Shown piece by piece: positions 1 through 41,755 of a DNA stretch of 41,755 nt. This DNA comes from a virus, in IMG/VR virus record IMGVR_UViG_3300025326_000091, positions 1 to 41,755 of that record, one strand, 5' to 3'. Under the pieces are notes generated by a model. The model made no database searches, had not been told where the DNA came from, and saw nothing but the letters and a program-made list of their open reading frames with translations. A program made the position numbers and the translations under genes. How positions within the stretch are numbered: position 1 is the stretch's first letter; each line of letters begins with the position of its first letter.

Positions 1-144
1 TCTCAGCAAAAAAGAAACGACGCTTGCGTTCTACAGAGGCACGCTGGATTCGGTGCGCGACAAGCTCGAAGCGATGGGCGCGGCCGAGGAGAAGGTCACG
101 ACCGGAGCGACGTTCCAGAAGTGGGCGGTGAGCGCGAAGAACGT
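1..144. repeat. Terminal direct repeat, left copy (contig closure)
   Basis: This stretch is repeated at the right end of the window (41612-41755) with one difference, C at 18 versus T at 41629. Both copies lie inside the tape measure gene, and the reading frame is continuous when the ends are joined, giving a 41,611-bp circle. The simplest reading is assembly overlap of a circular or circularly permuted molecule. The single difference changes ACG (Thr) to ATG (Met). Confidence 0.93.
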
Positions 145-2143
145 CGCTGTCGAGTTCGGCGGCACGCTCAATGAGCTGCCGAGCCTCATCTCGGATGTGT
201 TCAACACGGAGCCAGTCATCCTCTTCGCGGCGGCACTGAACGCGGTGGGCTTGGACTTCGGTCTCCTCAAGCAGCGGATGCAGGAGATCTCCGAATTCGA
301 GGCGCCGCTGCCGCCCTTGAAACTCGACATCCCCCGCGAACCGCTTCCTCCGATCCGCACCGAGGAGAACATCCGGGCGGAGATCGCCCTCGCCGAGGAG
401 CTGTCAGACGAGAAGCTGAGACTCGAAAAGGAATTGCTCGAAAGGAAGTCGCGCGAGGAGATCAACCAGCAGGATCTCACAGGGGATGCCCTGCTCCTCG
501 CCCAGAGGAAGCTCGCAGACGCGACGGAAGCTCTCGACGATAGCTACGCGGACAGGCGAGCGAAGCTCAACCAGACGCTCCTGCGACAGTTGGAAGACCA
601 AGAGATCCAAGCCGCGATCGACACGGCCGAGAAGGGCACGCTGGCGTGGCTCGCCGCCCAGATGCGCAAGCTCGACGCCATGGAGTCTCGGGAGAAGGAA
701 GACGCCGAGAAGCGCGGCCTGGCGGTCTCCCTGATCGAGCAGAAGTACGACGGCCTGCGCGCGGAGGAGCAGCGGAAGTTCTCGAAGGAAAGGGCCGAGG
801 CCGAGAAGGAGGCGACGCAGAAGGCGCGCATGGATCTCCTCGACGTCGAGATCGGTTTGGAGGAGGAAGCCTCGGAGCGGAAGCTGCGACTCCTCCTGGA
901 GCATCTCGACCTCCGATACCAGATGGAGATCGACGCCGCGAAGAAACGGCACGAAGATACGCTCGCGTTGGAGCTGGCTTGGGAGCTGGAGAAGAACGCC
1001 AGGATCCTTGAGCACGAAAAGGAGAAGGAAGCGGCGGCGCGGGAAACCTCGGAGCGGATCATAGATGCCGAGGCCGAAGCCGCCAGAAGCGAGCACGAGG
1101 CGGCACTAGAACGTGTCGGCATTCTCAACACCGAGCGTCTCGAGGAGCAGATCCGCTTTCTCGAAGCGGAGGGTGAACTCAAACGCGAACAGGAAGAGAC
1201 GGACAATGCGGGGCGGATCGAGGAGATCGAACGAGAACGTGATGCCGCGATTTCTTGGCTGAACATCCGTCGTGACAAGTATCTCGCGGACCTGGAGATG
1301 TCCGACATAGGCGAAGAGGAGAAGGCCGAGCGGAGGCGGCAGATCTCCGAGGCAGAAACCGATGGACTGGCCAGGATCGACGACGACGCGCGCGTGGCCA
1401 AGGAGAAGCAGGAAAGGCTCCACGCCGCGCGGATGCGGAAGATCCACGCGGACTACCGGAAAGCCATCGGCGAACTCGAAAAGGCCCTGACTGCGATGCA
1501 GAAGGGCCAGCACAAGGAGGCCGCGGACGCGTGGATCGCGGCAGCTAGTGCAGCATTCGGCCAGCACAAGGGGATCGCGACGGCGCTTGCGATCATCTCG
1601 ACGCTTCGAGCCATCAACGCGGCAATGGCCGAGGAGGAGGTGCCGTATTACATACGTTTAGCGCACGCCGCCGCGGCCGCGGCGATCGGCTACGCGAACG
1701 TCCGGCGGATCCGATCCACGAGTCCAGGAGGCGGGGGAGAGGGAGGAGGAGCCGAGACAGCCGGTGCCGCTGCTGCCGCCGCTCCTGGCCCGTCCGCGCC
1801 CACGGAATTGCAGCGCGGCGGCCGCGCTCCTGCGCCTCGCCTTGGATTCGACGATCCGCAGCACGACCGCATGGCCTTCCTGGGAGGGAGAAAGTGGGCC
1901 GGAGACCTCGTGGCGCATCTCGCATCTGGTTTCAGCGAGGGGATGCGGGACGCGACTGTGGCGGGCTTCCCGCGCGCCGCGGCGGAGGCAGGGGTGCAGA
2001 TCCCGGCTCCGGCTCCCGTTGTCAGCGGAGCGTCGTATCAGATCGTCGTGAACGGGATGTACGGCGGCCGCGCCGGCCTCCGGGCGCTCAGGCGCGAGCT
2101 GCTGCGGATCGATGAAGCCGATCAGAGCAAGAGGATCGGATGA
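2..2143 (+). CDS. Tape measure protein, C-terminal part (continues from 40332-41755 across the join)
   Basis: This is the C-terminal part of the tail tape measure protein, which sets tail length and is threaded through the tail tube. The frame is open from base 2 with no start of its own; joined to 40332-41611 it encodes about 1,140 residues. Most of this part is highly charged Glu/Lys/Arg/Ala coiled coil with heptad-like patterning (about 300-1500). An Ala-rich, more hydrophobic helical stretch follows (about 1540-1700), then a Gly/Ala/Pro-rich linker and a short terminal domain. The stop overlaps the ATG of the next gene (ATGA). Length, coiled coil and position after the tail chaperone all fit the family. 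The internal ATG at 53 is not the real start. Confidence 0.88.
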   Translation, partial: LSKKETTLAFYRGTLDSVRDKLEAMGAAEEKVTTGATFQKWAVSAKNVAVEFGGTLNELPSLISDVFNTEPVILFAAALNAVGLDFGLLKQRMQEISEFEAPLPPLKLDIPREPLPPIRTEENIRAEIALAEELSDEKLRLEKELLERKSREEINQQDLTGDALLLAQRKLADATEALDDSYADRRAKLNQTLLRQLEDQEIQAAIDTAEKGTLAWLAAQMRKLDAMESREKEDAEKRGLAVSLIEQKYDGLRAEEQRKFSKERAEAEKEATQKARMDLLDVEIGLEEEASERKLRLLLEHLDLRYQMEIDAAKKRHEDTLALELAWELEKNARILEHEKEKEAAARETSERIIDAEAEAARSEHEAALERVGILNTERLEEQIRFLEAEGELKREQEETDNAGRIEEIERERDAAISWLNIRRDKYLADLEMSDIGEEEKAERRRQISEAETDGLARIDDDARVAKEKQERLHAARMRKIHADYRKAIGELEKALTAMQKGQHKEAADAWIAAASAAFGQHKGIATALAIISTLRAINAAMAEEEVPYYIRLAHAAAAAAIGYANVRRIRSTSPGGGGEGGGAETAGAAAAAAPGPSAPTELQRGGRAPAPRLGFDDPQHDRMAFLGGRKWAGDLVAHLASGFSEGMRDATVAGFPRAAAEAGVQIPAPAPVVSGASYQIVVNGMYGGRAGLRALRRELLRIDEADQSKRIG

Positions 2144-4317
2144 TCTCCGTAGGCTTGCGTGGGCCGGCTGGCGACTTCGACATATCTGATCGGGTAGCAC
2201 TTGATGCGTTCGCCGGCATCTCCGAGGAGGCCGAGATCACCCTCACGGGCCTCACCCACTCCGATCTCTCCATGACGCTGCGAGACACGGACGGCGAGTT
2301 GAGACGTTACCTCACGAATCTCGGGCCATCGGATCTGATCTACCTGGACGTCATCCGGTCCGTGGACGCGCGCCGGATGAAGTGGCAGCGGCTCTTTCAA
2401 GGCATTCTGGACCTGCCGTGGTCGGTCTCCTATGATCCAAAAAACCAAGAGGTCGAACTCCAGGCGTTCTCGCTCACGAAGTTGCTCGAACGAACCCCGG
2501 CGTCGGCCCTGGCCCGAGTCGTCACGGGCGTCACGGGTTCGGTGAGCGCTCCTGGTACATCGGTGACGGTGACGAGCACGACGAACATCCTGGCAGGAGA
2601 CAAGATCACGCTCGACGACGGGATCAAGGACGAGACGCAGACCGTCCAGTACGTGTCCAGCGCGACGGTCCTCATCACCTCGGCGTTCTCGAACAGCTTC
2701 ACGAACGCCATGCTCCGTCTCGACACGCCCTACCCTCGCGACGCCTCGGTGAAAGATCTCGTGAACGATCTCGTTGCTGCGGCCGGTAGCGGCCCCATCG
2801 CCGTCGATGTCAGGCAGACCGCGCTGACGATTCCAGTGCATCAGGACATGGCGACGACTCCTATCCGGTTGTCTGTCGAGGAGCCGAGAGCGATGCTCTG
2901 GTACACGCAGTCGCCGAACGCCGCGACCGGCTCCACCGGCATCTTGGTCAAGGGCGCGCTGTTGACGGAATTCTGGGCGCCGAACGTCCGAGACGGGTTC
3001 ACGGCGAGGGCGGCGCAGTATTCGCAGGGAACGGGAGACTGGCGGCCCTATAGTCTCACGGAACCTGCAACCCTCGTTGCGGCGTCGGCGCAGCCGGCAG
3101 GAGACGGGGGGAGCGCGGCTTGGGATCATGCGAATGGACGGCGCTACCACCTCAATGTGACCCTCACGTTGCTGGATCTTTACCGCAACGGCGTCAATCT
3201 CGTGACCGTAGCCGGAAGCGCAAGCGGATTCGATTCGTTCTGGCTTGACTACGATCCGGTAGGAGACTGGGTGTGGGTGTCCTACCAGCGAGCCGGCAGC
3301 GACGGAGCCCTGAAGCGAGTGCGGTTGTCCGATGCGGACGTGGCGTTTGTAGTCACAAGCGCTCCGGCCAGGTCTCAGGTGCGCTGCCTTCGCGCCCTGA
3401 ACGCGATGATGTTCTACCGGCCTGACGACCGCACATTGACCGCGTACGCCTTGGGGACTACCGAGGGAACGGTCGTTGCCACGATGCCGCAGAACTCCTA
3501 TCCGTACCTCTGGACGCTGAAGGCGGGAGGACAGACGGTCGCCGTCTTGTACGCGCTCTTCGGCAGAACGAGGATGCGCGTGTGGGACTACTCCTGGGTT
3601 TTGCTCGCAGACTTCGAGGTGCATGGCAACGCGTGGGGCGGTTGGAACACGACGACGACGTACTCGAACAGATTCCCGATCCTGAGCGTGGTCCCGGACG
3701 AGGCGGAAGACGTGTACGTGGGCTATGCTCCGAGCCTCACGACCGGAACAGGCAAGTTCTTCTGCGCCTCGCGCTCCCTTGTGGGCGTGGTCAAGTACGC
3801 GGACTTCGGCGACTTGTCGTGCGCCGCGGCAATCCGGGAACTCGCCGTCGCCTCGTGCGCGATCCTGCGGATGGACCCGGACGGGAACGGTTTGATGGCC
3901 GGGCGCGCGCACGCGGTTCTTCCGACTCAGGCCATTCCCGAGATTCCCGATCCGATCGAGCGCGAGCAACTGCCTATCTCCGAGGTCTACCGCGCCTCGG
4001 TCCTCGTAAAGGGCAAGACCGAGGATGGCGAGGAGTTCGAGGAGATCGCCGGCGACGCAGGCGACTCGGCACACCGCTTGGAGATCCAGGGCCAGCTCGT
4101 CACGACACGATCACTGGCGGCGACGATCGCCAATCTCTACGCTTCGTTCCTGGCGTTTCCAAGGCGTGAAGAGAAACTCACCATCCGAGATGACGGAACG
4201 CTCATAGCGGCGCTGGACGAGGTGTCATTCGACGGCCGGCGCTGGCTTGTGCTGGAATCGTCGCTGGACATCGGCGACCAGGAACGCGAGCTGCGCCTGA
4301 TCGAGCTGGGGTTCTGA
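2140..4317 (+). CDS. Tail tip / baseplate-type protein, 725 aa
   Basis: I do not recognise a named family. The gene lies directly after the tape measure and its ATG overlaps that stop (ATGA), a position normally held by distal-tail or tail-hub proteins. The first ~120 residues look like a beta-rich tail-hub domain. A Thr/Ser/Val-rich segment follows (about 125-175), then a long beta-rich region with recurring Trp/Tyr/Asp and short repeats resembling propeller blades (about 270-560). The acidic C-terminal part could pack onto the tail. Role in the tail tip is inferred from position and size; enzymatic activity is not apparent. Confidence 0.62.
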   Translation: MISVGLRGPAGDFDISDRVALDAFAGISEEAEITLTGLTHSDLSMTLRDTDGELRRYLTNLGPSDLIYLDVIRSVDARRMKWQRLFQGILDLPWSVSYDPKNQEVELQAFSLTKLLERTPASALARVVTGVTGSVSAPGTSVTVTSTTNILAGDKITLDDGIKDETQTVQYVSSATVLITSAFSNSFTNAMLRLDTPYPRDASVKDLVNDLVAAAGSGPIAVDVRQTALTIPVHQDMATTPIRLSVEEPRAMLWYTQSPNAATGSTGILVKGALLTEFWAPNVRDGFTARAAQYSQGTGDWRPYSLTEPATLVAASAQPAGDGGSAAWDHANGRRYHLNVTLTLLDLYRNGVNLVTVAGSASGFDSFWLDYDPVGDWVWVSYQRAGSDGALKRVRLSDADVAFVVTSAPARSQVRCLRALNAMMFYRPDDRTLTAYALGTTEGTVVATMPQNSYPYLWTLKAGGQTVAVLYALFGRTRMRVWDYSWVLLADFEVHGNAWGGWNTTTTYSNRFPILSVVPDEAEDVYVGYAPSLTTGTGKFFCASRSLVGVVKYADFGDLSCAAAIRELAVASCAILRMDPDGNGLMAGRAHAVLPTQAIPEIPDPIEREQLPISEVYRASVLVKGKTEDGEEFEEIAGDAGDSAHRLEIQGQLVTTRSLAATIANLYASFLAFPRREEKLTIRDDGTLIAALDEVSFDGRRWLVLESSLDIGDQERELRLIELGF

Positions 4318-4318
4318 G

Positions 4319-5377
4319 ATGGGCTACGCATGGAGGCCGGTGATCCGGATCGTCCCCCAAGACGGGGCGCCGCGCGGATTCGATCTGAAGACGGCGTTGA
4401 CGGACGCCGGCGGACCGAACCGCGTGAAGCTCTCCTACCCGTTCGTCGCGTCGCAACGGGAAGACGCGAACCGGCGACTGGCGCCGACCGCCTTCGGATA
4501 CAGGCCCGAAGTCGAATTGACCATGGACCTCGTGACGCTGGCAGACCAGTACGCGATCGCGGAGATTCTCGACGCGTTGCGAGACCGCGACCGCGCGCGG
4601 GTGACGCTCTCGCTAGACGGCGGGTACACCGAGCGCGACGTCGTGCTGGACGGGAGCCCGAAAGGACCTGACGGTCTCGGAGGCAAGACCGTCGGAGGCG
4701 CGAGCTTCGGCCTCAAGCTCCGCGCGGTCGATCTGATCGCCTCCCCGCCGGCGATGTTCCCCGCCGCGCTTCCCGCGCCTCGAGAACTGATTCCGAACGG
4801 CGGGATGGAAAATTGGGACGGCGTGCTCGCGCCGCCGCAGTTTCCGAACGGGAAGCCCATCGGCGGCTGGTTTGTATCGATCTCGGCGGGATCGGTAGTA
4901 ACTCAGGAGGGGAACCCAACCTTCGTTCATACCGGCTCGTTCTCCTTCAAGCATCTGGACGACGCCTCCGGCACGTATGAGCAGCTCGCCTACAACTTCC
5001 CGGCGCAGTCATTCGCTCCCGGGAAGAGCTACCGGATCTCCATGTGGATCCTGGCGAGCCAGACCACCGGGGTCAATAACCAGTCTACGTTTCGCAACCT
5101 TCGCCTCGACGCTCTAGATCTAGGTGGCTGGTTGCGGAATGACGGCAGCATGAGCACATCTGGCGCGACAACGGACCGTTGGGGCGCGTACGCCGCGAAG
5201 TCGGTACCGACAGCGTGGACGTTAGAAACGCTCGACTTTCTAATCCCTCCGACATTTTTCTTTGCGGACATCTACAGGTGGGAGACTCCGTTTTACAATG
5301 TGGCTGGTGCGGCCATCTGGATCGATGACATTTCCTTGGTCGGCCCGATCGTGCCCGCTGGGGTCGCGCGATGGTGA
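4319..5377 (+). CDS. Tail tip protein with C-terminal carbohydrate-binding-like jelly roll, 352 aa
   Basis: The N-terminal ~145 residues form a compact domain of the kind seen in tail-tip proteins, with the pattern LxxLADQYAIAEILDALRDR near residue 65-80. From about residue 158 the sequence has the look of a CBM4/9-type jelly roll: it opens with NGGMENWDG, has a central YRISMWILA strand, and ends with IWIDDISLVGPI. These modules usually bind glycans. The ATG follows the previous stop by one base. The gene overlaps the next by seven bases. I infer a receptor- or glycan-binding tail component; the sugar specificity cannot be read. Confidence 0.6.
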   Translation: MGYAWRPVIRIVPQDGAPRGFDLKTALTDAGGPNRVKLSYPFVASQREDANRRLAPTAFGYRPEVELTMDLVTLADQYAIAEILDALRDRDRARVTLSLDGGYTERDVVLDGSPKGPDGLGGKTVGGASFGLKLRAVDLIASPPAMFPAALPAPRELIPNGGMENWDGVLAPPQFPNGKPIGGWFVSISAGSVVTQEGNPTFVHTGSFSFKHLDDASGTYEQLAYNFPAQSFAPGKSYRISMWILASQTTGVNNQSTFRNLRLDALDLGGWLRNDGSMSTSGATTDRWGAYAAKSVPTAWTLETLDFLIPPTFFFADIYRWETPFYNVAGAAIWIDDISLVGPIVPAGVARW

Positions 5378-6414
5378 AGCGAGCGTTGCTGGCGTTCGTT
5401 ATCGGCGTGTCGGCCGCGCATGCCACCGCGATCCTGGCTCAAGAGATCGTCCTCGACCGCCGGGTGGCGGCGTCCACGGACGACGCGGAGGAGAGCGCCT
5501 CGGGCTCGGTCACCAAGGCGAGCAGCGACCTGGAGCTCGTCTACGACGGGACGAACCAGGTCGTCGGAATGCGCTTCCTCGACATCGCCGTCCCGCAGGG
5601 CGCAACGATCACCTCGGCCTGGATCCAGTTCACCGCCGACGAAAGCCAGTCCGAGCCGACGAACCTGACCATCCGTGCCCAGCTTGCCACCTCCGCGGCG
5701 ACCTTCGCTACTGGTACCTCCACGTACGGGATCTCGTCCAGATCCCAGACATTCGCCTCGGTTTCGTGGCAGCCGCCGGCTTGGAGCACAGGACAGGCCG
5801 GCCAGGGCCAGCGGACGCCCGACCTGGCCCAGGTAATACAGGAGGTGGTGGATCTCCCCGCCTGGGCCAGCGGAGGCGCTCTGGTGGCAATCGTGGCGGG
5901 GACCGGGCACCGCACGGCAGAGTCCTACGACGGCTCCCCCGGGGCCGCCCCGCTCCTCCATGTCGAGGCCACGACCCTGGATCCGGGAGTCGGGTGCCTA
6001 GAGCCGCCGTCCTTCCCGCCAGACTTCTCGGGGCCGGACTGCACGCCGGCCAGGCAGGCCGAGAGGTGCGCCTGCTCGGAGTGCATGACGTGGGACCAGG
6101 CGTCCGACTTGGCGACGATAGACGAGTACGAGGTATCCAGGCGCCTATACCCGGGGCCGTCGAGCTGGGAAGTCGTGGGGCACACTTACAAGAGCCAGGC
6201 ATGGACGGACACGGACGGGACGGTCTGGCCGGAGTGGATCTCGACGACGTGGTGCGTCGGTAGAGATGCGCCCGGGCTCCCGGTGGAGAACGTCCTGTAC
6301 GAGTACGCCGTCAAGGCGTGCAAGACGACGAACGGAGCCCGGCAGTGCTCGGCCTCCTACTCCGTCCCGGTGCTCTACCGCGGTACGCTGTACTGGGATC
6401 TGGTACACCCCTGA
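5371..6414 (+). CDS. Exported DNRLRE/Fn3-like protein, 347 aa
   Basis: The protein starts with a clear Sec-type signal sequence (MVKRALLAFVIGVSAAHATA, likely cleaved after residues 19-24). Residues ~25-215 resemble the DNRLRE-type beta domain of bacterial surface proteins, with alternating strands such as MRFLDIAVPQGATITSAWIQ. A Pro/Cys-rich linker (about 217-245) leads to a fibronectin-III-like C-terminal domain (about 250-335) that contains YEYAVKAC. Position among tail genes suggests a fibre, but the signal peptide argues for export from the infected cell. Both are inferences. The start overlaps the preceding gene by seven bases. Confidence 0.58.
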   Translation: MVKRALLAFVIGVSAAHATAILAQEIVLDRRVAASTDDAEESASGSVTKASSDLELVYDGTNQVVGMRFLDIAVPQGATITSAWIQFTADESQSEPTNLTIRAQLATSAATFATGTSTYGISSRSQTFASVSWQPPAWSTGQAGQGQRTPDLAQVIQEVVDLPAWASGGALVAIVAGTGHRTAESYDGSPGAAPLLHVEATTLDPGVGCLEPPSFPPDFSGPDCTPARQAERCACSECMTWDQASDLATIDEYEVSRRLYPGPSSWEVVGHTYKSQAWTDTDGTVWPEWISTTWCVGRDAPGLPVENVLYEYAVKACKTTNGARQCSASYSVPVLYRGTLYWDLVHP

Positions 6415-6776
6415 TGGCTGGCAACGGAATGAGGATCCGGTGGGGCACGGTAGGTACCTTGGTCGGCGTGTTGCTCACGGTCGCTACGCTGTTCGGGACT
6501 GGCATGGCGACGTGGGGCGGCGACCGCGCGCTACTGTATCAGCACGATCGCGAACTCAAAACGTTGCGGGAGCACTTCGACAAGCGCATGACGGCGATAG
6601 AAGACCGCTTCCAAAAACACCTTGACGTCACAGAGCCGCTTGTGCATCGTTTCATCATGATCGAGCAGGCAGTCAAGGATCTAACCAAAAAGCTCGACGA
6701 GATGGAGACGCGGAACGTGCGCGAGTTCGCCGATCTCAAGCAACGGCTGGAACGCTACGGCTTTGTCAAACCTTGA
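6414..6776 (+). CDS. Membrane-anchored coiled-coil protein, 120 aa (possible lysis accessory)
   Basis: The ATG overlaps the previous stop (TGATG), so translation is probably coupled. Residues ~12-33 form one transmembrane helix; residues ~40-115 are charged, heptad-patterned coiled coil. This one-helix plus coiled-coil layout occurs in phage spanin/holin-type accessory proteins, and the gene opens the lysis region. No family-specific motif is visible, so the lysis role is an inference. Confidence 0.6.
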   Translation: MAGNGMRIRWGTVGTLVGVLLTVATLFGTGMATWGGDRALLYQHDRELKTLREHFDKRMTAIEDRFQKHLDVTEPLVHRFIMIEQAVKDLTKKLDEMETRNVREFADLKQRLERYGFVKP

Positions 6777-6786
6777 AGAGGAGATG

Positions 6787-7140
6787 ATGTTGAACGCACT
6801 GCTTCTCGCAACGATGCTGGGGGCTGCCCCGGTGGTAGCCTCAGTCCCCCTAGCTCCCAACTCGGTGCAGCCCCCAGCGCTGCAATGGGGCCTAGACGGC
6901 TTCGTGCTCTGGGACTTCGAGGGCGACACGCCGGTGATGGGCCTGATCTTCACCCCCGATGTCGAGTTCCCTCTCGGCGTCGTCGTCCAGCTCAGCCGCG
7001 TCGAGTGGAATGAGACCTCGACGACCTACCGGGTGAACTTCCACGAGCACCGTCGGCCCGTGGCATTCCCGCCGCAGTTCTCGACGGTCGAGCGTGACGA
7101 TGTGAGGTTCGCCATCGGGGTAAAGTGGTCCTTCCGATGA
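6787..7140 (+). CDS. Small exported beta-rich protein, 117 aa
   Basis: The family is not recognised. A hydrophobic start (MLNALLLATMLGAAPVVAS) looks like a signal peptide with cleavage near residue 18. The rest is beta-rich and ends KWSFR, with a terminal aromatic resembling small outer-membrane or periplasmic beta proteins. Two adjacent ATGs occur at 6784 and 6787; the second is preferred because GAGGAG then sits at a workable distance. It may act in the envelope during infection or lysis. Confidence 0.55.
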   Translation: MLNALLLATMLGAAPVVASVPLAPNSVQPPALQWGLDGFVLWDFEGDTPVMGLIFTPDVEFPLGVVVQLSRVEWNETSTTYRVNFHEHRRPVAFPPQFSTVERDDVRFAIGVKWSFR

Positions 7141-7403
7141 GCCGCGACGATCGGTTCTTCCCGACTCTACTCCTTGTTGCGATCCTCCTGTTCATCCCCT
7201 TGTCCCTACTCGGAGTCGCCTACGCCATGGAGCAGCGCCAGACACGCGATTGCTGCCGTGACCTGGGAAGCGTGAAGTACGGCGTGGAGGCCGCACTCAA
7301 CTCCATCGAACTAGACGCGGCCAAGAAGCGGCTCGTCGGCTCGATGGAATCTGCTGGGTATATCTGCGAGCCCGACCGCTCCGGAGTGTGGACGTGTCAC
7401 TAG
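7137..7403 (+). CDS. Small single-pass membrane protein, 88 aa
   Basis: The ATG overlaps the previous stop (ATGA). An N-terminal transmembrane helix (about residues 8-30, TLLLVAILLFIPLSLLGVAY) is followed by a ~55-residue soluble domain with four Cys, two of them adjacent (residues ~39-40). The layout is N-in/C-out or the reverse and cannot be decided. It lies in the lysis cluster; a spanin-like or holin-accessory role is possible but unproven. Confidence 0.6.
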   Translation: MSRDDRFFPTLLLVAILLFIPLSLLGVAYAMEQRQTRDCCRDLGSVKYGVEAALNSIELDAAKKRLVGSMESAGYICEPDRSGVWTCH

Positions 7404-7597
7404 CCGAGGATCTGGCGAAGGCCCCACCTTGGGCCGTAAAGATAGCGCTCGGCATCCTGCTGAGTCTTCTAGCGATCTTGTTCAAGATGGGAGTGTACGA
7501 CCCGTGGACGAAGCTTGGCGAGAAGGTGGACTCCATCGACAGGAAGGTGTCAGAGATGACAGGCGTGCTCTCCCAGATGCAGAAGGACAAACCATGA
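7394..7597 (+). CDS. Holin-like / membrane protein, 67 aa
   Basis: This is a short protein with one transmembrane segment (about residues 14-32) followed by a charged, heptad-patterned tail. I chose the GTG at 7394 rather than 7388 because a GGAG lies seven bases upstream of it. It overlaps the end of the previous gene by ten bases. Size and layout resemble small holins or haemolysin XhlA-like proteins; this is inferred from architecture and context. Confidence 0.55.
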   Translation: MSLAEDLAKAPPWAVKIALGILLSLLAILFKMGVYDPWTKLGEKVDSIDRKVSEMTGVLSQMQKDKP

Positions 7598-7773
7598 GCC
7601 AGTGCCAACGCTGCGGCTGCTCCATCGTCTGGCTCGGCAAGGTGCCGGTGCTGACGCCAGTGCTCGCTAACGAGGTGACGGAGCAGATGCGGCGGGACGG
7701 CGTGGACTTCACCCAGCAGGATGACGACGTGCAACTCCACTACTACTCGGACTGCAAGCAGGAGAACCCGTGA
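7594..7773 (+). CDS. Small Cys-rich protein, 59 aa
   Basis: Not recognised. The N-terminus has CQRCGC, and further Cys and His residues near the C-terminus (HYYSDC) could complete a zinc site. The ATG overlaps the previous stop (ATGA), and the gene ends by overlapping the next (GTGA). It is the first of three consecutive small Cys/His proteins. Confidence 0.6.
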   Translation: MSQCQRCGCSIVWLGKVPVLTPVLANEVTEQMRRDGVDFTQQDDDVQLHYYSDCKQENP

Positions 7774-7973
7774 ACGGCGGCACCTGGGAAGCTACATGCC
7801 CAGAATGCGGCTGGAGCTTCGCCGGTTCGCTCCTGCTCGTGCAAGACAAGCTCACGGAACATCACCAGACGACAAAGCGGCAAGTCGCGGAGAAGCTACC
7901 AGATTCGGCTACGCCAGAGAAGATTCGAGCACTGTGCCACTACCCTGCCCTAGTGCAGAGGATAGGTCGGTGA
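7770..7973 (+). CDS. Small zinc-finger-like protein, 67 aa
   Basis: The GTG start overlaps the preceding stop. CPEC at residues ~10-13 is followed about 20 residues on by HH, a C2H2-like spacing that may bind zinc. The rest is helical and ends in a basic tail. Target and function are unknown. Confidence 0.6.
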   Translation: MNGGTWEATCPECGWSFAGSLLLVQDKLTEHHQTTKRQVAEKLPDSATPEKIRALCHYPALVQRIGR

Positions 7974-8194
7974 ACCGCCCCGATGGAGCAAAAGCGGCTT
8001 GCCAGCCTCATAAGCTGGAAATCACTCGGTGCGATTCCGAGCGGGGCAACCAGTGCCGGCTGTGCGGCGAGGATTGTGCCGTCGGCACAATCTGCCTCGC
8101 CTGTGCCGCACGACCGCCGCGTAAGAAGAGCCACGTCTACAATCTCAAGTGGAAGCCAGAGAGGTACTACAACCAGTTCAAGAGGTACGATTGA
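7970..8194 (+). CDS. Small zinc-ribbon-like protein, 74 aa
   Basis: The GTG overlaps the previous stop (GTGA). The centre has CRLCGEDC and CLAC, a four-Cys arrangement typical of a zinc ribbon; the C-terminal 25 residues are basic and aromatic. It could bind nucleic acid. No family is recognised. Confidence 0.6.
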   Translation: MNRPDGAKAACQPHKLEITRCDSERGNQCRLCGEDCAVGTICLACAARPPRKKSHVYNLKWKPERYYNQFKRYD

Positions 8195-8352
8195 ACACGG
8201 CGCTACGCATCGTTACGCTCAACGTCAACGAGTGGATGATCGTGCTCGACGTGTTCATGATCGCGGAAGCCTCGCGTCCGCTCGATTGCGAGCAGTTCGC
8301 CATGCTCCGTAGAACGATTGCTCTTCAGCTCGCCGGCCAGAAGGAAGATTGA
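8191..8352 (+). CDS. Hypothetical protein, 53 aa
   Basis: A TTG start overlaps the preceding stop (TTGA), which supports coupled translation in the same operon. The product is short, with a hydrophobic centre (EWMIVLDVFMIAEA) and helical character, and no recognisable motif. Confidence 0.45.
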   Translation: MNTALRIVTLNVNEWMIVLDVFMIAEASRPLDCEQFAMLRRTIALQLAGQKED

Positions 8353-8391
8353 CGTGACCTCCCTACCCAGGCCATCGATCATGACTACCCC

Positions 8392-8886
8392 GTGCCTCCG
8401 CACTGCATCCTACCAGGGCTGCTTCCGACTGGCCTATCGGGAGCAGCCGACCTGCCTGAGAGCCAGAGCACGAGCTCCCTCATGCCTTGCCATCTGAGTC
8501 CTCGCCATCTCGATGAATGGAGAGACGCCCATCCCACACTTGTGCGGATCGTCCGCGAGATCCTGGGGCTCTGGTACTGGCCGATGCCGTTCATCATGAC
8601 CAGCATTGCCCGGACGCATGCCGAGGATCTGGCCCTGGGCGCTTCCGGGATCCACTCCTCTGGACCGCCATGGAGAGCTTTGGACTTCCGCATTTCCCAT
8701 CTCGGGCCGCACCACCAGGAGCAGGCGGACGCCATTGCTAAGACGATCAATCTCAGATGGGCCTATGACCCCACCAGGCCGGCCAAGATGGTACTCTTCA
8801 CGGCGCCGCACGGAACCGGCCCCCATGGGCACGTTCAGGTTCATGCGGCAACGATCCTGCGGGAGCAGATCCCGCAGCGGACATGA
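8392..8886 (+). CDS. Endolysin-like peptidase, M15-type, up to 164 aa
   Basis: This is probably the phage endolysin, a zinc peptidase cutting peptidoglycan peptide cross-links. The segment GIHSSGPPWRALDFRI (about residues 82-97) supplies His and Asp ligands of the type seen in D-Ala-D-Ala carboxypeptidase/VanY-like proteins, and HGTGPHGHVQV near residues 140-150 supplies the last His ligands. The only upstream in-frame start is GTG at 8392, without an obvious Shine-Dalgarno. An ATG at 8482 would still leave the whole domain. A holin-like gene follows with ATGA overlap, which supports a lysis role. Confidence 0.72.
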   Translation: MPPHCILPGLLPTGLSGAADLPESQSTSSLMPCHLSPRHLDEWRDAHPTLVRIVREILGLWYWPMPFIMTSIARTHAEDLALGASGIHSSGPPWRALDFRISHLGPHHQEQADAIAKTINLRWAYDPTRPAKMVLFTAPHGTGPHGHVQVHAATILREQIPQRT

Positions 8887-9272
8887 AGTTCAAACTCTGG
8901 TTCGCGGGCAAGATGTTGGCCCGCGCGGCGAAAAGGAGCGGAGCGATGAAAGCGTTTCCGAAGTTGTTCGGTTACGTCGGGATCTTGGCCTCGGTACTCG
9001 GCGCGCTCGCGGAGCAGGCGCAGATACTGCCGCCTACCATCGGGAAGTACATCGTCATGGCTTCCACTATGCTGGCCGCGTTCTCCCACTCGATCCCGTC
9101 CGCGGCCATGGCGGCGATCAAGCTGCCGTCCTGGTTCTCGACGCTGGCGTCCGTCCTGTCCGTGGCGGCCGGCTTCGGGTTCGGGGGACCTGTGGGTCTC
9201 GGCATTGGGGTGCTGAGCACGATCATCGCGGCGATGTCCCACAACGTCGTGAAGCCGACGCCGGCGCCCTAA
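8883..9272 (+). CDS. Holin-like multi-pass membrane protein, 129 aa
   Basis: Three hydrophobic stretches (about residues 28-45, 55-75 and 85-120), rich in Gly/Ala, make this a membrane protein; adjacency to the peptidase suggests a holin that permeabilises the inner membrane. Two starts are plausible: ATG 8883, overlapping the previous stop, and ATG 8946, which has AAGGAG at good spacing. The longer form adds a basic 21-residue N-terminus. It is the last rightward gene before the convergent operon. Confidence 0.6.
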   Translation: MKFKLWFAGKMLARAAKRSGAMKAFPKLFGYVGILASVLGALAEQAQILPPTIGKYIVMASTMLAAFSHSIPSAAMAAIKLPSWFSTLASVLSVAAGFGFGGPVGLGIGVLSTIIAAMSHNVVKPTPAP

Positions 9273-9274
9273 GT

Positions 9275-9565
9275 CTACGGACAGAGCTCGACCGTCCCGT
9301 GCTCCGTCGCCGACTCTCCGGCGACGTTGTATGCCGTCACCACGAACATCACGAGCGGGGCGTCGCCCGCGGGCGTGAACCCGAACTCACCCCGGCACCG
9401 GCCGAGAAGGCACGCGGAGGCCGGCACGTCCACCCGCTGGGCCGGCGGCCAGGAGCACGCGAGGGCCGTGCAACACGTCGTGTAGTACAGCCGGTACCCG
9501 TCCGCCGTGGCGCTTTCGTTCCAGGACCAGACGCCTAGGTAGGAGGCGAGGAGTGCGGCGATCAC
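9275..9565 (-). CDS. Small fibronectin-III-like protein, 96 aa
   Basis: The start is GTG at 9565, preceded by GGAGGAGCC and overlapping the upstream stop. An N-terminal hydrophobic segment leads to an Fn3-like pattern: SWNESATADGYRLYY, then VTAYNVAGESA near the end. Cys-rich loops (five Cys) suggest disulfides and an exported location. It is the last gene of the leftward operon and ends two bases from the convergent holin-like gene. It resembles in style the C-terminal domain of the 5371-6414 product. Confidence 0.6.
   Translation of the reverse strand: MIAALLASYLGVWSWNESATADGYRLYYTTCCTALACSWPPAQRVDVPASACLLGRCRGEFGFTPAGDAPLVMFVVTAYNVAGESATEHGTVELCP
9305..9326. terminator. Hairpin near convergent gene ends
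   Basis: CGTCGCCG and CGGCGACG form a perfect 8-bp stem with a six-base loop, inside the 3' half of the minus-strand gene and just past the rightward lysis genes. It is followed on the plus strand only by TTGT, so it would be a weak intrinsic terminator at best. Confidence 0.3.
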
Positions 9566-9930
9566 GGCTCCTCCACCGGAACAACGAGGACGCGCACCAT
9601 CGTTAGCCCTGGCATATCTATTTTCCGTTGTACGTGCTCTGGCGAGATTCCCAATGTCGGCGCCCCGTCGATCCGGTGATTCCGAGCCGTCCATCCCTTC
9701 CACGGAAGCCGCCACACCTCCTCCTTGCGGTAGAGGGCGTCGAGGATGGCTCGATACAGTCGTGGCTCTAGCAGCGTGATGCTCCTGGTCATGTGGTAAT
9801 GGTTCAGTTCTCGCCGCGTTGCTTCGAACAGGACAATCACCCGTTCGTCGTCCTGTAACGCCCCATCCCTCGCCCGGTCGCTCGCCAGGTCGGCGTTGCG
9901 GCGGGCTTGTTCGATCTGTGCGTCAGTCAT
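9562..9930 (-). CDS. Hypothetical protein, 122 aa
   Basis: Not recognised. The ATG at 9930 has GGAGGAGCC directly upstream; longer upstream reading is rejected because it would overlap the next gene. The N-terminal half is charged and helical and the C-terminal half mixed alpha/beta with several Trp. Its stop overlaps the next gene's GTG, so it belongs to the same operon. Confidence 0.6.
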   Translation of the reverse strand: MTDAQIEQARRNADLASDRARDGALQDDERVIVLFEATRRELNHYHMTRSITLLEPRLYRAILDALYRKEEVWRLPWKGWTARNHRIDGAPTLGISPEHVQRKIDMPGLTMVRVLVVPVEEP

Positions 9931-10118
9931 GGCTCCTCCGCCCACAGCCGCACCACACGGCGGTTGTATTGACGGTTGTAGGCAACCCTGCTGCCGAGTC
10001 GCATCAAAGCCTTCTTTTTTGTGGGATACGCGACGATAGAGCCATCGACATTGCGTTTGGCTTCCTTCCCCACCGCGACGGCCCAGCCAGCCTTCCAGCG
10101 GCGCTTGGTGCGGGTCAT
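9927..10118 (-). CDS. Small basic protein, 63 aa
   Basis: Not recognised. It is strongly basic (many Lys/Arg, aromatic Trp/Tyr), which would suit nucleic-acid binding. The start is ATG 10118, overlapping the upstream stop; the end overlaps the next ATG. Confidence 0.55.
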   Translation of the reverse strand: MTRTKRRWKAGWAVAVGKEAKRNVDGSIVAYPTKKKALMRLGSRVAYNRQYNRRVVRLWAEEP

Positions 10119-10474
10119 AACACAGGCCCCGCAGGGCCGATGGCAACCCACGCAAGCTGCTTCCGCAGCTTCTCCACCTCCGCCTTCGCGGCGTCACGCT
10201 CCTGTGCGTATCTCTCCACGTCGGCATTCGCTTTCTTGAGCGTGTCTTGCGCGAACACAACCGTTTCCCGCAGCGCCTCGATCTCGGCGTCACACTCGGC
10301 GCGCTCCTGCGCCTTCGCCTGCTCGATGATGTTCTCGATCCCAGCCTTCGTTTCGACGGCCTTCAACTCACCCTTGAGGAAGTCGATCTCGGCGTTCACC
10401 TCGGAGGCGAGGTAGCACGCCACCGTTCCAGGCGGTAGACCGAGACGTTGCCCTTCGACGTAGTGCTTTGTCAC
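10115..10474 (-). CDS. Coiled-coil protein, 119 aa
   Basis: The GTG at 10474 is preceded by GAGGAGGGGAA, and its overlap with the upstream stop (GTGA) fixes the start. Residues ~25-105 are Glu/Lys/Ala-rich heptads, predicted as one long coiled coil. No family is recognised. Confidence 0.6.
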   Translation of the reverse strand: MTKHYVEGQRLGLPPGTVACYLASEVNAEIDFLKGELKAVETKAGIENIIEQAKAQERAECDAEIEALRETVVFAQDTLKKANADVERYAQERDAAKAEVEKLRKQLAWVAIGPAGPVL

Positions 10475-10686
10475 TTCCCCTCCTCTCCATCGAGCTCGCG
10501 GAGGGCGACAAGCACCTCTGCCGGGTGGCCCATGTCTATCGTGGCCCGCACCGCCTCCACCACTTTCATCGCCCGCTCGTAGGCGGCTTCGAGAGCCACT
10601 ACGTCCTCCCCATGCACGACATCGTGGTAGCGTCCGCCCTTGCCCCCATAGCCAACCAGGCCGTGACGTGGCAGCGGCAGCTTCAT
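10471..10686 (-). CDS. Hypothetical protein, 71 aa
   Basis: Not recognised. It begins with a Gly/His-rich, basic N-terminus and ends with an amphipathic helix. Its ATG overlaps the upstream gene and its stop overlaps the downstream GTG, as throughout this operon. Confidence 0.55.
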   Translation of the reverse strand: MKLPLPRHGLVGYGGKGGRYHDVVHGEDVVALEAAYERAMKVVEAVRATIDMGHPAEVLVALRELDGEEGK

Positions 10687-10970
10687 GGCAGCGCCCCTCC
10701 CTCGCGGGCGGCGATGAGCGCATCTCGCATGTCATTCAATGCGCGCGCATGTACCATAGCTTTTGCGCCTCCGTACTCGGCCGGCACGGTGTTCCACACA
10801 CGCTCCGCCGCCTCCGCGACGGCGCGGAGAAGCTGCATCTGCTTGGCGAATTTCTTGCCCGCCAGCATGTACACCCCGCTCTTTTGGCCTTCACGGAACG
10901 CGAGCCAGTCCTCGAGGCAGCACTCGTCTACGTGCGCCGTGCCGTCACCGCGATCCAGACATTCGCACAT
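10683..10970 (-). CDS. Hypothetical protein, 95 aa
   Basis: The ATG at 10970 has GAGGAGG eight bases upstream; the longer open frame to 11081 is rejected. The N-terminus holds MCECLDRGDG followed by DECC, a cluster of Cys that may bind zinc. The rest is helical. It is the first gene after a 129-base gap in the leftward operon. Confidence 0.58.
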   Translation of the reverse strand: MCECLDRGDGTAHVDECCLEDWLAFREGQKSGVYMLAGKKFAKQMQLLRAVAEAAERVWNTVPAEYGGAKAMVHARALNDMRDALIAAREGGALP

Positions 10971-11054
10971 CACTAGCCTCCTCAACGCTCTGGCGGCGGG
11001 CCTGTGACTAGCCCCATCGGGCGCCGCTGACAACAGACCCGCCGCCTTCGCGAA

Positions 11055-11086
11055 GCGCCGTGGCCTGAGCGACCGAGCCACGGCGC
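11055..11086 (-). terminator. Strong intergenic hairpin
   Basis: GCGCCGTGGC and GCCACGGCGC form a perfect 10-bp stem with a 12-base loop in the gap 10971-11099. It lies just after the leftward gene 11100-11453. No T-tract follows, so it may be a factor-dependent or partial terminator, or an RNA-stability element. A CTTCGCGAAG palindrome follows at 11046-11055. Nothing else is seen in this gap apart from a weak promoter-like TTGTCA/TAGTCA pair on the minus strand. Confidence 0.45.
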
Positions 11087-11099
11087 ATGTTCTCGATCC

Positions 11100-11453
11100 C
11101 TACCGCTGGGTCTTCAAGAACGGCAGCGTGGCCCAGGTGCATCGGATCGACCCATCCGAGAGCCGCTCCGCATCGACCAGGTAGTCGCAGTCCGTACAGC
11201 CGGTGAGCCGCGCGTGCTTGTAGCAGGCCAGGCAGAGGTTGCTGCTCGACGGGCAGAGCGTCAGGTGCTCACCGCGCACGAGGAACACGTCGATCGCCTT
11301 CGGCGGCTGGATGTCCGGGCCGTCCTGGATCGCGGCAACGCTCGCAGCGGCTTTGACCTTCTTCGCAGGCTTGGCCGCATCGGCCACACTCGCCAGGCAG
11401 GTGATACCTGCCGCCACCGCCAGGGTCAGCGTGATTGATCTTCGGTTCCACAT
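11100..11453 (-). CDS. Exported Cys-rich protein, 117 aa
   Basis: It has a textbook signal peptide (MWNRRSITLTLAVAAGITCL, then ASVADA, cleavage near residue 26) and GGAGGATCC before the ATG. The mature part contains LCPSSSNLCLACYKHARLTG and CTDCDY, six Cys in pairs that suggest disulfides or metal binding. It is likely periplasmic or secreted; function is unknown. It overlaps the upstream gene by 28 bases. Confidence 0.62.
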   Translation of the reverse strand: MWNRRSITLTLAVAAGITCLASVADAAKPAKKVKAAASVAAIQDGPDIQPPKAIDVFLVRGEHLTLCPSSSNLCLACYKHARLTGCTDCDYLVDAERLSDGSIRCTWATLPFLKTQR

Positions 11454-11752
11454 GGATCCTCCACGGCCCGTATTAGGGCCATGGCTTGGTGATAGTATCT
11501 GCCAGCTTGTTCCTTAGTTTCGATTCGCGCCCAGGGAACGTCCGAGTGGATCAGTGCCTTCATGATCTTTCGTGCTAGTGCCAGAGACGGAATGTATTGG
11601 CGGACTGCCAGACCCGTGTTGAGGTGCGTCACCGAGTAACCTTCTTTTCTGTCGGGCATTGCATGGACCGCCAAGCCCCCTTTGACCGTGTAGGCATGAA
11701 TTGATTCGCGACCGGCGAATATTCCGGCTCTCATAAACCAAACTTTCCTCAT
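11426..11752 (-). CDS. Paralog B of a tandem pair, 108 aa
   Basis: Not recognised as a known family. It is closely similar in pattern to the upstream gene 11514-12095: shared features are the start MR-xW, an AYxVxGGLAVH segment, a VTHxxTGLA segment, and ARxIMKAL followed by PW. GAGGAG precedes the ATG. This is evidence of a local duplication. Confidence 0.62.
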   Translation of the reverse strand: MRKVWFMRAGIFAGRESIHAYTVKGGLAVHAMPDRKEGYSVTHLNTGLAVRQYIPSLALARKIMKALIHSDVPWARIETKEQAGRYYHQAMALIRAVEDPCGTEDQSR

Positions 11753-12095
11753 CAGTGCTCCTCAGGTTCTTTCTGCATTTCTTGTCCGCTTCATCCTTGG
11801 TGAGCGAGTCCACAACCCGTTGGAACTGCGCATGGTATGGGCCAGCGTCCTTGCTGGACTTGATCTCTTTCCACGGGATGCCGGAATCTACCAATGCCTT
11901 CATGATCGTCCGTGCCTGAGCAAGAGATTCGATCCTATCGCATGCGGCCAAACCAGTTGCGACATGGGTGACAGCGTAGCGGTTGTGATCCAGGCTGCTC
12001 CGATGTACCGCGAGTCCGCCGGCGACCGAGTACGCATCAACGGACCTTCGCCAACTATCCGGTGATTCGTCAGCACGGATCCAGATCGTCCGCAT
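11514..12095 (-). pseudogene. Paralog A of the tandem pair, likely frameshifted at its 3' end
   Basis: The first ~100 residues match paralog B position by position, but the frame then runs on ~80 codons into paralog B in another frame, giving a Ser/Gly/Arg-rich tail that looks non-native. A one-base insertion in the A-run near 11772 would make the frame end at TGA 11754-11752, overlapping the next ATG (TGATG), the pattern used elsewhere in this operon. So this is either a real frameshift or a sequencing error. The start is ATG 12095, overlapping the upstream stop. Confidence 0.6.
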
Positions 12096-12256
12096 CAGAA
12101 CATCAGGCCGAATGAGAAACCGACGACGAGCCCGGCCACTCCCCAAAACAGACAGGCTACCAGATTCGGGCCGTGGTCGGAATCCCGTTCGTAGACGTGG
12201 TAAGTCCTGTCGTGCGGCTCGACGTTCGGCCGGCGTACCGGGTCGGCCATGAGCAT
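12095..12256 (-). CDS. Small membrane protein, 53 aa
   Basis: An ATG at 12256 (or 12250) is followed by a charged N-terminal half and a C-terminal hydrophobic segment (ACLFWGVAGLVVGFSFGLMF), so a single tail-anchored helix is expected. The stop overlaps the next gene (TGATG). The longer frame to 12748 is a shadow of the repeat gene below. Confidence 0.5.
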   Translation of the reverse strand: MLMADPVRRPNVEPHDRTYHVYERDSDHGPNLVACLFWGVAGLVVGFSFGLMF

Positions 12257-12287
12257 CCGCAGCCGCCGCTCCCGCTTCTCACGGGTG

Positions 12288-12953
12288 TCAAGATTCGATG
12301 ATTGCATCGTGGGCCTCCATGACAAGTCGTTCCAACTCGGCATTTTGCGCGTCCCAGGCGGCGGCCCCGGCGGTGGCCCTGGCGGCGTCCCCGGCGGCCC
12401 CGGCGGCGTCCTCGGCGGCCCTGGCGGCGTCCCTGGCGGCCCAGGCGGCGTCCCCGGCGGCGGCCCCGGCGGCGTCCCTGGCGGCCCAGGCGGCGTCCCC
12501 GGCGGCGGCCCCGGCGGCGTCCCCGGCGGCCCAGGCGGCGTCCTCGGCGGCGGCCCCGGCGGCGTCTCGAAGCGATTCGTCGCCGGCTTCCAGGTAGCGG
12601 CGCACGATCTCAGGAGCCTTCCACATATGGAGCACCGACCGAGCGCACCAGCGCGCAAACCCGCACAGCAGGTCGTCGGTGTCGGTGAGCATCCACTCCA
12701 CCGTCCGCTCCCGACAGACCAGCTTGTCCGAGTCGCGCAGAATCTCACCGCCGCAGCGGACGCGGCAGATCACTGGGCCACTCGCGTATACCAAGGCGTC
12801 GATGATCCGCTCTGAGGCGTGCATCCCGGATTTGCAGAGCACGAGCGGCCCCTCGTGCCGCAGCGTCTCTCCTACACGAACCTCCCGGCCGTCGCCATTC
12901 CCGAGCCGCAAGTCTGCCGGGAGGAAGTGCCAAGCCAGGACTATTTCGCTCAT
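12288..12953 (-). CDS. DUF7666-like protein with Ala-rich repeat tail, 221 aa
   Basis: Residues ~25-90 match from memory the phage family DUF7666: LCKSGMHASERIIDALVYA, CRVRCGGEI, and DKLVCRERTVEW. From about residue 128 to 205 the protein is a low-complexity repeat of Ala, Trp, Asp and Arg, encoded by a 45-bp GC-rich repeat. A short charged C-terminus follows. Ala-rich tails are common in this family in phages. Function is unknown. The start has GGAGAG upstream. Confidence 0.7.
   Translation of the reverse strand: MSEIVLAWHFLPADLRLGNGDGREVRVGETLRHEGPLVLCKSGMHASERIIDALVYASGPVICRVRCGGEILRDSDKLVCRERTVEWMLTDTDDLLCGFARWCARSVLHMWKAPEIVRRYLEAGDESLRDAAGAAAEDAAWAAGDAAGAAAGDAAWAARDAAGAAAGDAAWAARDAARAAEDAAGAAGDAARATAGAAAWDAQNAELERLVMEAHDAIIES
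12378..12567. repeat. 45-bp tandem repeat inside the DUF7666-like gene
   Basis: Copies begin at 12423, 12468, 12513 and (partial) 12558, and a more diverged copy lies at about 12378. Each unit encodes 15 residues of the Ala-rich tail. The repeat is in frame with the minus-strand gene and likely changes copy number by slippage. Confidence 0.8.
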
Positions 12954-12967
12954 GATCTGCTCTCCAA

Positions 12968-13150
12968 CTAGGCATACCAGAAGCCATGATGTCGTACCTT
13001 GAGGCGTTCGTAGGCGGCAGCGATTTCTGGGAACTGCCGACTCACGGCGACCAGGAGAACGGCATCAGCAATCGCATGGTCCGCCTCTTTGTCGTCGTCG
13101 AGGCTATCGAGGTGATGTACCGTATGCGCCACGAATTCAGCATCAGTCAT
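12968..13150 (-). CDS. Hypothetical protein, 60 aa
   Basis: Not recognised. GGAGGTGG lies upstream of the ATG at 13150. The product is acidic at the N-terminus with several His (HTVHHLD) and a helical C-terminus. Confidence 0.55.
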   Translation of the reverse strand: MTDAEFVAHTVHHLDSLDDDKEADHAIADAVLLVAVSRQFPEIAAAYERLKVRHHGFWYA

Positions 13151-13250
13151 GCGGCCACCTCCGCGCCGACCAGCGGCCGAGAAAATAGACGCCAACCGCC
13201 ACCAGAAAGCCGGTATTGACACCGAGCGAGAAAGCGGTCCAGGCACTCAT
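13143..13250 (-). CDS. Small transmembrane protein, 35 aa
   Basis: An ATG at 13250 overlaps the upstream stop (ATGA) and has GGAGAG nearby; the end overlaps the next start by eight bases. The product has one transmembrane helix (residues ~6-24, AFSLGVNTGFLVAVGVYFL) and a basic C-terminus. The junctions match the operon style, which supports a real gene. Confidence 0.55.
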   Translation of the reverse strand: MSAWTAFSLGVNTGFLVAVGVYFLGRWSARRWPHD

Positions 13251-13531
13251 GAGTTGCTCTCCAAGATTTCCTGGATGATGTCCCGAAGCATCTTGTTGTT
13301 CATGCCGCCCCCGAAGTGTATCCGCAGCTCCTCGTCGATCCGCTCCTTCTGGCCTTGGCTCAGGTCGTGCCGCGACCAGATAGACGCCCGCAGCTCCTGG
13401 AACTTGGCACGGCTGAGATGATCCTTGCGCCGCTCGACCGTCTTCCCGGCTGCGGCCGCCTTGATCGCGCGCTGTACGGTCGCATCCAGGCGCTCGTAGT
13501 AGGCGCGTCGTCGCTCGGCTTCCTCGGTCAT
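13247..13531 (-). CDS. Helical charged protein, 94 aa
   Basis: Not recognised. The ATG at 13531 is preceded by GAAAGGAA. The product is rich in Arg/Glu/Ala with long helices and a terminal GGGMNNKML segment. Confidence 0.55.
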   Translation of the reverse strand: MTEEAERRRAYYERLDATVQRAIKAAAAGKTVERRKDHLSRAKFQELRASIWSRHDLSQGQKERIDEELRIHFGGGMNNKMLRDIIQEILESNS

Positions 13532-13716
13532 CTCATTCCTTTCGGCGCCGGGTAGCGGAGCCGTGCGGCCGTGCGGATCCGCACCTCTCGCTTCGTGTTG
13601 ACGTTCGTCCCGACCCATCCACCGTGCGCGCTGGGCCCATCGATCCGCACAGGCTGAATCCGCTCCGACACCTTCACCATGTAGACTTCGCCGATCTTGA
13701 CCTCGTTCTTACGCAT
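13528..13716 (-). CDS. Small beta-rich phage protein, 62 aa
   Basis: It contains KIGEVYMVKVSERIQPVRI and a GGWVGTN pattern, then VRIRTAARLRYP. I recall this arrangement from small phage hypothetical proteins with an SH3-like look, but no function is known. The start overlaps the upstream gene by eight bases. Confidence 0.6.
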   Translation of the reverse strand: MRKNEVKIGEVYMVKVSERIQPVRIDGPSAHGGWVGTNVNTKREVRIRTAARLRYPAPKGMR

Positions 13717-13969
13717 CGCGAAACTCCTCCCGGAAGTCATCCTCCGTGATCCAGGCCGCCACAGCATCCCTCACGGCCGCTCTGATGTTCTCGACACGCG
13801 CGAGGTCGAGCAGGGCCGGGAGGTCCTGAACCGCCGCGTTGGCCGCATCCTCGCAGCACAGCCGCATACTGACTTCCCGGTTCCGCCGCTGCCGATCATG
13901 GCGCTCGTGATAGGAGCACAGGAACTCTTCCCCGCGATCCTCGTCGAATTGGCAACCGCATCCGCTCAT
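13709..13969 (-). CDS. Cys-rich zinc-ribbon-like protein, 86 aa; first gene of the leftward operon
   Basis: GGAGGG precedes the ATG at 13969. The N-terminus has CGCQFDEDRGEEFLCSYHE, which could form a zinc site (Cys, Cys, Cys, His); the rest is helical and acidic. It is the promoter-proximal gene of the operon read from the 13992-14019 promoter. Confidence 0.6.
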   Translation of the reverse strand: MSGCGCQFDEDRGEEFLCSYHERHDRQRRNREVSMRLCCEDAANAAVQDLPALLDLARVENIRAAVRDAVAAWITEDDFREEFRDA

Positions 13970-13991
13970 TGATCCGTCCCTCCTGTCCACG

Positions 13992-14019
13992 AATATACAC
14001 CATCAGGGGACGCCGTCAA
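13992..14019 (-). promoter_or_regulatory. Leftward sigma70-type promoter
   Basis: On the minus strand TTGACG (14019-14014) and TATATT (13997-13992) are separated by 16 bases, just upstream of the leftward operon's first gene. It is a good match to the -35/-10 consensus. Confidence 0.62.
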
Positions 14020-14047
14020 CCATGAATCGACACGGAACCTCAGATTT

Positions 14048-14067
14048 TACAATTTGAAAGAATTGTA
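14048..14067. promoter_or_regulatory. Inverted repeat, candidate operator
   Basis: TACAATT and AATTGTA flank a six-base centre, in the region between the two divergent promoters and next to the ribbon-helix-helix gene. A second inverted repeat, GCCTA-gaaaa-TAGGC, lies at 14076-14090. Either could bind the regulator; no direct evidence. Confidence 0.45.
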
Positions 14068-14100
14068 GTCTTTCGGCCTAGAAAATAGGCAAGAAAAAAG

Positions 14101-14128
14101 TGGACAACGGCCACGAACGTCGTACAAT
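14101..14128 (+). promoter_or_regulatory. Rightward sigma70-type promoter
   Basis: TGGACA (14101-14106) and TACAAT (14123-14128) are spaced by 16 bases, upstream of the ribbon-helix-helix gene. It would make a short leader containing GGAGGTGA. Confidence 0.6.
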
Positions 14129-14158
14129 CGTGGACGCATGGAAGGAGGTGACCGCCAG

Positions 14159-14323
14159 GTGGAAACCGGAACGGTCAGGAAGGACGTCCGAATGTCGGCC
14201 GAGACGCTCGCGGAAATCGAGCGTCTGGCAACTCGCGAGCACCGCACGCTCAGCGACATGATCCGCGAGCTGCTGAGACGCGGACTCGAACAGACACAAC
14301 GCCGCAAGCAAGCGGCATCATGA
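14159..14323 (+). CDS. Ribbon-helix-helix transcriptional regulator, 54 aa
   Basis: A CopG/Arc-type regulator: a short N-terminal strand (TVRKDVRMS) is followed by two helices (AETLAEIERLATREHRT and SDMIRELLRRGLEQ). These proteins bind DNA as dimers through the strand pair. I chose the GTG at 14159 because GGAGGTGA lies seven bases upstream; the in-frame ATG at 14138 would sit almost at the transcription start. It probably regulates the divergent region in front of it. Confidence 0.72.
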   Translation: METGTVRKDVRMSAETLAEIERLATREHRTLSDMIRELLRRGLEQTQRRKQAAS

Positions 14324-14333
14324 GGAGGATCAC

Positions 14334-14513
14334 ATGGATCGTAATGCGTTGATCGGGATGTTGGATGATCTGGTCGATCGATCTGGTCAGATCGAGGTCA
14401 CTCGTGGCGCGAAGTCTTGGAAACTCGACGCGCCGGATCTGCCGCTCAAGGTCGCGGCAACGGTCGTGCGTGCTCGGATCGCGGCGCTACTCGCAGAGAC
14501 GGAGGGTACATGA
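14334..14513 (+). CDS. Small hypothetical protein, 59 aa
   Basis: Not recognised. GAGGAGG lies before the ATG, and its stop overlaps the ERF start (ATGA). The product is a helix-strand mix with MLDDLVDRSG near the start. Context suggests a role with the recombinase. Confidence 0.6.
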   Translation: MDRNALIGMLDDLVDRSGQIEVTRGAKSWKLDAPDLPLKVAATVVRARIAALLAETEGT

Positions 14514-15385
14514 GCAAAACCCAAGGCGAATCGCAAGACCTCGTCCGCCTCGACCCCCAAGCTCTGATTCGCACCGCAGTGGAATCAGGAGCCGGGATCG
14601 AGACGCTCGAACGGCTCGTCGCGCTAGCGAAGGATGTTCGCGCACAGCAAGCGCGCGAGGCTTGGTATCACGCGATGGCCGAGTTTCAGAGGACGTGTCC
14701 AGCGATCCTCAAGACGGCTACCGCGAAGATCGCGACGCGCACAGGCCCGGGCTACGGCTACAAGTACGCTCCGCTCGACGAGATCACGAGCACCATCCTC
14801 CCAATCATGGGACCGCTGGGACTCTCCATCTCCTGGCGCACTCCCAAGATGGACGCGCAGGGGGTGGTGGCCGTCTGCCGCGTCTCCCACGAGCTCGGAC
14901 ACTTCGAGGAGAGCGGAGAGGTCGCCGTACCCGTAGTGCAAGGCGATGGCTCGGGAGCGTCGGCACCGCAGCGCGTCGGGATCGCAATCTCCTACGCCAA
15001 GCGCTACGCGCTGCTCTCCGCAATCGGACTCGCTCCGGAAGACGATCCGGATGCCCACGACCCAGGCCCTGCCGTCCAACCTCCGCGGCGAGCGAGTGAA
15101 GCCGCCAAGAGTACGCCCGATACGATCGAAGGCCTCATCTGGACAGGCATCATCACCGCCGTGGACGAGAAGAAGAGCAAGGCCGGGAAAACCTTCTGGC
15201 TCGTGACCGGGAGCTTCGAAGGCGCGTCGATGACGTTCTCCACGTTCTCCGAGAGTCTCATGCGTGAGGCGATTGGCCGCATGGGAGCTAGCGTCGAGAG
15301 CGAAATCGCCTACACCCAGAAGACCGTGGGGAACCAGAGTTTCAACAACATCGACGCAATCCGCGATGCGGAGATTGCCTTCTGA
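14510..15385 (+). CDS. erf: ERF-family ssDNA annealing protein (recombinase), 291 aa
   Basis: It is of the essential recombination function family that anneals single strands in phage recombination. The segment YKYAPLDEITSTILPIMGPLGLSISW (shortened here to YAPLDEI and GLSISW) is diagnostic, as is SYAKRYALLSAIGL (about residues 162-176). The C-terminal third, after a Pro-rich linker near residue 190, is a separate domain that likely interacts with partners or single-stranded DNA. The start overlaps the preceding stop. It is the core of the recombination operon. Confidence 0.85.
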   Translation: MSKTQGESQDLVRLDPQALIRTAVESGAGIETLERLVALAKDVRAQQAREAWYHAMAEFQRTCPAILKTATAKIATRTGPGYGYKYAPLDEITSTILPIMGPLGLSISWRTPKMDAQGVVAVCRVSHELGHFEESGEVAVPVVQGDGSGASAPQRVGIAISYAKRYALLSAIGLAPEDDPDAHDPGPAVQPPRRASEAAKSTPDTIEGLIWTGIITAVDEKKSKAGKTFWLVTGSFEGASMTFSTFSESLMREAIGRMGASVESEIAYTQKTVGNQSFNNIDAIRDAEIAF

Positions 15386-15906
15386 TGCGCGTCACGGATG
15401 TTCTACACCGCGCCGGCCTCATCAATACCGAGCACTTCTCGGACTACCACCGTGACCGTGGGACAGGCGTGCACCAGGCTTGCCATTTCTGGGATGAGGG
15501 AGACCTGGAAGATTCGTCCCTCGTCCCGGAGGTCCGCGTGCGTCTCGACCAGTACAAGCGATTCCTCGTCGAGGTGGGGCCCGAGATCATCGCAGCCGAA
15601 CGGGAGGTCGTGCACTCCGTACTCGGCTATCGCGGCCGACTCGATCGCATCGTCAGGATCAACGGCCGCACGGGAGTCCTCGACATCAAGGGAGTCTCAG
15701 AAGCACCGTGGCACGGCGTCCAGTTGTTCGCCTACATGGCCGCGTACAACTCCAACCTCAACACGGCCGCGCCAGCAACCGCACGCTGGAACCTCTACCT
15801 CTACGACGATCACTACAAGCTCGTCGAACGCACCGACCGGCAAGACTTCGGCGTATTCTGCGCGGCGCTTACGCTCGCCAGATGGAAGGAGAAACATGGA
15901 AGCTGA
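15385..15906 (+). CDS. PD-(D/E)XK exonuclease, RecB/Cas4-like, 173 aa
   Basis: The motif GRLDRI followed by GVLDIKG (about residues 83-104) gives the Asp...D-x-K catalytic pattern, and QLFAYMAAY supplies the later conserved Gln/Tyr. Such nucleases pair with annealing proteins as two-component recombination systems, degrading double-stranded ends. The ATG overlaps the ERF stop (TGATG). Confidence 0.8.
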   Translation: MRVTDVLHRAGLINTEHFSDYHRDRGTGVHQACHFWDEGDLEDSSLVPEVRVRLDQYKRFLVEVGPEIIAAEREVVHSVLGYRGRLDRIVRINGRTGVLDIKGVSEAPWHGVQLFAYMAAYNSNLNTAAPATARWNLYLYDDHYKLVERTDRQDFGVFCAALTLARWKEKHGS

Positions 15907-16588
15907 GATCCGAAACACCGTCCCGGAAGCCGAGGCACTCGTGGAAACCGGAAAGAGTCGCCTCGAATTGGCGATGACTCTCAAGATCGAGAGCAAGCCG
16001 GATCACGAGCTAGGTCTCGTCCTGTTCCAGGAGTTGTCCGACTGGGAGCGCCGAATCGCGGAATGGTTCGCGGCGCCGAAGGCCGCGGCGCACAAGGCCC
16101 ACCGCGTGCTGTGCGACCGTGAGAGTGCGTTGCTGCTCCCGATCAAGCAGGCGAAGCGCACCGTGGCCGAGCGCTGCGCCGGCTTCGTGGCCGACCAGAA
16201 GCGCAAGGCGGACGAGGAAACGCGGCGGCTCGAAGCTATGGCACGGAAGGAAGAGGAGGAGCGGAAACTCCTGGAGGCGATCGCAGCGGAAGAAGCCGGC
16301 GAGCCCGAGGTCGCGACCGCGATCCTAGAGGAGCCAATCACTGCGCCGACAATCGCCGTGGCTCCCGAGGTGGCGAACGTCGTCGGCATCTCCTCGCGTA
16401 CTACCTGGGGCGCCGAAGTCCACGACATGCGCGCGTTGATCGAATACGTGGCAGCGAATCCGCAGTGGACGGAGATCCTGCTCCCGAACATGCCGCGATT
16501 GAACGGTCTCGCGCGCACCATGCGCGCCGAGATGCGGATCCCTGGTGTTCGTGCGGTGCCAAACATCGGCTTGGCGGCGAGACGATGA
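15896..16588 (+). CDS. Coiled-coil recombination-module protein, 230 aa
   Basis: Not firmly recognised. Residues ~15-165 are helical and charged, with a strong coiled coil in the middle (about 90-140). The C-terminal ~60 residues look globular, with a helix-turn pattern before a basic end. The start ATG has GGAAGGAG and lies 11 bases inside the nuclease gene. The product may be a structural or accessory recombination factor. Confidence 0.62.
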   Translation: MEAEIRNTVPEAEALVETGKSRLELAMTLKIESKPDHELGLVLFQELSDWERRIAEWFAAPKAAAHKAHRVLCDRESALLLPIKQAKRTVAERCAGFVADQKRKADEETRRLEAMARKEEEERKLLEAIAAEEAGEPEVATAILEEPITAPTIAVAPEVANVVGISSRTTWGAEVHDMRALIEYVAANPQWTEILLPNMPRLNGLARTMRAEMRIPGVRAVPNIGLAARR

Positions 16589-16607
16589 CCAGAGACAAGA
16601 TGCCCGC

Positions 16608-16692
16608 GGCAAGGCCGTGTCTGGCGCGGCTTCGCGCGGCGGGGCCCGGCGTTGCGCGGCTTGGCTGGGCATGGCTTGGCAAGGCGAGGGAC
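16608..16692. repeat. Pentanucleotide GGCNN array 1
   Basis: Sixteen consecutive five-base units follow GGCNN, 13 of them with GGC exact, ending in GGGAC then TGA. An 18-base leader AAGATGCCCGYGGCARGG (16597-16614) overlaps its start. A 36-codon open frame at 16585-16695 runs through the array, but it is not kept in the other arrays. The rest of the gap, up to 16770, holds only a Shine-Dalgarno (AAGGAGGG) for the next gene. Confidence 0.85.
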
Positions 16693-16770
16693 TGATTCGA
16701 TAAACGCGGTCGGGTGCAGCGCTCAATTTCGAGCCAATCGCCATACCGCACATTACAAGGAGGGTTCCCG

Positions 16771-17340
16771 ATGGCAGAAGTCAAGATTCCAGTGAGCCTC
16801 ATCGGCAAGAGCGCGTTGCTCTGCCATAACCCGGCGATGATGGGCAAAGGCAAGTCTGGCCCGCGCGGAGCGAAGTACATCCCAACCCCAGAAGAAGAGG
16901 CCAAAGCGGGTCTGTACGAGCAGAACGGTCATTTCTGCTTTCCAGGCATCGGGCCTCGAAACGCGCTCGTGAGTGCCGCCGGCGCGTGGAAGATCAAGAT
17001 GGCAGGCTCCTCGCGGAAGGTCTCGGCGCGCCCCCTGTTTGCCTCGATCCAACCGTATCCAGAGCTGGTTCCGATCCTCGACGCGAATACTGGGAAGCCT
17101 CTGACGAAGTACGAGGTGGACACGCGGCGAGCCGTCGTGCAGAAGAACGGGATCCTGCGCTCGCGGCCGGCGTTCAAGGCCTGGCGACTGGATTTCGAGT
17201 TGCTCGTGGACGCGGAGGACGAGGAGCAGCTTCGGCAGGTGTTGCCCGAGGTGCTCGACTACGCTGGTCGCCGTATTGGGATCGGCGACTACCGTCCGGC
17301 GAAGGGCGGGTGGTTTGGAAGGTTTGAGCGGAGAGGGTGA
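16771..17340 (+). CDS. Hypothetical recombination-module protein, 189 aa
   Basis: A Shine-Dalgarno (AAGGAGGG) precedes the ATG. Visible features: MAEVKIPVSLIGKSALLCHN at the start and GRRIGIGDYRPAKGGWFGRF near the end, a Gly/Arg motif I recall in phage proteins of recombination modules. A single-stranded-DNA-binding or RAMP-like fold is possible, but I cannot confirm either. The gene is flanked by GGCNN arrays on both sides. Confidence 0.6.
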   Translation: MAEVKIPVSLIGKSALLCHNPAMMGKGKSGPRGAKYIPTPEEEAKAGLYEQNGHFCFPGIGPRNALVSAAGAWKIKMAGSSRKVSARPLFASIQPYPELVPILDANTGKPLTKYEVDTRRAVVQKNGILRSRPAFKAWRLDFELLVDAEDEEQLRQVLPEVLDYAGRRIGIGDYRPAKGGWFGRFERRG

Positions 17341-17353
17341 GACAAGCTTCCGT

Positions 17354-17423
17354 GGCTAGGCACGCCCAGGCCCGGCAGGGAGAGGCGAGGAGAGGCCTGG
17401 CGCGGCGAGGCGAGGCGAGGGTT
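17354..17423. repeat. Pentanucleotide GGCNN array 2a
   Basis: Fourteen five-base units in phase, 10 of the first 13 with exact GGC, ending in GGGTT. It lies in the 181-base gap before 17522, which also holds array 2b. Confidence 0.8.
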
Positions 17424-17440
17424 CGAGAAAAGATGCCCGT

Positions 17441-17500
17441 GGCAGGGCCGGGCGGGGCGAGGCCCGGCAAGGCGCGGCGCGGCAAGGCAAGGCAAGGGAC
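17441..17500. repeat. Pentanucleotide GGCNN array 2b
   Basis: Eleven units, all with exact GGC, then GGGAC and TGA. The leader AAGATGCCCGYGGCARGG (17430-17447) is shared with array 1, at 16 of 18 strict identities counting the two Y/R variants. A Shine-Dalgarno (AAGGAGG) follows for the next gene. Confidence 0.85.
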
Positions 17501-17521
17501 TGAAAACACAAGGAGGCTCCA

Positions 17522-18187
17522 ATGGTCAAGGAACTGCCGATTGAATCTCTGATCGAAGATTTCGACCTCTACCCGCGGACGATGGTCTCCGGACCACACG
17601 TCGCGCGGCTGCGCGATGCACTCACAGCAAGAATCACTACACCGCCCGTCATCGTCGACGCGACATCGAAACGCATAGTCGATGGATTCCACCGAGTGCG
17701 CGCCTACAAGCAGCTCGGACGCGAGACGATTGAGTGCGAGATCCGCATGTACAAGAACGATGCCGAACTGTTCGCTGATGCGGTGCGACTCAACTCCGGC
17801 CACGGACGACCGCTTGGACCATACGAGATCAAGAAGTCCGTCGAGACGCTCCGCCGTCTTGGTGTCGGAGAGAAGCGGATCATCGAGATCGTGCGAGCAC
17901 CGAAAGAGCGCATCGTGGAGATCGTCTCGCGGTTCGCCACGAGCACCTCTGGGCACGAATCAGCCGTAAAGGCCGCATACGAGTCGGACCTTGCGGGACA
18001 AGAGATGACAGCGGATCAGGAGGTTGCGAACCGCAAGCTCACGGGCATGAATCCGACGTTCCACGCGCGTCAGATTCTCATCGCGCTTCGAGCGGACATG
18101 GCCAGGATGACTCCTGGATTCGTCGCGGCGATGGACGAGCTGTGCGAGTTGTGGGAGAAGGTTAGGCCGGAACAGAAGACTGCTTAG
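17522..18187 (+). CDS. ParB-N-domain protein, 221 aa
   Basis: Residues ~1-90 show the ParB/Srx-like nuclease-fold pattern: a basic start, PVIVDATSK, and IVDGFHRVRAYKQLG. The rest is helical. The related N-terminal domain in 22381-23748 is fused to a methyltransferase. Free-standing ParB-N proteins in phages are thought to bind DNA or cleave nucleotides; which applies here is unknown. AAGGAGG precedes the ATG. Confidence 0.72.
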   Translation: MVKELPIESLIEDFDLYPRTMVSGPHVARLRDALTARITTPPVIVDATSKRIVDGFHRVRAYKQLGRETIECEIRMYKNDAELFADAVRLNSGHGRPLGPYEIKKSVETLRRLGVGEKRIIEIVRAPKERIVEIVSRFATSTSGHESAVKAAYESDLAGQEMTADQEVANRKLTGMNPTFHARQILIALRADMARMTPGFVAAMDELCELWEKVRPEQKTA

Positions 18188-18188
18188 A

Positions 18189-18263
18189 GGCGTGGCGCGG
18201 CGGGGCAGGGCTTGGCCAGGTGTTGCCGGGCCCGGCCAGGCATGGCAAGGCGAGGCGAGGGAC
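18189..18263. repeat. Pentanucleotide GGCNN array 3
   Basis: Fourteen units, 12 with exact GGC, then GGGAC and TGA, starting two bases after the ParB-like stop. The last units (GAGGGAC) sit eight bases before the ATG at 18268 and could serve as its ribosome binding site. Confidence 0.85.
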
Positions 18264-18267
18264 TGAG

Positions 18268-18591
18268 ATGACTCCAACGGCACGATCACTGGAGGTGTTG
18301 CGCGAGATGGGCTACGCCGCGGACGTCGTGGAGCGATGGATCCAGGCCGCACGGATCCGCAAGGACTGGGGAGGATGGGGGGACATTCTCGCGGCTCACC
18401 CACTGCACGGAATCCTCCTGATCCAATGCTGTGCCGGCGCCAGCGCTGCGGCTCGCGAGGCGAAGGCCCTCGGATCTCCCGCGCTCAACACCTGGAAATC
18501 CGCCGGAGGAAAAGCCGAAGTGTGGAGTTGGGCCCTCCGAGGCGCACGCGGAAAACGGAAACTCTGGACCTTGACACGCCGGACGCTCTAG
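18268..18591 (+). CDS. Nuclease-fold protein, VRR-NUC/Holliday resolvase-like, 107 aa
   Basis: WGDILAAHPLHGILLIQCC (about residues 36-54) resembles the D...(E/Q)x(K/Q) core of small phage restriction-fold nucleases, but the catalytic Lys position reads as Gln-Cys, so the enzyme may be inactive or use a variant motif. The C-terminal W-AGGK-EVW segment fits the same group. It starts with ATG directly after GGCNN array 3. Confidence 0.6.
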   Translation: MTPTARSLEVLREMGYAADVVERWIQAARIRKDWGGWGDILAAHPLHGILLIQCCAGASAAAREAKALGSPALNTWKSAGGKAEVWSWALRGARGKRKLWTLTRRTL

Positions 18592-18615
18592 GCGTAGACT
18601 CCGCGCCTGTAGATT

Positions 18616-18683
18616 CGAGGAGGGCAGAGCAATCGACAACCTGGCCTAGCCTGGCCGCAGCCTCTCGGGGACTGCCCTCCTCG
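18616..18683. promoter_or_regulatory. Large intergenic stem-loop
   Basis: CGAGGAGGGCAG (18616-18627) and CTGCCCTCCTCG (18672-18683) are a perfect 12-bp inverted repeat around a 44-base loop. The loop contains a decayed GGCNN tract (18643 onward) that ends in GGGAC in phase. It occupies most of the 133-base gap 18592-18724. Confidence 0.55.
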
Positions 18684-18724
18684 GGGCGCGGCCAGGCAAA
18701 GCCGTTTTCTCACCGAGGTGTCAC

Positions 18725-18871
18725 GTGGACCGCAACGACGAAACCCAAGCGACTGAGAATCCAGCCGAAACCTACCGCGAACGTATCCGCCGTGTCCTCC
18801 AAGCCGCAGCCGAGAAACCAGAAGCCATCGCAGAATGGGCTCGCTCTTGCGGATGGAGAAAGGAGAAATGA
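18725..18871 (+). CDS. Small hypothetical protein, 48 aa
   Basis: GTG start after GAGGTG; the stop overlaps the next ATG (ATGA). Short, acidic then helical, no motif. The overlap with the methyltransferase gene supports it as real. Confidence 0.5.
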   Translation: MDRNDETQATENPAETYRERIRRVLQAAAEKPEAIAEWARSCGWRKEK

Positions 18872-19761
18872 GCACGCTCGCCAAGAGGCCGAAGGGAGCA
18901 GTCCAGAAGTACAATCCCGAGAAGGGCCTCAAGACGATTGCGGTCGCAGAGACGGCCGAAAAGTACTACCGCAGAGCCAAAGATCCGGAGAAGCTCACGC
19001 AAGCGGTAGAGGTGAAACTGACGGCGCAACGCGAATTCGTCGCGTGGTGGGATCAGCAAGAGAAAGACAAGGGCGGGCGTCCAGAGAAAACCCGTTCCAG
19101 GTCCGGAACAGGTTTCCATGCGGACGCCTTCGGCCTCGACAGGAAGACGCTTCACCGCTGGCGGAAGAAGCTCGGCAACGAAAAGGTGTTCGAGAAGACG
19201 CTCGCACAAGCAATCCAACGCTGCATCCTCGTCTGTGAGGCGAAGAGCGCTACTGGTGCCGACGCTCACGTAGCCCAGAACGCCGGCGTCTCTGAATGGT
19301 ACACGCCGAGCGACATCATTGAACGAGCTCGCGATGTCCTTGGATCGATCGACGTCGACCCGGCATCTCACAAGGACGCCCAGAAGATAGTCAATGCCGC
19401 GACGTACTTCGATCTCAAGAGCGACGGACTACAACAAGAATGGAAGGGTACCGTCTGGTTGAATCCGCCCTACTCTCAACCACTCATTCAACAGTTCATC
19501 GAGAAACTCGTGCAAGAGTTCAAAGCACGGCGCACTACAGCGGCGATCAGTCTGACGAACAACGGCACAGAGACAGACTGGGGCCAACTTCTACTTTGTC
19601 ACTCTTCTGAAGTGTGCTTCCCTCGCGGCCGCGTGCGTTTCTGGAATACGACAGAGGAGTCCTTTCCTTTGCAGGGCCAGATGATCTGTTACTTCGGGGA
19701 TGGCAAGGAGTTCTTCGGTCGATTTGGGGAGCTCGGCGTGGTCATGGATGCGCACCAATGA
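18868..19761 (+). CDS. Phage N6-adenine DNA methyltransferase (Dam-type), 297 aa
   Basis: It is of the phage DNA N-6-adenine-methyltransferase type: EWYTPSDIIERARDV, DVDPAS and WLNPPYS (the catalytic NPPY, about residues 198-204) are characteristic. The N-terminal ~120 residues form a separate helical region with an HTH-like FGLDRKTLHRWRKKL. Recognition sequence is unknown. The gene overlaps both neighbours. Confidence 0.8.
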   Translation: MSTLAKRPKGAVQKYNPEKGLKTIAVAETAEKYYRRAKDPEKLTQAVEVKLTAQREFVAWWDQQEKDKGGRPEKTRSRSGTGFHADAFGLDRKTLHRWRKKLGNEKVFEKTLAQAIQRCILVCEAKSATGADAHVAQNAGVSEWYTPSDIIERARDVLGSIDVDPASHKDAQKIVNAATYFDLKSDGLQQEWKGTVWLNPPYSQPLIQQFIEKLVQEFKARRTTAAISLTNNGTETDWGQLLLCHSSEVCFPRGRVRFWNTTEESFPLQGQMICYFGDGKEFFGRFGELGVVMDAHQ

Positions 19762-20465
19762 CGCCGCCCAGAATACCGTTCGAGCTCACGAAGGAGTTTC
19801 AGGCGGGGTACATCGGAGAAACAGAACTACGCCGTTTTCTCCTCGAGGCACTACCCAGTAGCAGTTTTCTCGTGGACACCAGATCTATCAAGCATGGTTC
19901 TGGCGGCCCGCGGGCTGAGTCCAAGTCGTCGGCACTCATCCTCCCAGACTGGGAGGTCTTCGGGCAGTCTGGAGAGTTCTGGGTGGAAGCAAAGACGAAA
20001 CGCGAACCTACCCGCTGGATCATCGGCAGCCGCTATGACCATGGCATCGGCCGTCATCTGTTCGAGCACTATCGCCGCGTGCAAGCGAGCTCGAAAAGAA
20101 CGTGCTACATCTTGATCCTTGAGACAGTCGGTGGTGCCGTGCTGGTAAGTAGTCTCGACCGTATTGATGCAATGAAGCGGTTCCACGAGGCCCCTGGAAT
20201 GGATCCTGGTGGGATGTACTTCTGGCCTCGGGACGCTATGAAGATCGTCGGCTATCGCAAGAAGTACACTACAGGTAGACCGCCACCGTGGGAACAAGGT
20301 TCTCCGCCACCCGGACAACTCCCGCTTCTGTTTTCCTCCGAGGATCCGGTACGCGAAGAGCTCTTCCCCGGCGTCCCGATCCTCCGTCCCGAAGAACTCA
20401 CCGACCTCGACAGGTTCGTCATCGCAGAAACCGTCCGCGAGAACTGGCATCCCGGCAAACCGTAG
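19758..20465 (+). CDS. PD-(D/E)XK nuclease-like protein, 235 aa
   Basis: LPDWEVF and FWVEAKTKREP (about residues 58-79) give the D...E-x-K core of a restriction-type nuclease fold, with YDHGIGRHLFEHY a little further on (about residues 86-100) as a conserved helix. The C-terminal ~60 residues are Pro-rich and less typed. It may act on branched DNA or on ends in replication. The start overlaps the methyltransferase stop. Confidence 0.65.
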   Translation: MTPPRIPFELTKEFQAGYIGETELRRFLLEALPSSSFLVDTRSIKHGSGGPRAESKSSALILPDWEVFGQSGEFWVEAKTKREPTRWIIGSRYDHGIGRHLFEHYRRVQASSKRTCYILILETVGGAVLVSSLDRIDAMKRFHEAPGMDPGGMYFWPRDAMKIVGYRKKYTTGRPPPWEQGSPPPGQLPLLFSSEDPVREELFPGVPILRPEELTDLDRFVIAETVRENWHPGKP

Positions 20466-20474
20466 GGCGCAACC

Positions 20475-21923
20475 GTGGACGAACTACCCCACGACGACGA
20501 AGCCGAACAGGCCGTCCTAGGCGCGCTACTCTTCGCGCCGTCTCCACAACCACCGCCAGCGTTCCTATCCCCATCCGACTTCTACCGCAAGCTCCACGGC
20601 CGCATCTACGCCGCCCTACAAACTCTCGCCGCTACCGGCCAACCCTACGACTTGATCCTCCTCCTGGGCCAACTAGAATCTGACGTGAAACTCCGCGTCG
20701 AAGACCGCCGCACGATCGGCCGAATCCTTGGCATCGGCGCCGTCTCCAAGAACCTCGAAGCCTACGCCAGAGTAGTCCGCCAACAATCCATCAAGCGTCT
20801 CGTCATCACCGCCGCATCGGATCTCATGGCCCAAGCCTCCAACGGCGGCAACCTCGACCAGGTGCGCGACTGCCTCCGAGCCTCAAGCCTCACCCTCGAG
20901 GCCGTGATGGCCAGCGACAACCAGCAACCCCTCCGCGTGATCGACCTGGGTGACCTAGACACCGAGGAGCCGATACCCTGGGTAGTCCAGGGCTGGGTCG
21001 GATCACCCGACATTGTCGTCTGTGGCGCAGAAGGCGGTATGGGAAAGTCCATCCTCGGAATGGAGCTTGCCCTCGCCCTCGCCACGAACACCAAGTTCGC
21101 CGACGTCCTGGAAACCTACGGCGGGCCCTACCGCGTCCTCATGATCGACGAAGAGATGGCACCACGCCTCTCCCGCTTCCGACTCCGCCAACTCATCCGT
21201 GGCCGCGAAATCCAAAACCCACAAGACCTCCCACTCCGCTACCTATCCCAAAACTCCCTCCGCCTCGACGACCCACGAACACGCCGCAGCCTCGAGAGCG
21301 AGATAGAGACCTTCAAGCCGCACTGGGTGATCCTCGATACCCTCATCCGATTCCACGCGTTCGAGGAAAACTCCAACACCGAAATGTCACGTATCTTCAA
21401 CGACCACCTACGACCACTCCGCGCAACCCACGGCTGCGGCTTCTTCGTCCACCACCACCTCGCAAAACCCACCAAGGAACGCACGGAAGCCTTCCACCGC
21501 CTCCGCGGCGCCGGCGAACTCGGCAACATGTTCGACGACGTGTGGTCGCTCCAAGGCGACCGCCATACCCCAGACCGCACGCTCGGCGCCGAGAAGTGCC
21601 GCTGGATAGGCGGCGCCGTCCCCCCGCCCATCTCCCTCCACTACGAAGAGGCCGAAGACCGATCCTGGGCCCGACTAACTGGTAAGACCGGGACCGCGTC
21701 GGCCGAAGAGATCATCCGAGCAGTGATTGCCGAGGCCGGCGACCTCGGTGCCTCCCGCCAGACCGTCCTCGCCGCCTGTGAACTCCAACACATCCCACTC
21801 CCGACCGCCATCAAGACCCTCAAACGGATGGAAACCACTCTCCGAAAAGAGGGGGCCAAGGGTGGCAACTCCAGGGGCTCAATTAGGTACTTTTCGCTCG
21901 ACCAAAAAGGAGCACTCTTATAA
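20475..21923 (+). CDS. Replicative helicase-like ATPase (DnaB N-domain plus RepA-like AAA), 482 aa
   Basis: Residues ~1-110 look like the DnaB N-terminal domain (DDEAEQAVLGALLF). Residues ~180-390 are a RecA-fold ATPase of the RepA/AAA_25 type: Walker A GAEGGMGKS (about 182-190), a Walker-B-like VLMIDEE, and a hydrophobic-D VILDTLIRF. A wHTH-like C-terminus ends the protein. It is probably the replicative helicase of the phage. A GTG start follows the previous gene by nine bases. Confidence 0.75.
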   Translation: MDELPHDDEAEQAVLGALLFAPSPQPPPAFLSPSDFYRKLHGRIYAALQTLAATGQPYDLILLLGQLESDVKLRVEDRRTIGRILGIGAVSKNLEAYARVVRQQSIKRLVITAASDLMAQASNGGNLDQVRDCLRASSLTLEAVMASDNQQPLRVIDLGDLDTEEPIPWVVQGWVGSPDIVVCGAEGGMGKSILGMELALALATNTKFADVLETYGGPYRVLMIDEEMAPRLSRFRLRQLIRGREIQNPQDLPLRYLSQNSLRLDDPRTRRSLESEIETFKPHWVILDTLIRFHAFEENSNTEMSRIFNDHLRPLRATHGCGFFVHHHLAKPTKERTEAFHRLRGAGELGNMFDDVWSLQGDRHTPDRTLGAEKCRWIGGAVPPPISLHYEEAEDRSWARLTGKTGTASAEEIIRAVIAEAGDLGASRQTVLAACELQHIPLPTAIKTLKRMETTLRKEGAKGGNSRGSIRYFSLDQKGALL

Positions 21924-22380
21924 TTCTCCAAAAGACCACCGAAGGACCAATCAGTGACCACTTTTCGAAAACAGCCCCGAAAAAGGCGAAAGTCCGAGAA
22001 GTGGCCAAACAACGCGCTAATTTTCAATCAGTGACCACCGAAGGACCAATCAGTGACCACCGGAAACCCACGCCGTTGCCGAAAGACCACGGCGAAAGTC
22101 CAATGTTTTCCCCCCCCCTTATACCCCCCCCGGGGGAAGGGAATCGGCCCCCAGGTGGGCCGGCCGAAGAACCACCGAAGGACCACCGTGTGACCCTCCG
22201 GCCGCGCAAACGCGGCCTCTTGGCCGCGCGCGTCCGGACCCGGGTCCCTTCCCCGGCAGGATGGGCCCCCCGACCCCCCGTCCGTAGCACCCCCACGGCT
22301 TGGTCGCCAGGACGCCACACAAGCGAACGTCGGCGGCCACGGCGGTACTCTATGAGGCGGCCTGAAGAGGAGGAGAACGG
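21924..22380. other. Non-coding segment, candidate replication origin
   Basis: A 457-base gap between the helicase and the methyltransferase. It holds TATAAT at 21919-21924 at its edge, direct repeats (iterons), a C9-TTATA-C8-G5 tract (22110-22136), and a perfect GGCCGCG-caaa-CGCGGCC hairpin (22200-22217). Open frames crossing it are Pro-rich and repeat-driven and I do not believe them. Confidence 0.5.
21934..22068. repeat. Iteron-like direct repeats, 22-bp period
   Basis: A unit beginning CAATCAGTGACCACC occurs at 22025 and 22047, 22 bases apart, with a partial copy at 21948 (and its preceding GACCACCGAAGGAC at 21934). A 28-base segment is identical at 21934-21961 and 22033-22060. Related fragments lie at 22085-22104 and 22171-22183. 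The period is about two helical turns, as in initiator-binding iterons. Confidence 0.65.
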
Positions 22381-23748
22381 ATGGGCGGGATGAACTATAT
22401 CGATCGGATCGTTGGCCGTGGGAGCGTAGATCCTTCGACGCTGGCGGCGAATCCGCGCAACTGGCGCCGGCACCCGAAGAGCCAGGGGATTGCGCTGGAC
22501 GGGCTCCTGGAACGTGTCGGATGGGTTCGCGAGGTTTTAGTGAACCAGCGGACGGGACGGATGATCGATGGTCACCTCCGTTTGGAGCTCGCGGTGGGGC
22601 GGGGGGAGGCGTCTGTTCCGGTGACGTACGTTGATCTCTCGCCGGAGGAGGAGTTGCTGGTGCTGGCGACGTTGGATCCCGTTGCGGCGTTGGCCGATGA
22701 CGATTCCGAGCGGCTGGATGCGATTCTGAAGGACGTTGGAGTCACCGGTAACGCTGGAGTGGACAAGCTCCTCCGGTCGCTCGTGTCGGATGGCAAGAAC
22801 GACGGCCTGACCGATCCCGATGCGATCCCGGAGCCTCCCGACGAGCCTGCCACTCAGCCGGGCGACCTCATCGTCCTGGGCCGGCATCGGTTGCTCTGCG
22901 GAGACAGCGCCAATCCGATGTCTGTTGAGATGCTCCTCGGTGACGAGCGGATCCAGCTCGTGAACACCGATCCGCCGTACAACGTCCGAGTCGAGCCGAG
23001 GTCGAACAATGCGATCGCCGCCAATCTCGCGGCGGGTGGGCGCGGCTCCAAGAAGGGCAACGTCCCCCGCGAGCAGCTCGACCGGATGCACCACCAGGGG
23101 CTCGACCTCGCTCGGCATCCCGGGAAGAGCAAGCCTACGGGGAAGATGCGGGCCCGTGACCGTGTGTTGGAGAACGACTTTGTCTCCGACGAGGCGTTCG
23201 CCGCGATGCTCAAGTCGTGGTTGGGGAACCTCGCAGCGATGCTCGAGCCTGGGCGATCGTTCTACATCTGGGGTGGGTACTCGAACATCAAGAACTACCC
23301 GGGGGCGCTGGAGAACGCAGGCCTGTACTTCTCCCTGGCGGTGATCTGGGTGAAGGAATGGCCCGTGCTCACCAGCAAGGACTTCATGGGGAACCACGAG
23401 TGGTGCTTCTACGGCTGGCGGGAAGGAGCGGCCCACTACTTCAATCCCGACATCACAAACGCTACGGACGTCTGGTCGGTGAAGAAGGTGTCTCCTCCGT
23501 CGATGATCCACCTCACGGAGAAGCCTGTGGAGCTCGCCGAGCGGGCAATGCAGTACTCGTCCCGCCGCGGCGAACACGTCCTAGACCTCTTCGGCGGTAG
23601 CGGCTCCACCCTGATCGCCGCCGAGCGCATGGGCCGGCGAGCGTTCCTGATGGAGATCGATCCAGCCTACTGCGATGTGATCGTCCAGCGCTGGCAAGAC
23701 TTCACGGGCGAGAAGGCTCAGGGCTGGCGGGGGAACGAGCCATCTTGA
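22381..23748 (+). CDS. ParB-N domain / DNA methyltransferase fusion, 455 aa
   Basis: Residues ~1-90 form a ParB-N-like domain (NPRNWRRHP, GRMIDGHLRLELA). Residues ~160-440 are an N4-cytosine/N6-adenine methyltransferase: catalytic DPPYNV (about 198-203) comes before the SAM-binding DLFGGSGSTLIAAE (about 401-414), the beta-class order. GGAGG precedes the ATG. Recognition sequence is unknown. It could protect phage DNA from host restriction or mark it for packaging. Confidence 0.82.
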   Translation: MGGMNYIDRIVGRGSVDPSTLAANPRNWRRHPKSQGIALDGLLERVGWVREVLVNQRTGRMIDGHLRLELAVGRGEASVPVTYVDLSPEEELLVLATLDPVAALADDDSERLDAILKDVGVTGNAGVDKLLRSLVSDGKNDGLTDPDAIPEPPDEPATQPGDLIVLGRHRLLCGDSANPMSVEMLLGDERIQLVNTDPPYNVRVEPRSNNAIAANLAAGGRGSKKGNVPREQLDRMHHQGLDLARHPGKSKPTGKMRARDRVLENDFVSDEAFAAMLKSWLGNLAAMLEPGRSFYIWGGYSNIKNYPGALENAGLYFSLAVIWVKEWPVLTSKDFMGNHEWCFYGWREGAAHYFNPDITNATDVWSVKKVSPPSMIHLTEKPVELAERAMQYSSRRGEHVLDLFGGSGSTLIAAERMGRRAFLMEIDPAYCDVIVQRWQDFTGEKAQGWRGNEPS

Positions 23749-23829
23749 CGCGCTGCCACAAGTCGTAGTAGTACTTTCGACAGCGGGCCCCTAGGACTTT
23801 CACTCGGGATAGTCCCACGGGAGCGCTAC
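23749..23829. other. Short intergenic gap before the terminase genes
   Basis: 81 bases with no gene. It has a TTGACG at 23746 and a weak TAGTAC about 18 bases on, and a GGACT...AGTCC inverted repeat. A promoter here for the structural genes is possible but not supported strongly. Confidence 0.25.
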
Positions 23830-24285
23830 ATGGATGGAGCCTCGCGAGTGCCGACGATAGCCACGCCGCGCAAGGTTTACTACCAACAGAGACGCTTGGA
23901 TGCGATGAAGCTCCGTCTCGGTGGGGCTACCTACCGCGAGATTGCAGAGAAGCTGAACATTCGTTTGCAGTCCGCACACGAGTTTGTGCGCCGGACCCTC
24001 GAGGAGAACAACAAGAAGCTACGGGAGGATGTCGAGCAGCTACGCGCGATTGAGCTTGCTCGTCTAGATTCTATGACTGTTGCGCTTTGGCCCGGGCGGT
24101 CTTCCCCAAGGGTGGCAGACACACTGATCCGAATCGGAGAACGGCGGGCGAGACTTCTCGGCCTCGATGCACCAAGTGAGATCCCGATCACGATGCCAGT
24201 GCAGATCACGTCGTTTCGGTTGCGGTTTGCAGACGGCCGCGAGGTTGCACCGGAACCTACGACATCAGAGCTTCAATCATCATGA
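23830..24285 (+). CDS. terS: Terminase small subunit, 151 aa
   Basis: It lies directly upstream of the large subunit and overlaps it (ATGA). Residues ~20-50 contain a helix-turn-helix (ATYREIAEKLNIRLQSAHEF) typical of small terminases, followed by a coiled-coil-like helix and a C-terminal beta segment. It should recognise the packaging site on the phage DNA. Identification rests on context plus the HTH. Confidence 0.7.
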   Translation: MDGASRVPTIATPRKVYYQQRRLDAMKLRLGGATYREIAEKLNIRLQSAHEFVRRTLEENNKKLREDVEQLRAIELARLDSMTVALWPGRSSPRVADTLIRIGERRARLLGLDAPSEIPITMPVQITSFRLRFADGREVAPEPTTSELQSS

Positions 24286-25562
24286 TCGCCGACCTCTATC
24301 TGCCCGATTTATATCCAATGCAAGAACGCCTAGTTGCCGACCGGGCGCGCGACGTCGTCACGCTCAGTGCTACACAAGTCGGCAAGAGCTATGCGCTCGC
24401 AGCGTGGCTGGTTGCGTCTGCTGTGGAGCATCCTCGACCGCATCCTTGGTGGTGGGTCGCGCCCACTTACAAGCAGGCCGAGATTGGATTCAACTATGTC
24501 CGTGGGTTTGCCCGCGCTGGCGGCCTTCTCGTCTCCGAGCGACACACATCGCCACCGAGCGTTCGTCTGATTCGTGGTGCGCAGATCGAGTTTCGGACAT
24601 GGGACAATCCACAGAACCTGATGGGCTCGCCCATTGCGGGCGGGGTGGTCGATGAGGCCGGCTTGCTAACGATTGAGGCCGATTCGGCGATTTCCTCCCG
24701 CCGCTCTGGAACGCTGGGGCCCCTCCGGTACATCGGAAACCCGGGATCGAGCGCGAGCCCATTCCGCAGGCTGTGCAGCCTTGGGGAGCAAGGCGCCGAT
24801 CCATCGAGCGAGTGGTATGGCGTCTACTCGTTCCACCGTTGGACTTGGAGGGACAAATACGAGGCGCTCATGCGCACCGATTCGTCGGGCGCATCGGAGT
24901 ACGCTCGGTTCGTGGATCAGGAGCGCGCGAGGCTGCCAGAGTACGAGTTCCGGCGTCTGTATGAGGCCGAGTGGACGGAGGATGAGGCGGCGGTATTTCA
25001 ATCTCTCCCAGGCCCGGGACTCCCCGCGATCGTTGGTCCTGCGGCCGGCGATTCGTATCTTGTTGGAGTCGATGTTGCGCAGCAGCAGGATTATCTCGTT
25101 GCCGTGATCATCTCGCGTCTACTCCGCGGGGTTGTGGGGATGGCGCGATGGCGTGGCGTCCCATATCCGCAGAGCGCAGATCGCCTTGCTGCTTTGTCAG
25201 ACAGTTGGAGTCGCGCACCGCTGGCGATTGAGGACAACGGCCCCGGGATTGCTTTGTTTCAAGACTTACAGCGGCGCGGAACGCCAGCCTATCCGTTCAC
25301 CACCACCGGACCGTCGAAACAAGAGGCGGTGATGCATCTCGCGGGCGAATTGGCTCGGAAGGATGGACGGGCCTTCAGGTACGCGGATCTTCCGCCGCTC
25401 GAACAAGAGCTGAAGATGTACCGCTACAAGCGGATGCCGAGTGGGAACTACCAGTACGGAGCCGCTGCGGGAGACCACGACGACTGTGTCATGGCGCTGG
25501 CGATTGGGCTCTGGGTTCTTGATCACCGAGTTGTCGATCTCGCCGGTTCTGGCTGGATGTAA
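24282..25562 (+). CDS. terL: Terminase large subunit, 426 aa
   Basis: The packaging motor and nuclease. The ATPase has Walker A SATQVGKS (residues 29-36) and a Walker B GGVVDEA (about 120-126). The nuclease domain has YLVGVDVAQQQDY (about 258-270), AIEDNGPG (about 316) and GDHDDCVMAL (about 400), placing the acidic residues as usual. The length is in the usual range or slightly short. Confidence 0.9.
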   Translation: MIADLYLPDLYPMQERLVADRARDVVTLSATQVGKSYALAAWLVASAVEHPRPHPWWWVAPTYKQAEIGFNYVRGFARAGGLLVSERHTSPPSVRLIRGAQIEFRTWDNPQNLMGSPIAGGVVDEAGLLTIEADSAISSRRSGTLGPLRYIGNPGSSASPFRRLCSLGEQGADPSSEWYGVYSFHRWTWRDKYEALMRTDSSGASEYARFVDQERARLPEYEFRRLYEAEWTEDEAAVFQSLPGPGLPAIVGPAAGDSYLVGVDVAQQQDYLVAVIISRLLRGVVGMARWRGVPYPQSADRLAALSDSWSRAPLAIEDNGPGIALFQDLQRRGTPAYPFTTTGPSKQEAVMHLAGELARKDGRAFRYADLPPLEQELKMYRYKRMPSGNYQYGAAAGDHDDCVMALAIGLWVLDHRVVDLAGSGWM

Positions 25563-25563
25563 T

Positions 25564-25722
25564 GTGGACGTCGTAATCACTGGAGCAAAGATCAAGTTCT
25601 GGACGCTGACGGGGCTTCTCATCCAGGTCTGGCTCGCCGCTGCGATTGCGTCGGTCGTTCTTGCTCCCGTGTTTTGGTTTGGTTACTGGTTTCTCGTCGG
25701 GCTCTTCGCCGGCCGCAGATAG
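25564..25722 (+). CDS. Small membrane protein, 52 aa
   Basis: A GTG just after the terminase stop. It is almost entirely hydrophobic (LLIQVWLAAAIASVVLAPVF, then WFGYWFLVGLF), one or two transmembrane helices. No family known. Weak Shine-Dalgarno; translation is likely coupled to the terminase. Confidence 0.5.
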   Translation: MDVVITGAKIKFWTLTGLLIQVWLAAAIASVVLAPVFWFGYWFLVGLFAGRR

Positions 25723-25790
25723 TTCGGAAGTCCTCGTTCCGCTACTACCTTCCCAAGTACCACTTACATTCCGAAACAGGAGAAACAGCC

Positions 25791-25976
25791 ATGAAGGCAC
25801 AGTTTCAGATTGAGGGCGATGGGGTTTCGATCGTGGAGGTCTCCTCGGAGAAGGCCGAGAGAGAGGTGCATCTGGCGACGACGTGGGAGAACGGATCGGT
25901 GTCTGTGCTTCCGCTCAGCCGTTCCGAGGCTCGGTCGATTGCGAGCGCCCTTATGGGCTGCGCGGCGGATCTATGA
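25791..25976 (+). CDS. Small hypothetical protein, 61 aa
   Basis: ATG after AGGAGA; its end overlaps the next gene (ATGA). A beta-rich start then a helix. No motif is recognised. Confidence 0.55.
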   Translation: MKAQFQIEGDGVSIVEVSSEKAEREVHLATTWENGSVSVLPLSRSEARSIASALMGCAADL

Positions 25977-26242
25977 TCCGGCCAGGGGACCGAGTGCGGG
26001 ACGAGATCTCCGGCATCACTGGCATCGTTACCGGGCGGTGCGAATATCTGTACGGATGCGAGCAAGTGCTGGTCACGCCAGAGGAGTGTAAAGACGGCGC
26101 TCCGGTTTCTGGGACTTGGCTCGACGAGCGACGCGTGAAGGTTTTGGCCGAAAGCGTCATCGGCTACGTCAAGCCTGATCTCAGCAGTGGCGGACCCCAG
26201 GCCTTTCCTCCTCCGATCGGAGTAGCAAGGGGGAGGAAATGA
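25973..26242 (+). CDS. Small hypothetical protein of a common phage/bacterial type, 89 aa
   Basis: RDEISGITGIVTGRCEYLYG followed by CEQVLVTPE looks like a small beta protein found in phages and bacteria; I recall the pattern but not a name or a function. The start and end overlap its neighbours (ATGA). Confidence 0.55.
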   Translation: MIRPGDRVRDEISGITGIVTGRCEYLYGCEQVLVTPEECKDGAPVSGTWLDERRVKVLAESVIGYVKPDLSSGGPQAFPPPIGVARGRK

Positions 26243-26469
26243 CACGCATCGGAGGAGAAACCGAGCGGAGGATGTTGCTGGCTCTTCGCAACGGCGTCAT
26301 CGACAAGGCCTCGCTACGCAAGATCGGTGTTCGGCACGACGCAGGATGTCAACTACGCGTCGCCGCAACGGAATGCACTTGTGATCCGGTGTTCGTGGTC
26401 AGGGAGAAGCGCCTGACGCTCCTGCCGGACGGAACGTTCGACCTCGTCTTTGAGGTGGTTGCGCCATGA
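26239..26469 (+). CDS. Small hypothetical protein, 76 aa
   Basis: Not recognised. Cys residues near the middle (DAGCQLRV, ECTCDP) could bind a metal; a beta-rich C-terminus follows. ATGA overlaps on both sides. Confidence 0.5.
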   Translation: MTRIGGETERRMLLALRNGVIDKASLRKIGVRHDAGCQLRVAATECTCDPVFVVREKRLTLLPDGTFDLVFEVVAP

Positions 26470-26666
26470 CCCGCGTAGCGTTGGGCCAGTGGATCGTGAC
26501 CGCCATGACGCTCGGCGCCGGAGGTGCCGTGACCTACGGCGTGTTCCAATGGTCGAAGCCGGCGGGATGGGTCGTGCTTGGCTTGATGATCTTCGGCCTA
26601 GCGATCACGACGGGGATCGCGCTGAGGGATGCGGAGAAGGATCTTGCACGACGTCAGGGATCATAG
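26466..26666 (+). CDS. Small two-helix membrane protein, 66 aa
   Basis: Two transmembrane helices (about residues 8-27 and 34-53) with a short charged tail. It overlaps the portal gene by up to 38 bases. Function is unknown. Confidence 0.5.
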   Translation: MTRVALGQWIVTAMTLGAGGAVTYGVFQWSKPAGWVVLGLMIFGLAITTGIALRDAEKDLARRQGS

Positions 26667-28824
26667 TCTCGCGCTTCTGAGCGCCGCTCTTCCGGCCGTC
26701 CGGAAGCTGTTCGGGGTTACCTTCCTGCACGGCGCCGGCGTGACTGCGTGGCCCGAGACCCTTCTGTGGCTCCGCGGTGGCGACGCCTCGCTGGATCGCG
26801 GCGAAGTCACTCTGTCGTCGGCCTATGCGGAATCGTCGCCGATCGCCGTGGCGATCTCCACCATCGCTGAGGACTCGGCCGGCGTACCGTGGGAGCTCTT
26901 CCCGAAGGGCAAGTCCAAGAAGCCGGTCGAGAGTCATGCGCTGTTCGATGTCTTCGCCGAGCCAAACGAGTACATGCATGGACTCCAGTTGTGGATCGGG
27001 ACCTACGTCAGTTATCTCCTCTTCGGGGAGGCCTTCTGGTACTACCCGGACTTGCTCGTTCCAGAGACGCCGACTGCGCCGGAGAATCAGCGCCTTGCCT
27101 CGCGGTCTGGAACGATCGAGATCCTCGATCCGCGGCGCGTGAAGTACAAGCTTGTCAACGGTTCGATCGAATGGACGCTCGACGTCAAGGGCGTTGGACT
27201 ACCGCTCCAGATCACCGGCCTCACCCTCTTCAAGCGGTACAACCCGTACGATCCGATCCGCGGGCTCTCCAAGGTCTTGTCGATCCTGATCGAAGCCTCA
27301 GGGGACCGCGCGGCGGCGGAGTGGAACCGGCGCTTCATGTCCGACCAGAACGGCATCCCGGCTGGCTTGCTCAAGCCTACGACGGGCGTTGGGATGACCA
27401 AGGACGAGAGGGAGGAGTACCTCCGCCTCTGGAACCAGAAGCACGGCAGCAAGCGCACGGTCGGGATCCTGCCGGCCGGCTGGGACTGGGTAGATCTCGG
27501 GGTTTCCCAGCGAGACATGGACTTCCGCGCACTGCGCGAATACAGCCGGGAGGAGATCCTGGGGATGATGGGCGTCCCGCCGTTCATCGCCGGCGTCCTG
27601 GACAAGGCGAATTACGCGAATGCCAGGGAGCAGAAGGAGGTCTACTGGCAGGGGACGATCACGCGCTTCATCACGTCGATCCAATGGACGTTGAACAAGG
27701 ATTTCCTGCCCAAGATCGGGATGGCCGACTTCGAGTTGTACGCGAAGTGGGAAGTCGTGAAGGCCATGCTGGAAGACTTCAAGACGATGGTTGCCACGGC
27801 GCGGGAGCTCTGGGCCATGGGCGTGCCGCTGGAGCAGATCAACGATCGCATGGATCTCGGGCTGGATCCCAAGAAGATCCCCGGGGCCGACCAGGGCTTC
27901 CTGCCGGTGGGGGTGATCCCGGTCGAGGCCATGCTCGCGAGTCCGGCGGGGATCGAGGAGACCGACGACGGTGCACGGCCAGAAGATGGGGGTCCGGAGG
28001 AAGGGGAGTCGGCCGGCGCGCGCCGGCGAACGCTGCTCCCGGTCGTGCTGACGTCGGACAAGCGCAAGGACGCGCTCTGGCGGGCCACCCGGGCGCAGAT
28101 CGCTGCTCATGAGATTCAGTTTCAGCGCGTCACGCGCCGGCACTTCCACGAGATCAAGCAGGAGATCGTCTCGAATCTTAGCGGCATGCGCGGGTGGAGG
28201 ATCCGGCACGGCGTCGGAGCCGCGAAGGAGGTCGAGTACTACCTGTTCGACCTCGACGCGGCGCAGCGGCGGCTCGTGAGCGCCACCGAGCCGATCTACC
28301 GCAGCGCGATCAAGCGCGGCGCCGATTCCCTCGTGGCCGAGCTCGGCATGGCCTTGCCGCTGCCGACGTCGTCGCCCGAGGTGATCGCGATGGTCGCGCA
28401 GGCGGGGCAGCGGATCGTGGGGGTCGATCTCACGGTGGCCCGGGAGGTTTCTGAGACGATTCGCGAGGGGATGCTGCACGGGGAGAACCTCGCGGAGTTG
28501 ACGAAGCGCGTGGACGAGGTCATGCGGGACTCGCTCGCCAGGGCCGCCACGATCGCCAGGACCGAGACGGCGTGGGCGTTCACGAAGACGCGCTTCCAGG
28601 CCATGCAGGCCAACGGGATCAGGCAGCACCAGTGGGTCTCCGCCAGGGATCCCGTCGTGCGCGAGACGCACGCCCCGAAGACGGGGGTGGACGGCGAGAT
28701 CCGGAAGGTGGGGGAACGCTTCAGCAACGGGCTTTTGTATCCGCTCGACTCGACCGCCGAGGACCCGGCGGAGGTCATCAACTGCCGCTGTATCGCGGTG
28801 CCGGTGATCCGGCCAGGGAGGTAG
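26629..28824 (+). CDS. Portal protein with C-terminal MuF domain, 731 aa
   Basis: A HK97-type portal (about residues 1-440) joined to a Mu gpF-like domain (about 640-727). The portal part has EWNRRFMSDQNGIPAGLLKP, then a LYGVPP-like MGVPPFIAGV. The MuF part shows ARTETAWAF, HQWVSARD, H-PKTG and INCRC. Fusion is known in several phages; MuF domains can carry capsid-injected effectors or serve in head assembly. The start is unsure: ATG 26629 or TTG 26644. Confidence 0.85.
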   Translation: MRRRILHDVRDHSLALLSAALPAVRKLFGVTFLHGAGVTAWPETLLWLRGGDASLDRGEVTLSSAYAESSPIAVAISTIAEDSAGVPWELFPKGKSKKPVESHALFDVFAEPNEYMHGLQLWIGTYVSYLLFGEAFWYYPDLLVPETPTAPENQRLASRSGTIEILDPRRVKYKLVNGSIEWTLDVKGVGLPLQITGLTLFKRYNPYDPIRGLSKVLSILIEASGDRAAAEWNRRFMSDQNGIPAGLLKPTTGVGMTKDEREEYLRLWNQKHGSKRTVGILPAGWDWVDLGVSQRDMDFRALREYSREEILGMMGVPPFIAGVLDKANYANAREQKEVYWQGTITRFITSIQWTLNKDFLPKIGMADFELYAKWEVVKAMLEDFKTMVATARELWAMGVPLEQINDRMDLGLDPKKIPGADQGFLPVGVIPVEAMLASPAGIEETDDGARPEDGGPEEGESAGARRRTLLPVVLTSDKRKDALWRATRAQIAAHEIQFQRVTRRHFHEIKQEIVSNLSGMRGWRIRHGVGAAKEVEYYLFDLDAAQRRLVSATEPIYRSAIKRGADSLVAELGMALPLPTSSPEVIAMVAQAGQRIVGVDLTVAREVSETIREGMLHGENLAELTKRVDEVMRDSLARAATIARTETAWAFTKTRFQAMQANGIRQHQWVSARDPVVRETHAPKTGVDGEIRKVGERFSNGLLYPLDSTAEDPAEVINCRCIAVPVIRPGR

Positions 28825-28826
28825 AG

Positions 28827-29291
28827 ATGTCGGGACAGATCAACAACCTTTCCACTTCTGTGAAGATGGTGCGGCACGCGATCGCCGCGGCGGCCGGTGC
28901 CGGTACAATCACGCCGACCGCCGGTGTGGACACCAAGGGCTTCAAGGGCTGCATGTTCGTCGTCGCCTTGGGGACGGTCACGGACGGGACGCCGACGATC
29001 AAGGTGCAGCAGTCCGACGACGACGGCGCGGCCGATACGTACGACGATCTCGTGGGATCGTCCGTTGCGATCGCGCTCACCGACGACAACAAGCTCGCCT
29101 TCGTGGACATCGTGAATCCTCAGAAGCGTTACCTCAAGTGCTTGTTCGTCCGTGCCGGCACGACGACGGGCTCCGTGCTCGACGGCATCGTGGCCCTCCT
29201 GTACAAGGCCGACTTCCGGCCGACGGCGCAGGACTCAACCGTCGCCGCCGGTGGAGAGATGCACTTCACGCCCGCGGAAGGGACGGCGTAG
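28827..29291 (+). CDS. Decoration-type small capsid protein A, 154 aa
   Basis: AGGGAGG precedes the ATG. It is a beta-rich protein with QQSDDDGAADTYDDL and YLKCLFVRAGTTTGSVLDGI. It shares this pattern with the next gene, so the two are paralogs. Position between portal and protease suggests a head accessory or decoration protein, inferred. Confidence 0.6.
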   Translation: MSGQINNLSTSVKMVRHAIAAAAGAGTITPTAGVDTKGFKGCMFVVALGTVTDGTPTIKVQQSDDDGAADTYDDLVGSSVAIALTDDNKLAFVDIVNPQKRYLKCLFVRAGTTTGSVLDGIVALLYKADFRPTAQDSTVAAGGEMHFTPAEGTA

Positions 29292-29293
29292 CC

Positions 29294-29704
29294 ATGACAA
29301 TCTCCGAAAACGCAAAGATCTACCGCGCGATCAAGTCGGAAGCGGCCGGCCAGACGCTCAAGAAGGGGGCCGGGATCCAGATGGTGGACGTCTCGAAGGC
29401 CATCGCGGTGCTGTCGATGGGCGCCATGACGGCCGGCGCGGAAGCGGTGTTCGCGGTGCAGCATTCCGACGACGACGTGGACGCGAACTACGTCACCCTC
29501 GCGTCCCTGCCGATCCCGGACAGCGCGGCGGACGAGATCTCGTACATCGAGGTCACGAACATCAGCAAGGCGTGGCTCCGCTGCACGGTGGCCAGGTCCG
29601 TGCAGGACTCCGTGATCGACGGCGTGATCCTGATCGCATACGGCGGCACGAACAAGCCGGTGCCGCAAACGGACGCCTCGCTGTCGGAGAAACTGCTCGC
29701 CTGA
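29294..29704 (+). CDS. Decoration-type small capsid protein B, 136 aa
   Basis: It shares the pattern with protein A: QHSDDDVDANYVTL and WLRCTVARSVQDSVIDGVI. It starts two bases after the stop of A. Inferred role as above. Confidence 0.6.
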   Translation: MTISENAKIYRAIKSEAAGQTLKKGAGIQMVDVSKAIAVLSMGAMTAGAEAVFAVQHSDDDVDANYVTLASLPIPDSAADEISYIEVTNISKAWLRCTVARSVQDSVIDGVILIAYGGTNKPVPQTDASLSEKLLA

Positions 29705-29720
29705 CGCGGAGGGGAATCTC

Positions 29721-30887
29721 ATGGCAAGCAAGATTCAGACGGTTATCTTCAGCAAGGAGAAGTCACCCTCCGGCGTCAACGGCGGCAAGGGCTGGACGGT
29801 GGACGCCTGCAAGAAGTGGCTCGCCGGCCACGAGATGAAGCACGACAAGTCGGACGAGAACGAGGCCGGCTACCGGTTCCGCCAGTTCCCGCCCGAGGAT
29901 TGCAAGGCCGGATCCTTCAAGACGCTCACGGACAACATGCCGATGGGCATGGCGATGGTGTCGTGCGACACCGCGAAGCAGGCCGGCGTGGAGGACTCCT
30001 CGTGCGACGGGTACTTCGAGGCCATGCGGGCGGCGCAGTCGGCCGCCTCCGAACGACAACCGCCGGATCCGGGCTCGTCCGCGGAGGACGCGAGCGAGGG
30101 CGCGCATGTGTGGCGGGCGTTCCTGCCCGAGATGAAGCACCTGGACATCAAGAACCGACGCGCGACGCACTTGATCTCGGACTCCACGATTGACCGGATG
30201 GGAGACATCATTGAGGCCGAGGGCTGGGACGTGACGGACTATCTCGCCAATCCCGTCGTGCTCGCGGACCACCGCTACTCCGTTTTCTCGATCATCGGCA
30301 GCGCCCGCGAGGTCGAGAAGACGAGGGAGGGACTCTACGCCACGACCGAGTTCGGGGATCACGAACTCGGCCAGGCGGCGTTCGAGCTGGTCCGCTCCAA
30401 GCTGGCGCGGGCCTGGTCCGTCGGCTTCAAGACCCGCAAGGCCGAATTCGCGATGGACGGCAAGAAGCGCGGGTGCGAGAAGTGCGCCGCGATCGTCGCG
30501 AAGAAGCGGAAAGAGCGGGAAGTTCCCGACGACGAGCCTCTGTACGTTGGCGGGATCCACTTCCACAAGCAGGAGCTCTTGGAGTACAGCCTCGTCGCGA
30601 TTCCCGCGAACCCCTCGGCCGTTATGCGGTCCGGCGTTCGCGGAGGACGATCGATACTACCGCTGTTCGAGATCAGGTCCGCGGCCGAGATCGACTCGCT
30701 CTTGCGCGCGACCGAGAAGGCCAACGCTGGCGAACCGGACCAAGGGTCCGCGTCCCTAGGGACGACCGTCCGCCGGTCACACGAAGACGAGGTGTGTGAC
30801 GCGATTCTCGACGCGCAGGCGAGAATCCGCAATTCCAATCTGTCGGCGCGCGTCTGGCGCGCGGCGGACGAGGTGAGAAAGAGATGA
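29721..30887 (+). CDS. Prohead protease (HK97/S78-like), 388 aa
   Basis: Maturation protease that processes the capsid. DRMGDIIEAEGWDV, VVLADHRY (His about residue 183) and ELLEYSLVAIPANPSA (Ser about residue 289) fit the S78 fold. A ~115-residue N-terminal extension with a KGWTVDACKKWLAGHEMKHD start is added, and a basic GCEKCAA insert (about residues 252-258) lies between the catalytic elements and may bind a metal. GCGGAGGGG precedes the ATG. Confidence 0.78.
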   Translation: MASKIQTVIFSKEKSPSGVNGGKGWTVDACKKWLAGHEMKHDKSDENEAGYRFRQFPPEDCKAGSFKTLTDNMPMGMAMVSCDTAKQAGVEDSSCDGYFEAMRAAQSAASERQPPDPGSSAEDASEGAHVWRAFLPEMKHLDIKNRRATHLISDSTIDRMGDIIEAEGWDVTDYLANPVVLADHRYSVFSIIGSAREVEKTREGLYATTEFGDHELGQAAFELVRSKLARAWSVGFKTRKAEFAMDGKKRGCEKCAAIVAKKRKEREVPDDEPLYVGGIHFHKQELLEYSLVAIPANPSAVMRSGVRGGRSILPLFEIRSAAEIDSLLRATEKANAGEPDQGSASLGTTVRRSHEDEVCDAILDAQARIRNSNLSARVWRAADEVRKR

Positions 30888-32311
30888 GCAAGAAAGGCGA
30901 ACACGATATCACCGGGCTCCCGGAGGACCGGGAGGACGCGATCTTGGAAGGGATCAACAACATCGCTCAGTTCGTCGAGACCGCGACGAAGACCAACAAG
31001 GACGCGGTGGACGGGCTGAAGTCGAAGGTGGACGGGGTCGAGACGCTGGTCTCCAAGGTCGAGGAGCGTTTCAACAAGAAGCACGACGAGACCGTGCAGA
31101 TCATCGCCGACAAGGTCGCGCGGATGGAGAAGCGGCAGGCCGCGACGGGACGGCTGTCCATCGTGGACACGACGGACGTGATCCTGGCGGCGGTCGCCGA
31201 CGAGGACCGGCAGGTGATCCGGCTCATGGAAGGCACCATGTCTCCGACCAGGGACAAGGGCCGGTTCGCCGAGCCGGTGTTCAAAGGCGGGTGCGAGCTG
31301 TGGTTCAAGTACGCGACCAGGCTACAGCTGCCCGGCAGGTTCGGACAGACTCGCGATCAGGACGAGAAGAAACTGAATCGACTCACGGAGGCGCTCGGCG
31401 GCGCGGAGCAGAAGGCGGTTCTCATCGAGGGCACGGACGCCCTCGGCGGCTACCTGGTTCCCGATCCCGTCGCGGCTGAGATCCTCCGCCTGATCGAGGA
31501 CAACTCGGTCATGCGGCCGCTGGTCACGAAGATCCCGATGGATTCCAAGACGCTGGACCTCCCGAAGGGAAGCGGCGGCATCTCGGCCGCGATCGTCGGC
31601 GAGAACGCGGCGATCGGCGACTCCGTCGGCGGCACTCCGTTCTCCGTCGCGACGCTGACGGCGAAGAAGTTCGCGGGCCGCGCGCAGGCGTCGATCGAGA
31701 GCCTTCAGGATTCGGTCGTCGGCCTGATGGGCTACATCCAGACCAGGATCGCGGAGGCCATCGGTCAGCTCGAGGACAAGCAGTGCCTGGAAGGCGACGG
31801 TACCGGCTCCAACTTCACGGGGCTCGCGACGGACGCGGGCGTCAACGAGATCGCCGGCGGTGCGAACGGGACCGCGATCACCTACGACATCATCGTCTCC
31901 ATGGTCTACAAGGCCCGGCAGCGGTCCTCGCGGATCGGCGCGCGCTGGTACGGCGCGCCGGAGACGAAGGCGAAGGTGGTCGGCCTCAAGGACTCCCAGC
32001 TCATGCCGGTGTTCCAGTTCAACAACGTCCCCGGAGCGATCGCGCAGACTCTCCTCGGCTTCCCGTTCGAGGACATCTCCACGATCCGGATCGACAGGTC
32101 CATCGGCACGGCGGGAGCTACCGGGACGTTTCTCTACTTCGGCGTGCCCACCGGCGTCGTGTTCGGCGACCGGCAGGGGATGTCCTGGGAGGTCAGCAAC
32201 GCTCCCGGCTGGAACAACTACCTGCTCGACATGAGGCTCGTGAAGCGGACCGGGATCGCGATCGGAGTGCCGGCAGCGTTCACCCGGCACACGAATCTAA
32301 CCACGGTCTAG
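30884..32311 (+). CDS. Major capsid protein, HK97 fold, 475 aa
   Basis: The N-terminal ~90 residues are a charged coiled coil, like the scaffolding delta domain removed by the protease. The HK97-fold core starts near residue 187 with GGYLVPDPVAAEILR and continues with SVMRPLVTKIPMDSKTLDLP, EDKQCLEGDG and VFGDRQGMSWEVS. Order and overlap with the protease (ATGA) fit a capsid operon. Confidence 0.88.
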   Translation: MSKKGEHDITGLPEDREDAILEGINNIAQFVETATKTNKDAVDGLKSKVDGVETLVSKVEERFNKKHDETVQIIADKVARMEKRQAATGRLSIVDTTDVILAAVADEDRQVIRLMEGTMSPTRDKGRFAEPVFKGGCELWFKYATRLQLPGRFGQTRDQDEKKLNRLTEALGGAEQKAVLIEGTDALGGYLVPDPVAAEILRLIEDNSVMRPLVTKIPMDSKTLDLPKGSGGISAAIVGENAAIGDSVGGTPFSVATLTAKKFAGRAQASIESLQDSVVGLMGYIQTRIAEAIGQLEDKQCLEGDGTGSNFTGLATDAGVNEIAGGANGTAITYDIIVSMVYKARQRSSRIGARWYGAPETKAKVVGLKDSQLMPVFQFNNVPGAIAQTLLGFPFEDISTIRIDRSIGTAGATGTFLYFGVPTGVVFGDRQGMSWEVSNAPGWNNYLLDMRLVKRTGIAIGVPAAFTRHTNLTTV

Positions 32312-32328
32312 TAGCACCGCACTTCAGC

Positions 32329-32364
32329 CGCTCGGGCCTGGGAAGTTGTGTCCAGGCCCGGGCG
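32329..32364 (+). terminator. Strong hairpin after the major capsid gene
   Basis: CGGGCCTGG and CCAGGCCCG form a perfect 9-bp core, extended to 13 pairs with one wobble, around a 10-base loop. It lies between the capsid gene and 32380. No U-tract follows, so it may protect or attenuate the transcript rather than terminate fully. Confidence 0.5.
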
Positions 32365-32379
32365 CACCGGAGAAAACAC

Positions 32380-32661
32380 ATGAAGGTCAGGATCATCGGA
32401 GGCCAGGTGGACGCAAACTTCCCGTTCAAGCCAGGGGAGGATGCCGACGTGTCCGAAAGCACGGCGCTGGACTGGATCAGGTGCGGAGTCGCCGAAGCGG
32501 TTCAGCCCGTGACGGCGACCGTCCTGGCGGAAGAGGTCGAGGACCCCGGGCCGGAGCGCGAAGCCGACGAGGCGACAGGAGAGAAGGCCGTCTTCGGCCC
32601 GGAGACGGACAAGATGATGCGTCCGTCCGCCTCCACGAGGAAAAGCAGGTGGAGGGAGTAA
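32380..32661 (+). CDS. Small hypothetical head protein, 93 aa
   Basis: GGAGA precedes the ATG. It has a beta-rich start and a long acidic then basic tail. No family is recognised; it lies between capsid and connector genes. Confidence 0.55.
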   Translation: MKVRIIGGQVDANFPFKPGEDADVSESTALDWIRCGVAEAVQPVTATVLAEEVEDPGPEREADEATGEKAVFGPETDKMMRPSASTRKSRWRE

Positions 32662-32664
32662 GCC

Positions 32665-33273
32665 GTGGCCCTTACCGATGCCGCAACGATCAAGTCCTGG
32701 GCGAATCCAGCGCTCGATTCCAGCCGAGACACAGAGCTGACTCGGTGCGCGGGGATCGCGTCGGAATGGGTCAAGGCCGCCGCGCGTCGGGTGATCGAGG
32801 AAACGGTCTTCACGCGGTACTTCAGCGGCTTCGACGCCTTCGGGTCTCCGCAGTTCGAGATGCTCTTGCTCGAAGCGTCCCATCGGCCGCTGATCTATCC
32901 AGGAACGGGCGGCGGCGCGTTCTCCGTCAAGGAAGACGGCATCACCTTGACTCACGCGCAGGGATACAACGCCAATGTGGACGTCATCGTCGAGAACGCG
33001 AACACGGACCACAGAGCCGCACTGACCAGGCGTGGCGGCTGGTCTCGCGACATCAGCAACATCGAGGTCATCTACACCGCTGGATACGCGACGGCATCCG
33101 TTCCATCGCGCGTCAAGCATCTCGCGACGGAGGTCGCTTGGCTGATCTTTCAATCTCCTGGGTGGCTGGGAAAGGCGACGATCGGAACCGGAGCAGGGTC
33201 GGTCACGTTCGAGAAGGAATTGACTCCGCAGTCCAGGGAAGTTCTGGATGAGCTGAGGGCGGACACGCTGTGA
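32665..33273 (+). CDS. Head-tail connector/adaptor protein, 202 aa
   Basis: A helical, GTG-started protein right after the capsid gene, with the pattern ALTDAATIKSWA at the start and LKHLATEVAWLIFQS-type helix later. Adaptor proteins of the gp6/gp15 type occupy this place. Assignment is from context and helical layout. Confidence 0.6.
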   Translation: MALTDAATIKSWANPALDSSRDTELTRCAGIASEWVKAAARRVIEETVFTRYFSGFDAFGSPQFEMLLLEASHRPLIYPGTGGGAFSVKEDGITLTHAQGYNANVDVIVENANTDHRAALTRRGGWSRDISNIEVIYTAGYATASVPSRVKHLATEVAWLIFQSPGWLGKATIGTGAGSVTFEKELTPQSREVLDELRADTL

Positions 33274-33785
33274 GCGAAGGTACGGGCATAGAGGTCCGGA
33301 TTCAACTTCCGTTGCTGGAGAGGCTCGCCGCGCTCGGCAAACAAGAGTTGGCGACGGCTGTCGAGACTGCGGTTCGCCTTTCGGTGGACGAGATCGTGAC
33401 GAACGTGCAAGCAAACAAGCTCACGCTAGGGGCTCCGAGGTACCTCAACGTCCGCACTGGAATGGGCCGGCGTTCCATCGTTGGCCGCACCATGCCTCTG
33501 ACCGGCGGGAAAGTCGTCGGGATGTTCGGCTCGCATCTCGATTACATCGCGGCGCACGAGCTCGGGTTTCAAGGCGCGGTTCAAGTTCGCGCCCATTCTC
33601 GGAAGGCGGGGAAGAGGTTCGCGACAGTCCGGCCCCACGAACGGATGATGAACATGCGGGCACGGCGGTTCTTGCGCGATGCCTTGCAAGAGGGGATCCC
33701 GGATCTTGACGCGAGGTTGGGTCGCGCTCTCAGCATCCTCATGGTCACCGGAAAGCCGCCGACGACGGCGCAGCTCGGGGGATGA
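33270..33785 (+). CDS. Head-tail joining protein (HK97 gp10-like), 171 aa
   Basis: A GTG start overlaps the previous stop. YLNVRTGMGRRSI, AHELGFQGAVQVRAH and PHERMMNMRARRFL fit the HK97 gp10/tail-completion family: L-x-G, then A-x-x-x-E-x-G-T/V. It connects head and tail. Confidence 0.7.
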   Translation: MSEGTGIEVRIQLPLLERLAALGKQELATAVETAVRLSVDEIVTNVQANKLTLGAPRYLNVRTGMGRRSIVGRTMPLTGGKVVGMFGSHLDYIAAHELGFQGAVQVRAHSRKAGKRFATVRPHERMMNMRARRFLRDALQEGIPDLDARLGRALSILMVTGKPPTTAQLGG

Positions 33786-33788
33786 GGT

Positions 33789-34757
33789 GTGGTCGGGAAT
33801 CCTGGCTTCGAGTCCGACCTCCCGGCGCCGTGGACGCTCGTCGGAGAATCCGCGGTCCGCGACGACCTCGTGCCGCACGGAGGAGCCAAGTGCCTCTACC
33901 TCTACGCGCTGTTCAGCCAGTTCGGGGCGGGCGAGCCGCTCGTCCAGAACTCTCGCACCTACCAGCGTGCCATCGCGGCCACTCCTGGCGTCCCGATGCA
34001 GATCTTCTTCTGGGTCAATCCGGACGGCGCCGGCAACCGGACGAGATTGCGATGCGAGATCGACACGTACGGACGGCACTCGTTCACGTCTCTTGTCTTT
34101 ATCCGCTCCAAGGCGGAACTTCAGCCTGGATGGAGCTACCAGCAGACAGCCGCGTTCATTCCGCAGGCCAACTCCGTCAGCGTCCAGTTCGACGTTCCGC
34201 AGGATTGGGGTCCGATCAACGGCAGCGGCTTCTTCCTCGTGGACGACGTGTCCGACACGTTCGAGCCAGAAACGAGCGAGGGATTGAGAAAGCGTCTCGT
34301 CTTCAACGCGCTTCGATCGGTCCTCCTCGGCATCACAGGGCCGGGGGCGGGATACGCCTCCAACCTCGGAGGTAGGGTCTACCCCGTCCTGATACTCCCG
34401 GACGCGGAGAACGCGGTCCAGACGCCTTACGTCTGCATGGTCGATGTCGGGTCCGGGGTTTACGGAGACAAGAACGCCACGCTGTACGAACGGATCTGGA
34501 CGATGCGTGTGTTCGGATTCGTCCGCGAGGGGTCGTCGGACCGGATGAGCAGCGACGTCGCGTCTCGGCTCGCCGATCTCGAGGACGATCTCGTGAAGGC
34601 CGTGATGCAGAACGAGCACATGCAGCAGACCGTGCAGCTTGCCAGGATCGTGAACCAGGAAACGTCCGCCGGGCTTGGATCTGGCGACGACTACGGGGAG
34701 GTGATGATGACTCTGGAACTGACGCAATGGATCGCGCCGGACTCGCTCGCGCCATGA
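33789..34757 (+). CDS. CBM-like jelly roll fused to a tail-terminator-like domain, 322 aa
   Basis: The N-terminal ~165 residues look like a CBM4/9-type jelly roll: NPGFESDLPAPWTL, YLYALFSQF and FFLVDDVSDTF. The C-terminal ~150 residues resemble a tail terminator/completion protein, with LRSVLLGI, YPVLILPDAENAVQTPYVCM and YERIWTMRVFGF. It starts three bases after the previous stop (GTG). This fusion is unusual and puts a glycan-binding fold at the neck. Confidence 0.62.
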   Translation: MVGNPGFESDLPAPWTLVGESAVRDDLVPHGGAKCLYLYALFSQFGAGEPLVQNSRTYQRAIAATPGVPMQIFFWVNPDGAGNRTRLRCEIDTYGRHSFTSLVFIRSKAELQPGWSYQQTAAFIPQANSVSVQFDVPQDWGPINGSGFFLVDDVSDTFEPETSEGLRKRLVFNALRSVLLGITGPGAGYASNLGGRVYPVLILPDAENAVQTPYVCMVDVGSGVYGDKNATLYERIWTMRVFGFVREGSSDRMSSDVASRLADLEDDLVKAVMQNEHMQQTVQLARIVNQETSAGLGSGDDYGEVMMTLELTQWIAPDSLAP

Positions 34758-35014
34758 GCGAAGACGTGAAGCTGGCCGATCTCAACATCCGAGAGATTGG
34801 AGAATGGGTCATCGCCTTTCTGCAACCTGGCGGCGCCGCGAGCATGATCGAGGTCGCCAGGATACGGGCCGACATCTGCCGGTCGGACCCGGCGCTCAGG
34901 TCCGCGTGGATCGAGGTCATGCGCCAATGGTTCCTAGCGTCGAGCCGGAGAATCGCCGGCATCCGGCCGATCAGGGTGGAAACGACCGGCGTCACGGGAG
35001 GCCACGATGGATAG
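34754..35014 (+). CDS. Small hypothetical protein, 86 aa
   Basis: ATGA overlap with the previous gene. Helical, with a NIREIGEWVIAFLQPGGAAS start. No family recognised. Confidence 0.55.
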   Translation: MSEDVKLADLNIREIGEWVIAFLQPGGAASMIEVARIRADICRSDPALRSAWIEVMRQWFLASSRRIAGIRPIRVETTGVTGGHDG

Positions 35015-35207
35015 CGTTTCGGTTCCGCGCGCCGATCTTCTCGATCTGCGCGACAAGCTGGACAGGGTGAAGGAGATCTCGGATTCGCTGGGCGAGAAAG
35101 CCGCGCCGATCTCTGCGTGGTGCGAGGAGTGGAAGGGCAAGGTCGTCGGCTGGCTGGAGCCGCTCGGCGAGGAGAAGGGCATCATCGAAGTGGAAGTGAA
35201 CAAGTAG
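35007..35207 (+). CDS. Small coiled-coil-like protein, 66 aa
   Basis: It starts with ATG and overlaps the previous gene by eight bases; ends immediately before the next ATG. Charged helices, no motif. Confidence 0.5.
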   Translation: MDSVSVPRADLLDLRDKLDRVKEISDSLGEKAAPISAWCEEWKGKVVGWLEPLGEEKGIIEVEVNK

Positions 35208-35507
35208 ATGTCAGGATTCGCTCAAGCCGCCGACAGCGCGGGCGACCGCGTGTACATCGGGAAGCAGGTGCACTACGTGCTCGACAGCGGGGACGAGGTC
35301 GGCGAGTGCAGGCCGGCGATCGTGCTGGTCGTCACGGACGACGCCGGCTACCCGGCGCCGACGCAGGTGGACCTGGTCGTGATGACGCGAGACCTGCTCG
35401 ACGGATACGGGAACAGGACGGGGGTGGACGTGAAGACCGGGATCTACCACGACGAGACCAGGGCCAACGGCACGTGGCACCAAGAGCACTGGCAGGAGAA
35501 GCCGTGA
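35208..35507 (+). CDS. Small hypothetical protein, 99 aa
   Basis: ATG directly follows the previous TAG. The product has VHYVLDSGDEVGECRPAIVL and a His/Trp-rich end (YHDETRANGTWHQEHWQ), similar from memory to small phage proteins of unknown function. It overlaps the next gene (GTGA). Confidence 0.55.
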   Translation: MSGFAQAADSAGDRVYIGKQVHYVLDSGDEVGECRPAIVLVVTDDAGYPAPTQVDLVVMTRDLLDGYGNRTGVDVKTGIYHDETRANGTWHQEHWQEKP

Positions 35508-37351
35508 GCAGGCGGCGGTACCGTCGGTTCGTGCTCTTGGCACTGGCCGCGTCGATCGTGCTCGGCACAACGATCGTGGTGCTCGGCGCCCCGTGCGACG
35601 GGACGCAGAAGTGCGCCGAGACGCGATACTCCTGGTCATCGATCCCGGCGTGCGCCGGCACGGGGGCGGGGAACTCGCTCTTCATCGATCCCGACGACGG
35701 ATGTCTTTACCGCTGCGACGGAGTGCAAGTGTCCTGTCCTGGCACTGGCCTGGCCTGCTCGGACTGCGTGGCTCTCGGTGCAGAGACGTCCGGCAACTAC
35801 GCGGACAGTACGGGAGAGGGCGGGCCGGCTGTCGGCCTGGCCTGCTCGGCTTGCGTGGATCTCGGCGCAGAGATCAGCGGGAGCCTCCCGCTGGCGAATC
35901 TGACGGACGACGCCACGTCCTCCAAGTGCCTCCTTAGCGGGGGCGGGGGAGGAGATCCGGCCTGGGGCACGTGCCCCGGCGGGGGCGGGGACAGCATCAC
36001 GGTGGACACCGTGGCCGTCGTCGATCCAGATTTCGCGTCCACCGCCGACATCGACTTCATCAACACCTCGAACGTCATCACGGCCAACGTCAATGCGAAT
36101 TCGGTCGCACTCGGAACGGACACCACAGGAGACTACGCGCTGGGCGATGCCGAGGGAGGAGCCGCGCTCGATCTCGTATGCGACGGGGTCGGATGTGTGA
36201 ACCTGGAGACCGAGGTCGGCAGCACCCTCCCGCCCGGGGCGGGCGGGACGGGCCAGACCGTGCCTACGGACGACAATGTACTCGTTGGGAACGGGACCAC
36301 CTGGGATAAGAAGGCCATTCCCAGTTGCCAGATTTCCAGCAACGGAGTCCTGAACTACAACGTCGCCACGAACGCTCTTTCGTGTGGCACGATGCAGGCG
36401 TACCAGACCGTTCAGGATGAGACCAGCGCCTTGACGCAGCGGATACGTGTCAACTTCACTGGCGCGGGCGTGACGTGTGCCGACAACGCAGGGACCACTA
36501 CCACGGATTGCACGATCCCAGGAGGCACTGGCGGAAATTCCTTCGAGACCATGGACGCCTCTTCCGGAACGGATCCCGTCGCCGACTCCCCCACCGACAC
36601 GCTGATCGTGACCGGCACCGCCCCGGTGACAGTGACCGGCGACGCGACGGCGGATTCCCTTACCATCGCCATCGGCGACGCCGACGCATCGAACAAGGGC
36701 GTCGTGCAGCTCGCCGGCGACCTGGCCGGCACAGCCGCGGCGCCGATCGTGGCGGACAACTCGGTTGACGGGACTGACATCGCGCTCGGGTCAGACGCCC
36801 AGGGCGACGTCATGTACTACAACGGAACTGATTGGGCGCGGCTGGCCGCCGGGACGGCCGGGAATGTGCTTACGACCAACGGCGCCGGCGCGAACCCGGC
36901 GTGGACGTCTGGGTGGATCACGATCACGAAAACTGCGGACGAGAGCATCACAGAGGACGCGACGCTGAACGACGACGCCGCGCTCCTCTTCGCGATGGCG
37001 GCCAACACGAAGTACCGCTTCCGCTTGGAGGTGTTCTTCGACACGGGCGCGTCGGAGGACTTCAAGTACCGCCACGCGGGGCCGGCGTCGCCAACGCTCG
37101 TGCGGATCAAGCGCCGACACCTGGTCCCCAGCGCAACGTCCTATACCGGGATCGCAGTTGAGACCGCCTTCTCGGCTTCGGATGTCAACCTCCTGAGCAC
37201 CGGCACGAACGGAGGCTGGTTCCAACTCGAAGGGATCATTCACAACGGCGCCAACGCCGGGAACTTCTCGCTTCAGTGGGCGCAGGCTGCTGGCGGAATT
37301 ACCTCGACAGTGGTCCGCGCCGGCTCGTACCTGGAGTACTCGCCCCTGTAG
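35504..37351 (+). CDS. Fibre-like surface protein with N-terminal signal or anchor, 615 aa
   Basis: GTG start. Residues ~9-29 (FVLLALAASIVLGTTIVVLG) form a signal peptide or anchor, then GAPC, possibly a lipobox-like end. Residues ~80-150 hold two LACSxC-V-LGAE-SG repeats typical of fibre segments, and a Gly-rich linker. A terminal ~130-residue beta domain (AANTKYRFRLEVFFDT, YTGIAVETAF) closes it. It lies between head-completion and tail genes. Confidence 0.6.
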   Translation: MSRRRYRRFVLLALAASIVLGTTIVVLGAPCDGTQKCAETRYSWSSIPACAGTGAGNSLFIDPDDGCLYRCDGVQVSCPGTGLACSDCVALGAETSGNYADSTGEGGPAVGLACSACVDLGAEISGSLPLANLTDDATSSKCLLSGGGGGDPAWGTCPGGGGDSITVDTVAVVDPDFASTADIDFINTSNVITANVNANSVALGTDTTGDYALGDAEGGAALDLVCDGVGCVNLETEVGSTLPPGAGGTGQTVPTDDNVLVGNGTTWDKKAIPSCQISSNGVLNYNVATNALSCGTMQAYQTVQDETSALTQRIRVNFTGAGVTCADNAGTTTTDCTIPGGTGGNSFETMDASSGTDPVADSPTDTLIVTGTAPVTVTGDATADSLTIAIGDADASNKGVVQLAGDLAGTAAAPIVADNSVDGTDIALGSDAQGDVMYYNGTDWARLAAGTAGNVLTTNGAGANPAWTSGWITITKTADESITEDATLNDDAALLFAMAANTKYRFRLEVFFDTGASEDFKYRHAGPASPTLVRIKRRHLVPSATSYTGIAVETAFSASDVNLLSTGTNGGWFQLEGIIHNGANAGNFSLQWAQAAGGITSTVVRAGSYLEYSPL

Positions 37352-37363
37352 GAGGGCAACAAG

Positions 37364-37771
37364 ATGCCAGCAGTGCGACTCGAACTCCTCCCGCTCGGAG
37401 CGCAGACCGCGAGCGGCAGCGGGGGATGGCAGGCCGTGCCGAACGCCTCCATGGCGACGGTGTTCGTGAACGTCACGGCGAACAGCGGCACCACGCCGAC
37501 GCTCTCGGTCTACATCGAAGGGTCGGACGACGGCGCCACCACGGCCTACGCGCTGCTCGCGGACTTCGGCGTCGAGATCATCACGACCGGAGATCCGAAC
37601 GGGACGGCCTTCACGACGCCGCGCGTTTTCATCGTGAACGCGATCACGACCACGAATCAGAAGTGTCAGGCGACCTACAAGCACCTCGCGACCGACTACG
37701 TGCGGGCGCGATGGGAGATCGGCGGCACGACGCCAAGCTATACTTTCTCGGTGAAGCTCGTGGGGAAGTGA
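37364..37771 (+). CDS. Small beta-rich structural protein, 135 aa
   Basis: GGAGGG precedes the ATG. It has SVYIEGSDDGATTAYALL and resembles the 28827/29294 pair in its QGSDDG-type core. A small GNRA-tetraloop hairpin lies just after it (37779-37792). Confidence 0.55.
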   Translation: MPAVRLELLPLGAQTASGSGGWQAVPNASMATVFVNVTANSGTTPTLSVYIEGSDDGATTAYALLADFGVEIITTGDPNGTAFTTPRVFIVNAITTTNQKCQATYKHLATDYVRARWEIGGTTPSYTFSVKLVGK

Positions 37772-37806
37772 CCTAACGGCCCCGCGAGGGGCAGGAGGAA
37801 GGGAAC

Positions 37807-38169
37807 ATGGCGCGGCTAGAAGTTGTTGTAGAGGAATCGAGCAGGGAGGGGGTTGCGGTCGGATCCGGCGAAGACTTTGCCAGCACGGTAGGCGACGGGT
37901 TCAAGTTCAAAAACGATGGCAAAACGCTTATCCTGGTCCGAAACGTTCACGCGACAATCGCCTATGACGTGACGTTTCTGATCCAGCACACCATCGACGG
38001 CTTCAAGACAGACGATCGGGTTGTGGAGGTGCCGGCGCTGGCCATGCGTGTCTTCGGGCCGTTCTCGCCCGTGGACTACAACTTCTTGAGCGGTTCGGAC
38101 GCCGGCTTCATGTTCATCAACATCGAGGACGCGTCGATCCAGGTGCAATGCATCCGCGACATCGCGTAG
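37807..38169 (+). CDS. Small structural paralog 1, 120 aa
   Basis: GGAGGAAGG precedes the ATG. Pattern shared with the next two genes: a GxxFKF strand, VRNVHATIAYDVTF, DDRVVEVPA, and a terminal beta strand. Possibly decoration or tail-surface proteins. Confidence 0.6.
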   Translation: MARLEVVVEESSREGVAVGSGEDFASTVGDGFKFKNDGKTLILVRNVHATIAYDVTFLIQHTIDGFKTDDRVVEVPALAMRVFGPFSPVDYNFLSGSDAGFMFINIEDASIQVQCIRDIA

Positions 38170-38182
38170 TGAAGGGGATCGC

Positions 38183-38524
38183 ATGCCACGAACACTGCTA
38201 GATCCGATCACGGTCCCGTCTACCGGGCTGGATCTGTACGCGGCCGGATCCACCAGCACGACCGGGGCAGGCAACGGCTTTCAGTTTCCGTACGGCGACG
38301 ACATGATGCTGTGGCTTCGCAACGCCGACACGGTGTCACGAAACGTGACTCTGAAAACCATTCCAGGTCCGGACGGACTTCTCATTACCGATCCTGTGGT
38401 GGCCCTCAACTCCGGAGCCCTCTATTTCTTTTCGTTCCCGAAGAATGCGTTCAAGCAACCGGACGGGATGGTCTACGTCGAGATCGACAACACTCTCATT
38501 ACGGCCAAGGTTTATAGGGTCTAG
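38183..38524 (+). CDS. Small structural paralog 2, 113 aa
   Basis: Shares the layout of paralogs 1 and 3: FPYGDDMMLWLRNADTVSRN, PGPDGLLITDPVVALN, and YVEIDN. Directly follows paralog 1 in the same operon. Confidence 0.6.
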   Translation: MPRTLLDPITVPSTGLDLYAAGSTSTTGAGNGFQFPYGDDMMLWLRNADTVSRNVTLKTIPGPDGLLITDPVVALNSGALYFFSFPKNAFKQPDGMVYVEIDNTLITAKVYRV

Positions 38525-38536
38525 GGGAGGGACGAG

Positions 38537-38887
38537 ATGCCGAGAACCCCCATTGCGGCAGTACCGGTTACCAGGGCTGGGGTGCAAGCAAATACCGCTT
38601 ACACAGCAGCCGACATAACCAACGGAAACTACTTCGAGCCGAACAAGCGTGGATACATCTTGCAAGCGCGAAACGTCCATGCGACGTTAGCCAGGAACTT
38701 CACTATTCGGTCTGCTCCAGGACCGGACGGGTTGGCTTACGCCGACAGGGTGATCTCGGTGCCGGCTAACAACTCCACCCGACTGGTCGCAACTCTGAAC
38801 GAGCGGCAGTATATCCAGAACGACGGAACCATTTACATCGACGGAGAGACCGCGGAGATCGTTTTCCGCTACACGACGCTGCCATGA
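38537..38887 (+). CDS. Small structural paralog 3, 116 aa
   Basis: Shares RNVHATLARNFTI, PGPDGLAYADRVISVPAN and IYIDGETAEI with its two neighbours. The end overlaps the next ATG (ATGA). Confidence 0.6.
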   Translation: MPRTPIAAVPVTRAGVQANTAYTAADITNGNYFEPNKRGYILQARNVHATLARNFTIRSAPGPDGLAYADRVISVPANNSTRLVATLNERQYIQNDGTIYIDGETAEIVFRYTTLP

Positions 38888-39183
38888 GCAGCTTAGTGTT
38901 TCGACTTGACGGTGCGAACTGGCCCGACAACGCCAACACGTTGATCGACGCGCGAGGCGGAGGTGACATCTACCTCAGAAAAGGAAGCGAGGTCCCAGCC
39001 GAGTCCATCAACTTGGAAATCTTGTGGAGGATGCTTCGCGATGGATTCGGTTCTGTGTACGATTCCGTCACCGGGGACAGGGTGGAGGTACTGGACGGAA
39101 CAGCAGATGCGCATGGAGGATTCGTGTTGTCCGGCAATGTGCCGGCCTACCAGGATACCGGCGATACGCCGGAGAAGGAGTAA
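38884..39183 (+). CDS. Small hypothetical protein, 99 aa
   Basis: ATGA overlap with paralog 3. Mixed structure, acidic C-terminus, no motif recognised. Confidence 0.55.
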   Translation: MSSLVFRLDGANWPDNANTLIDARGGGDIYLRKGSEVPAESINLEILWRMLRDGFGSVYDSVTGDRVEVLDGTADAHGGFVLSGNVPAYQDTGDTPEKE

Positions 39184-39186
39184 GGA

Positions 39187-39741
39187 ATGGCTACAAACAG
39201 TGCAAACATCCTGATGGGGCCGGCGATTGTCTCGCTGGCCCCTTGGATCTCGAACCCGGCGGCTGGATCGCCAGCTTATGTCGACCTCGGGCATACGATG
39301 GCGCCACCAGCGTTCACTCCGAATTTTACGGACGTCGAGATCAAGTCGGAGCAGGCATTCGGCGTCATCAAGAAGGTCCCGGTCGATGCGACGTACACCG
39401 TCAAGATACAACTCCTGGAGTCTACGATCGATCCGGCTCTGCTGGCGATGTTGCGCCAGGCGGCTTCAAAGCGGTTCGGGACCACACCCAACTTCGGCGT
39501 GTACGTCGGAGCACCAACCGAGCAATACCACGTTCTGAAAGCAGAGGGTCAGATCGCTGGGACGGGGTTGGGCACGAACTTCAAGCGGCGGTGGCGCTTC
39601 TGGAAGCTGATCGTATCGACCCTCGGCGACGTCAAGATGGCGAAGGCCGAGCCCGTCATGTTCGATGTCACCTTCACGGCGTTGTACGACGACTCGATCA
39701 CCGCGAATAACGAGCAATTCGCCAGAATCGAAGACTTCTAA
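39187..39741 (+). CDS. Major tail (tube) protein, 184 aa
   Basis: The gene lies just before the tail chaperone and the tape measure, where siphoviruses keep the tube protein. A beta-rich protein with VDATYTVKIQLLES and VMFDVTFTALYDDS, plausible for a tube fold. GGAA precedes the ATG. Identity is from context. Confidence 0.65.
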   Translation: MATNSANILMGPAIVSLAPWISNPAAGSPAYVDLGHTMAPPAFTPNFTDVEIKSEQAFGVIKKVPVDATYTVKIQLLESTIDPALLAMLRQAASKRFGTTPNFGVYVGAPTEQYHVLKAEGQIAGTGLGTNFKRRWRFWKLIVSTLGDVKMAKAEPVMFDVTFTALYDDSITANNEQFARIEDF

Positions 39742-39756
39742 GGCGGAGTCGTCGCC

Positions 39757-40335
39757 TTGTCGAATCTCATCGAGAGGCGGCGTGCGCTGTTCGTCGGCGG
39801 ACGCCGCTTTCTCGTTCGAGGCGCAACGGTAGAGGCCGTATGCTTGGTCGAGTCTCTGTTCCAGGAGGAGATCGTCCGGTGTTGGGATGCCTGGAAAGAC
39901 GCCGATCCTCCGTTCTCTATTAGATCCAAGGTGCTGGAAGTGTTGCCGGTTTTCCTTTCCGATGCCCGGTGCCTTTCAGTCTTGGAGTGCCTAGTCGAGT
40001 CCGAGGATGACCGTGCGGAATGGCCGGTGAGGGAACTTGCGAGACTGGCCGTAGAACTCTCCGCCATGGAGGTCATAGTGGGGGCGTTCGAGATCTCGGA
40101 GAAGTCTAGATCGATTGCCTCTGCGGCGGAGGTCGAACGCAAGATATTGGAGGTGGCCAGGGATTACGGTTGCGCGCCTCACGAGGTTATGCGCTGGCCG
40201 TTCGCGGCGTACGCGGCAGCGGTAGTCGCCGCTCGTCCGGGTGGCCTTGAATCGCCGACGGTCGCCGCTCCGGATGAAGACATGATGCACCTACCTCCGG
40301 GGTTTGGATACGTAGATCGCAGGGTGGCGTCGTGA
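39757..40335 (+). CDS. Tail assembly chaperone-like protein, 192 aa
   Basis: A helical protein directly upstream of the tape measure, overlapping it (GTGA). A TTG start at 39757. The usual second product made by a -1 frameshift is not evident. Assignment is by position, helical content and the absence of other candidates. Confidence 0.6.
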   Translation: MSNLIERRRALFVGGRRFLVRGATVEAVCLVESLFQEEIVRCWDAWKDADPPFSIRSKVLEVLPVFLSDARCLSVLECLVESEDDRAEWPVRELARLAVELSAMEVIVGAFEISEKSRSIASAAEVERKILEVARDYGCAPHEVMRWPFAAYAAAVVAARPGGLESPTVAAPDEDMMHLPPGFGYVDRRVAS

Positions 40336-41755
40336 GCGACTTCAGCGTCCGCGGTCTGATCGAGATCCTGTTCAAGCAGGGCGGCGGGGAGGCTCGGGCC
40401 AAGAAAGAGCTCGACGACATCGCTCGTTCTGCGAAGGCGGCCGAGGATGAGGCCAAAAAGCTTGTAACTCAGATGAATGCCGCGGCGGCCGTGGACGTCA
40501 CTCCTGTCGCCGCCGCCACGACCGCCGCTGCCGAATCGATCCGCGCCGCCGGCGCTGAAGCGAGGGCGCTGCGGGCATCGTTCCAGTCCGCCTTCGCGCC
40601 AGAACCGCTCGAGCGTTTGAAGGCATCGGCGGCCGAAGCGGAGCAAGTCGTTTCCGCATCGTTCAAGAACATCTCCGCATCGATCGCCAATCTTGGGGGG
40701 AACGTCCCGCAGCATGTTGCGCTGATCGATCAGTTCACGACCTCGCTGGAGAAACAGTCCGGCATCGTTCGCGCGGAGCTCGTCCCGGCGACCGAGCACT
40801 TCCTCGGAATCACGAAGTCCGTCCCTGGTGCGCTCGCGGCCGTTGACACCGCGGTCAAGCTCTCGCAGACCGGGATGGTCAGCTTCGGGAACGCCGTCCT
40901 TGGCGTGACCGCGCTCATGGGCGGCAGGACCAAGGAGGCCGCGCGACTTCTCGGCGTCGCGCTCACGGACGCATCCGGCGCGGCGAAGACGCACGCCGCG
41001 ATCCTCGACGAGTTGAAGGCGAAGTACGGGGATCTCGCGAAGGTCGCCGAGATCTCGAAGGTCAAGGTGCAGGAATTCGGCACGGCGCAGACGGAGGCCG
41101 CCGACAAGGCCGCCGCGTCGTCCACGAAGTTCTCGGCGCTGAAATCCAACCTCACGAGCCTCCTCGCGTCGTTCGGCATCATCGCCGGCGTCGCAGGGAT
41201 CGGGCTGCTCGTTAGGAAGATCGGCGATCTCATCATCGAGGCCGAGAACCTACGACGAGTTCAATTCGCATTCGAGCGCTTGAGCGCATCCCTCGGTGTC
41301 AGCTCCGCGGAGATGCTCTCGTCCCTCCGCAAGGCGACCGAGGGCTTCATCACGAACGCGGAGCTGATGCGGCTCGCGAACACCGGGATCCTCCTCGGAA
41401 TCCCGCTGACGGCGAAGGGACTGGAAGATCTCGCAAGCGCGTCCCTGAAGCTCGGCCGAGCCATGGGCATCGACGCGACCTTCGCGCTGCAATCCATGAT
41501 GATCGGGATCGGCAGGCAGAGCCGGCTCGTGCTCGACAACCTCGGGATCATCGTGAGCAGCGAAGCGGCGTACGCGCGATACGCCGCGTCGATCGGCAAG
41601 TCCGTCGACGCTCTCAGCAAAAAAGAAATGACGCTTGCGTTCTACAGAGGCACGCTGGATTCGGTGCGCGACAAGCTCGAAGCGATGGGCGCGGCCGAGG
41701 AGAAGGTCACGACCGGAGCGACGTTCCAGAAGTGGGCGGTGAGCGCGAAGAACGT
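40332..41755 (+). CDS. Tape measure protein, N-terminal part (runs off the window and continues at 2-2143)
   Basis: GTG overlaps the chaperone stop. The visible 474 residues begin VSDFSVRGLIEILFKQGGGE, then charged coiled coil and Ala-rich helices. A hydrophobic stretch lies near residue 278-298 (LLASFGIIAGVAGIGLLV). Conserved tape-measure elements follow: LASASLKLGRAMGI and ALQSMMIGIGRQSRLVLDNL. Joined to the left end it is about 1,140 residues, giving a tail of roughly 170 nm by the usual 0.15 nm per residue rule. Confidence 0.85.
   Translation, partial: MSDFSVRGLIEILFKQGGGEARAKKELDDIARSAKAAEDEAKKLVTQMNAAAAVDVTPVAAATTAAAESIRAAGAEARALRASFQSAFAPEPLERLKASAAEAEQVVSASFKNISASIANLGGNVPQHVALIDQFTTSLEKQSGIVRAELVPATEHFLGITKSVPGALAAVDTAVKLSQTGMVSFGNAVLGVTALMGGRTKEAARLLGVALTDASGAAKTHAAILDELKAKYGDLAKVAEISKVKVQEFGTAQTEAADKAAASSTKFSALKSNLTSLLASFGIIAGVAGIGLLVRKIGDLIIEAENLRRVQFAFERLSASLGVSSAEMLSSLRKATEGFITNAELMRLANTGILLGIPLTAKGLEDLASASLKLGRAMGIDATFALQSMMIGIGRQSRLVLDNLGIIVSSEAAYARYAASIGKSVDALSKKEMTLAFYRGTLDSVRDKLEAMGAAEEKVTTGATFQKWAVSAKN
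41612..41755. repeat. Terminal direct repeat, right copy
   Basis: This is the same 144 bases as 1-144, except T at 41629 for C at 18. It marks closure of the circular contig within the tape measure gene. Confidence 0.93.

Follow-up and report, generated by a model that had tools for sequence, protein, structure and literature searches.

The stretch 21924-22190 of an uncultivated virus contig is probably a replication origin, at which iterons with the core GACCA would be bound by the C-terminal domain of the helicase encoded immediately upstream; we put the probability of this reading at about two in three. The contig, IMG/VR record IMGVR_UViG_3300025326_000091, comprises 41,755 bases and carries terminase, portal, capsid and ERF recombinase genes together with replication genes. 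We refer to this whole stretch as the window. The repeats themselves are observed directly, and from their setting we infer binding of the boxes by the window helicase, unwinding at an adjacent AT-rich stretch and initiation at this site.

A conserved, non-coding repeat array behind the helicase gene

A gap of 457 bp (21924-22380) lies between the helicase gene (20475-21923) and a downstream gene for a ParB-domain DNA methyltransferase (22381-23748). GACCA boxes, all on the plus strand, form two triplets in this gap (starting at 21934, 21945 and 21956, and at 22033, 22044 and 22055), which are followed by boxes at 22085 and 22181. Inside each triplet the boxes advance by 11 bp and read GACCA(C/A). 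The features of the region are as follows.

20475-21923, plus strand: replicative helicase with DnaB_N (residues 4-103), a RepA/AAA_25 RecA-fold motor (residues 157-332) and a C-terminal extension of about 80 residues, from Pfam and PHROGs matches
21696-21884, plus strand: putative C-terminal DNA-binding (winged-helix-like) domain, residues 408-470 of the helicase, suggested by weak models and by family covariation
21879-21938, no strand: AT-rich stretch, candidate DNA unwinding element, 62% A+T against a mean of 37%, conserved in the relative L002
21934-21961, plus strand: iteron triplet A, GACCAC-N5-GACCAA-N5-GACCAC, conserved in L002
22025-22060, plus strand: iteron triplet B, an exact copy of A (22033-22060), preceded by a further half copy, CAATCAGT, at 22025; the triplet is conserved in L002
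22085-22090, plus strand: lone outlying GACCAC box, its GACCA retained in L002
22170-22186, plus strand: outlying AACCAC/GACCAC pair, 11 bp apart, less conserved
22197-22238, no strand: GC-rich stem-loop (z -2.7), conserved in the relative (z -3.1)

The earlier note had reported an exactly duplicated block of 28 bases, and this block, GACCACCGAAGGACCAATCAGTGACCAC, is indeed present at 21934 and 22033, with the copies 99 bp, or nine 11-bp steps, apart. No exact repeat in the gap is longer, and 1000 dinucleotide shuffles of the gap yielded at most 15 nt. The shorter sequence CAATCAGTGACCAC occurs three times in the 41.8 kb of the window, each time inside the gap (21948, 22025 and 22047). A 15-mer ending in ACC is present at 22025 and 22047, which accounts for the 22-bp repeat spacing of the earlier note; the repeating unit, however, is 11 bp, and 22 bp corresponds to every second box.

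For a systematic measure we counted same-strand copies of a 5-mer spaced 9-12 bp apart and took the best 5-mer. None of the 449 other 450-bp segments of the record reaches the phased GACCA score of the gap region. A 6-mer version of the statistic misses this array because the boxes alternate between GACCAC and GACCAA; the 5-mer version was settled before the second blind set of helicases described below.

We found a single close relative (L002/L094), whose helicase is 82% identical; the search of genome contigs gave distant relatives only. The relative retains both triplets, the 99-bp distance between them and the AT-rich sequence ahead of the first box, and its DNA between the triplets has diverged from that of the window. 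Comparison with the relative shows no convincing protein conservation in any of the six reading frames of the gap, and single-base insertions and deletions separate the two sequences downstream of the array. The long gene-free gap behind the helicase gene is therefore upheld, and the repeats do not belong to a translated, conserved protein, an outcome that the earlier note had named as speaking against an origin. The repeats are genuine and conserved, and they lie in non-coding DNA.

The most AT-rich 60 bp nearby begin at 21879 and extend into triplet A. Across the gap the GC skew switches sign, from about -0.2 in the helicase gene to positive values past 22.3 kb, and it does likewise in the relative; the profile, which the earlier note had proposed to inspect, is not flat, with gene composition as a confounder. 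Hairpin stability in the triplet region is not unusual (z -0.14). No TTWTNCACA-like DnaA box lies near the gap, with one mismatch allowed, and no Rfam family was matched in the region. Between the array and the stem-loop (22112-22135) runs a long C tract (CCCCCCCCC TTATA CCCCCCCC) followed by GGGGG, which L002 has in a shortened form.

The helicase and the arrays at helicase gene ends

The helicase matches AAA_25 with 2.4e-23 in Pfam, its family profile matches RSF1010 RepA (1g8y) with an E-value of 1.4e-16, and Foldseek with a low-confidence model returned DnaB and RepA. Judged by these matches, it has a RecA-fold hexameric motor of the RepA group, and its combination of AAA_25/RepA with DnaB_N sets it apart from enzymes with an AAA+ or SF3-type core. 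The C-terminus is less clearly placed. In the full-length model, whose confidence is low overall and moderate in the C-terminal domain, it folds as helix-strand-helix-helix, and a model of the domain alone, of moderate confidence, contains three helices. It matches no Pfam family, its model has no significant fold match in the PDB, and profile comparisons with other helicase C-termini and with DnaD-like initiators were not significant, one result being marginal. In line with the earlier note, to which no separate initiator gene was obvious, our scan of proteins from the replication region, which include the products of some small genes of no known family, revealed no recognisable separate initiator.

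We gathered RepA-like phage helicases by protein search alone, blind to repeats, and scored an array as present when the phased 5-mer count was at least 3. In the first set, 9 of 13 helicase 3' ends bear an array, against 0 of 121 other ORF ends at the same loci (Fisher 2.5e-11). A second set came from a new protein search, with measure and region unchanged, and gave 17 of 37 helicase 3' ends against 1 of 223 other gene ends (p 1.4e-15). The signal peaks at the stop codon, where 25 of 49 loci score in the interval from -120 to +330, and falls to zero in every interval ending at least 270 bp upstream of it.

Among named phages, Roseobacter phage CRP-823 and Alteromonas phage PB15 share the helicase-array layout. 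About half of the blind RepA-like helicases lack an array by the phased 5-mer measure. The named phages TA17A, Wooper, SETP3, BcepGomr, Vibrio 1244, Javan84, Catfish and ArV2 lack one too; the Catfish and ArV2 helicases are of the DnaB_N type and 40 residues shorter than that of the window. Sodalis phage SO-1 has a depositor-annotated repeat region directly after its helicase-primase gene, with a phased score of only 2. This region (NC_013600.1, 40178-40657; L409) bears the annotation 'sequence similarity with region A'; the genome reportedly contains another region of this kind, and the GCGGGACA repeats of the annotated one are compatible with the helicase-array layout. In the literature searched, which lay mostly outside subscription journals, we found no description of RepA-like phage helicases with this arrangement.

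GACCA does not mark RepA-like helicases universally: phased GACCA is present at 0 of 14 blind loci. The phased arrays at blind helicase 3' ends have cores of their own: GGTCC, CCTAG, GTGTA, TGTCG, CGTGC, GGGTA, GTCCG, AACCT and TCCCG.

Covariation between box motif and C-terminus is what binding of the boxes by the helicase C-terminus predicts. Across 33 array-bearing phages, motif similarity tracks the similarity of the last 85 helicase residues (Spearman 0.19, Mantel p 0.001) and does not track that of the motor domain (p 0.27). When only sites past the stop codon were used and near-duplicates were dropped, the correlation with the C-terminus was 0.226, a value reached by 0 of 2000 permutations, against 0.047 for the motor (p 0.28); a partial test of motif against C-terminal similarity gave p<=0.002. 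The covariation thus appears specific to the C-terminus but modest. Together with the conservation in the relative and the blind, replicated association with helicase 3' ends, it supports the proposal of an iteron-type origin, possibly bound by the RepA-like helicase, from which this analysis started.

Most likely, then, the helicase's own C-terminus binds the boxes and loads the motor at the AT-rich stretch. In the mechanism that we propose on these sequence grounds, the C-terminal domain of the DnaB_N/RepA-like helicase would bind the two 11-bp-phased triplets on one face of the helix, and binding would gather helicase subunits beside the AT-rich stretch (21879-21938). The strands would open there and the hexamer would be loaded onto them, so that one protein would act both as initiator and as replicative helicase.

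Known initiators and competing readings

The AAA+ helicases SaPI Rep and SCCmec Cch2 come from satellites or cassettes, and P4 alpha belongs to helicase superfamily 3. SaPI Rep and Cch2 are each helicase and origin binder at once: their C-terminal domain recognises short direct repeats that occupy the intergenic region just after the protein's own helicase gene, and for Cch2 binding to 5-nt boxes was shown in vitro (PMC7581432). P4 alpha is a multifunctional helicase whose winged-helix domain binds origin repeats, after which the protein unwinds and primes (PMC4234260). As with SaPI Rep and Cch2, an array of short repeats in non-coding DNA comes directly after the helicase gene of the window; unlike theirs, the window helicase's motor is RecA-fold and RepA/DnaB-like with a DnaB_N domain, the protein belongs to a tailed phage, and its binding to the repeats is predicted from sequence. 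P4 alpha carries a primase, whereas the window helicase gave no match to a primase domain. The plan of the mechanism is therefore already known from P4 alpha, SaPI Rep and SCCmec Cch2; the difference lies in the RecA-fold RepA/DnaB-like motor.

Other systems resemble the window in part. The motor domain of RSF1010 RepA is homologous to that of the window helicase; the RSF1010 iterons are served by a separate initiator, RepC, whereas here the extra C-terminus of the helicase is the proposed iteron binder. In SPP1 (gp38), a replication gene carries direct repeats together with an AT-rich unwinding element (PMC6316719). Direct repeats at a replication gene link the window to SPP1 gp38, lambda O and DnaD-like proteins alike, but these proteins are specialised initiators that work with a distinct helicase or loader, and their repeats lie inside the initiator gene, whereas those of the window follow the helicase gene. 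With classical plasmid iteron origins, the analogy drawn in the earlier note on the basis of units of about 22 bp, the window shares an AT-rich region beside the iterons; it differs in its 11-bp unit (against about 17-22 bp), in lacking a recognised dedicated initiator gene and in lacking DnaA boxes. The iteron-type origin survives from that analogy, and the initiator-helicase origins of P4, SaPI and SCCmec provide a better one.

The strongest competitor keeps the origin and its GACCA iterons but assigns the boxes to another, unrecognised phage or host protein, with the helicase recruited later. We consider it unlikely, though worth weighing: the C-terminal fold of the window helicase is not firmly assigned as DNA-binding, GACCA boxes elsewhere belong to dedicated DnaD/O-like initiators, and several genes of the replication region match no known family. 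Against it, none of the proteins scanned resembles an initiator, the box motif covaries within the helicase family with the C-terminal residues but not with the motor domain, and the arrays are placed where the helicase gene ends.

The remaining readings dispense with the origin. What the layout accompanies from phage to phage is the helicase gene, rather than a terminase gene, a par gene or a common downstream gene, and this makes all three readings less likely. Repressors can bind direct repeats, a conserved stem-loop follows the array and the next operon begins at 22381, all of which would suit a regulatory operator or terminator region of the downstream methyltransferase/terminase operon. 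Our search for sigma-70-like promoters found none in the region, however, and arrays accompany RepA-like helicase genes across phages whose downstream genes differ, which makes this reading improbable. We consider a packaging (cos/pac) site for terminase more improbable still: terminase genes do start about 1.8 kb downstream (23830 and 24282), but in CRP-823, PB15 and SO-1, which have the helicase-array layout, the annotation places no terminase gene closer to the array than about 2.5 kb. Plasmid R1 parC has 11-bp direct repeats, and a partition centromere for a ParB/ParR-like protein would fit the 11-bp repeats here, the ParB-domain methyltransferase directly downstream and the ParB-like gene at 17522. 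Yet the proteins scanned include no ParA or ParM motor, the ParB domain is joined to a methyltransferase in one protein, and in CRP-823 and PB15 the layout occurs away from any annotated par gene; among the readings considered we give this one the least credence.

If the helicase-bound origin that we favor is correct, the initiator-helicase plan of P4, SaPI and SCCmec would extend to RecA-fold, RepA/DnaB-like motors. We see an even chance of a broader rule, namely that the RepA-like helicases with a RecA fold in tailed phages are, as a broad class, self-sufficient initiator-helicases in which a fast-diverging C-terminal DNA-binding domain and a phage-specific phased array at the end of its gene co-evolve as a readable recognition code, making the location and specificity of the origin predictable from sequence in many uncultured phages. 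The origins of most phages are unknown, and self-recognition of iterons at the helicase's own gene end would make them predictable in many genomes. The covariation of motif and domain also provides ready material for testing how new specificities evolve in a small DNA-binding domain.

GACCA arrays elsewhere and other features of the window

In a scan of viral contigs, three GACCAM boxes spaced 11 bp apart were found in at least 120 places. Among the matches listed, 57 of 99 distinct arrays sit within a same-strand ORF, and 33 of the 48 non-redundant array-bearing ORFs match a DnaD-like helicase-loader PHROG, with many matching 'replication initiation' PHROGs. ORFs with 11-bp GACCA arrays are thus mostly phage replication initiators. 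Since an 11-bp step shifts the reading frame with each repeat, selection acts on the DNA. In L215 (1364-2164), L189 (436-1542), L127 (4101-4733) and others, the arrays fall where DnaD/O-like initiator genes code for a linker, and they specify TN(E/K)RPTxDQQ-type linkers, with the frame rotating.

We found no literature on GACCA or 11-bp phage iterons; the in-gene motif, of which we likewise found no description, is widespread among the listed phage initiator genes. GACCA is absent from the experimentally studied TP901-1 rep gene. In intergenic context, the arrays of L338 (L372), L293 (L377) and L195 lie at or just past the end of a gene that encodes an AAA_25 helicase extended at its C-terminus, and these are independent phages sharing the layout of the window. 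Phage contigs also frequently contain GACCA arrays spaced at 10 bp, which often lie between genes (for example L302, L264 and L317) and have mixed neighbours.

Within the window, the replication genes are surrounded by genes for a ParB-like protein (17522-18187), a Dam-like adenine methyltransferase (18835-19761) and the downstream methyltransferase (22381-23748), whose ParB domain accompanies an N6/N4 methyltransferase. The gene at 23830-24285 immediately precedes that for the large terminase; it matches the PHROG 'RNase E' but, judged by its position, more likely encodes a small terminase subunit. Farther upstream, a strong GC-rich tandem repeat (12349-12566, periods 12/21/45) lies in a minus-strand ORF (12288-12953) and encodes an Ala-rich repeat of the AAGDAA type.
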